From positions 1-41,938 of the forward strand of contig JAJYIF010000025.1 in assembly GCA_021790195.1 (NCBI GenBank): a DNA stretch of 41,938 nt. Direction: 5' to 3'. The notes under the pieces were generated by a model. It saw only the letters and a program-made list of their open reading frames with translations. It made no database searches and had not been told where the DNA came from. Shown here one piece after another: positions 1-41,938 of this stretch; position 1 is the first letter of the stretch; every line of letters starts with the position of its first letter. The translations under genes and the position numbers were made by a program. Source of the stretch: Nitrospirota bacterium. Lineage in GTDB: Bacteria; Nitrospirota; Thermodesulfovibrionia; Thermodesulfovibrionales; UBA9159.

Positions 1-3
1 CAG

Positions 4-104
4 GTGGGGGAATGACCTGAAAAAGTGGAGGAATGCTCCTGAAAAAGGGTGGGGGAATGGTCTTGAAAAACTATCCCTTCAAATGGGGGAATGCTCGTGA
101 AAAA
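4..104. repeat. Four tandem-like repeats, probable IS21-type transposon end
   Basis: Four copies of a 21-22 bp unit, GTGGGGGAATG followed by a variable YC and then TGAAAAA, lie at 4-24, 25-46, 49-70 and 83-104, all in the same orientation. Multiple short direct repeats at an element end are typical of IS21-family transposase binding sites. That family assignment comes from memory of such ends, not from a transposase seen here, since the element would continue left of the window. The innermost copy supplies the last codons of the neighbouring truncated gene, so the element probably inserted into it. The units are contiguous or nearly so, with no unique spacers, so this is not a CRISPR array. 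Confidence 0.6.
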
Positions 105-552
105 TCACACCTATTCTTGTATAGGCATTACCAGAAGCATCAGGAACTACTTTGTCCTCTCTGTAGAATGTTCTAAATAGAACTATAAAATCTTCACGTC
201 CTTTAATATTTGTGACACCAATCCTTTTAGATTCCGTACGACATTCCGGACAATGGGTACGATATGCCTTTTCTCTGTCATTAAGTTCATTTGGACTCAA
301 CAACGAACACCCAGAGAAAGAACCATCGTCTTCCATTCCTAATACCAAGAGTCCCCCACTGGGAACCGTATTGGCCCACATAGAGAAATATTGTCCAAGG
401 ATCGGCGGATGGGTTTTGGCTGGTTTTCGTTCAATGCGCCTATCTTCTTTCAATTCAGATAGAAGAGATTCGTCTGCCGCATGATATATCTCATCTGGAC
501 TGAGAAGATGAGATATTTTTTTGTCAGGATAAACAAGTCTTAATTGTTCCAT
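79..552 (-). pseudogene. Truncated AlbA_2/Schlafen-type ATP-binding domain protein
   Basis: This 157-residue reading frame has the core of an AlbA_2 (Schlafen AAA_4, formerly 'putative DNA-binding') domain. It shows E-x-K-P near residue 40, an ANT..GG.L.LGMEDDG stretch at about 59-76, and a zinc-knuckle-like CPEC near 101. Family members usually continue for some hundreds of residues after the A-Y-x-R-x-G motif. Here the protein changes to an unrelated tail (IFHEHSPI) exactly where the left-edge repeat begins, and stops at once. I infer a 3' truncation by the mobile element at the window edge. Full-length relatives are found in defence and regulatory settings, but the role of this remnant is unknown. 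The start ATG at 552 is the only one upstream of the conserved region. Confidence 0.6.
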
Positions 553-635
553 CTAATTCCCTATTGGTTTCAATCAACCCTACTCGACAAATGATGTCGA
601 CTGTTTGTCGACCAAGCTATGTTATTTCTTTCTTT

Positions 636-1553
636 TCACACGCTTACGGATGATGAATCCCTATAATAAAGCCGTTTACCCTCGATGCCCATCAGGGCTA
701 ATGCAGTCCGGTTTACATCGGGTGTCTTGCGGGAATTATACCTAAAGTCGAATTCGGAAAGATATCTATGCAGATGATTCTTGCCTACGTGATGATACAC
801 TCCGATAATGCCACGTTTCAGAATGCTGAAATACCCTTCGATTGTATTAGTGTGAATGTCTCCATTCACATATTCTTTTCTGCTGTGATTAATAACACCA
901 TGTCTGGCAAAATCCTTATGAAGACCACGATAGGATAAAAAGTCATCAGTCATTATCGTTGTCGATTTGTGAACATTTTGTTTAATGATGGATTTCAAAT
1001 TGATGCCCGTAACACGTTCCACGGGAGTAGACATCACTCGTCCATTTCTTTCTACCAGAGCAAATACGGGTGTCTTCTTTTCCGCGCCGCGCCCACGCTT
1101 ACCTTTCGCTTTTCCACCAACATATGTTTCATCGGCTTCAACAATACCGCTTAGTTTCCCCATTAATGCTGGTTGTGTCATTGCATAACGAATACGATGG
1201 GCCATGAACCATGCACTCTTATATGTAATTCCCATCATTCTATGAAGCTGATGAGCACTCATTCCTTTTTTAGAGGAACAGAGAAGATAAACAGCAAGAA
1301 GCCATTTATGCAAAGGAATGTGACTTCCCTCGAAGATCGTTCCAACAGTCACGGTAAATTGCTTGCGGCACTTCTTGCATTTCCAAACACCTTCACGGAC
1401 AGGTCTTTCAGAATCTTGCTTCGCCGTGAGTGCGTAATGATTTCCTACGGTCTTGCAATGAGGGCAGATAGGACCGTCAGACCAACGTAAATCTTCAAGA
1501 TATTTTCTTGCTACTCTTTCGTCGGTGAACTGTTTTGCTGTAATATCTATCAT
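636..1553 (-). CDS. IS1595-family (ISXO2-like) transposase
   Basis: A complete 305-residue transposase. The N-terminal zinc ribbon has CPHC at about 29-32 and CKKC at about 58-61, followed by a helix-turn-helix-like region (MSAHQLHRMMGITYKSAW). The DDE-type catalytic core carries VEADETYVGG (first Asp), IMTDDFLSY (second Asp) and a NTIEGYFSILKRG segment near the end (third acidic residue). Length and domain order match the ISXO2-like DDE transposases of the IS1595 family. The ATG at 1551-1553 is preceded by an AGGAGG ribosome site six bases away. The gene looks intact and is lower in GC than the genes to its right, as expected of a transferred element. It lies beside a gene broken by another mobile-element end, marking this flank as an insertion hotspot. 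Confidence 0.93.
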   Translation of the reverse strand: MIDITAKQFTDERVARKYLEDLRWSDGPICPHCKTVGNHYALTAKQDSERPVREGVWKCKKCRKQFTVTVGTIFEGSHIPLHKWLLAVYLLCSSKKGMSAHQLHRMMGITYKSAWFMAHRIRYAMTQPALMGKLSGIVEADETYVGGKAKGKRGRGAEKKTPVFALVERNGRVMSTPVERVTGINLKSIIKQNVHKSTTIMTDDFLSYRGLHKDFARHGVINHSRKEYVNGDIHTNTIEGYFSILKRGIIGVYHHVGKNHLHRYLSEFDFRYNSRKTPDVNRTALALMGIEGKRLYYRDSSSVSV

Positions 1554-1574
1554 GACTAACCTCCTGATGATTCT

Positions 1575-1603
1575 ATCTTAGCAAATCAGGATGGGTTTGT
1601 CAA
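1575..1603 (-). promoter_or_regulatory. Sigma-70-type promoter of the transposase
   Basis: On the minus strand TTGACA (complement of 1598-1603) is separated by 17 bp from TAAGAT (complement of 1575-1580). It lies 22 bp upstream of the transposase start codon and overlaps the proposed terminal inverted repeat. Confidence 0.5.
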
Positions 1604-1742
1604 GTATATAATTACGTAATGTATAAGTAGCTTAAGAAGCGGAAAATAATTCTCTCGTAATGGAAGAGGAGGCAATTCTTCGATATACTTTATATAAAAG
1701 ATCGCCCTTGGGCGGCAGAACTTAAACCGGAAGGGGAAAAAA

Positions 1743-1973
1743 ATGGCAACAACGAAGAAGTCAGGAAAAGCGAAGGCGGGGAAAGCGGCAGTGAAGGCTT
1801 CCTCAAAGAAGACCGCAACAAAAGGAACTGCCAAGAAGACGGCGGGCGTGAAGGAAGGAAGCAGGTACACCTGCGGCGTATGCGGACTCGCCGTAACCGT
1901 CGACACAGCCTGCGGCTGCGCCGAGACGGCTCACCTTATCTGCTGCGAAAGACCAATGAAGATAAAAAGATAG
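1743..1973 (+). CDS. Small Lys/Ala-rich protein with C-terminal desulforedoxin-like Cys4 site
   Basis: A 76-residue protein in two halves. Residues 1-39 are almost entirely Lys, Ala, Thr, Ser and Gly, like a histone H1 or HU-type tail that could contact nucleic acid. Residues 40-76 hold Y-T-C-G-V-C-G, a C-G-C in the middle, and a C-C-E-R-P-M-K ending. The CxxC...CCxxPMK pattern is that of desulforedoxin or the desulforedoxin-like domain of desulfoferrodoxin, which binds one iron through four cysteines. Here there are extra cysteines between the pairs. A purine-rich stretch (GGAAGGGG) precedes the ATG, and a strong terminator at 2060-2104 follows, so it is probably a single-gene unit. Metal binding is inferred from the motif. 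The fusion of a basic tail to such a site is unusual, and I do not know the function. Confidence 0.7.
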   Translation: MATTKKSGKAKAGKAAVKASSKKTATKGTAKKTAGVKEGSRYTCGVCGLAVTVDTACGCAETAHLICCERPMKIKR

Positions 1974-2059
1974 ATTCACGGCATCTGCGGTTTGGGTGAT
2001 CGTCGGCTGAACTGTTTCTGATTGCCGGCTGAAGCATCGCCTGCTGCAGCCTATTAGAC

Positions 2060-2108
2060 GCCGGACAAGAGCGTTTCTTCTGTCTTGTCCGGCATATTTT
2101 TTTTGAAG
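2060..2108 (+). terminator. Rho-independent terminator after the small Cys4 protein
   Basis: A perfect 11-bp stem (GCCGGACAAGA at 2060-2070 with its complement at 2083-2093) is followed by ATA and a run of T at about 2097-2104. Confidence 0.85.
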
Positions 2109-2146
2109 GCCGAGAGAAAAATCGCTCTCCAAAAGGGCGGTAGAAT

Positions 2147-2176
2147 TTGACTTTTGATCGTGGGATTAATTATGGT
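2147..2176 (+). promoter_or_regulatory. Probable promoter of the tRNA genes
   Basis: TTGACT at 2147-2152 and TATGGT at 2171-2176 are separated by 18 bp and lie just upstream of tRNA-Pro. They are the best -35/-10 pair in the gap between the preceding terminator and the tRNA. Confidence 0.5.
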
Positions 2177-2184
2177 AAAAGTTC

Positions 2185-2263
<79 letters not shown>

Positions 2264-2267
2264 AACT

Positions 2268-2361
2268 CGTGATGTGTAATATGTGGCGCGTAATGAGTAA
2301 GGGAAATATTATTTGTCGACAATTTTTTTGACCGGTCACGCATTACTGAGTACACGTGACG
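2268..2361. repeat. Intergenic 'CACGC/GTAATG' word-repeat between the two tRNAs
   Basis: The 106-bp gap between the tRNA genes contains related words in both orientations (GCGCGTAATGAGTA at the left, CACGCATTACTGAGTA at the right), together with GTGATGTGTAAT and GTACACGTGACGG. They suggest an imperfect palindromic intergenic repeat. The word TCACGCGTCA recurs at 14068-14086 and 17020-17030 in the pilus operon, so a dispersed repeat class is likely. Confidence 0.35.
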
Positions 2362-2367
2362 GTTGAT

Positions 2368-2444
2368 GCGCCTGTAGCTCAGTCGGATAGAGCAACTGCC
2401 TTCTAAGCAGTGGGCCAGGGGTTCGAATCCCTTCAGGCGCGCCA
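2368..2444 (+). tRNA. tRNA-Arg (anticodon TCT)
   Basis: The acceptor stem is GCGCCTG with CAGGCGC. The D arm is GCTC/GAGC, the anticodon stem ACTGC/GCAGT encloses the loop CTTCTAA (anticodon TCT), and the T arm is AGGGG-TTCGAAT-CCCTT. The discriminator is G and CCA is encoded. Total length is 77 nt. Confidence 0.97.
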
Positions 2445-2562
2445 GTTTTTTGACCGCGGAGGACCCACAGGACAGGTCATCCGTGCCTGCCGGACAAATT
2501 CCTTCGGACTTATGACCTTGCGGCAGATGGATTTCCCTTGGAAAATGAATGGAGGATGAAGA

Positions 2563-2982
2563 ATGCTTAAGGTCATGTTCCTTTGTACCGCCAATTCATG
2601 CCGCAGTCAGATGGCCGAAGGGTTCGCGAAGGAGATCGGCAAGGGTGTTATCGAGGCCAGCAGCGCCGGTCTTATGGCCGCCGGGGTCCATCCCCGCGCC
2701 GTTGCGGTGATGCGGGAAGCCGGCATCGACATTTCCGGGCAAAAATCTAAGGAGATAGACGAAGACCTAATGAGAGAAATGGATGTCGTCATAACATTGT
2801 GCGACAATGCAGAGGAAAGCTGTCCGTGGACTCCCCCCGCCATAAGGCGCATACATTGGCCGATCAAAGACCCTGTAGGCACTGTCGGCTCGGATAAGAC
2901 CGTTATGGATGAATTCAGGCGGGCAAGAGACGAGATAAGGGAAATGGTGACAAGATTCATTGAGGATATCAAGAAGAGATGA
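2563..2982 (+). CDS. arsC: Arsenate reductase, thioredoxin-coupled, low-molecular-weight phosphatase fold
   Basis: A 139-residue cytoplasmic enzyme that reduces arsenate to arsenite. The N-terminal P-loop C8-T-A-N-S-C13-R14-S is the low-molecular-weight protein tyrosine phosphatase signature. The redox relay cysteines C80 and C87 (LCDNAEESCP) distinguish arsenate reductases from phosphatases and correspond to the three-cysteine mechanism of the Staphylococcus aureus type. A later Asp-Pro (IKDP) matches the general acid loop. Length is normal. The start is supported by GGAGG eight bases upstream. The stop overlaps the start of the next gene as ATGA, which implies translational coupling to a peptidase fusion. 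No arsR is visible; the ArsB/NhaD-superfamily permease at 7479-8687 is on the other strand and need not be functionally linked. Confidence 0.9.
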   Translation: MLKVMFLCTANSCRSQMAEGFAKEIGKGVIEASSAGLMAAGVHPRAVAVMREAGIDISGQKSKEIDEDLMREMDVVITLCDNAEESCPWTPPAIRRIHWPIKDPVGTVGSDKTVMDEFRRARDEIREMVTRFIEDIKKR

Positions 2983-5900
2983 AAGATGGGGAATTGCTCA
3001 GGACCAGGTCGCTTTTGTTGACGGTTATCTTTTCTGGTATAGTGTCTGTTATGGATATAAGAAAGATTTGTAAGGCGGTGATGCCGTCCCTGATATTGGT
3101 CATGATTGCCGCGCTCGCCCTTTTCGGCCGCTCTTCAGCCTCTGCCGGGACGTTGCGGGAAGGAGGGCGGAACAAGGACCTCCCCGAATATGCCACCTCG
3201 ATCTCCTTTGATATGGAAAAACGTATCGTAAAGGGCAACACGTCAATAACTTTCAATGACCGGAGGGATGCGGCAATCCGGCTCGGGTCGCTCGATATTA
3301 AGTCCGTTGTTTACAACGGCAAGCCTCTCGAGGTTCCGGCCAAGGGCGGCCCTTTATCGATAAAAGCTGACAAGGGAGGCGTCCTCAGGATAGCGTATGA
3401 GTGCTCCGGGAAGAACGAGTCCTGCGTTTTTGGGAAAAAGGGGATATTCCTCTCCGGTGGATGGTATCCGCGGATGGAGGGTCTGTCATATCAAAGGCTT
3501 CAGGCCATAGTCCCGAAAGGTTTCTCGGCTGTCTCAGAGGCGGAGGAGATAGAGAAGAAGAGCGGCCCGGCGGGAAACCTCTTTTCGTTCAGGTTTCCAC
3601 ACCCCCTTGAAGGCGTGAACTTTATCGCGGGGAGGTTTATCGAGAAGAAGGAGAGATTCAGGGGAATCGATCTTTACACCTATTTCTTTCGGGAGGACGC
3701 CGGACTTACCGGCAGCTACCTCGGACACACAAAGAAATTCCTTGAGCTTTACGAGAAGATGATCGGAAAATTCCCTTACCGCAGATTTTCGGTCGTTGAG
3801 AATTTCCTTCCGACGGGCTATTCGATGCCGACCTACACGCTTCTCGGCCAGGACGTTGTGAGGCTCCCGTTCATAGTAAAGACTTCCCTGGGACATGAGA
3901 TACTCCATCAGTGGCTCGGTAACCTGGTCTACGTGGATTACGCTAAAGGCAACTGGTCCGAGGGGCTGACGACTTACCTCTCCGATTATCTTTACGAAAA
4001 ACAGAAGGGAAAGGGGCTCGAATACAGAAAGCAGATTCTCATCGATTATGACAGCTACGTGCGGCCGGACAATGATTTCCCTCTCAGCGAGTTCAGGTCC
4101 CGCACCGACTTTGTCTCAAGGGCCATAGGATACGGGAAGTCTGCCATGGTCTTCCATATGCTCAAGAAGCTCGTGGGGGAGAAGACGTTCTATAAGGCGC
4201 TCCGGAATTTCGTCGAGGGCAACCGTTTCAGGGAGGCCTCGTGGGACGACATAATGACCGTATTTGAGGCGGCATCAGGGAAGAACCTGGCCTGGTTCTT
4301 CAAACAGTGGGTAGAGCGAAAAGGTCAGCCCTCGTTCGATGTGTCGGATGTCATAATAGAGCCGAAAGACCTTAAATACTCTGTGACGTTCGATCTTCTC
4401 CAGGGAGAAGAAAATTACATATTCGATCTCCGCTCGACGGTAAAGGCAAACAAGGGAGAGACAAGCTGGCTGGTGAGGGTGAACGACAAGAAGCAGAACA
4501 TCGAAGTGCTTGCCGATAAGAACCCGAGAAGGCTCGTGCTCGACGACAATTATGACCTGTTCAGGAAGCTGGACCCCGATGAAGCGCCCCCTGTCATAGC
4601 GAAACTCCTGAGCGATGAGAAGGGCATCCTGGTACTCAGCGGACAGACCGAAAAAGGACAGGAAAAGTCTCCCTATGCAGGAGTAATTGATTTTTTTAAG
4701 ACAAAGGGCTATGAGATCAAGAAGCCCGGGGAAGTCAAAGACGGAGACCTCTCGAGTTCAAACGTCGTACTCCTCGGATATGAAAATACATTTGCGAAGA
4801 GGCTCTTCGCCGGCATAAAGGGACCGTCGAAGGGCTTCGCCCTGATAACTAGAAGAAACCCCTTCAACAGGTCCAAGGTCGTCGGCATCTTCCATAGCGT
4901 GTCAGAGGCCGAGACCGGGGCCGCGGTGCGGAAGATAACCCACTATGGGAAATATAGCGTGCTCGCTTTCAAGGGCGGCGTTAATATTGAAAAGAAGATA
5001 TCTAAGAGTGAAAGGGGGTGGATCATGCTTCTTAATGAACCCGTCCTTGGCATAGAGGTGCCGAAGGCTCTCAGGCTTGCCGGCATTATCGACAAGGTCT
5101 CCCACAAGAAGATAGTTTATGTTGGCGAACAGCATGACAAATACGAGCACCACTTTACGGAGTTTGAGGTGATCAAGGCCCTTTTCAAGAAGAACCATAA
5201 GATAGCGATCGGAATGGAGATGTTCCAGAAACCCTTTCAGAAGGCGCTCGACGACTATGTCCAGGGCAGGATCGACGAGAAGCAGTTCCTGAAGGCCTCC
5301 GAGTATTTCAAGAGGTGGGTCTTCGATTATAACCTTTACAAGGACATCCTGAGGTTTGCGAGGGCCGAGAAGATACCGGTGGTCGCCCTTAATATCAGAA
5401 GCGAGGTTGTGGACAAGATTGCAAAAGGCGGCATCGATTCTCTCACTGAAAAGGAGAAGAAGGAGTTGCCCGCCACCATGGATATGTCGGACGAGGACTA
5501 CCGTGACAGACTCCGGTCGGTTTTCGAAACGCATGAAAGCTTCGGGGAAAAGGATTTCAACCACTTCTTTCAGGCGCAGATTGTCTGGGACGAGTCCATG
5601 GCCGAGTCCATCGCCGAATATCTGAAGAAGAACCCCGACCGTCAGATGATAGTGGTCGCCGGGGGAGGTCATCTGATGTTCGCCTCCGGTATCCCGAAAA
5701 GGGTATTCAGAAGAAACGGTCTCGACCACTCAATAATCCTCAACGACCAGTCCGTGGAGCCGGATATTGCCGACTACGTCGTCTTCCCGAGGACTATGTC
5801 CATGGTGACGGCCCCGATGATAATGGCCGTCTTGAAGAAAGAAGACGGTAAAGTGAAGGTCTCGGGCTTCCCCGAGGGAAGCATTTCTGAAAAGGCGGGT

Positions 5901-6068
5901 CTCAAGAAAGGGGACATCATTGTTTCGATGGACGGCGAGAAAATAACGGGGATACAGGACGTGAAGATATTCCTCTTTTACAAGAAACGGGGGGACACGA
6001 TCAAGATCACGGTCCTCAGAAAGGGATTCTTTGGAAAGAAAGAACTATCCTTTGACGTAACCCTCTAA
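2979..6068 (+). CDS. Secreted M1-like metallopeptidase fused to ChaN/Tiki-type domain and PDZ domain
   Basis: A 1029-residue protein with an N-terminal signal or anchor segment. Residues about 55-560 form an M1-like peptidase module with zinc motif HEILH (306-310) and a downstream Glu at 328 in NWSEG. The spacing is one residue shorter than in classical M1 enzymes, and GYSMP stands where GAMEN is expected. A connecting domain shared with the paralogue at 9729-11924 follows. Residues about 710-910 match the ChaN/haem-binding-uptake (Tiki-like) fold: VGEQHD, GMEMFQ, and a closing GGGHLMF. Residues about 955-1025 are a PDZ domain (SEKAGLKKGDIIVSMDG). ChaN proteins bind haem or act in iron uptake; PDZ binds peptide ends. 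The start is uncertain: 2979 overlaps arsC by ATGA, while an internal ATG at 3051 (MDIRK) gives a more compact signal peptide. Substrate unknown. Confidence 0.8.
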   Translation: MKDGELLRTRSLLLTVIFSGIVSVMDIRKICKAVMPSLILVMIAALALFGRSSASAGTLREGGRNKDLPEYATSISFDMEKRIVKGNTSITFNDRRDAAIRLGSLDIKSVVYNGKPLEVPAKGGPLSIKADKGGVLRIAYECSGKNESCVFGKKGIFLSGGWYPRMEGLSYQRLQAIVPKGFSAVSEAEEIEKKSGPAGNLFSFRFPHPLEGVNFIAGRFIEKKERFRGIDLYTYFFREDAGLTGSYLGHTKKFLELYEKMIGKFPYRRFSVVENFLPTGYSMPTYTLLGQDVVRLPFIVKTSLGHEILHQWLGNLVYVDYAKGNWSEGLTTYLSDYLYEKQKGKGLEYRKQILIDYDSYVRPDNDFPLSEFRSRTDFVSRAIGYGKSAMVFHMLKKLVGEKTFYKALRNFVEGNRFREASWDDIMTVFEAASGKNLAWFFKQWVERKGQPSFDVSDVIIEPKDLKYSVTFDLLQGEENYIFDLRSTVKANKGETSWLVRVNDKKQNIEVLADKNPRRLVLDDNYDLFRKLDPDEAPPVIAKLLSDEKGILVLSGQTEKGQEKSPYAGVIDFFKTKGYEIKKPGEVKDGDLSSSNVVLLGYENTFAKRLFAGIKGPSKGFALITRRNPFNRSKVVGIFHSVSEAETGAAVRKITHYGKYSVLAFKGGVNIEKKISKSERGWIMLLNEPVLGIEVPKALRLAGIIDKVSHKKIVYVGEQHDKYEHHFTEFEVIKALFKKNHKIAIGMEMFQKPFQKALDDYVQGRIDEKQFLKASEYFKRWVFDYNLYKDILRFARAEKIPVVALNIRSEVVDKIAKGGIDSLTEKEKKELPATMDMSDEDYRDRLRSVFETHESFGEKDFNHFFQAQIVWDESMAESIAEYLKKNPDRQMIVVAGGGHLMFASGIPKRVFRRNGLDHSIILNDQSVEPDIADYVVFPRTMSMVTAPMIMAVLKKEDGKVKVSGFPEGSISEKAGLKKGDIIVSMDGEKITGIQDVKIFLFYKKRGDTIKITVLRKGFFGKKELSFDVTL

Positions 6069-7307
6069 TACCTCCATCGCCTTCTCCACCGCACCAGCCT
6101 TCTCGCCGTAGATAAGGCTGGCCCTCTCTCCCATGGCCTTCCTCCTTTCCGGGGAGCGAATGAGTTCTCTCAGGATGTCGTGCAGACTTTCGCTGTCCGC
6201 CCTCACCGCGCTCTTCGCCTCATAGAAATCCTGGATAAAAGGGAAGTTTTCCATGTGCGGTCCGCATACCACGGGCTTGCCCCAGAAGGCGGGCTCAAGT
6301 GGATTATGGCCGCCGTGGTTGGAAAAACTTCCGCCTATAACTGCCACGTCCGCGATGCCGTATGCGGAGGCGAGCTCGCCTATGGTGTCCAGGATGAAGA
6401 CAACCCCTCCGTTGTCATGAGATATAGATTCCGGGCCGGCCCATTTCGACCTTCTTGCATAAGGAAGTCCTCTTGCCTTTACGATCTCCTCCGCCCTGTT
6501 GAATCGCTCGGGATGTCTCGGAGCGAGAATAAGGTTCAGTCCCGGAAAGTCCCTCCTCAATCTTTCAAAAACGCTTACCATCAGTTCCTCTTCGCCCTCG
6601 TGAGTGCTTCCGGCCAGGATGACGGGCCCCCTGAGAAACGCCGCCCAGTCCGGCAACCTTTTCGGGGGTTCGATATCGAATTTAAAGCTTCCGATGACCC
6701 GCGTCCTTTCCTTGTCCGCACCGAGGGCCTCGATCCTTTCCTTATAAATCAACTCCTGCATGCAGAACAGATCCACGCATTCAAGCACCTTTTTCATGAA
6801 GAACCTTATCTTCCGGTACCCCCGGAAAGAATCATCCGATATCCTCCCGTTAAAAATAAGGACGGGAACCCCTTCCCTCCTTAAGACCCTGAAGATATTC
6901 GGCCAGAGCTCGGTCTCCATGACTATGAAAAGGGCCGGCCTCACGGTCTTTATCATCTTCCTTATTACAGCGGAAAGATCGAAGGGGAGATACACTATAT
7001 CGGCGAGGCCGGACAACTTTTGAGCTGCGATACCCTGGCCGGTGTCCGTTACGGTAGAGAGCATTATCAGGAGAGAGGGATGTCTTTTCTTGAGCTCTTT
7101 TATGAGAGGGACCGAGGAAAGGACCTCCCCGACCGAAACCGCGTGGACCCACACGACCTTTCCATTTCGAGTCTTGAGGCTGGAGCCGAGGAAGCCGAAC
7201 CTTTCCCTCAGCCATCTCGACCTCAGTTCTTTCGGCCTTTTCAGGTATTCGAAAGGGAGGAGGACAAGGAGGACTGCGGCGTATAAGAGGCTGTAGATTA
7301 TAAACAT
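6045..7307 (-). CDS. waaA: 3-deoxy-D-manno-octulosonic acid (Kdo) transferase
   Basis: A 420-residue inner-membrane glycosyltransferase (GT30) that attaches Kdo from CMP-Kdo to lipid A precursor during LPS core assembly. An N-terminal hydrophobic anchor (IIYSLLYAAVLLVLLPF) is followed by the characteristic WVHAVSVGEV, an STVTDTGQ motif and YLPFD. Further on come ETELWPN, LAGSTHEGEE, APRHPERF and a GGSFSNHGGHNPLEPAFWGKP segment, all conserved in the family. Length is typical. I start at the ATG at 7307 because the longer frame to 7418 would run through a terminator hairpin and adds a non-conserved leader. The gene overlaps the 3' end of the M1-ChaN-PDZ gene by 24 bp in convergent orientation. 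It is direct evidence for an LPS-bearing diderm host. Confidence 0.95.
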   Translation of the reverse strand: MFIIYSLLYAAVLLVLLPFEYLKRPKELRSRWLRERFGFLGSSLKTRNGKVVWVHAVSVGEVLSSVPLIKELKKRHPSLLIMLSTVTDTGQGIAAQKLSGLADIVYLPFDLSAVIRKMIKTVRPALFIVMETELWPNIFRVLRREGVPVLIFNGRISDDSFRGYRKIRFFMKKVLECVDLFCMQELIYKERIEALGADKERTRVIGSFKFDIEPPKRLPDWAAFLRGPVILAGSTHEGEEELMVSVFERLRRDFPGLNLILAPRHPERFNRAEEIVKARGLPYARRSKWAGPESISHDNGGVVFILDTIGELASAYGIADVAVIGGSFSNHGGHNPLEPAFWGKPVVCGPHMENFPFIQDFYEAKSAVRADSESLHDILRELIRSPERRKAMGERASLIYGEKAGAVEKAMEVLEGYVKG

Positions 7308-7360
7308 GGAGTCTATTATAACTCCGCGTGGTCCTGCTTTGGGACCAGGACACGTTTCGT

Positions 7361-7401
7361 AAAAAAATGCGGGCCTGGGAATTCCGCTGAATCCCAGGCC
7401 C
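7361..7401 (-). terminator. Terminator of the permease gene
   Basis: A perfect 10-bp stem (GGGCCTGGGA at 7371-7380 with its complement at 7392-7401) is followed, when read on the minus strand, by GCA and seven T (complement of 7361-7367). It ends transcription coming from the permease gene. A second small hairpin (GAGGCT/AGCCTC at 7421-7434), followed by a T-rich stretch on the plus strand, lies next to it. Confidence 0.8.
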
Positions 7402-7478
7402 TTGGTCAAGTTCCGCAACAGAGGCTTCAGCCTCTTATTTTTAAGATAAGCCCTGTCTCCTCAGAAAGTCAACGCCTC

Positions 7479-8687
7479 TCAAATAAGACTTAGCCAGAGA
7501 AAGCCGAAGAATATGCTGAGGAGAGACAAAGGCACTCCGATCTTCATATACTCAAGGAAACCTATCCTGACCCTGTGTTTTGCCCCTTCGATTACTATCA
7601 GGTTTGCTATGGACCCCAGTATCGTAAGGTTGCCGGCAAGGGTGCTGCTCATGGCAAGCAGGAGCCAGGCCTTTTCCGGATTGACTACCGATGGTATCAG
7701 AGGCTTGAACAACATAACCGCAGGCACATTACTGACGATATTCGACATCAGAGCGCTCGAGACCACGAGGAATAAAGGGTGCCCGACGGTCCTGCCGCCT
7801 ATGGCCTGCAATATCCTTTCGGCAAAGCCGGACTGCCCGATCCCTTCCACGACGATGAACAGGCCCACAAAAAAAATCAGCAGCCTCCAATCTATAGAGT
7901 TGTAAACCTTTTCAGGCTTGACCCTTCGCGTTATGAGAAGATAGGAGGCGGCACCGATCGCCACGGTTGACATCGGCGCGCCCACAAAGAAGAGAATTAT
8001 CATTGTGAAGGAGACGGACAGGGACTTTATCAGCAGGGCCTTATGGACCCTCGTCTTTGAGGGAAATGCCGGCTCTATAACGCCGCCTGCAAAATGGCTG
8101 TGATAGGCGATCCTTATTACTGCGGCGCAGGCTATGAGCCCGATAAGGGCCACCGGAAACAGCCTCAGGGAGAATTGCGCGTACGGGATCTGCGAAAAGC
8201 TCCCTATCATGATGTTCTGGGGGTTCCCGGTTATGGTGGCAACGCTCCCGATATTCGACGCCATGCAGAGCGCCAGCAGATAGGGCACGGGGTTCAGACG
8301 CAAACGCCCGGCAAGGGAGAGCACCAGGGGTGTGAACACAAGGCAGACGGTGTCGTTGATAAGCAGCGCAGACAGGACCCCCGAGGTCAGTATCAGGGCA
8401 TAAAGCATCTTGGACCGCGTCCTTATCCTGCTCATGATCAAAGAGGAGATGAGATGGTAAAACCCGGACAGCCTCAGGTTGGCGACGACTATCATCACGC
8501 TGAAAAGGATGACTATGGTCTTATAGTCTATCGCCTTATATGCGGTGGAGATGTCCAGGACGTTCAGGACTATCATCAGGGAAGCGCCTATCAGCGCGGC
8601 CCCTGTCCTGTCTATGCGGAAAATTGGAGGCCGCCCGACGGCGATAACTGCATAGGTCAGGAGAAAAATAACAAAAGCTTTATCCAT
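7479..8687 (-). CDS. ArsB/NhaD (ion transporter) superfamily permease
   Basis: A 402-residue polytopic membrane protein with roughly ten or eleven hydrophobic segments. It shows the paired signature regions of the ArsB/NhaD/CitM ion-transporter superfamily: LLINDTVCLVFTPLVL in the first half, SVATITGNPQNIMIG, SNIVSNVPAVMLF in the second half, and NLTILGSIANLIV. The Asn/Asp-Thr and Asn-Pro-Gln-Asn re-entrant motifs are those that coordinate ions or anions in this superfamily. Size and layout resemble YbiR-type predicted anion permeases more than true ArsB. The real substrate cannot be read from sequence: arsenite, Na+/H+ exchange and organic anions are all possible. The ribosome site is weak (CAGG). 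A strong terminator follows, so it forms its own unit, perhaps with the upstream gene at 8745-9224. Confidence 0.8.
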   Translation of the reverse strand: MDKAFVIFLLTYAVIAVGRPPIFRIDRTGAALIGASLMIVLNVLDISTAYKAIDYKTIVILFSVMIVVANLRLSGFYHLISSLIMSRIRTRSKMLYALILTSGVLSALLINDTVCLVFTPLVLSLAGRLRLNPVPYLLALCMASNIGSVATITGNPQNIMIGSFSQIPYAQFSLRLFPVALIGLIACAAVIRIAYHSHFAGGVIEPAFPSKTRVHKALLIKSLSVSFTMIILFFVGAPMSTVAIGAASYLLITRRVKPEKVYNSIDWRLLIFFVGLFIVVEGIGQSGFAERILQAIGGRTVGHPLFLVVSSALMSNIVSNVPAVMLFKPLIPSVVNPEKAWLLLAMSSTLAGNLTILGSIANLIVIEGAKHRVRIGFLEYMKIGVPLSLLSIFFGFLWLSLI

Positions 8688-8744
8688 GACCTGACGCTAA
8701 CGCTGCCGAAGTCACGTTCAAAAAACCTCTTATTCTGATGCGCT

Positions 8745-9224
8745 TCATCCATTTCCGAGGCATTTATCGCACTCGGCTTCGAGAAAGACCTGGAGGTAGT
8801 ACGGGGTGGGAAACTCCCCGGGGAGCTTCAGGGGACGCGCACTCGCCTTGAATATTTTTTCGAGGAGGCTAAAGACGCAATAGCTTATGATCTCGTCGGC
8901 GAACGACTCCGGCGCGTTTTCTATTGCGAGGAGCTCGGTGTACCAGGTGTCCATCGTGGGCGTGATATCGGCGCACTCGTTTCCCCTGATAGTTACGGGA
9001 GCCGCTCCTTTCGAGAGGGCCAGTTTTCTGACATCGAGATTAACGAGTTGAAGTCCCCTCATAACAGGACTTGACGCTATGCCGTGCCGCCCCTTTGCGA
9101 TCGGGAAAAAACGGGAGATATTGACGCCCGAGCAATAGATCAACACCTCCTTGCCGTCTCTCTTTCCGGGACGCACGACAAAGAAGAGGAAGTCGTTTAT
9201 ATATTCACGGGACTGCATCGGCAT
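8745..9224 (-). CDS. Conserved-looking hypothetical protein, unknown function
   Basis: I do not recognise this protein of about 159 residues. It has no signal peptide or membrane segment and is probably cytoplasmic. Its composition is ordinary, and it ends in a short CDKC-LGNG tail, a possible single CxxC. I prefer the ATG at 9224 (MPMQSREY), because AAAGGA lies about 11 bases upstream of it while the ATG at 9236 abuts that sequence. A further ATG at 9218 is possible. It lies 57 bp upstream of the permease gene on the same strand and may be co-transcribed with it. No function should be inferred from that alone. Confidence 0.55.
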   Translation of the reverse strand: MPMQSREYINDFLFFVVRPGKRDGKEVLIYCSGVNISRFFPIAKGRHGIASSPVMRGLQLVNLDVRKLALSKGAAPVTIRGNECADITPTMDTWYTELLAIENAPESFADEIISYCVFSLLEKIFKASARPLKLPGEFPTPYYLQVFLEAECDKCLGNG

Positions 9225-9325
9225 AACGAGGACCATCCTTTCATTCTTATCGTCGTTTTCTATTATATGATAGTGCGGTTATCTTGTCATCTTTCGCTGC
9301 GTATCAGTTTTTCGGGGCAAGAAAC

Positions 9326-9355
9326 TTGACAGACGGTCTTGAATCCGGGTATATT
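9326..9355 (+). promoter_or_regulatory. Sigma-70-type promoter upstream of small Cys protein
   Basis: TTGACA at 9326-9331 and TATATT at 9350-9355 with an 18-bp spacer. This would give a 5' leader of about 140 nt before the ATG at 9501, long enough to hold regulation, though I see no clear riboswitch fold. Confidence 0.6.
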
Positions 9356-9500
9356 AAAAAGTTTTGTGAAAGTTCCTCTGCAGTTCCGGCGGACCTTCAC
9401 GGTTTATCAATCAGGAGAGGATTCCAGCAAAGGGGATCTGTGTGCCGGAAGGGAGGGGAATTTTTCCAGGTACTGAAATTATTTAAAGGAGGAAATGATA

Positions 9501-9659
9501 ATGGCCGGTGAAAAGAAGTCCAAGACCGATGTTGCCGCCCGTGCTGAATCCAAGAGCAGAGTCCAGTGCTGCAGCAACTGCGGGAACAAGATCGAAGTCG
9601 TCCTCTCGGTTTCCGCAAACGGCAAGAAGAGAATGAGACGCATCTGCTGCGAGGGATAG
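9501..9659 (+). CDS. Small Cys-rich protein (52 aa)
   Basis: This short gene encodes 52 residues beginning MAGEKKSKTD. The first half is charged and disordered-looking. The second half has QCCSNCGNKIEV and ends in RRICCEG, giving five cysteines arranged CC-x2-C ... CC. This resembles a small zinc- or iron-binding knuckle and is reminiscent of the C-terminal site of the small Cys4 protein at 1743-1973. An excellent AAGGAGG site lies eight bases upstream of the ATG at 9501; an in-frame ATG at 9495 is too close to it. The promoter at 9326 and the terminator at 9666 frame it as an independent transcript. Function unknown; metal binding is an inference from cysteine spacing. Confidence 0.75.
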   Translation: MAGEKKSKTDVAARAESKSRVQCCSNCGNKIEVVLSVSANGKKRMRRICCEG

Positions 9660-9665
9660 TCTTTC

Positions 9666-9707
9666 AGTCCGCTGCGGTGGAAATACCTCCGCAGCGGACT
9701 TGTTTCG
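9666..9707 (+). terminator. Terminator of the small Cys protein gene
   Basis: A perfect 12-bp stem, AGTCCGCTGCGG (9666-9677) with its complement at 9689-9700, starts seven bases after the stop codon and is followed by TTGTTTC. It may also serve the convergent peptidase gene ending at 9729. Confidence 0.7.
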
Positions 9708-9728
9708 GCGCCTCTCCTGTCTGTCCGG

Positions 9729-11924
9729 TCAACGCTCAGGCGGGAGAGATATAAGCGGCCTTCTCGTCTCAAGCTTTCCCATCTCCACCCTCGAAATGCC
9801 TTTACCGTAAGATATGAAAGCGGTCATCGGCGAATCCAAGACAGGCCATATGCCCTTCGCCATGTTGTCGGGCGAGGCCCCCTCAAATCCCAGATAGCCG
9901 TATTTACCGTAGTGGGGCAGTTTCCTGCCGAGACCCGGAAGGGCCTTCGCCGGCGCCGCGGCAATAAACATGATCGCCATGTCCCTGTTCTTGGGGTTTC
10001 TTCCGATCAGTACGATCGAATGGTCATTTTTCGGGATTTCGATCTTTCCAATAGTAACATCCTTTCCGTTGGCCGACACTCCATAACCCGAAAGCGAAGA
10101 CATGGCCTCTTTCAAAAAACGGTTTTCCCATCCGAGGATGACGACCGCCCTGTCCGATGGGACCTCTTCCACTTCCCGGTCGGGTTTGACGGTTACCTCG
10201 TCAGGACCCGAGCTGCTCAGCATACCGGCAAAATCACGATATGACAGGAGCAGCTTTTCAGGGGCGGAAGAGGGAAGAACTACAAGCATCTTCTTCGCTC
10301 CGAGAGCCTGCGAGACCGCAGGGGGAATCTCTCCCCTGTCCAGCCTCCGGAATATGTCGAACTCCGGGTCGACGTCTATTCTCAGCGGTCTTGAGGGAAG
10401 ATGAATCCTTAGCGCCACATGCTTGCTTTCCATCGGGATCCCGGTCTGATATGCTTTTTCATGCCCTTCGAGGGTGACAGCAACAGGCACCTTCAGGAGA
10501 TACGCTTCTCCCTTCTGACTCTGACGTATGTCGGCTGTCAGCAGATATCCGTTTCCGTCTCTTGCTGATCTTACGTTCTCAAGCCGCAGCTCAGGCGCAC
10601 CGGTCCTGTCCACCCACTGACGGAACTCCCTGCCCAGGTTTCTGCCGGAAACAGTTTCAAAACTCTTCCGGAGGTCGTCGAAAGAGGCGACGCGGAACTC
10701 GTTCTTCCTGAAAAAATCCTGAAGCGCCAAGACAAAGACCTTATCTCCCAGCTCTCTTCTCAGCATGTGGAAGAACATGAGGGCCTTGCCGTAGCCTATG
10801 GCCTCGGAGGATGAGCCGTGGCGGGAGCGGAATTCCGTGAGCGGAAAGTCCCTGCCCGAGGAAACGTAATCCGCATACTTCTGGAGGGTCGCACGCCGGT
10901 ATTCAACCCCTTTCCCCTCCTGCTCTTTGAGCAGGTGGTCGGAAAGATAGGCAGTGAGCCCCTCCGACCAGTTGCCGGTCCTGTAATCCGGGAAGACGCT
11001 GTTTCCCCACCAGTTGTGAAGGATCTCGTGCGGATAAGACGAGGTTATTATGAAGGGGAAGCGGATGATCTCCGGTCCGAGAAGCGTGAAGGAAGGCATT
11101 CCGAAACCGGTCTCCAGGAAGTTTTCGACGAGAGCGAACTTTGAATAAGGATAAGGCCCGATGAGCCGTTCGTACATCGAGATGTACCTTATCGTCGCCT
11201 CCAGATACTTGTCAGCAAGAGCCCTGTCGGGCGTTCTGAGAAAGGCCATTGCGAGAAGGCGGCCCGAGGAGCGGTCATACTCGGTGAATCTCGCCGCTAC
11301 AAGGAATATCTCTTCCTGGGGTTCAGGACAATCCCACTGGTCCACCGTGCCGTTGTTCTTTTTTTCATGCAGGGTCCGTTTGCCCTGGCTCACAGAACTC
11401 CACCCGGGAGGCAGGCTGACCCTGACCGAGAAGGTAATGAAATCCCGGTCTGTCACCGGATACCAGAACGAGCCTTCGCTGAGAAACACGCCCTTTTCCG
11501 ATATGGTCCCGTCTGCGCCGCCCGAGGCCCCCGACGCTTCTTTCCCCTCCCTGCCGGCCGGGTTATCGACCACACCCCTGTACCTGACAACAAACTCCTT
11601 TGTATGCGGCGGAAGGCTGACCCTGTAAGAACGCGCGCCATGGTATCCGGAGGTTTCTTTTTCTTCCCGTATCCTGACTCCTTCGGTCGCGGCCTGGGGA
11701 CCGAGGCCTTTATGGAGAAGGAACGTGAACTCGCGGGGAAAATTCTCCGGCAGGGTTATCCTGTCCTCGGCCTCGATCGAACCGTCCAGTGGCTTGAGAA
11801 CTACTTCAATATCGTGATGCACCATGTTTCGGACCCTGTCTCCCTGCGCTTTACAGGCTGAAGGGACCAGAAAGAGAACAATTACAATATACGCAATGAC
11901 TTTACCGGAAGATATTATCCTCAT
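9729..11924 (-). CDS. Secreted M1-like metallopeptidase
   Basis: A 731-residue paralogue of the N-terminal two-thirds of the 2979-6068 protein. A hydrophobic signal (VIAYIVIVLFLVPSAC) suggests export; Cys24 could be lipidated, although Pro at -3 is a poor lipobox. The zinc motif HEILH is at 299-303, with Glu 321 in NWSEG. As in the paralogue, the spacing is X17, and GFGMP replaces the GAMEN exopeptidase motif. The downstream YGKALMFFHML carries the conserved Tyr region of M1 enzymes. The last roughly 200 residues match the linker domain of the fusion protein (VVILGWENRFLKE, HYGKYGYLGFEG), but the ChaN and PDZ parts are absent. It is probably a periplasmic or envelope peptidase of unknown substrate. 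The start ATG at 11924 has no clear Shine-Dalgarno sequence. It is divergent from the DUF1161 gene. Confidence 0.8.
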   Translation of the reverse strand: MRIISSGKVIAYIVIVLFLVPSACKAQGDRVRNMVHHDIEVVLKPLDGSIEAEDRITLPENFPREFTFLLHKGLGPQAATEGVRIREEKETSGYHGARSYRVSLPPHTKEFVVRYRGVVDNPAGREGKEASGASGGADGTISEKGVFLSEGSFWYPVTDRDFITFSVRVSLPPGWSSVSQGKRTLHEKKNNGTVDQWDCPEPQEEIFLVAARFTEYDRSSGRLLAMAFLRTPDRALADKYLEATIRYISMYERLIGPYPYSKFALVENFLETGFGMPSFTLLGPEIIRFPFIITSSYPHEILHNWWGNSVFPDYRTGNWSEGLTAYLSDHLLKEQEGKGVEYRRATLQKYADYVSSGRDFPLTEFRSRHGSSSEAIGYGKALMFFHMLRRELGDKVFVLALQDFFRKNEFRVASFDDLRKSFETVSGRNLGREFRQWVDRTGAPELRLENVRSARDGNGYLLTADIRQSQKGEAYLLKVPVAVTLEGHEKAYQTGIPMESKHVALRIHLPSRPLRIDVDPEFDIFRRLDRGEIPPAVSQALGAKKMLVVLPSSAPEKLLLSYRDFAGMLSSSGPDEVTVKPDREVEEVPSDRAVVILGWENRFLKEAMSSLSGYGVSANGKDVTIGKIEIPKNDHSIVLIGRNPKNRDMAIMFIAAAPAKALPGLGRKLPHYGKYGYLGFEGASPDNMAKGIWPVLDSPMTAFISYGKGISRVEMGKLETRRPLISLPPER

Positions 11925-11999
11925 CTATAAAATATATCTCATATGGCATTTATTACAAGTTACCATGGCTCTCAAACTTGCGGGAATTTGCGGGTTCCC

Positions 12000-12028
12000 T
12001 TGACTCCCCGGAAGAATTGGCCTAAAAT
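12000..12028 (+). promoter_or_regulatory. Sigma-70-type promoter of the DUF1161 gene
   Basis: TTGACT at 12000-12005 and TAAAAT at 12023-12028 with a 17-bp spacer, about 38 bp before the start codon. Confidence 0.65.
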
Positions 12029-12066
12029 TCGATAAGGCAATCACAATCCCATGAAAGGAGGAAGAC

Positions 12067-12294
12067 ATGAAACACGTTATCTTTTTTTTGGTCTTTACAG
12101 CATTTATATGTACTTCGGCTTTCGCTGAAATCAAGCCTTGCAAAGAATTGAAGTCGGAGATTGAGGCGAAGCTAAACAAGAAGGGCGTGAAGGGGTACAC
12201 TCTCGAAATCGTCCCGGCCGATCAGGTCAAAGATCAGAAGGTCGTAGGCTCCTGCGACGGCGGCAAGAAGAAGATCGTCTATACCCGCAAATAA
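12067..12294 (+). CDS. Small periplasmic DUF1161-family protein
   Basis: A 75-residue protein with a clear cleavable signal peptide (MKHVIFFLVFTAFICTSAFA) and a mature part of about 55 residues. The mature part shows CKELKSEIEAKL, a GYTLEIVP strand and a VVGSCDGGKKKIVYTR ending. Two cysteines, one near each end, probably form a disulfide. This order matches the DUF1161 family of small periplasmic proteins, whose function is not established. A strong AAAGGAGGAAG ribosome site, a promoter and a terminator make it a self-contained, probably well-expressed gene. Confidence 0.8.
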   Translation: MKHVIFFLVFTAFICTSAFAEIKPCKELKSEIEAKLNKKGVKGYTLEIVPADQVKDQKVVGSCDGGKKKIVYTRK

Positions 12295-12313
12295 CGGCCT
12301 TTAGTCAGGAATT

Positions 12314-12348
12314 AAAAAAGGAACTGGGCCTTGCCCCGTTCCTTTTTT
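12314..12348 (+). terminator. Bidirectional-type terminator after DUF1161 gene
   Basis: AAAAAAGGAAC at 12314-12324 pairs with GTTCCTTTTTT at 12338-12348, with a GC-rich inner region. The A-run and T-run make it usable from both sides, serving the convergent flavoprotein gene ending at 12378. Confidence 0.85.
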
Positions 12349-12377
12349 CTTGGCCAAGACAATTTAACTCGCCCGGT

Positions 12378-12953
12378 TCAGGCCGCAAGTTTTTTAATAA
12401 GCCAGGACATGTTCTTTCCGAGGTTGACCATTGTCTGGATCCCCTCATTGTCGTTTCTGACCTCCCCGGGTTCCCTGCCGATCCCGAGGTTCCAGTAGCT
12501 CGATCCCGGCACTATCATCTGCCCGATGAGGAAGAAGTAATTGAGCGAGCTGAAAACGTGCGTGGCGCCCGCCCGGCGCACTGCCACGACACCCGCACCG
12601 ACCTTCCTCTTGAACAGGTCGCCGTTTGCGCGTGCCACCATGCCGCATCGCTCGATCACGGCCTTTATATTGGCACTCACGTCGGAGAAGTAAGTCGGGG
12701 AGCCCAGGAGAATGCCGTCAGCATCCGCCATCTCCCCGATCAAAGAATTCATCTCGTCTTTTTCCACAGCGCATTTGCCGTTCTTCTTCTCGAAACACTT
12801 GTAGCAGGCGATGCAGCCCTGAAGGGATTTCCCGGCAAGCTGAATCAGCTCGGTCTCGATCCCCTCGTTCCTGATTTCGCCCAGCACCGTATTCAAAAGG
12901 ATGGAGGTGTTGCCGTCCTTCCTCGCACTTCCGTTGATCGCCACAACCTTCAT
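12378..12953 (-). CDS. Flavodoxin-fold NADPH-dependent FMN reductase / iron-sulfur flavoprotein-like
   Basis: A 191-residue cytoplasmic oxidoreductase. The start MKVVAINGSARKDGNTS is the FMN phosphate-binding loop of the flavodoxin-like reductases, and GSPTYFSDVSANIK is the second flavin-contact loop. A compact cysteine motif, C-x2-C-x2-C-x7-C (GCIACYKCFEKKNGKC), matches the spacing reported for the 4Fe-4S cluster of archaeal iron-sulfur flavoproteins. Some relatives with this motif are annotated simply as FMN reductases. The start at 12953 is chosen because AAGGAGG lies eight bases upstream; the longer frame to 13019 lacks support. It probably transfers electrons from a reduced nicotinamide or ferredoxin to an unknown acceptor. 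Confidence 0.85.
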   Translation of the reverse strand: MKVVAINGSARKDGNTSILLNTVLGEIRNEGIETELIQLAGKSLQGCIACYKCFEKKNGKCAVEKDEMNSLIGEMADADGILLGSPTYFSDVSANIKAVIERCGMVARANGDLFKRKVGAGVVAVRRAGATHVFSSLNYFFLIGQMIVPGSSYWNLGIGREPGEVRNDNEGIQTMVNLGKNMSWLIKKLAA

Positions 12954-13027
12954 TTCGCCGACCTCCTTATAATTTCTGCCGTGTTTCAGCAGGCTGTTGA
13001 AAAAGTACCGGATCAGCACTTAGTGTC

Positions 13028-13048
13028 ATGCTGAACTTGTTTCAGCAT
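13028..13048. repeat. Palindromic intergenic repeat
   Basis: ATGCTGAA (13028-13035) and TTCAGCAT (13041-13048) form an 8-bp stem around CTTGT. The surrounding text (TGTCATGCTGAAC...) resembles dispersed GTCAT-type intergenic repeats. A longer element of that class is at 22736-22812. Confidence 0.5.
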
Positions 13049-13105
13049 CCTGTTAGAAATTTAACCACTTTTGAGGCTGAAAAGCAATGGAAGCAAGAAA
13101 CCGTC

Positions 13106-14014
13106 TTACTTCTTTTCGGACTTTATCTCAAAGGTGAGTTTCTGGGAGGCCTCGCCGCCATGGCCGTCCGAAACAAGGACGGTGAAGGGCGCTTTCCCTT
13201 GAAAATCTTCCGGGACATCCCACCTGACAAACCCTGTCGACGGATCGATGGTCATCCCGGCAGGGCCCGACTTAAGGGAATAAGTGAGAGTATCGCCGTC
13301 CGGGTCCGTGGCCTTGATCTGATAGGTATAAAGCTTGCCGTCAAAGCTGAACTTGAGGTCCTTTTCCTTTGTTATCACAGGCGGCATGTTTTCTATCTCT
13401 CTTTCGAGGAGCACCGGCCGGCCGTATGCTTCTCCGTCAAACGGAGTTATCCTGACGTTGATCTTGTCTCCCCTTTTAAGGACGGCCGAGATGTTCTTGG
13501 CGTTGCCCGCAGGCTCGCCGTTCTTTGTCCATTCATAGACAAAACTCACGGTGTCCCCGTCAATGTCTTCTCCCTTGGCCTCCACGCCCAGAGTGTCCAC
13601 GTGACCGAGGACTTCGGGAACGAATTTGACGCTGGTGACTGCGGGAGGCGCGTTATTTATCTCTATTGTGTTCGAAAGAATCTCCTGTCCCTTTATTGTC
13701 GCTTGGGCCTGCACTTTATCGCCTTTCTTAGCCTCAGCCGCCTTGAACTGAAACGCAGTCTGGCCGTCAACAGGTTCCCCGTTCACAAGCCATTCTATCT
13801 TTGCGTCGGTGGGGGCGAAGCCTTGAGCTGTAAGATAGATTGTGGACTTGCGTGTGGCATCGAGGGGGACAGCCTTTATTTCAAGCGAATAAGTTCCGGG
13901 GACCGGGCCGGCCGCATCCTGAGCCTGTCCGCTAACCGGCGCAGGCTTCTCCGCTGAACAGGCAAGAAGCAGAAATAGTGTTACAATGCCCAAGATTCTA
14001 TACATGTCAGACAT
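13106..14014 (-). CDS. Lipoprotein with cadherin/Ig-like repeats, pilus-operon end
   Basis: A 302-residue lipoprotein. The signal ends in the lipobox FLLLAC, with Cys19 as the lipidated residue. The mature part is three successive beta-sandwich-like units. The last has the classic putative-Ig/cadherin-like text DPDGDTLTYSLKSGPAGMTIDPSTG, and the middle one a related DIDGDTVSFVYEW. Such Asp-rich units commonly bind calcium and mediate adhesion. It is the last gene of the minor-pilin run, 76 bp below pilX, so it may assist pilus or adhesin assembly at the envelope, but that is context only. The ATG at 14014 has AAGGA too close; the internal ATG at 14005 (MYRILG) is equally plausible. Confidence 0.75.
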   Translation of the reverse strand: MSDMYRILGIVTLFLLLACSAEKPAPVSGQAQDAAGPVPGTYSLEIKAVPLDATRKSTIYLTAQGFAPTDAKIEWLVNGEPVDGQTAFQFKAAEAKKGDKVQAQATIKGQEILSNTIEINNAPPAVTSVKFVPEVLGHVDTLGVEAKGEDIDGDTVSFVYEWTKNGEPAGNAKNISAVLKRGDKINVRITPFDGEAYGRPVLLEREIENMPPVITKEKDLKFSFDGKLYTYQIKATDPDGDTLTYSLKSGPAGMTIDPSTGFVRWDVPEDFQGKAPFTVLVSDGHGGEASQKLTFEIKSEKK

Positions 14015-14067
14015 TATCCTTGGCCATGATGGACCGTTGAAAACTTCGGTCCTTTAGTCTTTACTTG

Positions 14068-14086
14068 CCACGCGTCACGCGTTACG
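14068..14086. repeat. Copy of the TCACGCGTCA word repeat
   Basis: CCACGCGTCACGCGTTACG lies between the lipoprotein and pilX genes. The core word TCACGCG recurs at 17021 and in related form between the tRNAs. Confidence 0.35.
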
Positions 14087-14090
14087 GTCT

Positions 14091-14777
14091 TTAATACTGA
14101 TACAATATCGACAGTTTTGACCTTTCATTGCTATTTTTCGCGTTCTGCGCGTCTACCTCTATCGTGTACATATAGGGAACGGGCGTCTTTGTCGCCTGGC
14201 GCGGGTCCACCACGCCTTTTACCGAGAGGTCTTCTCCGGCGCCGGAATTCCCGACCACCGTGTCAACTATTTTTGAATACACATTATAATAGGCGTTTGT
14301 GCCTTCGATTTCGAAAGCTATATCATAGGTCGAACTGTCGCTGGGATCAATCCTAGTCGAGTAATCGCAGCTGCTGTTCCAGCAAGCGGTCGGCACGTTC
14401 ATCTTTGTCGCCAGCCCTGTGAAGGACCCCCAGACAGAGCATCCCGCCGCAGTGCTCAAGCCACAGGAAGAAGTAACAGTAAACGAAGTACCGCTCAAAG
14501 GAGAAAAACTTGTAGTCGAACTAATACTTGAGTCATCGCCTCTCGCCGCGATTATCTGATACGTGAGATCGGCGCCCCCCAACCCGGCTTCGAGCGTCGT
14601 CCTGTATCTCTTCTGCATGCCAGACATCTCGGCCCTGTTCATGAGCATATAGATCAGCGCCGCCATGACCGCAAGCGCAATAGCGGAGAAAATCAACACC
14701 GTAATAAGCGCAATGCCTCTTTCGGAACTTAAAGTTTCCAACTTTTCACTTTTCACTATCGTTTTTTCGCCGCTCAT
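14091..14777 (-). CDS. pilX: PilX-like minor pilin
   Basis: A minor type IV pilus component of 228 residues. Like other PilX proteins it has an atypical prepilin end: after a polar leader of about 21 residues (ending SSERG) comes the hydrophobic helix IALITVLIFSAIALAVMAALIYML. It is followed by a globular domain with paired cysteines (SCGLSTAAGC, CWNSSC). The start at 14777 overlaps the pilW stop as ATGA and is preceded by GAGAGG; the longer frame to 14828 is less likely. PilX acts with PilV, PilW, FimT and PilY1 in the tip complex that primes pilus assembly. No major pilin gene is seen in this window. Confidence 0.8.
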   Translation of the reverse strand: MSGEKTIVKSEKLETLSSERGIALITVLIFSAIALAVMAALIYMLMNRAEMSGMQKRYRTTLEAGLGGADLTYQIIAARGDDSSISSTTSFSPLSGTSFTVTSSCGLSTAAGCSVWGSFTGLATKMNVPTACWNSSCDYSTRIDPSDSSTYDIAFEIEGTNAYYNVYSKIVDTVVGNSGAGEDLSVKGVVDPRQATKTPVPYMYTIEVDAQNAKNSNERSKLSILYQY

Positions 14778-16057
14778 TTGTCGCCTCTCAGATTCATGGG
14801 AGTAACCGTAAAGGTATAAATCTTCCACCTGTAATTTTGCCAGTTGGGTATCGCAGTGAGGTCAAAATTCCGCCCGACTGAGGTCGTGCCGGAACAACTT
14901 GTCGTTTGCACAGCGCCTTTCAAGTTCGCTGCAAGATCGCCGACCAGAATAGAACTGGCGGAGTATTTGAAAGACCTGTCGAACTGTCCCTCCTGCGCCA
15001 ATATATAAACCCTGACTTCCTTTAATCTTTCCCGTATTCTTTGGGCCATCGGGTTTGCCGTGTCGAGGCTGCCGAGACCCGACGTACTCGACAACAGATC
15101 GTCAGTATAACATTGCAACTTGCCGCCCTGAGAGGAGAGATTATCGATGCCGTAAACCACTTGCATGTCCGCCACGCAGTCAAGGAGAGGAAGCTCATCG
15201 GGGGAGCCGACATTACCGTCGCTTTGTCGAAGCACGGCCTTGTAAAGGACCCCTGTCCCCAGAGCGCACGTCGATGGCGTAGCAGAGCCGCTCTTGACAT
15301 AATAATCAGCCCGGTTGAATGGAATTGTCAGGTCTTGTGAATCGACGCCGTAAACTATATTCAACCCCGAGACGTCAGTAGGCGCCCAGGGCGAATTCGC
15401 ATAAGCGACACCTGAGCCGTTTGTTGCGCCATATTGAACAAAAAAACCGGTAGTTGTAGCTGACGGAGCGACTAATTGTCTTGCTACATCTGAGCCTGCA
15501 AAAGAAAGGACTACGACCCTGTCAGTGATTTGAGGAGTATCATCAATCGTGGTCCAGATTCTCGGATTACCCGGGGCCGTAGTTACAAACGGAGGCGCCT
15601 GGAGTATTGTCCATCTGCTGGCCGTCGCGCTCGCGGAAACATTTATCCCCTTTATTACCAGATAGTCGGAATTATTCAAAGTGCCGGAGGCGGTTCCATC
15701 AGGATTCTTGCCGTCGTTGCCGCTCAAAATCGCCCTCGGCACGTTACCGGGAAAATCATTGTACTTGCTTGCCGGAGAATTCGATGCCTCGCCGCAAGCA
15801 GCACAATTAAAATTCGTAGCCCCCCCTGGATACGACCACAGCAGTCCGTACCCGGCGCTCTGTACATCGGTCCTCAGCAGCTCAAGACCTATGATGCCTT
15901 CAATATTCGACTCCTGGATCCTGGAGTGCCTCTTGAAGAAGGTCAACTGATCGACCAGAAAGTTCGATATAAGAATAAGCGAAAGAACAAATACGGCCAT
16001 TGCGACAAGAAGCTCTATCAGCGTAAAACCTTTGTCCTGACTTATGATCTGTTTCAC
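14774..16057 (-). CDS. pilW: PilW-like minor pilin
   Basis: A 427-residue minor pilin with a short leader (MKQIISQDKG) and the class III prepilin motif KGFTLIELLVAM. Peptidase cleavage is expected after Gly10, leaving Phe at position 1 and Glu at mature position 5. The N-terminal helix precedes a large beta-rich domain with several cysteine pairs (CAACG, CSG). The length is above many PilW proteins, consistent with the oversized PilY1 of this operon. It overlaps pilV by four bases at its 5' end and pilX at its 3' end, so translation of the three is probably coupled. Confidence 0.88.
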   Translation of the reverse strand: MKQIISQDKGFTLIELLVAMAVFVLSLILISNFLVDQLTFFKRHSRIQESNIEGIIGLELLRTDVQSAGYGLLWSYPGGATNFNCAACGEASNSPASKYNDFPGNVPRAILSGNDGKNPDGTASGTLNNSDYLVIKGINVSASATASRWTILQAPPFVTTAPGNPRIWTTIDDTPQITDRVVVLSFAGSDVARQLVAPSATTTGFFVQYGATNGSGVAYANSPWAPTDVSGLNIVYGVDSQDLTIPFNRADYYVKSGSATPSTCALGTGVLYKAVLRQSDGNVGSPDELPLLDCVADMQVVYGIDNLSSQGGKLQCYTDDLLSSTSGLGSLDTANPMAQRIRERLKEVRVYILAQEGQFDRSFKYSASSILVGDLAANLKGAVQTTSCSGTTSVGRNFDLTAIPNWQNYRWKIYTFTVTPMNLRGDK

Positions 16058-16509
16058 GACCGCCTCACCAATGAGCTGATCTTATGGTCATAGCGTGTCC
16101 CCCTCCACATATACCCCACTTCCACTGTCACCTGTCTGACATCATCGCTTGGCTGGTCAACCGTCCGTGTCGTGCAAAAAAGAAAACTCGACACGTTCCC
16201 GACATTTCTGGTCACGGCTATGCCTGCGGCGGGAAACCATGAAGGACAAGAATATCCCTGGCTCGTAAAAGAAACATTGTCTATTCCTTTCCCTGAAGTA
16301 TCCAGGTCATCACACGAAGTAGTGAAGCACAAAGCCCTCGCCTCGCTCATCCTCGTCTCCGCGACGCGGACGGCCTCATCCCTCAGGGTGTCCCGCATGT
16401 TCTGGTCGACAGTTAGCACCGAAGTCTGCAGGAGCGCAAGAGAGACTATGAGGAACAACAGCAAAGAGATCATCACCTCAATCAGTGTCATGCCCTTGTT
16501 ATTTAGCAT
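16054..16509 (-). CDS. pilV: PilV-like minor pilin
   Basis: A minor pilin of about 151 residues. The prepilin motif NKGMTLIEVMISLLLFLIV gives a six-residue leader if translation starts at the ATG at 16509 (MLNNKG). An ATG at 16524 (MERTA) gives an eleven-residue leader and cannot be excluded. The body is short, with DEAVRVAETRMSEAR typical of PilV and a pair of cysteines (CFTTSC). The 5' end overlaps fimT, so the gene is embedded in a tightly packed operon. PilV is a tip/priming minor pilin. Confidence 0.85.
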   Translation of the reverse strand: MLNNKGMTLIEVMISLLLFLIVSLALLQTSVLTVDQNMRDTLRDEAVRVAETRMSEARALCFTTSCDDLDTSGKGIDNVSFTSQGYSCPSWFPAAGIAVTRNVGNVSSFLFCTTRTVDQPSDDVRQVTVEVGYMWRGTRYDHKISSLVRRS

Positions 16510-17014
16510 TGCAGTTCGTTCCATCGTATTGTCCCAGATTTATCCTTGTCGCCGCAGAGAAGACCAGGCAATCATAATCCGGCTTCACGGTCGAGCCGAG
16601 CCTTATATTTCCGAGATTGCTTATCAGTCCGTTCCGTTCGAAGGTGATTGTAATCGGCGCAGTCATGGTCGCCAGATTCGGGATGATATCGTAGTTTGTG
16701 TTTTTTTGCAGCACTATCCTGTCCAGACCGGGATCGAGAGTGCCGTTGCCGTCAGGCGCTGGGTTAGTGTCGTCATAAATCGTATATTGTCTGGTAGAAA
16801 GAGTGAGGAACTGAACCCTGTTGGACATCATCGCCTTCGCCCTGGCATTCATCATGTCGGAGTACATCTCCTTTATCTGTCTCTCCACGTTGTATCTGGT
16901 TATCATAGCCGGAACCTGGATTGTCGCTATGGCCACAAGGATCCCGATGATCGCCACCGTAACCATCAACTCCAGTAGGGTGAAGCCTGTCTCTTTTTCA
17001 ATCAACCTCTTCAT
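16499..17014 (-). CDS. fimT: FimT/GspH-type pseudopilin
   Basis: A 171-residue pseudopilin with leader MKRLIEKETG and motif GFTLLELMVTVAIIGILVAIA; cleavage is expected after Gly10. The C-terminal part matches the GspH/FimT domain (ITFERNGL, SAATRINLG). FimT has been linked in other bacteria to DNA binding for natural transformation as well as to pilus priming; whether that holds here is unknown. It starts 40 bp after pilY1, and the gap is filled by a TCACGCGTCATGAATCGTGA word-repeat. As a result the ATG lacks a well-spaced ribosome site. Confidence 0.85.
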   Translation of the reverse strand: MKRLIEKETGFTLLELMVTVAIIGILVAIATIQVPAMITRYNVERQIKEMYSDMMNARAKAMMSNRVQFLTLSTRQYTIYDDTNPAPDGNGTLDPGLDRIVLQKNTNYDIIPNLATMTAPITITFERNGLISNLGNIRLGSTVKPDYDCLVFSAATRINLGQYDGTNCNAK

Positions 17015-17019
17015 CCTGT

Positions 17020-17042
17020 GTCACGCGTCATGAATCGTGATC
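17020..17042. repeat. Word repeat in the pilY1-fimT gap
   Basis: GTCACGCGTCATGAATCGTG occupies most of the 39-bp gap before fimT. It shares TCACGCGT with 14068-14086 and resembles the inter-tRNA sequence. Confidence 0.35.
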
Positions 17043-17053
17043 TTTCCGCTGCC

Positions 17054-20000
17054 CTATCTTTCTTTAATATGAACAACCCTTTTGGTAGCCAGGGGCGCTC
17101 CAAGTACCGTCGGTGCGCCGCCTCCAAGACCCTCCATGGGCGTTGTTGAGGAAGTGGTCTTCCTTCCGCCCTGCGCCGTAAAAGCTGTTGACAGGTCCAC
17201 CTTTGTAATGGCCCCCGTCGAGAGTTGAAGCAGAGCCTCTCCCCTCAGGGCGGCAGCTGCCGGCGTACCGCCAGTGTTATACTGCACGGCCCACATATAA
17301 CTTTGCCCTCCAAGGTCGCATTGCCCGGTATAGGGCTCAAATGTAGTAAAGAATACTACGCCCTGACCCGAAGCTACCGTATTCGTAACAACTCTCTCAG
17401 CCCCGAAAGAGCTGCTGGCGTTGTCCAGCAATATGCTCCAGCCATTAACGGTATCCGTGTTCGCGGTAGTATCGCTAAGAGCGCTTGCGCCGACATTAGT
17501 ATAAGCACTGTCTATGCCCGCCTTAGCGGTGCAGTCGCTATTGTCGGGCATTACACCTCCGTTCTGCAAGGCGTGATAGCAAGGTTCCTTAATGCCGAAA
17601 AGCTCTCGCTGGGTGGTCGCGTCATCCATGTCGACAGAGCCCGAGACAGTCCTTTTGTAGAAGAACCTGCCCGTGCCGCCGAAGAGCCAGAGACAACCTT
17701 CGTAGTCCGTTCCTCCGACCGTGACAAAGCAAAGCTTCTTCTTCAGCAGCTTAGCGACCGACGTAGTGACAGGGCCGACGTTGTCGATCACCCTGCTCCA
17801 TTTCCAGTTGCTGAGATTTGTGCTGTCCTTGGTTATGATCCGCACGATCCCTCCATTTGTCCAGGTGCCTATCTTGCACGGGGCAGAGCTATCGCCGAGA
17901 GCACATTCCCTTGTGTAAGGAACATAGACTACGTCATCCCTATAGTCAGGGATACCGGTACTGGGATCAGGCACATCCACTGTGGAAAGTGGCATCGGGC
18001 CTGCAAACGCATCGTCAATGGTGTCTCCTGTGGTGGCAGGAGCGATTACAGTCAACGGCGCCATAGCTGAAGCAGGACCTCCCTTTAAGTCAAAGGCAAA
18101 CAATTTCAGGGACTGGTCGGATTTCCCCAGGAACTGTGCCGAGTTATCGTCTATAGGACCGGTAGGACCCGAACCGAAGACCACATACCATTTGCCGTTG
18201 GTGCTGCCGTCGCCCTCCCTCACAATTGAGGGTCCGGAGGACGAGAATCCAAGGGTAGGATCGCTGAATTCCCACATAAGCACAGGCGGATGGTTTACCG
18301 GGTCACCAGGATTGGCAAGCGAATCGGTGACATCGAGCGCAAAATAGGACGAATAACCGACATTGGATATGGGCGTCTTCACGCAGGTGCCGTTCGTGCC
18401 GGTAGTGCAGGTATCGGTCGAGTTCTTGCATGCACCCCCATACCTCATGCCGCCTATCACGTAAGTCCTCCACACCGTGCTGTCCGTGCCTTTGGTCGAC
18501 TGTGTGGAAATATCGCCGGCGCTCGGCGCTCCGACGCTAACGTCCACCACCTCCGAAGTCATGTCCACGGCATAGACATGGCAGTAGTTGGTGTCGGCCA
18601 TATATTTGAGGTACGGAAGGACATTCTCGGGGATAAAGGACCATACTTCCTTGCCGAAACCGGTCCCGTCGTTGTTCATTGCGTCGGTCAGGCTCGCAAG
18701 AGTTCCGCTGGGGAGGCCCGACACCTGCAATTTTCCGAAATAGAAGGCATGAAGCATGCCGTCGTTTGCACCGGCAAACACCATGCCCCTGTTGTAATAA
18801 CCGGATGGACAATTCGTAGACGTGCAGGTCCCCGCCGCAATGCAGGAGCTGCAGGTATAGTTCGTGTAAGACGTGTCGCCGTATGTCGAGTCATAGGTAT
18901 TCAGCGGCACCGAAGAGGCGATCTTAGGCGTAGAATTAATAATATCGCCAAGCTTCCAGACGTGGGTGCTCGTCCCGTCAAAGTAGTCCCTAGGTCTATA
19001 TCCTGTAACGTCTTCACCTCTTGTGAATTTGATAATGTTTGTGGCTTCCTGCCCGCTGTCTGTCGTGCTCGCCTGCAGATAGGGTATCAGCACACCGACA
19101 TTGCCCGCGTCGAGAGCTCCCGCAGTGTTGTAATTAAAGTTCATGAGGGTGTTGGTAGCAGTCAGGCATGTAGCGCCCGAAAGGCAGGGCGTGAAGATAT
19201 TCCTGTCTGAGGCGGTCCTGCTCCACAAATTCTTCCCCGCTTCCCACAAGACATTTACCTGTTCGAAGGGTATGCATGTAGTATAGTTCGGCGCATAACA
19301 CGCATATGTCTGCTGAGCCGTCAGGGGTGGCGACTGCCCGGGGAGATGCTGTGTACTGTTGGGCGTATTTATGTACACCAGATTTATAGCTGCGTCAGAG
19401 CCGGTATCAAATATCTTTGTGGAGGCAGTATTGGACGGATTATCGGCCTCATATATGGAGCTTAAGAGCTGCCCTGCAGCATTCTTCCTGAAAAACGCAT
19501 CGGAATAATACCACAGGTTTGATATCCTGCCGGCCCAACCGATTCGTGATTTGGCGCCGGTCTGATCCGTAAAAATCTTGCTCGGATAATAAACGGCCTG
19601 CACAAGATTCGCACCGCTTCCCGAGCCCGAGGCAAGGACCGACGCGGCGGTTCCTGCAGCGGCCCTGCTGATGACCCTTGTCAGGGCGGTTGTAATCGCG
19701 GACCCTATCTCAGTAGGATCTGACGCCAGAATAGCGCCGCCGGTCCCCCCGTACTGGGCCGTCGTGTTCATCAGTGTATACGGATCGCAGAGACCGGGCT
19801 GCGGATTGGTCGTCGGGGTGGGAGGCCCGCTGTAAACAACTAGGGTGTTTATGTGGCTGGCATTGCTGTTTCCCGCCCAGTCCGCGGCCGTCCCGGTCAG
19901 AAGGTTTGGATCGGATATGACCTTGTTCTGCGCGATCCATGCAAGGCCCGGCAAATCCCTGCTCCCGGCATAGCTCGGGCAGGAATTCGTAGTATCATAA

Positions 20001-22393
20001 CCGTAACCGTTGGTTCCGCCGTAATTTGCGGAATACAATGCAGCCAGGTTGTCCGGCGAGACGCCTCCGGATGATGTTGAGGGCGCGGCCTGGTCGGCCG
20101 TAGACATGCCGTCCGTGATTATCAGGACATCATTGTCCTGGCAAGGATATTGGGACGGGTTCTTGTTCGTAGCATAGTTATAATAAGTGTTGCTCAAAGA
20201 GGTGTTGAGCTGCATGTCAGACCTGCTTGTGCCAAGGGGCGGAGGGTTTGTACCTGCATACGAATCCATCTTCGCGAAATAGCCGATCGAGGAATAGAAA
20301 GCCTCGGCAAACGGCGTCCAAGATGTGGCCGTAAGATTGTCGATACTACTTATGAGACCTGTGGTATGGTCCCCTATAGGGTCGGAATTGATGTAAGAAA
20401 ACACCCTGCCGCCGTCGGTCTTCACAGTCGCCGTGCCGCATGTCTCAGCGGCGCCCCCGTCGGTCGTAGAGACACAGCTTCCAGAGGTGCCGCAATCGGC
20501 GGTGGCAGAACAATGTATCAAAGGGTTGAGTGAGCACCAGTTGCAATCAGTGGTAACCAGACATTCGGTATTCGTGCGGGAACACGTGTTCGTACACGAA
20601 ATGTTTGAATTCGTCACACCGCATTCAGACGCTGAGCCGTCCTGGTTAAATGCCATGGCGCCAAAGTTTATGACGTTCTGGAACTCCTGTATCTTGCCCG
20701 TGGGGCCCGGCGAAGCATAGCTCACACGGGCAAAAAAGGTACCTGCAGGAACGCACCGTCCGCCAGTAGGGCAATTAGAATCAGTATTACACGAGGTAGA
20801 CGTGCTGTTCGAGCAGATCTTAGCCAGCTGGCTCGTGCTCGAATCCATAATGATAGAGGGGATATTACCAGTAGTTGTCGTTGAGGCGCCAGACGACGAC
20901 GGGTCGATAACTTCGGCAAACTGGTTGCCGTAGCAGTAATGCAGAACTTCTTCCTGGACGCAGGAATTATTCCATGTAATACTCGTTGAGCCGGCAATGC
21001 AACTATAGCCACACTTACCGGAATTCAAACAGGTTGAGCCGGGGCAGTCGGCATCAGTAGTGCAACTAACGGTGCGGCAGGCGTTGTCATGCGAGCACGC
21101 TATTGTAACGTCATTCGAACAGTGGCTGCCACTCGGCATATTAACGCACAGTCCCAGAAAGCCCGTATAATCCGAGCCAAGAGTCGCATAAGCCCCTAGC
21201 GGCAGATTATGTTGAGCGCAGGATGAGCATTGCCAGGCCCCGCCGCTGTCATTGCCCTGTGCAAGATATGCGGCGCATGTCGAATAACTGCCCGTGGTGT
21301 TCAGTATATCGCTATACACCAGTCCGCACTGAGTCTCATCAGAATTAATATTGACGCCCTGAAAAATGCACGAAGCCGTGTATGGAGATGCACATCCAGC
21401 TATATTCTGTTTTATCTGCCAGCAGTCCTGCATTATCTGGTTGAATGCGTTTATCCTGACATTCCCAACGCCCAGACAGGTACCCGAATCGGTATGCGCC
21501 TGGCCGTAATTGCCGCTCGTCCATTCCGCAACAGCGCACTGGCACGCTGTTATCTGGCTGGGCGTCAGTACCTGCAGATAGATTTCGATCCTCGACAGGC
21601 CTCCCTGCGTCACCGTGTTCAGATAATCCTGCTCGCCTGCATCAGGCCCCCTAACCCCAAAGGTCACGGGCCAATATGCTCCTGTAGAGGCATTCTTCAC
21701 CACCTTCATAAACCTTCTGCCGTTGCATCCCCTCGTCTCGCCGATTAGCAGCTGGTTCGTCGTGTCGTACTTGCCGCCCGTGAGTACCTTCTTCTGCACG
21801 TCGAATTTCGAGGCGGCAAGCCAGTTCAGGAAATTGCCCGTTGCATAGAAACCCGTGACATAATGTGGGGTAGTCAAATTATCAACCTGAACACAAAAAT
21901 ATCCGGTGCCGTTTCCCGCGTAACACCCTGACGTCGGCACTGCACCCCCTGTCGTAACGAAATAGTCTCCCCCCGTTCCGGGAATTGCATTAAAGGCGTA
22001 GCTGCCGGAGTATTGATATTGATAGGTCGTATTTACGCGATTGCCGTTAGAATCAAGACTCTGGAAATAACCGTAATAAGTTTTTGTATCGTCATATGTG
22101 TCGTCAAAACAGAAAGATTCGCTGGTTGTCATATTCCCGCATGTGAACGTCGGCACAGTGGTCCCGGACATAGTCCCTGCGATGTAAGCAAGGTCATACT
22201 GGCTGGCGGAATTGTCGATCATGAGCAGCACGTTCGGAGAGGCAGTAGGCCTGACATATGGCGGTACAACACAATAGTCGGACATCGATGCAGCGGAAAC
22301 AATTGATGGCAGCAATACCGAAATAGCAGCGAATAGAGTGAAGCTCACGGCGTATATCGAAAGAATGCTCCGCGACCTGTCCTTAATTATCAT
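17054..22393 (-). CDS. pilY1: PilY1-like pilus tip adhesin, giant Cys-rich form
   Basis: A 1779-residue secreted protein. The signal peptide ends near residue 36 (IVSAAS). At 60-64 is DNSAS, a MIDAS-type metal site as in the von Willebrand A region of PilY1, continued by DVLIITDGMS. Between about residues 200 and 700 lies a long insert with many cysteine pairs, including CTTDADCPGSTCLNSGKC and CNTDSNCPTGGRC repeats; the first 900 residues hold more than 40 cysteines. From about residue 1150 the C-terminal beta-propeller domain begins (YNRGMVFAGANDGMLHAF, EVWSFIPENVLPYL). PilY1 caps the pilus, aids extension and adhesion, and can sense surfaces. It is the first gene of the operon. GAGGTGG lies a few bases before the ATG. 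Typical PilY1 proteins are roughly 1000-1200 residues, so the cysteine insert explains the size. Confidence 0.9.
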   Translation of the reverse strand: MIIKDRSRSILSIYAVSFTLFAAISVLLPSIVSAASMSDYCVVPPYVRPTASPNVLLMIDNSASQYDLAYIAGTMSGTTVPTFTCGNMTTSESFCFDDTYDDTKTYYGYFQSLDSNGNRVNTTYQYQYSGSYAFNAIPGTGGDYFVTTGGAVPTSGCYAGNGTGYFCVQVDNLTTPHYVTGFYATGNFLNWLAASKFDVQKKVLTGGKYDTTNQLLIGETRGCNGRRFMKVVKNASTGAYWPVTFGVRGPDAGEQDYLNTVTQGGLSRIEIYLQVLTPSQITACQCAVAEWTSGNYGQAHTDSGTCLGVGNVRINAFNQIMQDCWQIKQNIAGCASPYTASCIFQGVNINSDETQCGLVYSDILNTTGSYSTCAAYLAQGNDSGGAWQCSSCAQHNLPLGAYATLGSDYTGFLGLCVNMPSGSHCSNDVTIACSHDNACRTVSCTTDADCPGSTCLNSGKCGYSCIAGSTSITWNNSCVQEEVLHYCYGNQFAEVIDPSSSGASTTTTGNIPSIIMDSSTSQLAKICSNSTSTSCNTDSNCPTGGRCVPAGTFFARVSYASPGPTGKIQEFQNVINFGAMAFNQDGSASECGVTNSNISCTNTCSRTNTECLVTTDCNWCSLNPLIHCSATADCGTSGSCVSTTDGGAAETCGTATVKTDGGRVFSYINSDPIGDHTTGLISSIDNLTATSWTPFAEAFYSSIGYFAKMDSYAGTNPPPLGTSRSDMQLNTSLSNTYYNYATNKNPSQYPCQDNDVLIITDGMSTADQAAPSTSSGGVSPDNLAALYSANYGGTNGYGYDTTNSCPSYAGSRDLPGLAWIAQNKVISDPNLLTGTAADWAGNSNASHINTLVVYSGPPTPTTNPQPGLCDPYTLMNTTAQYGGTGGAILASDPTEIGSAITTALTRVISRAAAGTAASVLASGSGSGANLVQAVYYPSKIFTDQTGAKSRIGWAGRISNLWYYSDAFFRKNAAGQLLSSIYEADNPSNTASTKIFDTGSDAAINLVYINTPNSTQHLPGQSPPLTAQQTYACYAPNYTTCIPFEQVNVLWEAGKNLWSRTASDRNIFTPCLSGATCLTATNTLMNFNYNTAGALDAGNVGVLIPYLQASTTDSGQEATNIIKFTRGEDVTGYRPRDYFDGTSTHVWKLGDIINSTPKIASSVPLNTYDSTYGDTSYTNYTCSSCIAAGTCTSTNCPSGYYNRGMVFAGANDGMLHAFYFGKLQVSGLPSGTLASLTDAMNNDGTGFGKEVWSFIPENVLPYLKYMADTNYCHVYAVDMTSEVVDVSVGAPSAGDISTQSTKGTDSTVWRTYVIGGMRYGGACKNSTDTCTTGTNGTCVKTPISNVGYSSYFALDVTDSLANPGDPVNHPPVLMWEFSDPTLGFSSSGPSIVREGDGSTNGKWYVVFGSGPTGPIDDNSAQFLGKSDQSLKLFAFDLKGGPASAMAPLTVIAPATTGDTIDDAFAGPMPLSTVDVPDPSTGIPDYRDDVVYVPYTRECALGDSSAPCKIGTWTNGGIVRIITKDSTNLSNWKWSRVIDNVGPVTTSVAKLLKKKLCFVTVGGTDYEGCLWLFGGTGRFFYKRTVSGSVDMDDATTQRELFGIKEPCYHALQNGGVMPDNSDCTAKAGIDSAYTNVGASALSDTTANTDTVNGWSILLDNASSSFGAERVVTNTVASGQGVVFFTTFEPYTGQCDLGGQSYMWAVQYNTGGTPAAAALRGEALLQLSTGAITKVDLSTAFTAQGGRKTTSSTTPMEGLGGGAPTVLGAPLATKRVVHIKER

Positions 22394-22596
22394 TTCCCCA
22401 CCTCATAAAAAAGAGTAAACAGCAGGCAGTGGATAGTATGCAGGCAATATTTCGGGTCCTTCTGCCTCCCGCTTCGTTATTGCTGGATGTCCGCCACAAC
22501 CAAGAAGATTTCACAAACAATTAGCAAGCAATTTATATGCCGACTCTCTTTTCCCTTGAAAATACTGGATTGTCCCTGTAAGGAGGTAGGAATCTT

Positions 22597-22632
22597 ATGT
22601 AACACTTTCCATAGTTGTGGAAGGGATTACAT
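22597..22632. repeat. Imperfect 14-bp stem-loop
   Basis: ATGTAACACTTTCC and GGAAGGGATTACAT pair with two mismatches around an 8-base loop. It has no adjacent T-run on the plus strand, so it is more likely an operator or repeat remnant than a terminator. Confidence 0.4.
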
Positions 22633-22735
22633 AAAGATGTCGGGAGAGGCTGAGGTCTTTATTGCCGCAGACATTCCACAGACAGGTGATCGAAACGCAG
22701 AGCGAGAAATCTAGTGTGGTGACCCATAAATAATT

Positions 22736-22812
22736 TGTCATTGTCCGGCTTGACCGGACAATCCAGAATCCTTTGAAAAGACTGGATTCCCCGATCAATT
22801 CGGGGAATGACA
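22736..22812. repeat. GTCATT...AATGAC palindromic intergenic element
   Basis: The outer stem TGTCATT/AATGACA (22736-22742, 22806-22812) encloses two perfect hairpins. The first is TTGTCCGG-CTTGA-CCGGACAA (22741-22761) and the second ATTCCCCGA-TCAAT-TCGGGGAAT (22786-22808). TCCAG/CTGGA pairing lies between them. The arrangement folds as a multi-branch junction. Elements of this appearance are common dispersed repeats in many environmental bacteria; their function is not established. Confidence 0.7.
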
Positions 22813-22892
22813 GCGTACGAGAAATATTGCAGGAATTAATGGGACAGTACACTAGTTTGCTTCTATCAAAGGAACCCTTTGGATAAAGCCGT

Positions 22893-22922
22893 ATGACAAA
22901 GCTTTTGCGGCTAAGTTATAAT
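22893..22922 (+). promoter_or_regulatory. Possible promoter of the sensor-kinase operon
   Basis: ATGACA (22893-22898) and TATAAT (22917-22922) with an 18-bp spacer. The start site would lie only about 13 nt from the ATG, just at the AGGAGGTGG ribosome site, so the leader would be very short. Confidence 0.45.
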
Positions 22923-22941
22923 AAGTTTCAGGAGGTGGAAG

Positions 22942-23124
22942 ATGAAGAACACTGAAATCTGGGTCTTTATTTTTCTCCTCGGTCTTCTGAGTTTCAACTG
23001 GCCCCTGCTCGAGATATTTCACGCGGAGGTCGCAGCGTATCTGTTCGCGTCGTGGATCCTCCTCATCCTCCTTATCGCCTTCGCCGCCGGCAGGACCAAC
23101 AGCAATAAAAGGCCCGATGTCTGA
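22942..23124 (+). CDS. Small two-helix membrane protein coupled to sensor kinase
   Basis: A 60-residue protein made of two hydrophobic segments (about 6-22 and 31-48) and a polar, basic C-terminus (RTNSNKRPDV). A strong AGGAGGTGG ribosome site precedes it. Only two bases separate its stop from the ATG of the histidine kinase, which has no ribosome site of its own, so kinase synthesis probably depends on translation of this gene. A small membrane protein gene immediately before cbrA (called cbrX) has been described in Pseudomonas, as I recall; position and size match, but I have not compared sequences. It may modulate or help assemble the kinase. Confidence 0.75.
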   Translation: MKNTEIWVFIFLLGLLSFNWPLLEIFHAEVAAYLFASWILLILLIAFAAGRTNSNKRPDV

Positions 23125-23126
23125 GA

Positions 23127-26084
23127 ATGTTTGCTCCGTATAACCTCTTCGTCATTGTCCTTTGTTATCTCCTCCTCCTTTTTGCGGTGGCGTATTACGC
23201 GGAGACAAAGGAGAGGAGCGGCAAGAGCATCGTCAACAATCCGTATATCTATTCCCTTTCCCTGGCGGTGTACTGCACTTCATGGACATTTTACGGAAGC
23301 GTCGGAAAGGCGGCGACCTCGGGCCTTTCGTTTTTAACCACGTATCTGGGGCCGACCCTGATGGCGGCGCTGTGGCTAGTCATACTCAAAAAAGTGGTGA
23401 GGATCGCAAAGGCGAACAGGATCACCACGTTGTCCGATTTCATCGGCTCCCGCTACGGCAAGTCCCTCTCTCTTTCCTCTTTCGTGACCCTTGTGGCCGT
23501 CATCGGGGTGACTCCCTACATAGGCCTTCAGATCAAGGCGATCATGACGACCTTCACCATCATTTCGGGCGAGACGACCGGGACCGCAGCGGCAGGGCTG
23601 TTCATAACTTTCACCCTCGGCGTATTCGCCATAATCTTCGGCGCAAGACGGCTCGACTCCTCGGAGCGCCACGGAGGCCTGGTCTTTGCCATAGCCTTTG
23701 AGTCGATCGTGAAGCTGGTCGCCTTTGTCCTCGTCGGCGTCTACGTGACCTACAGCCTCTTCCACGGCTTCGGCGACATATTCCGGAAGATCGAGGATTC
23801 GGAATATTCGATACTCCTTTTCCTCGGCAAAGGAACGGGGACCGGTTACCCCGAATGGCTCGCCCTCACCTTCCTTTCGATGATGGCAATCATGTTCCTG
23901 CCGAGACAGTTCCAGATGGCGGTGGTGGAGAACTATGACGAATCCCACATCTCGAAAGCGGCATGGCTTTTCCCGCTTTACCTTTTCATCATAAACATCT
24001 TTGTTTTGCCCATAGCCTTCGGCGGGCTGCTCCTCGGAGGGTCCGTGAAGATGGCGGACTACTTCGTCCTAACCCTGCCGTGGAACCACGGGAACAGATA
24101 CCTCTCGCTGTTTGCCTTTATCGGAGGGTTTTCGGCGGCCACCGGAATGGTGATAGTCGAGGCCCTGGCCCTGAGCACTATGGTCATGAACAGCATCATA
24201 ATGCCGGCGCTCATCAACTTCCATGACGCGCCCAGGTTTCCTGCCGTCATCCTGAATATCAAGAGGCTCGTCATCCTGGGTATCGTATATCTCGGTTATA
24301 TCTTCGCGACTTACATCGGCGAGTTCTATAGTCTCGTGGAGATCGGCCTCAAATCCTTCGAGGCAGTCAGTCTCTTAGCCCCTGCTTTCTTCCTCGGTCT
24401 CTATTGGAAAAGAGGCACGAGGGCCGGGGCCACGGCAGGGCTGATTGCCGGCTTTACGGTCTGGGTCTATACGCTTCTTATACCCGCCTTCATCAAGGCG
24501 GGCATAATAAAAGACATAGGACTCGTGTCGCTCGTCACGGACTCCGAGATGCTCAATCCGCACAGCCTGTTCGGGATACACGGACTCGGCAAATGGGGGA
24601 ACTCCCTCTTCTGGAGCCTGCTTCTGAACCTCCTCTTCTATGTGGGCGTATCCGTATTCACCAAACAGCGCAAGGAAGAGGAGATCCAGTCCCTTATCTT
24701 TGTCGAGTCGTATGAAAGGGTGAAAGAGCTCGCCCACGGAAGCTCTTACACTGTCGAGGACATCGAAGATATCCTCGCTCAGTACCTCGGCAAGAACGAG
24801 GCCAGGGATGTCACGCGCAGTTACCTCTCGCTGAAAAGCAAGACTGCGGGAGAACTCACCTCAAAGGAGCTCTCCGAGCTGCGCGATGAGGCCGAAAAGG
24901 TCCTTTCCGGCGCCATCGGCTCTTCCATGGCCGCCATTATCTTCGAAGACAAACTCGTATTGACCGAGAGAGAGAGAGGAGAGCTGTCGGAATCCATAAA
25001 GAATATCACGGAAAGTTTGAGGCTGTCCCGCCAGGAGCTGGCAGAGGCCAACAGGAACCTGGCGTATTTGAAGGAATTCAGCGAGAACATCATAGAGAGC
25101 GCCCCTGCCGGCATCGTCACGATAGATTCCTTCCTGAGGGTCAGATACTGGAACAGGGAGATGGAGAATATAAGCGGCATTTCGAGATCGGACGCCTTCA
25201 ACCGGCCGCTCGAACACCTCTTGCCCTGGTTTACGACAGAGCACTTACTGCACGACGAGCAGCGCGAGATGACCGTTCAGACGCCCTCTTTTCAATCGTT
25301 CAAGATAGACGTCAGTCCGTTCAAGGACCCTTCCGGCGGGCATGTGGTCATCATCGAAGATATAACCGAGAAGAAGAAGATGGAAGAGAAGCTCCTCCAG
25401 ACTTCCAAACTCGCCAGCCTCGGCAAGCTCACGGCCGGCATATCCCATGAGATCGGCAACCCTCTTGCGTCGATATCTTCTCTTGTGCAGGAGTTAAGGT
25501 CGCTGAAGATCGATACGAAAGACGAGATAGAATTCACCGGCGAATCGCTGAAGACGATCAACAACCATATAGAGAGGATCGCGAAGATCGTCAGGAGCCT
25601 CGGGGATTTTGCAAGGATATCCTCGGCTGAAAAGATTCCGTCGAACATCGCCGAAATCCTCGACCGCACCATCAACCTTGTAAGGTACGACAAGAGGTTC
25701 AAGAACATCAGGCTCACCACCGATATAGGAGATATCCCGCACCTCAAGGTCAATCCCGACAAGATCCAGCAGGTCTTTCTGAACCTGATCATTAACGCTC
25801 TCGATGCCATGCTCGACGGAGGGAGTCTGCATATCGCCATGAAGCGCGTCGATTCCTCCGTGGAGGTCGTGTTCAGCGATACCGGCGTGGGAATTGAAGA
25901 ATCGGCCCTCGGGAGGATATTCGACCCCTTCTTTACAACAAAGTCCCCCGGCAAGGGCACGGGCCTAGGCCTGAGTATCTGTTATGGTATAATCAGGGAG
26001 CATAACGGAACGATCACGGTAAAGAGCGCGAAAGGAGAAGGTACCACCTTCGTCATCAGTCTTCCCGCCGACCATAATGAATGA
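23127..26084 (+). CDS. CbrA/CrbS-like Na+/solute symporter-sensor histidine kinase
   Basis: A 985-residue hybrid of a transporter and a kinase. Residues 1 to about 510 form a sodium/solute symporter (SLC5/SSS) module with about 13 membrane segments (AVYCTSWTFYGSVG near the start, FLPRQFQMAVVEN mid-module). A STAC-like linker follows (about 525-610, RVKELAHGSSYTVEDIEDIL), then a PAS domain (about 645-750, SAPAGIVTIDSFLRVRYWN). HisKA has the phosphoacceptor His774 in GISHEIGNPL, and the HATPase domain has NLIINALDAM, DTGVGI and KGTGLGLS. The family (CbrA, CrbS) couples carbon-source sensing or transport to control of carbon use; CrbS controls acetyl-CoA synthetase in Vibrio. With actP and acs downstream, acetate or a related carboxylate is the likely signal. 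It overlaps the next response regulator gene by eight bases. Confidence 0.92.
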   Translation: MFAPYNLFVIVLCYLLLLFAVAYYAETKERSGKSIVNNPYIYSLSLAVYCTSWTFYGSVGKAATSGLSFLTTYLGPTLMAALWLVILKKVVRIAKANRITTLSDFIGSRYGKSLSLSSFVTLVAVIGVTPYIGLQIKAIMTTFTIISGETTGTAAAGLFITFTLGVFAIIFGARRLDSSERHGGLVFAIAFESIVKLVAFVLVGVYVTYSLFHGFGDIFRKIEDSEYSILLFLGKGTGTGYPEWLALTFLSMMAIMFLPRQFQMAVVENYDESHISKAAWLFPLYLFIINIFVLPIAFGGLLLGGSVKMADYFVLTLPWNHGNRYLSLFAFIGGFSAATGMVIVEALALSTMVMNSIIMPALINFHDAPRFPAVILNIKRLVILGIVYLGYIFATYIGEFYSLVEIGLKSFEAVSLLAPAFFLGLYWKRGTRAGATAGLIAGFTVWVYTLLIPAFIKAGIIKDIGLVSLVTDSEMLNPHSLFGIHGLGKWGNSLFWSLLLNLLFYVGVSVFTKQRKEEEIQSLIFVESYERVKELAHGSSYTVEDIEDILAQYLGKNEARDVTRSYLSLKSKTAGELTSKELSELRDEAEKVLSGAIGSSMAAIIFEDKLVLTERERGELSESIKNITESLRLSRQELAEANRNLAYLKEFSENIIESAPAGIVTIDSFLRVRYWNREMENISGISRSDAFNRPLEHLLPWFTTEHLLHDEQREMTVQTPSFQSFKIDVSPFKDPSGGHVVIIEDITEKKKMEEKLLQTSKLASLGKLTAGISHEIGNPLASISSLVQELRSLKIDTKDEIEFTGESLKTINNHIERIAKIVRSLGDFARISSAEKIPSNIAEILDRTINLVRYDKRFKNIRLTTDIGDIPHLKVNPDKIQQVFLNLIINALDAMLDGGSLHIAMKRVDSSVEVVFSDTGVGIEESALGRIFDPFFTTKSPGKGTGLGLSICYGIIREHNGTITVKSAKGEGTTFVISLPADHNE

Positions 26085-26520
26085 AAGATTGCTCATTGTA
26101 GAAGACGAAGAGACCCTGTGCGAGTCCCTGAAAAGAGTGCTCGCAAAAGAAGGGTACGTCGTGCATACCGCGGGCGACGCCGAGACCGCCCTCCGCACAT
26201 TCGGAGAGGAGGCTTATGATCTCGTCATAACCGACATTATCCTTCCCGGGATTACCGGCATCGAGCTGCTGAAGAAGATGAAGGAGCGCTTACCGGAGCA
26301 GATCGTGATAATAACCACGGCATACGCGTCCCTGGAGACGGCCGTGGAGGCGCTGAGGAACGGGGCTTACGATTATGTGGTCAAGCCGGTGATGCACGAA
26401 GAGATCAAGCAGATCGTCAGGAACGCCCTTATGCAGAGGGCGCTGCAGGTGGAAAACGCGCGGTTAAGAAACGAGATAGAAGCGCTGAAGAAGATGCTGA
26501 AGGAACATGAAAAGAAGTAG
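26077..26520 (+). CDS. Stand-alone receiver-domain response regulator
   Basis: A 147-residue protein: one CheY-like receiver domain (1-120) with acidic pocket E9-D10-E11, phosphoacceptor Asp53 (VITDIILPG), Thr84 in ITTAYAS and Lys107 in VVKPVM, then a charged coiled coil (ENARLRNEIEALKKMLKEHEKK). It has no output domain. Its receiver is very similar to that of the NtrC-type regulator at 28682-30025, with the same opening NERLLIVEDEETL and the same aspartate position. It is either a phosphate sink or relay partner for the kinase, or the remains of a duplicated NtrC-type gene. Its start lies inside the kinase gene, so it is translationally coupled to it and very probably cognate. Confidence 0.88.
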   Translation: MNERLLIVEDEETLCESLKRVLAKEGYVVHTAGDAETALRTFGEEAYDLVITDIILPGITGIELLKKMKERLPEQIVIITTAYASLETAVEALRNGAYDYVVKPVMHEEIKQIVRNALMQRALQVENARLRNEIEALKKMLKEHEKK

Positions 26521-26589
26521 GTAGTAAGTAGTGGGTAGCAGGCAGGGAGTGTCTTCCTGTTTGCTGTCTACTATATGCTACCTGCTATA
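26521..26589. repeat. Imperfect palindromic 'GTAG/CTAC' intergenic repeat
   Basis: A GTAGTAAGTAGTGGGTAGC arm at left and TGTCTACTATATGCTACC arm at right pair imperfectly around CAGGCAGGGAGTGTCTTCCTG. The repeat fills the gap before the first DUF294 gene, which consequently lacks a ribosome site. Confidence 0.45.
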
Positions 26590-26602
26590 TGCCGTCTTCT
26601 AT

Positions 26603-28507
26603 ATGACTGCGATTCTCGAAGACATTATAAGCTTTCTAAAGAAAGGCCCCCCTTTTCAGTTCCTCGACGAGACCACGCTGAAGTCCGTTGCCGGCAGCCT
26701 CTCCGTGGAATTCTATCCGAAAGACACCGTGATCCTCAGACAGGACGGCCCTCCCAGCGACTCACTCAGGATAATAAAGAAAGGCGGCGTGAAGATCCTC
26801 ATGAAGTCCGAAAACGGCGAGGACATTGTTATGGACTACCGGGGAGAAGGAGACAATTTCGGGTTCCTCTCCATGATCGGAAAAGAAGAAAAAGGGAGGA
26901 CCACTGTCCTGGCGGTCGACGATACGATCTGTTATACCCTGAAGAAGGAGAAGGTCCTGAAGCTCCTTGAGTGCAGTCCGGCGCTCAGCGAATATTTCAT
27001 GTCCTACCTCTCGCGTTACGTGGACCGTACGTCAAGCGAAATGAGGAAGAAGAGCCTCTCTCTCGTCGGCAGCGACCGCTTCCTTTTTACGACCCGTGCG
27101 GGAGATATCGCGATCGAAGCGATATCCGTCGGCGAAGACATGAGCATTCAGGATGCTGCACAGGTCATGGCAAAAAACAGGGTGAGCTCTCTCATCATAC
27201 TTAATAAAGACAATCTGCCTGCGGGCATAATAACCGACAAAGACCTGAGAGACAAAGTGGTCGCAAAGGGCCGCAGCGTGTCCGAGCCGGTAGGGAGCAT
27301 AATGACAATCTCCCTCATCAGGGTCGACGCTAAGGACTCCTGCTTCGAGGCCGTACTGAAAATGATCAAATACAATATCCATCACATGCTCGTCATAGAG
27401 GAAGGGGCCTTGAAAGGGATCATGACCAACCATGACCTCATGCTCCTTCAGGGGGCCTCCCCCCTGTCGTTTGCACACGATATTGAAAACCAGAGGACCA
27501 TCGACGGGCTTGTCCCGGTTTCGCGCAAGATCAACAATATCATCGGCCTGCTGCTTAAGGAAGGCGCCCGGGCGAGCAACATCACAAGGGTCATCACCGA
27601 AATAAACGACAGGCTTGTGAAAAAGGTCCTGGAGATAGCCGAGAAGACATACGGACAGCCACCTGTGCCTTACTGCTGGATCGTTTTCGGCAGCGAGGGC
27701 AGGAAGGAGCAGACCTTTAAGACGGACCAGGACAACGCCGTCATATATGCGGACCCGGAAACTGCGGACGATGAGGAAAAGGTAAGGAGATATTTTTCGG
27801 AATTCACATCTTTTGTGAGAGACTGCCTCCTGAAGATCGGCTTTCCATCCTGTCCGGCCGGATACATGGCCGTCAACGAGCAATGGTGTCAGCCCCTGAG
27901 GGCATGGAAGAAGTATCTCGCGAGATGGATAAATGAGCCTTTCCCCGAGGCCGTCCTGAAAAGCCTGATATTCTTCGATTTCAGGCCCCTGCACGGCAAG
28001 TATTCTCTTGCGGAAACGCTGAGGGATTCCCTGATGTCCGCCCTTGAGGGCCGGGGCATCTTCTTCGGCCACATGGCCAACACCATAACTAAGAACGCCC
28101 CGCCTATCGGTTTTTTCAAGTCTTTCGTAGTTGAAAAAGGCGGCGGACACAAAGACGAGCTCAATCTGAAAGTGAAAGGAATCGCTCCTTTGGTTGATGT
28201 GGTCCGGCTCTTCGCCCTCGAAAGAGGGGTGAAGGAGACCTCCACCATGGGCAGGATCCATGCGCTAAAAGACAAACATACCATTGTAAAGGAATATGCC
28301 GAGGGGCTTGAGCAGGCCTTTGAATACATTATGCTTCTAAGGATCCATCACCAGTTCGGACAGATCGAGGCGGGGCAAACGCCGGACAATTTCATAAACC
28401 CCAACAGTCTGAGCAACCTTGAAAAGAAGACGCTTCGCGAGGCCTTCCGCCTCGTATCGAAGCTTCAGGGCCTGATCATCGAGAGATATAAACCGTTTAT
28501 TATATAG
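26603..28507 (+). CDS. cNMP-binding-like / CBS pair / DUF294 nucleotidyltransferase-like protein (copy 1)
   Basis: A 634-residue cytoplasmic regulator candidate. Residues about 1-140 form a cyclic-nucleotide-binding-like barrel, but its phosphate cassette reads NFGFLS rather than the usual FGE, so the Glu that contacts the ribose is missing. Two CBS domains follow (about 150-300; SSLIILNKDNLPAGIITDKDLRD, HHMLVIEEGALKGIMTNHD), which typically bind adenine nucleotides. Then comes the DUF294 nucleotidyltransferase-like domain with FGSEGRKEQTFKTDQDNA (GS then DxD, as in GlnD), and the DUF294 C-terminal helical domain. Genes of this architecture commonly sit beside actP/acs; the reaction is not established. 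I start at 26603 (MTAILEDII), where homology to copy 2 begins. No Shine-Dalgarno sequence is visible. Confidence 0.88.
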   Translation: MTAILEDIISFLKKGPPFQFLDETTLKSVAGSLSVEFYPKDTVILRQDGPPSDSLRIIKKGGVKILMKSENGEDIVMDYRGEGDNFGFLSMIGKEEKGRTTVLAVDDTICYTLKKEKVLKLLECSPALSEYFMSYLSRYVDRTSSEMRKKSLSLVGSDRFLFTTRAGDIAIEAISVGEDMSIQDAAQVMAKNRVSSLIILNKDNLPAGIITDKDLRDKVVAKGRSVSEPVGSIMTISLIRVDAKDSCFEAVLKMIKYNIHHMLVIEEGALKGIMTNHDLMLLQGASPLSFAHDIENQRTIDGLVPVSRKINNIIGLLLKEGARASNITRVITEINDRLVKKVLEIAEKTYGQPPVPYCWIVFGSEGRKEQTFKTDQDNAVIYADPETADDEEKVRRYFSEFTSFVRDCLLKIGFPSCPAGYMAVNEQWCQPLRAWKKYLARWINEPFPEAVLKSLIFFDFRPLHGKYSLAETLRDSLMSALEGRGIFFGHMANTITKNAPPIGFFKSFVVEKGGGHKDELNLKVKGIAPLVDVVRLFALERGVKETSTMGRIHALKDKHTIVKEYAEGLEQAFEYIMLLRIHHQFGQIEAGQTPDNFINPNSLSNLEKKTLREAFRLVSKLQGLIIERYKPFII

Positions 28508-28557
28508 AAACTTTATAGTGCCTTTGAAATGAAGTCATGTGCAAAATGGACGAAATA

Positions 28558-28646
28558 TCTCACGCAAAGACGCAAAGGTCGCAAAGAAAGAAAGACAGGA
28601 TTATTTCTTAAAGAACTTTGCGCGCTTTGCGGCTCTGCGTGTGAAA
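28558..28646. repeat. CGCAAAG/CTTTGCG palindromic intergenic repeat
   Basis: The left arm TCTCACGCAAAGACGCAAAG (continuing GTCGCAAAG) is matched by a right arm of CTTTGCGCGCTTTGCGG and CTGCGTGTGA. They form a long imperfect stem between the first DUF294 gene and the NtrC-type gene. Such CGCAAAG-based palindromes occur in many unrelated environmental bacteria. Role unknown. Confidence 0.6.
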
Positions 28647-28681
28647 AGGTTTTTGGTCCCGGTTATGCAGAATAGGAGAAC

Positions 28682-30025
28682 ATGAACGAACGACTCCTCA
28701 TAGTGGAAGACGAAGAGACACTCGGCGAGTCCCTGAAAAGGGTCCTTACAAAAGACGGATACGAGGTGGATGCCGTCAACAGCGCCGAGTCCGCCCTAAA
28801 GCGCGCTGAAGGCATAGCCTACGACCTCATTATAACGGACATAATACTTCCGGGCATCGACGGGATCGAGCTGCTGCGAAGACTGAAGATGAAGTTCCCC
28901 GAGCAGATCGTGATAATAATCACGGCATATGCGTCCATAGAGACCGCGGTGGGCTCCCTCAGGGCCGGCGCTTACGACTATGTGATAAAACCTATAATTC
29001 ATGAGGAGATCAAACGTATTGTCGGAAACGCCCTCAGGGAAAGGGCACTGTTGGCCGAGAATGTTATCCTCCGGAAACAAGTAGAGGAGAGATACGATTT
29101 TGAAAAGATAGTCGGAGAAAGCAGGGCCATCACCTCTCTGATCGACGAAGTGAAGAAGATCTCGAACTCCCGGAGCAACGTCCTTCTGCTCGGAGAGACC
29201 GGCACCGGAAAGGAGTTGATAGCAAGGGCCGTTCATTATAACAGCACCAGAGAGGACAAACCGTTTGTCCCGATCAATTGCAGCGCCATCCCGGAAAATC
29301 TCCTCGAGTCCGAGCTGTTCGGATATACAAAAGGCGCCTTTACCGGCGCCACGGTCTCGAAACGCGGCCTTTTCGAAGAGGCGAACGGTGGCTCCGTCTT
29401 CCTCGATGAGATCGGGGAGCTCAGCCAGCAGCTGCAGGCAAAACTCCTTCGGGTGATGGACGACTACGAGATAAGGCCCCTCGGCGGCCTGCAGGCCAGG
29501 AAGGTCGATATCAGGTTCATCGCTGCCACAAACCGGGACATTGCAAAGAACGTGCAGGAAGGTCTCTTCAGGGAAGACCTGTTCTACAGGATCAACGTGG
29601 TCACTCTGAGGCTGCCGCCCCTAAGGGAACGGAAAGAAGACATCGTTATTCTCGCGCGCCACTTTCTCGAGAAGTATTCGCAGGAGCTCGGCAAGCCTGT
29701 GAGGTTCATTGACGCCTCTGCAGTCGATCTTCTTCTTGACTATCAGTGGCCCGGCAATGTCAGAGAGCTTCAGAACATAATCGAGCGGGCCGTGCTCATT
29801 GCCGACAGCAACACCATCTTCCCGGAGCACCTGCCGGAAGATTTGAAGAAAGGACATCCTTATCTGCCCGGAACGTCCGACAAACCGCTTTCAATTGAAA
29901 ATTACACGAAGACGCTTATCCTACAATACCAGGGGAGCTGCACCGAGCAGCACCTGGCTGAAATGCTCGGCATCACCAGAAAGGCCCTATGGGAAAAAAG
30001 AAAAAAATGGGGGCTTAAGAAATAG
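28682..30025 (+). CDS. NtrC-family sigma-54-dependent response regulator
   Basis: A 447-residue activator. The receiver domain (1-120) has phosphoacceptor Asp53 (IITDIILPG). The AAA+ domain (about 140-370) carries Walker A GETGTGKE (171-178), the sigma-54 contact loop GAFTGA (218-223), a Walker B-type SVFLDEIGEL, and a second-half RINVVTLRLPPLRERKEDI. The C-terminal Fis-type helix-turn-helix is EQHLAEMLGITRKALWEKRKKWG. The receiver of the small regulator at 26077 is a close paralogue. With the SSS-type kinase upstream this resembles a CbrA-CbrB pair. A sigma-54 promoter and two dyad sites lie in the 281-bp gap right after the gene, a likely target. Ribosome site TAGGAGA precedes the ATG. Confidence 0.93.
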   Translation: MNERLLIVEDEETLGESLKRVLTKDGYEVDAVNSAESALKRAEGIAYDLIITDIILPGIDGIELLRRLKMKFPEQIVIIITAYASIETAVGSLRAGAYDYVIKPIIHEEIKRIVGNALRERALLAENVILRKQVEERYDFEKIVGESRAITSLIDEVKKISNSRSNVLLLGETGTGKELIARAVHYNSTREDKPFVPINCSAIPENLLESELFGYTKGAFTGATVSKRGLFEEANGGSVFLDEIGELSQQLQAKLLRVMDDYEIRPLGGLQARKVDIRFIAATNRDIAKNVQEGLFREDLFYRINVVTLRLPPLRERKEDIVILARHFLEKYSQELGKPVRFIDASAVDLLLDYQWPGNVRELQNIIERAVLIADSNTIFPEHLPEDLKKGHPYLPGTSDKPLSIENYTKTLILQYQGSCTEQHLAEMLGITRKALWEKRKKWGLKK

Positions 30026-30056
30026 TGCTACCTTATTACTCATTTTGTTTTTCCCT

Positions 30057-30072
30057 GCTACCAATAGTAACA
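30057..30072. promoter_or_regulatory. Candidate activator binding site 1 (UAS)
   Basis: GCTACCAATAGTAACA at 30057-30072. It is partly palindromic (GTTAC...GTAGC on the complement) and matches site 2 closely, lying about 200 bp upstream of the expected sigma-54 transcription start. GTAACA half-sites are, as I recall, part of reported CbrB sites in Pseudomonas. Confidence 0.45.
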
Positions 30073-30123
30073 CACTAAATTGTTCTTTATTATCAGGGAA
30101 TATTCAGGCATTTTTGCAACCTT

Positions 30124-30139
30124 GCTACTATTGGTAACA
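30124..30139. promoter_or_regulatory. Candidate activator binding site 2 (UAS)
   Basis: GCTACTATTGGTAACA at 30124-30139. It shares GCTAC and GTAACA with site 1; each is nearly the reverse complement of the other. It is about 133 bp upstream of the expected start, a usual distance for NtrC-type enhancer sites. Confidence 0.45.
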
Positions 30140-30245
30140 TCGGCTATCTCGACCTAAAGCTCCAGCTTCAGAAAACCAAAGCGTCTCTTGCCAAAAACTT
30201 CTTTTCTTACGATGGGTTATATAGGATAGGCCTGTCGGACCGTTC

Positions 30246-30260
30246 AGGCACATTCTTTGC
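30246..30260 (+). promoter_or_regulatory. Sigma-54 (-24/-12) promoter
   Basis: AGGCACATTCTTTGC: GG at 30247-30248 and GC at 30259-30260 are separated by exactly 10 bases. Both boxes fit the consensus TGGCAC-N5-TTGC except for the first base. It lies 46 bp before the second DUF294 gene, immediately downstream of a sigma-54 activator gene. Confidence 0.75.
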
Positions 30261-30306
30261 GTTATCAGAAACATCGTGATCAACTTCTCTTTAAAACCAA
30301 TAGATT

Positions 30307-32235
30307 ATGCAAGAGCATCTCACTTCTGATCCCATGCCGGTCGATGATGTCCTGGAATTCCTGAGGGACGTTTCCCCGTTTCAGGACCTGGATGAAGCCA
30401 CACTAAGAGACATAGCAGGCGGGATCTCGATGGAGTACTTTCCAAAAGGATCGACTATTCTTCACCAGGACGGCCCGGCAAGCGAGTACCTGAGGATCAT
30501 CCGCAAGGGAAACGTTAAGGTATTTATCCGCTCGGGCAAAGACGACGAGGTCATGATCGACCTGAGAAGCGAAGGTGACTCTTTTGGTTTTCTCTCTCTT
30601 GTGAGCGGCGACAAGTCAAGGGCAAACGTTGTTGCGATAGACGACACCGTCTGTTACCTGATCGGCAGGGACGCGATACTCAGACTGCTTGAACACTACC
30701 CCGTTTTCGCGGAGTATTTTCTCGTTTCCTTCCTCAATAAATACATAGACAAAACCTATAAAGAGATCCATAAAAGGAGCCTGCTCTACGGCGGGGGCGA
30801 CAGGCTCCTTTTCACAACTCCGGTAGGGGAAATTGCGACAAAGGGAGTGATAACTGCGTCCCAGGCTGTTTCCATAAGAGAGGCCTCCGAGGTGATGTCG
30901 AAAAACGAAATAAGCTCCCTCGTTCTTACCGATGCCTCGGGCGTTCCGGCAGGCATAATCACCGACAGGGACCTAAGAGACAAGGTAGTTTCAAAAGGCA
31001 GGGACCTTTCCGACAGGATCAGCACAATAATGAGCATCTCCCTCATAAAGGCCGAAGCGAGAGATTACTGTTTCGAAGCCCTTCTTAAAATGGTCCGCTA
31101 CAATGTCCACCACCTGCTCATCATCGACAACGGCAGACTCAAGGGTGTCATCACAGACCACGATCTCATGCTCTTGCAGGGCACTTCCCCGATTTCGGTC
31201 GCCCGGGAAATTGAGAGCCAGCCGGCGATAGACGGATTGATTGTCGCGTCAAGAAAGACCACAAAGCTCATTGACCTGCTGCTGAGGGAAGGCGCCAGGG
31301 CCAGCAACATCACCAGGATCATCTCTGAGATAAACGACAGGCTTCTGAGAAAGGTCATCGAGATCACGGAAAAGAAGCTGGGTCCCCCTCCCCTCGGCTA
31401 TTGCTGGATCGTCTTCGGCAGCGAGGGCAGGCAGGAGCAGACCTTCAAGACAGACCAGGACAACGCGATCATTTACGCAAACCCCGGGGACGATAAGAAA
31501 GCTGAAGATGCAAAGAGATACTTTTCCGCCCTCACCCTTCTCGTCCGGGACGGACTCCTGAAATGCGGTTTTCCTCCCTGTCCTGCCGATTACATGGCGA
31601 GCAACCCTCAATGGTGCCAGCCAATTTCAAAATGGAAAAAGTATTTCTCCGACTGGATAAACGAGCCGACCCCTGAGGCCGTGCTGAAATCCCTGATATT
31701 CTTTGACTTCAGACCGGTCTACGGCGACGCCGGCCTGGCTTCGGACCTGCGGGATTACCTTACCGGGGCCATTGAGGGCAGGAAGCTCTTCCTGGGCTAT
31801 ATGGCAAACACGATAATCAATAACATGCCCCCCATCGGGTTTTTCAAGAACTTCATTGTAGAAAAGACAGGCGAGCACAAGGACGAATTCGATCTCAAGG
31901 TGAAGGGCATCGCGCCGCTGGTGGACGCCGTAAGGCTTTTCGCCCTTGAGCGCGGCGTCAGGGAGACCTCGACCCTTGAAAGGATACGGGAGCTGAGAGA
32001 AAGACATACCATGGTGAAAGATTATGCCGAGGAGCTCGAACACGCCTTCGAATTCATAATGCTGCTCAGGATACATCACCAATTCGAGGAGATAGTCTCC
32101 GGCAAAGCGCCGGACAACTTCATCAATCCGTCCAAATTGAGCAACTTAGAAAAGAGGACCATCAAAGATGCGTTTCACCTTATCTCGAAGATACAGGGGC
32201 TTGTTATCGAAAGATACAAGCCGATGATATGGTGA
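30307..32235 (+). CDS. cNMP-binding-like / CBS pair / DUF294 nucleotidyltransferase-like protein (copy 2)
   Basis: A 642-residue protein, collinear with the 26603-28507 protein over its whole length and strongly similar to it. It has the same order: cNMP-like barrel with SFGFLS in place of FGE, two CBS domains (SSLVLTDASGVPAGIITDRD, HHLLIIDNGRLKGVITDHD), FGSEGRQEQTFKTDQDNA and the DUF294 C-terminal domain. The basic phosphate-cassette segment reads SRANVV, compared with GRTTVL in copy 1, so the two copies may differ in ligand. It is the first gene after the sigma-54 promoter and overlaps the exonuclease gene by seven bases. An ATG at 30334 is an alternative start; neither has a clear ribosome site. 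Probably a nucleotide-sensing regulator of the acetate genes. Confidence 0.88.
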   Translation: MQEHLTSDPMPVDDVLEFLRDVSPFQDLDEATLRDIAGGISMEYFPKGSTILHQDGPASEYLRIIRKGNVKVFIRSGKDDEVMIDLRSEGDSFGFLSLVSGDKSRANVVAIDDTVCYLIGRDAILRLLEHYPVFAEYFLVSFLNKYIDKTYKEIHKRSLLYGGGDRLLFTTPVGEIATKGVITASQAVSIREASEVMSKNEISSLVLTDASGVPAGIITDRDLRDKVVSKGRDLSDRISTIMSISLIKAEARDYCFEALLKMVRYNVHHLLIIDNGRLKGVITDHDLMLLQGTSPISVAREIESQPAIDGLIVASRKTTKLIDLLLREGARASNITRIISEINDRLLRKVIEITEKKLGPPPLGYCWIVFGSEGRQEQTFKTDQDNAIIYANPGDDKKAEDAKRYFSALTLLVRDGLLKCGFPPCPADYMASNPQWCQPISKWKKYFSDWINEPTPEAVLKSLIFFDFRPVYGDAGLASDLRDYLTGAIEGRKLFLGYMANTIINNMPPIGFFKNFIVEKTGEHKDEFDLKVKGIAPLVDAVRLFALERGVRETSTLERIRELRERHTMVKDYAEELEHAFEFIMLLRIHHQFEEIVSGKAPDNFINPSKLSNLEKRTIKDAFHLISKIQGLVIERYKPMIW

Positions 32236-32939
32236 GGACGGCCGCCTTGCTGAATTTCAGGAAACGGAAAGAGTCACCGGCGGAAGAAGATCTCCCGCTC
32301 AACAGGGCCCGGTATGTGGTTATAGACACCGAGCTCACCGGACTTGACGAAAAGAAGGACTCCATTGTCTCCATGGCCGCAATAAGGATGACGGGCGGCG
32401 CCATAGACCTCGAAAACATCTTCACCAGGGTCGTAAATCCGGCGTCAAGCCTCTCCGCCGAGAGCGTTGTCATCCACGGCATCACCCCCTCGGAAACCGC
32501 AGGCAAGCCTTCGATAGAAGATGCTCTCTCGGAATTTGCGCGGTTCTGCCGAGACGACCTGCTCGTGGGCCACTGTGTCTCCATTGACCTGACTTTCATC
32601 AATAAAGAAATGAAGAGGGCTTTCGGATCGGGCCTGGGCAATCCGGCGCTCGACACGTCGGCGATATACGCATGGATAGTGAAGAGGTCTCCTGAGAAGG
32701 CCTTTCCTCGTTCGTTCAGCGGCTCCGGCCTGTATGAAATCGCGAGTTATTTCGGGATACCTGTGAGCGGCGCACACGATGCAGTGATGGACGCATTCAT
32801 TACCGCTCAGGTCTTTCAGAGGTTTATCCCAATCCTTATCGAGAGAGGGGTGGAGGACGTCGGCGATCTTTTGCGCATCGGACATCCATCAAGGGGAGGT
32901 GAGAACGGCAGGTTGAGCGGTGAGATGTACGGTCTTTAA
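32229..32939 (+). CDS. DEDDh 3'-5' exonuclease (DnaQ/PolIII epsilon-like)
   Basis: A 236-residue exonuclease of the DnaQ superfamily. Exo I is VVIDTELTGLD (Asp and Glu), Exo II is VGHCVSIDLTFI (Asp), and Exo III is SGAHDAVMDAFIT (His and Asp), the DEDDh set. The size suits a free-standing enzyme rather than a polymerase subunit. Such exonuclease genes are frequently neighbours of DUF294-CBS and actP genes in other proteobacteria; why they travel together is not explained. The ATG at 32229 lies inside the end of the DUF294 gene, so expression is coupled. Substrate (DNA, RNA or small oligonucleotides) is unknown; degradation of short signalling RNAs is only speculation. Confidence 0.88.
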   Translation: MVRTAALLNFRKRKESPAEEDLPLNRARYVVIDTELTGLDEKKDSIVSMAAIRMTGGAIDLENIFTRVVNPASSLSAESVVIHGITPSETAGKPSIEDALSEFARFCRDDLLVGHCVSIDLTFINKEMKRAFGSGLGNPALDTSAIYAWIVKRSPEKAFPRSFSGSGLYEIASYFGIPVSGAHDAVMDAFITAQVFQRFIPILIERGVEDVGDLLRIGHPSRGGENGRLSGEMYGL

Positions 32940-32989
32940 CAAACGGCCCGCGTTGCCGGGCCCTACACCAACAAACGGGAGGTAGGATT

Positions 32990-33313
32990 ATGAGCAGTGC
33001 AGGCAGCAAGAAGAGCGCACATGAGATCCTTGAAGACGAGGATTTCAGATCTTTGCACAGTCAGAAGAACAGCATTTCCCTGATTCTGACGATACTGGAG
33101 CTGGTGCTCTATTTCGGGTTCATCGCCCTCATAGCTTTCAACAAGCCATTTCTATCGCAAAAGCTTTCCGAGGGCAGCGCCACTACAATAGGGATTCCGA
33201 TAGCGGTAGGCACCATCGTGCTTTCATGGGTATTTACCGCCATTTACATCTTCTGGGCGAACAGCAGGTATGACATCCTCGTCAAGAAAATCAAGAATAA
33301 AATAGGAGGTTAA
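32990..33313 (+). CDS. DUF485 small membrane protein (YjcH-like)
   Basis: A 107-residue inner-membrane protein with two hydrophobic helices (about 29-51 and 68-93) and a polar N-terminus bearing [20 protein letters not shown], typical of DUF485. In Escherichia coli its counterpart YjcH lies between acs and actP. Here it is two bases upstream of actP, with a good GGGAGGT ribosome site. It probably assists the symporter; the biochemical role is not defined. Confidence 0.88.
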
Positions 33314-33315
33314 CA

Positions 33316-35055
33316 ATGCCGCAAGCTGCGCAAACAATGATAGGACAGGCAAACCCTGTCGCCATAATGTTTTTCGTACTCTTTGTCCTTATCACCCTGG
33401 TGATAACCTACTGGGCCGCGAAAAGGACGAGGACCACAAAAGACTTCTACGCCGCAGGCAGAAGCATTACGGGATTTCAGAACGGCCTCGCCCTTGCGGG
33501 AGACTACATGAGCGCCGCCTCCTTTCTGGGCATAGCAGGTATCGTCTCCACGAAAGGCTATGACGGCCTCATCTATTCAGTGGGCTGGCTCGTGGGCTGG
33601 CCGATCATCATGTTCCTGATCTCGGAGCCTCTCAGAAACCTCGGCAAATATACCTTTGCCGACGTGGTCGCATACAGGCTGAACCAGAGGCCGATAAGGG
33701 CCGCGGCCGCGGCCGGTTCCTTGACCGTTGTCCTCACATACCTGGTCGCACAGATGGTGGGCGCCGGTACACTCATAAAGCTTATGTTCGGCCTGCCGTT
33801 TGAGCTCGCGATAGGCATCACGGGATCTCTGATGATCCTTTACGTCCTCTTCGGAGGGATGATCGCAACCACCTGGGTCCAGATCATCAAGGCAGCATTG
33901 CTCCTGGGCGGGGCGACACTCCTTGTGATATTGACGCTCTCGCAGTTCGGTTTCAGCTACGGCGAACTCTTCGGCCAGGCTGAGAAGATGTATACGAACA
34001 AGTTCCTCGAGCCAGGCGGTCTCGTTACGAACCCGGTCGATGCCTTCTCTCTTGGACTTGCGCTCATGTTCGGCACAGCAGGTCTCCCTCACATACTCAT
34101 GAGGTTCTATACTGTTCCGGACGCCAAGGCCGCAAGAAAGTCCGTCTTCTATGCCACGGGTTTCATCGGCTACTTCTACATACTCACCGTCACCATCGGC
34201 TTCGGAGCTGCGGTGCTCGTGACCCAAAAAGTGATCCTCGGCGTCGATAAAGGCGGCAACATGGCGGGCCCGCTCCTCGCGGAAGCGCTCGGAGGCAATA
34301 TCTTTCTCGGGTTCCTTTCGGCCGTCGCCTTTGCGACCATCCTTGCCGTTGTTTCGGGCCTGACGCTTGCCGGCGCATCCGCCTTCTCCCACGACCTCTT
34401 TGTCGGTGTTATAAGAAAAGGACAGGCCTCTGAAAAGGAAGAGGTCAAGGTCGCCAAGGTCGCCACTGTAGGACTCGGCATAACGGCCATACTGCTCGGG
34501 ATACTGTTCAAGGGACAGAACGTAGCCTTCCTTGTGGGTCTGACATTCGCCATTGCCGCGAGCGCAAACTTCCCGGCGCTCCTGATGTCCATCGTGTGGA
34601 AGAAATTTACGACCGCAGGGGCGGTTTCGAGTATCTACACGGGCCTGACCGTGGCCGTTGTCCTCTTGATCCTGAGCCCGACTATCTGGGTGGACATCGC
34701 ACATAAGTCCGAGGTCGATGCGGTCGCCAAGCAGGTCAAAACGATCGAGGACTCCTCGAAGGCGAAGATTGCGGACATCGAGAAACAGAAGGCGCCCGGC
34801 CTTGACGCGGCCAAGCTGGCGGCAATCGATACGTCCGTCGCCGCTGAAAAGAAGGCTTCCGAGGCGCAGATCAAGGAAGCCAAGTCCCATATGCCCAAGG
34901 CCATCTTCCCGCTCAGGAACCCCGGCATATATTCCATGTCGGCGGCGTTCCTGATCGGCATACTCGTTTCCCTCCTTGCACCCGACAGGGAAGCCGAGGC
35001 CAGGTTCGAGGGGGAAAAGGTCAGAGAGTATATAGGGATCGGGGCCGAGGAATAG
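33316..35055 (+). CDS. actP: Cation/acetate symporter with extra charged loop
   Basis: A 579-residue sodium/solute symporter family member taking up acetate and related short carboxylates. Diagnostic segments are [33 protein letters not shown] near the N-terminus, [20 protein letters not shown] and [10 protein letters not shown]. Ribosome site AGGAGG precedes the ATG. Compared with E. coli ActP as I remember it, the loop between PTIWV and KAIFP is enlarged: about 60 residues (roughly 462-525) rich in Lys, Glu, Ala and Asp ([36 protein letters not shown]), likely a coiled-coil hairpin on the outer face before the last helix. This accounts for most of the extra length. It is followed by acs. 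Confidence 0.93.
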
Positions 35056-35078
35056 TTCAGCTTTTACAGTTATGGTGA

Positions 35079-35131
35079 TCAGTGCCGGTGATTGGTGTTA
35101 AACTACCCCAATGTTTTGGAGCCGGCACTGA
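35079..35131. repeat. Inverted repeat before acs
   Basis: TCAGTGCCGG (35079-35088) and CCGGCACTGA (35122-35131) are a perfect 10-bp inverted repeat around a 33-base spacer, in the 113-bp gap between actP and acs. There is no T-run, so it is not an obvious terminator. It could be an operator, an mRNA-processing hairpin or a dispersed repeat. Confidence 0.5.
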
Positions 35132-35168
35132 CACCGTATACTGACACTATAACGAGGAGGAATTGAGA

Positions 35169-37142
<1,974 letters not shown>

Positions 37143-37152
37143 AAGAAAGCCT

Positions 37153-37187
37153 ATAGCGTGTAAAGGGAAGAAAGCGAGACACGCTAT
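37153..37187. repeat. Stem-loop between acs and hydrolase
   Basis: ATAGCGTGT (37153-37161) pairs with ACACGCTAT (37179-37187) around a 17-base loop. It lies just upstream of the hydrolase ATG, which has no recognisable ribosome site. Confidence 0.4.
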
Positions 37188-37202
37188 GCGCTTTGCATAT
37201 AG

Positions 37203-37754
37203 ATGGATAAGTTTTTTCTTGATAAAAGCGATGTTGCAATCGTGATCGTCGATATTCAGGAGAGGCTTGCAGCGGTAATGGATGAGAGGCAGAAGGTCAT
37301 CGCCAACTGTCTTCATCTTATCGAGGGGGCAAGACTCCTCGGCGTCCCGGTCCTGATAACCGAGCAGTATCCAAAGGGACTTGGTCCCACTGTAAGCGAG
37401 ATCAGGGAGGCGGCCCCGGATTACAGGCCGATAGAGAAGATCATGTTCAACTGCTGCAGGGAGCCGCTTTTCATGGGACGTCTCCTAGAGACAGGCAGGA
37501 AGAAGATTGTTCTTTCCGGTATGGAGACTCACGTCTGTGTGTTGCAGACATGCGTCGGCCTTCTAAAAGAAGGGTATGGAGTACATGTTGCGGGTGACGC
37601 AGTTTGCTCGAGGTCAAAGGACAACTTCGGCGCCGGTTTGGACTATATGAGGGATGCCGGGGCCGTCATCACGTGTGCGGAGACCGTCCTGTTCCAGTTG
37701 CTCGAAAGAGCTGGCACCGAAGAGTTCAGGACGATTTCAAAACGCATAAAATAG
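37203..37754 (+). CDS. Isochorismatase-like cysteine hydrolase
   Basis: A 183-residue hydrolase of the isochorismatase-like family. The catalytic triad is readable: Asp17 (VIVDIQERL), Lys79 (IEKIMFNC) and Cys112 (GMETHVCVLQT), with the cis-peptide region before the cysteine. Length and short loops match YcaC-type members rather than siderophore isochorismatases, so a small amide or similar compound is the more likely substrate; it cannot be named. It follows acs by 60 bp on the same strand and could be read through from it, although the gap contains a hairpin. Confidence 0.88.
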   Translation: MDKFFLDKSDVAIVIVDIQERLAAVMDERQKVIANCLHLIEGARLLGVPVLITEQYPKGLGPTVSEIREAAPDYRPIEKIMFNCCREPLFMGRLLETGRKKIVLSGMETHVCVLQTCVGLLKEGYGVHVAGDAVCSRSKDNFGAGLDYMRDAGAVITCAETVLFQLLERAGTEEFRTISKRIK

Positions 37755-37779
37755 GCTGTTTATAAGTGTCTTTCCCCGC

Positions 37780-37826
37780 GCTGCCTGCCGTCCCCTCCCC
37801 AAAGGCAGGCAGCGTCCCCCCCCCCC
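37780..37826 (+). terminator. Hairpin and C11 tract after the hydrolase gene
   Basis: GCTGCCTGCC (37780-37789) pairs perfectly with GGCAGGCAGC (37804-37813), followed by GT and eleven C (37816-37826) rather than T. The stem probably marks the operon end. The C-tract is a homopolymer prone to slippage or sequencing error. Confidence 0.5.
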
Positions 37827-37948
37827 AAGCTAAAGGGTAATCTACGGTTAAGATTGAGGTTAAGGCTCAACTTCCTGTCTTTTCTTAATCTTGGCTTCAG
37901 CTTCTATGCCTCTGTGGCAAATCCTTTTTCTTCTCTTATAATAAAAGC

Positions 37949-38473
37949 ATGAAGTACTTTGTGACGATATTGTTACTTGCAGCTTCCCTTGCTACGGCAG
38001 GGAATGGTTCTGCATTGGGAGCGGAGCTCCGGACTGAAGAGGTCAGCCCATCCGATGTAAAAGGGACTTTTACGGTGATTCTTTATGGAGGTACATATCT
38101 CAGGGACGTTAAGACAGCAGCGTTCCTCGACCTTGATGGAGATCAATATACCCTGGACCCTTATGCCCCCGGCTTTGACTACAGGGTGATAAAGGGTGTT
38201 CCCGCAAAGGAGGCCCTCGCAATGGCCGAACAGTTCTTGAGTTCCCATTACGATTATTGGCGCTCGCTGATAAGTCGCATAGTCGACGACCAGGGGAAGA
38301 CCGTCGGTTATGAGGTGCGACCTCTTTACCATATACCTGCCTTCGGGATCCCGGATGTGCTCGACATCAACTATTCGTCAAAAGGCAAAAAGATAAGGAT
38401 ATACATCAGACTCAAACCCCAGGTCGAAAGACAACTCTTTACGGGCGGCGACTCAAGAGACAGCGACCGATAG
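37949..38473 (+). CDS. Exported protein of unknown function
   Basis: A 174-residue protein that I do not recognise. The signal peptide (MKYFVTILLLAASLATAGNGSALGA) is followed by a mature domain of about 150 residues with no cysteines. It contains FTVILYGGTYLRDVKTAAFLDLDGD and a VGYEVRPLYHIPAFGIPDVLDINY segment, and a basic strand (KKIRIYIRLKPQVE). No transmembrane segment is visible beyond the signal. It is probably periplasmic or outer-membrane associated. It precedes a TonB-dependent receptor gene on the same strand, but that gene has its own promoter, so linkage is weak. Confidence 0.7.
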   Translation: MKYFVTILLLAASLATAGNGSALGAELRTEEVSPSDVKGTFTVILYGGTYLRDVKTAAFLDLDGDQYTLDPYAPGFDYRVIKGVPAKEALAMAEQFLSSHYDYWRSLISRIVDDQGKTVGYEVRPLYHIPAFGIPDVLDINYSSKGKKIRIYIRLKPQVERQLFTGGDSRDSDR

Positions 38474-38643
38474 AGTCGTTCCCTTTGATTAGCAGGGGCC
38501 GGCTGATGCGGACTGTTTTCCCTTTTTACTCGCGATTGAATTAATTGACACTCCAAAAAAAACGATCACGTGTGGGTTATCACGCAGCTATTAGTTATTT
38601 CGCACAGGTCGCATCACATTGTTTTGAAATCCCGACGTTTCCG

Positions 38644-38672
38644 TTGACTATTTTCGGGCGTTATGATATTGT
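38644..38672 (+). promoter_or_regulatory. Sigma-70-type promoter of the TonB-dependent receptor
   Basis: TTGACT (38644-38649) and TATTGT (38667-38672) with a 17-bp spacer, 31 bp before the start codon. No Fur box or cobalamin riboswitch is evident in the 230-bp gap. Confidence 0.6.
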
Positions 38673-38703
38673 TTTTTCATCTTTCTGAGCTACGGGGGAG
38701 ACA

Positions 38704-40683
38704 ATGAAAAAAATTATTTGCCTCTCGTCTGTTATTTCATCTCTTCTATTCTTTGCTTCGCCTGTTTTTGCCTCACCAAGCGACAACGAAGATCTTCAGT
38801 TGGCAGCGTCCCATAATACCGACAAAGAGACCGTGAAAGAACTGCTCCTCTTCTGGGACGAAAAGGACCTTTACGTACAGTCAGCCACAAGGTATGAAAA
38901 ACCGATCTCGCAGGTGGCAGAAAATATGACCGTGATCACTGCTAAAGAGATCGAAGACATGAACGCGCATACTGTAGCCGAGGTGTTGAACAGGGTCACA
39001 GGCGTCTTCGTTGATTCCGCTGAGGATTTCGGAAGCAGCTCTCAAATCCATATACAGAGTTCTATTCATCCCAGTTTTCCGGAAAGGCATGTGCTTGTGC
39101 TCCTGGATGGCGTTGAATGGAATATGCTAAATGACGGGCACGCGGAGACTGTTTCGATACCGGTAGGAATAATAAAGCGCATCGAGGTGATCAAAGGCCC
39201 TGCCTCTTCCTCATGGGGATCATCCCTCGGCGGCGTTGTAAATATCATAACGAAAGATACTGGAAATACGCCCCAGCCCTCCGGAAGTCTGAGCGCGTCC
39301 TATGGAGAAGCGAATTCGCAGGATTACAGGGGGGAGATTTCGGGCAAGGCCGGTCCTGTGGGATATTATCTTTACGCAGGCAAACAGAGGTCCGACGGCT
39401 TGAGAAACAACAGGCTTTTCGACAACTACAGCCTCTATTCCAAATTCAGTGTCCCAGTTTCGCCGGATGTAAATGTCGGCTTCACCCTCGGCTACAGCGA
39501 GCCGCGCATGAATTCTTTAGAGTCACAGGAGCTTGATTTATCATCACGACTCTTCTTCCGCACTTTTTTCGCCACAGCAAATGTCGATGCAGTTATCTCG
39601 CCTGAACTAACCTTAAATTTTGCACTCCGCACATTTCAGCAGAAGGCGGGGCAGTTGAACAATATCCTAAGCACAGGAGATGTATTTTTGAACAATATTA
39701 CTGACGAAGAGACTACGGGAGGCAGCGCCAAGCTCGTATGGAAGCATGGTATCCATACCGCTGTTTTCGGCGTGGACGCAAGCCACGGCAGGGACGACCA
39801 GACGCTTGAGGGCATAGTCGCTTCCAGCCCTCATTCCGACATCGACAAGTGGGCGATATTTGCCAATGATACAATATCTCTCGGCAGACTCTCTGTCACT
39901 CCCGGACTGAGGTTCGACCACAACAACATTACCGGCTCCTTTACGAGTCCGAGTCTCGGCGCGACGTATAAAATTGCGGAAAGGACTATCCTAAGGGCCT
40001 CTGTCGCGAGGGGCTTCACTATCCCTCCCCTCGGATGGACTGCGGGAGGCGGTTTTTTCCTCGATCCAAATCCCGACCTAAAATCCGAGAGCGTATGGTC
40101 TTATCAGGCGGGTATAGAGTCGGGCATCTGCGACTATTTATGGGTGAAGGCGACAGCCTTCTACCATGACCTGAAGGATGCTATTGTGAAGGAGCCCTTT
40201 GCGGGCGGGCCGCCCGGATGCGTTGGGTCTGCATGCAATGACCTCTTCGTGAATGATGGTAAGGTCAAGCGCAAAGGTATCGAGCTGGAGGCCGAGACAG
40301 CTCCCTTTCATAATTTCTCTCTTAAAGCCGGCTTTGCCTACGCGCACACAAAGACCATTTCGGATTCAGATACTTTGCCGGGTCCGGCCCCAAGCGCGGC
40401 CTACGAATATAACATAACCGCTAAGTACGAAGACCCCGGTAACTTTATGGTACAGCTTTTCGGTCATTATGGATGGTGGGACATAACATCGCCTGATGAA
40501 GGGGCGAAGTATAATGCCTTCATCTGGGACCTTAATCTAAGAAAGACTATATATACAACTGGCAAGAGAAGCGCCGAAGTTTTCCTCACCGGCTATAATC
40601 TGTTCAATGGCTCCCAGTATACACTCATCACCGCAAAGAACCCAAAGAGATGGTTCGAGGGCGGCGTGAGGCTCAGGTTTTGA
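38704..40683 (+). CDS. TonB-dependent outer-membrane receptor
   Basis: A 659-residue outer-membrane transporter. After a signal peptide (KIICLSSVISSLLFFASPVFA), residues about 75-190 form the plug domain (SQVAENMTVITAKEIEDMNA, EVLNRVTGVFVD, VLLDGVEWN, IKRIEVIKGPASSSWGSSLGGVVNIIT). The rest is a beta-barrel of alternating strands ending in a terminal aromatic residue (GGVRLRF), the usual signal for the BAM machinery. The size lies within the siderophore/haem/cobalamin/metal receptor range; the ligand cannot be read. GGGGGAG lies five bases before the ATG. Energy would come from TonB-ExbB-ExbD encoded elsewhere. Confidence 0.9.
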   Translation: MKKIICLSSVISSLLFFASPVFASPSDNEDLQLAASHNTDKETVKELLLFWDEKDLYVQSATRYEKPISQVAENMTVITAKEIEDMNAHTVAEVLNRVTGVFVDSAEDFGSSSQIHIQSSIHPSFPERHVLVLLDGVEWNMLNDGHAETVSIPVGIIKRIEVIKGPASSSWGSSLGGVVNIITKDTGNTPQPSGSLSASYGEANSQDYRGEISGKAGPVGYYLYAGKQRSDGLRNNRLFDNYSLYSKFSVPVSPDVNVGFTLGYSEPRMNSLESQELDLSSRLFFRTFFATANVDAVISPELTLNFALRTFQQKAGQLNNILSTGDVFLNNITDEETTGGSAKLVWKHGIHTAVFGVDASHGRDDQTLEGIVASSPHSDIDKWAIFANDTISLGRLSVTPGLRFDHNNITGSFTSPSLGATYKIAERTILRASVARGFTIPPLGWTAGGGFFLDPNPDLKSESVWSYQAGIESGICDYLWVKATAFYHDLKDAIVKEPFAGGPPGCVGSACNDLFVNDGKVKRKGIELEAETAPFHNFSLKAGFAYAHTKTISDSDTLPGPAPSAAYEYNITAKYEDPGNFMVQLFGHYGWWDITSPDEGAKYNAFIWDLNLRKTIYTTGKRSAEVFLTGYNLFNGSQYTLITAKNPKRWFEGGVRLRF

Positions 40684-40698
40684 TAGTGAATAGGAATT

Positions 40699-40768
40699 CA
40701 GAAGTCAGAATACAGTAGCCGGAAAGAAAGCCGGGAGCCACATTTCGCAGATCTATTCTGACCTTTTG
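40699..40768. repeat. GTCAGAAT/ATTCTGAC palindromic repeat after receptor
   Basis: AATTCAGAAGTCAGAATACAG is followed about 40 bp later by CTATTCTGACCTTTTG. The GTCAGAAT and ATTCTGAC arms (8 bp) could serve as a weak terminator for the receptor gene. The word style matches the other dispersed intergenic palindromes in this window. Confidence 0.45.
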
Positions 40769-40907
40769 TTTGGGGAGTTGAGACATGGTGCCTCTTAGTT
40801 TATTTATAGTTTTATAATTATTATTTATATGACTTTTCTGTTTTATCTGATAAAATTGCGAAGCCTGTTTTGCTGGCAAATATCTAATGGAGGGAGGATT
40901 CATAGAA

Positions 40908-41003
40908 ATGACAGGAATCAAAGTTCTGGACTGTGGTATCGATATGGAAGAGATAGCAGGCCCCATGGCATGCTGTGCTACCATTGCCATGGTGACTAGA
41001 TAA
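40908..41003 (+). CDS. Putative RiPP (geopeptide-like) precursor peptide, 31 aa
   Basis: A short gene beginning MTGIKVLDCGIDMEEIAG and continuing with a PMACCATIAM segment to a VTR end. Its three cysteines are C9, C22 and C23. An AGGGAGG ribosome site lies ten bases upstream. It stands 73 bp before a radical SAM maturase on the same strand, separated by an intrinsic terminator. A tiny Cys-containing peptide next to such an enzyme is the classic layout of a ribosomally made, post-translationally modified peptide. The maturase resembles what databases call the putative geopeptide maturase (from memory), which would make this a geopeptide. The acidic first half would be the leader-like part and the CC region the modified core; this split is inferred. 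Confidence 0.72.
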   Translation: MTGIKVLDCGIDMEEIAGPMACCATIAMVTR

Positions 41004-41008
41004 GCAAA

Positions 41009-41049
41009 AAAAGGGCAGGGAGCGGAAAGAATACGTTCCCTGCCCTTTT
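41009..41049 (+). terminator. Strong hairpin between precursor peptide and maturase genes
   Basis: AAAAGGGCAGGGAGCG (41009-41024) pairs over 16 positions (one G-T) with 41034-41049, around a 9-base loop, followed by CTATTTTCTCT. It starts six bases after the peptide stop. It probably ends most transcripts after the peptide gene and lets a minority continue into the maturase, giving excess substrate over enzyme. Confidence 0.85.
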
Positions 41050-41076
41050 CTATTTTCTCTAAGGACTTCTTAATCT

Positions 41077-41820
41077 ATGCAGCTTTCCAATTACATCAAG
41101 ACATATCCTTACGAAGAAACCCCCGGTCATTTTCTTGTTTATTCCACCAGGAAGACATCCGTATCTCTTATTTCCGAAAAAGTATTCGACGCAATCGAAA
41201 ACGATTCCCTTTCCGCTGAAGACGAAGCGTCTCTTTTGAAACTCGGTATCATCGTGCCGGACAGAGAAGCTGAGAAGCGCGACATGCGTTTCATGATGGA
41301 TAATCTTAACGCGAAAGACCGCTGCGTAAACATAAGCGTGATCATCAACCTGTCGTGTAACTTCACTTGCGTCTACTGCTATGAGGGAGGCTTAAAGGGC
41401 AGCCATTACATGAGCGAATATACCGCCGGCCTTCTGATAAACTTCATCAAAGAAAGATTCACCGGAAACAAGAACCTGATCAACCTGGATTTCTACGGCG
41501 GCGAGCCCCTGCTCAGCGCCGGCCTTATCAAAGAGATATCCGAATCCCTTAAGTCGTTCGCCTCGGAAAGAGGGGCATCATATACTTTTTCTCTGGTCAC
41601 TAACGGTTCACTTTTTACACGGAAGATAGCCGAGGAGCTCGTCCGCTGCGGGCTCACAGCAGTGCGGATAACCATAGACGGCGACGCAGAGACCCATAAC
41701 AGATACAGGCCCTTCAGAAACGGCGCGGGGAGCTTCGACACGATAATCGAAAATGTAAAAGAGACCTGTGACCTCGTGAAGACGGGAATTGGTGGGAACT
41801 TCGACAAGACGACTTACTAA
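41077..41820 (+). pseudogene. Radical SAM peptide maturase, truncated
   Basis: The 247 residues present begin with a PqqD-like or leader-recognition-like N-terminal region (about 1-75) and then the radical SAM core. The [4Fe-4S]-binding motif is C94-N-F-T-C98-V-Y-C101, followed by the DFYGGEPLLS SAM-binding motif and VTNGSLF. The protein stops at residue 247 after GGNFDKTTY, inside the barrel. Relatives that modify peptides continue to roughly 400 residues or more, with a C-terminal SPASM domain holding auxiliary clusters; that part is missing. The break falls just before foreign-looking DNA with an opposite-strand reading frame, so I infer truncation by insertion. The start ATG at 41077 has AAGGA 11 bases upstream. 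Confidence 0.75.
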
Positions 41821-41845
41821 GGAGGTCATAAGTAAAGCCCCGTAA

Positions 41846-41938
41846 TTAGGCCGCATACCTGAGATTGGGCTCACGGAAGAACCCGCATATTTTTTCCGGA
41901 TCACGTTGGAGAGACTTCAGGTAATATCTCACCTTCTC
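41846..41938 (-). CDS. C-terminal end of an unidentified protein running off the window
   Basis: On the minus strand, the last 93 bases read as an open frame with 30 codons ending ...DPEKICGFFREPNLRYAA and a TAA stop (complement of 41846-41848). It enters from beyond the right edge. The clean frame up to the window edge, and its position immediately after a truncated gene, suggest the tail of a transposase or other inserted gene. The family cannot be named from this fragment. The 25 bases between this stop and the broken maturase would include the element end. Confidence 0.4.
   Translation of the reverse strand, partial: EKVRYYLKSLQRDPEKICGFFREPNLRYAA

Follow-up and report, generated by a model that had tools for sequence, protein, structure and literature searches.

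A probable geopeptide-type radical SAM peptide cassette with a dedicated TonB receptor and an insertion-split maturase in a Nitrospirota bacterium

The geopeptide pair, a precursor (TIGR04229) and its maturase (TIGR04280), is curated in NCBIfam. The open-licence literature searched yielded neither a function for the pair nor a geopeptide paper, and hence no description of a TonB receptor, periplasmic binding protein (SBP) and kinase context; it is this receptor and sensor context that is the source of interest in the locus described here. The locus resembles the geopeptide system in its maturase family, by a wide margin, in the LDxG...CC layout of the precursor and in the order of peptide then maturase. 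It differs in that the precursors scored here all remain below the 30-bit cut-off of TIGR04229 (best relative, 23.3 bits) and in that the maturase copy is interrupted in the window, the whole stretch of 41,938 nucleotides that was analysed, which forms one end of a contig (G000:C4:1-41938). CteB, the SCIFF ranthipeptide maturase (PDB 5WGG, 5WHY), is, among solved structures, the one that a related intact maturase matches best, both by sequence and by Foldseek, with the RRE included, although identity is ∼22% and the CteB substrate is a Cys-rich SCIFF peptide rather than a CC peptide. The PapB-type ranthipeptide maturase (NF047865) is likewise a radical SAM/SPASM RiPP maturase and ranks fourth among the NCBIfam matches of the window maturase half, with 109.5 bits (cut-off 340) for a query that is half a gene, whereas TIGR04280 gives the same half 295.8 bits. 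Methanobactin operons carry a short Cys precursor, a maturation enzyme, a dedicated TonB transporter and an exporter (PMC3621798). The window likewise has a dedicated TonB transporter gene beside the precursor (38704-40683), but the chemistry is that of a radical SAM enzyme here and of MbnB/MbnC there, and the bacterium's own genome contains no match to the MbnB family (PF05114) at E <= 0.001 in a search that detected its controls.

The precursor gene (40908..41003, + strand) translates to MTGIKVLDCGIDMEEIAGPMACCATIAMVTR, a peptide of 31 residues with cysteines at positions 9, 22 and 23, comprising a leader, MTGIKVLDCGIDMEEIAGPMA, and a predicted core, CCATIAMVTR. A GGAGG Shine-Dalgarno sequence (40893..40897, + strand) lies ten nucleotides before the ATG, confirming the short frame with a good ribosome site on which the original prediction was built. 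Cys9, listed in that prediction with the other two cysteines, is present as well but is a leader residue outside the predicted core, limited to a few close relatives. The peptide, with its CC pair near the C-terminus, is positioned directly 5' of a TIGR04280 gene. Against TIGR04229 it reaches only 13.6 bits (E 0.044), short of the curated cut-off of 30 bits, and further precursors were not found in its own genome with this model beyond two matches at E 0.16-0.32. The description of the pair as geopeptide-like is therefore right in kind, given the TIGR04280 match of the maturase (5.5e-88) and the homologous CC peptides upstream of related maturases, but does not extend to the precursor model; since the precursor falls below that cut-off, we call the system geopeptide-type and do not assign it to TIGR04229.

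The survey of related loci covered 396 genomes from this phylum. Matches at 1e-60 occur in 53 of them, and 40, with 47 loci, score above the TIGR04280 cut-off; 60 maturase loci were read in detail. Of the 47 maturases above the cut-off, 41 have a short ORF with CC close to its end no more than 460 nt upstream, contrary to the possibility raised with the original prediction that related maturases would have no homologous peptide upstream. One more CC-peptide locus, L076, is added once its true start is used, and in G006, from the same family and with an assembly gap in its maturase, an 82-residue CC ORF lies between receptor and maturase. Four full maturases above the cut-off have no recognisable precursor (L068, L069, L071, L115), and a selenocysteine (TGA) reading of precursor-less loci gave nothing convincing. 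Clade L078-L088, which does not reach the TIGR04280 cut-off and lacks CC peptides, was excluded from the precursor-locus counts; this sister clade of TIGR04280-like enzymes mostly has, as judged by eye, an oligopeptide-binding-like protein of ∼530 residues and then a kinase. Because CC had been used in ORF selection, an independent test was run with the LDxG motif alone: a short ORF with LDxG and a preceding Shine-Dalgarno sequence occurs at 30 of 56 related maturases, CC is present in 30/30 of these, and the two motifs together occur in 0/399 control upstream regions. In 39 of 41 precursors the CC pair is followed by a C-terminal tail of 7-10 residues, and it is this constant distance that defines the core. 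Given the enrichment of LDxG and CC at related maturases, the window precursor is confirmed, on comparative grounds, as a real gene beyond chance. Long leaders made of Lys/Thr/Ala repeats are found at 11 loci (L063, L064, L065, L070, L093, L094, L109, L111, L112, L118 and L119), and mapping this label on the maturase tree gives three changes on several branches, with the CC core kept; the repeat leaders resemble histone H1 tails. At L062, two tandem CC precursors (-353..-239 and -178..-76, oriented from the maturase) precede one maturase.

The spacer between precursor and maturase contains a hairpin of 16 pairs (41009..41049, + strand), which probably acts as a leaky terminator or stabilises the 3' end of the mRNA. 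Its perfect stem (41009-41024 with 41034-41049) encloses a loop of 9 and starts 5 nt past the precursor stop codon. The minimum free energy of the spacer is -30.4 kcal/mol, compared with -16.0 +/- 3.0 for shuffles (z -4.85; 0/200 shuffles equally stable), which bears out the predicted stem. The tail 3' of this hairpin is moderately T-rich, and a strict terminator scan of the window spacer made no call despite the strong fold. A strong hairpin, identified by eye, is present in 44/44 related spacers examined, and terminator-like hairpins, with a stem of -9 kcal/mol or better ahead of a T-rich stretch, are found in 38 of the 44 against 10.5 expected from shuffles. Several hairpin spacers (e.g. 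L072, L074, L101, L107, L112) have no T tract, and part of the family may therefore rely on the hairpin to stabilise the mRNA 3' end instead of terminating transcription. Thus, the order of peptide, hairpin and maturase originally proposed is conserved, while its reading of the hairpin as a leaky terminator, though likely, does not extend to the whole family.

The downstream gene is the 5' fragment of a radical SAM/SPASM maturase (41077..41814, + strand) with an RRE-like N-terminus, CxxxCxxC (CNFTCVYC) and GGEP, from which the SPASM domain is gone. The predicted motifs are thus in place, but the ORF (41077-41820) represents only part of a gene: native codons run no further than 41814, and the stop codon (41818-41820) is inside a repeat. 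What lies from 41815 to 41938 is one end of a multi-copy insertion element by which the maturase is interrupted, and the contig breaks off inside this element. Contigs C45, C23, C9 and C50 end in 99-128 bases that match the sequence from 41815 at 99-100% identity. The 3' half of the maturase, on contig C37, directly follows element sequence whose outer 126 bases also end C22, C11 and C39, and the two element ends have similar terminal sequences in inverted orientation. The plain reading of these junctions is that an insertion sequence present in several copies sits in the maturase gene and that the assembly broke there. The 5' half covers TIGR04280 profile positions 1-247 of 428 (5.5e-88; next family 5e-38) and the 3' half positions 243-428 (3.2e-76), with 295.8 and 257 bits, respectively, against a curated cut-off of 400 that neither half of a split gene would be expected to reach by itself. 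The C37 half carries the SPASM domain (TIGR04085, 57.1 bits against a cut-off of 27), and the radical SAM motif and C-terminal SPASM domain of a geopeptide maturase are both found across the two halves. By its TIGR04280 match the enzyme groups with the geopeptide maturases and not with a non-peptide radical SAM family, as had been considered. A second intact maturase of the family was not found in the same genome (next best match 5.6e-13), a contig search with the truncated maturase as query returned two distant archaeal enzymes only, and in a plasmid search every match was below 60% identity, with the annotated matches belonging to other families. Owing to the split, the window copy is probably inactive and the precursor probably no longer modified in this genome; the split applies to one assembly and may not extend to every cell of the source population. 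The element, whose sequence ends all of the contigs named above, breaks the assembly at several sites, and other genes of this genome may therefore be split likewise.

All 52 maturases compared share CxxxCxxC and GGEP without exception, and their SPASM cysteines are almost as constant. An AlphaFold model of the intact L096 maturase (pLDDT 93.6) has CteB as its best Foldseek match, and alignment of the two with VIA-align 2 spans residues 3-426 (Z 27-28, rmsd 4.4-4.5, 384-397 residues), the RRE included; anSME enzymes give an equal Z over the catalytic part only. The CteB leader binds the RRE as a beta strand (PMC8326336), and the hydrophobic IKVLD stretch of the CC precursors fits such an arrangement. 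Given the CteB-like fold of the model, thioether formation on the CC core would be the leading guess for the chemistry.

The first gene of the cassette (38704..40683, + strand) encodes a TonB-dependent outer-membrane receptor of 659 residues, with a PF07715 plug and a PF00593 barrel, that is 60-63% identical to the same-position receptors of L096, L098, L105, L107 and L114 and is one of 2 PF00593 barrels in its genome. Within the one phylum from which the TonB-receptor link is drawn, a receptor lies directly upstream on the same strand at 39 of 41 testable CC-peptide loci (exceptions L081 and L085); two further loci reach a contig end upstream and hence are not counted as testable. TonB barrels are few in the 40 geopeptide genomes, and where a genome has a single barrel it is located at the geopeptide locus (11/11). 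Pairwise distances correlate most strongly between maturase and receptor (r 0.84-0.90), then between maturase and precursor (0.63-0.74) and between maturase and SBP (0.37-0.50), values that are owed partly to shared ancestry. In the two-cassette genomes G290, G324 and G227, however, receptor and maturase track cassette type rather than genome: the receptors of the two cassettes within one genome are 39-43% identical, whereas receptor and maturase alike are 74-79% identical when G324 and G227 are matched by cassette type. No alignment column of the receptor reaches 25% Cys, so that a conserved Cys was not found. Judged by these comparisons, the receptor is dedicated to the cassette and diverges together with the maturase.

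The gene order read from these loci is TonB receptor, CC peptide, hairpin and maturase, then often a half-size MFS protein, a PF04392 protein and a sensor kinase. On C37, the maturase half is followed by the half-MFS gene, the PF04392 protein and a 741-residue hybrid kinase, and the order in the bacterium's own genome (window plus C37) is that of L096, L098, L105 and L114. The locus, at first taken to be compact, is actually a cassette of about six genes including a TonB receptor and a sensory module. Clustering of the neighbours of 60 loci gave as recurrent members the TonB receptor (50), kinases/regulators (48), an SBP of ∼300 residues (37) and the half-size MFS (8). The one PF04392 protein of this genome is located in the cassette; a CxC motif (around GFxxxCxCxV) is found in most cassette PF04392 SBPs and is absent from the window clade. 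Neither a protease nor a full exporter is conserved at cassette loci, neither an immunity gene nor a metal-related neighbour is conserved among the cassette neighbours, and no ABC permease cluster or transporter gene recurs beside the SBP. The half-size MFS proteins, of 185-194 residues, cover the N-terminal half of PF07690 only (e.g. L027:12177-12758, - strand), and such a gene also lies just 3' of the maturase in L096, L098, L105, L114, L062, L069, L081 and L091; their very regular length argues against pseudogenes, and they are a possible candidate for the exporter of the peptide. A sigma-54 promoter upstream of precursors, as an NtrC-type feedback link, was considered and rejected (3 found versus 1.3 expected). 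L092, and that locus only, has a perfect sigma-54 promoter consensus, TGGCACAATTGTTGCA, 96 nt upstream of its precursor.

The best explanation, which we hold with reasonable confidence, is a geopeptide-type radical SAM RiPP cassette in which a CteB-like enzyme cross-links a CC peptide, a dedicated receptor takes the product up again and the cell senses it. Beyond the observed gene order, conservation, receptor-maturase co-divergence, hairpin and split maturase, we infer precursor excess, modification, export, re-uptake, sensing and cargo along the following lines. The hairpin would end or shield most transcripts, and precursor would on that account be in excess over maturase. The hydrophobic leader strand (IKVLDxG) may dock on the RRE-like maturase N-terminus, placing the core, two adjacent cysteines and 7-10 residues, under the action of the radical SAM/SPASM domain, with a thioether as the most probable product. 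The product would then be exported, with the half-size MFS as candidate route in the window clade, and re-imported across the outer membrane by the cassette TonB receptor, alone or with a ligand such as a metal, to be perceived by the PF04392 protein and the hybrid histidine kinase. Besides serving transporters, SBPs have a known role in activating receptor kinases (PMC9602780). It is a tentative further step, one that we place somewhat short of probable, that export, TonB re-uptake and periplasmic sensing form a self-contained circuit in which the matched receptor keeps two cassettes per cell separate and the product is a radical-SAM metallophore or an actively imported pheromone.

Two readings of the product fit, and we make no choice between them. 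A peptide metallophore, possible but doubtful in our estimate, would be the best explanation with a metal as cargo: the modified CC core would bind a soft metal (Cu, Zn or similar) and return loaded via the TonB receptor. The adjacent cysteine pair in every precursor, the dedicated receptor and the CxC of most cassette SBPs outside the window clade are consistent with this, as is the precedent of methanobactin, in whose operons a TonB transporter and an exporter likewise accompany a short Cys precursor (PMC3621798). Yet the genome has no MbnB-family protein, the window-clade SBPs are without CxC, no metal-related neighbour is conserved, and the thiols would be lost if both cysteines turn into thioethers. 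The product may instead be a peptide pheromone, a density or kin signal imported through TonB and read out by SBP and kinase by analogy with LuxP-LuxQ, an idea that we also regard with some doubt. This is suggested by SBP and kinase/regulator genes within the same cassettes, by an SBP with no conserved ABC permease cluster alongside, by the ability of SBPs to activate receptor kinases (PMC9602780) and by the co-divergence of receptor, precursor and maturase; however, of the cassette parts compared the SBP co-diverges least (r 0.37-0.50) and the sigma-54 feedback site was not found.

Other readings of the locus are less likely still. Some modified peptides enter cells via TonB receptors, and an antimicrobial peptide, with the receptor providing immunity or uptake into competitors, would fit that pattern; it is improbable given that neither an immunity gene nor a dedicated exporter is conserved and that the receptor is encoded with the producer and co-diverges. 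That the precursor is a chance ORF beside a radical SAM enzyme acting on another substrate could be argued from its shortness, its low TIGR04229 score and the broken enzyme, but this is already contradicted by the homologous loci, where both motifs occur upstream of 30 of 56 maturases against 0 of 399 controls and the distance from CC to the C-terminus is fixed, and we consider it highly improbable.

The curated precursor model misses those peptides of this phylum that were scored here, and annotation of the genome carrying the window would list a short radical SAM gene with the split unnoticed. The matched receptor and sensory module of the geopeptide-type cassette make an orphan peptide a testable uptake-and-signalling system.
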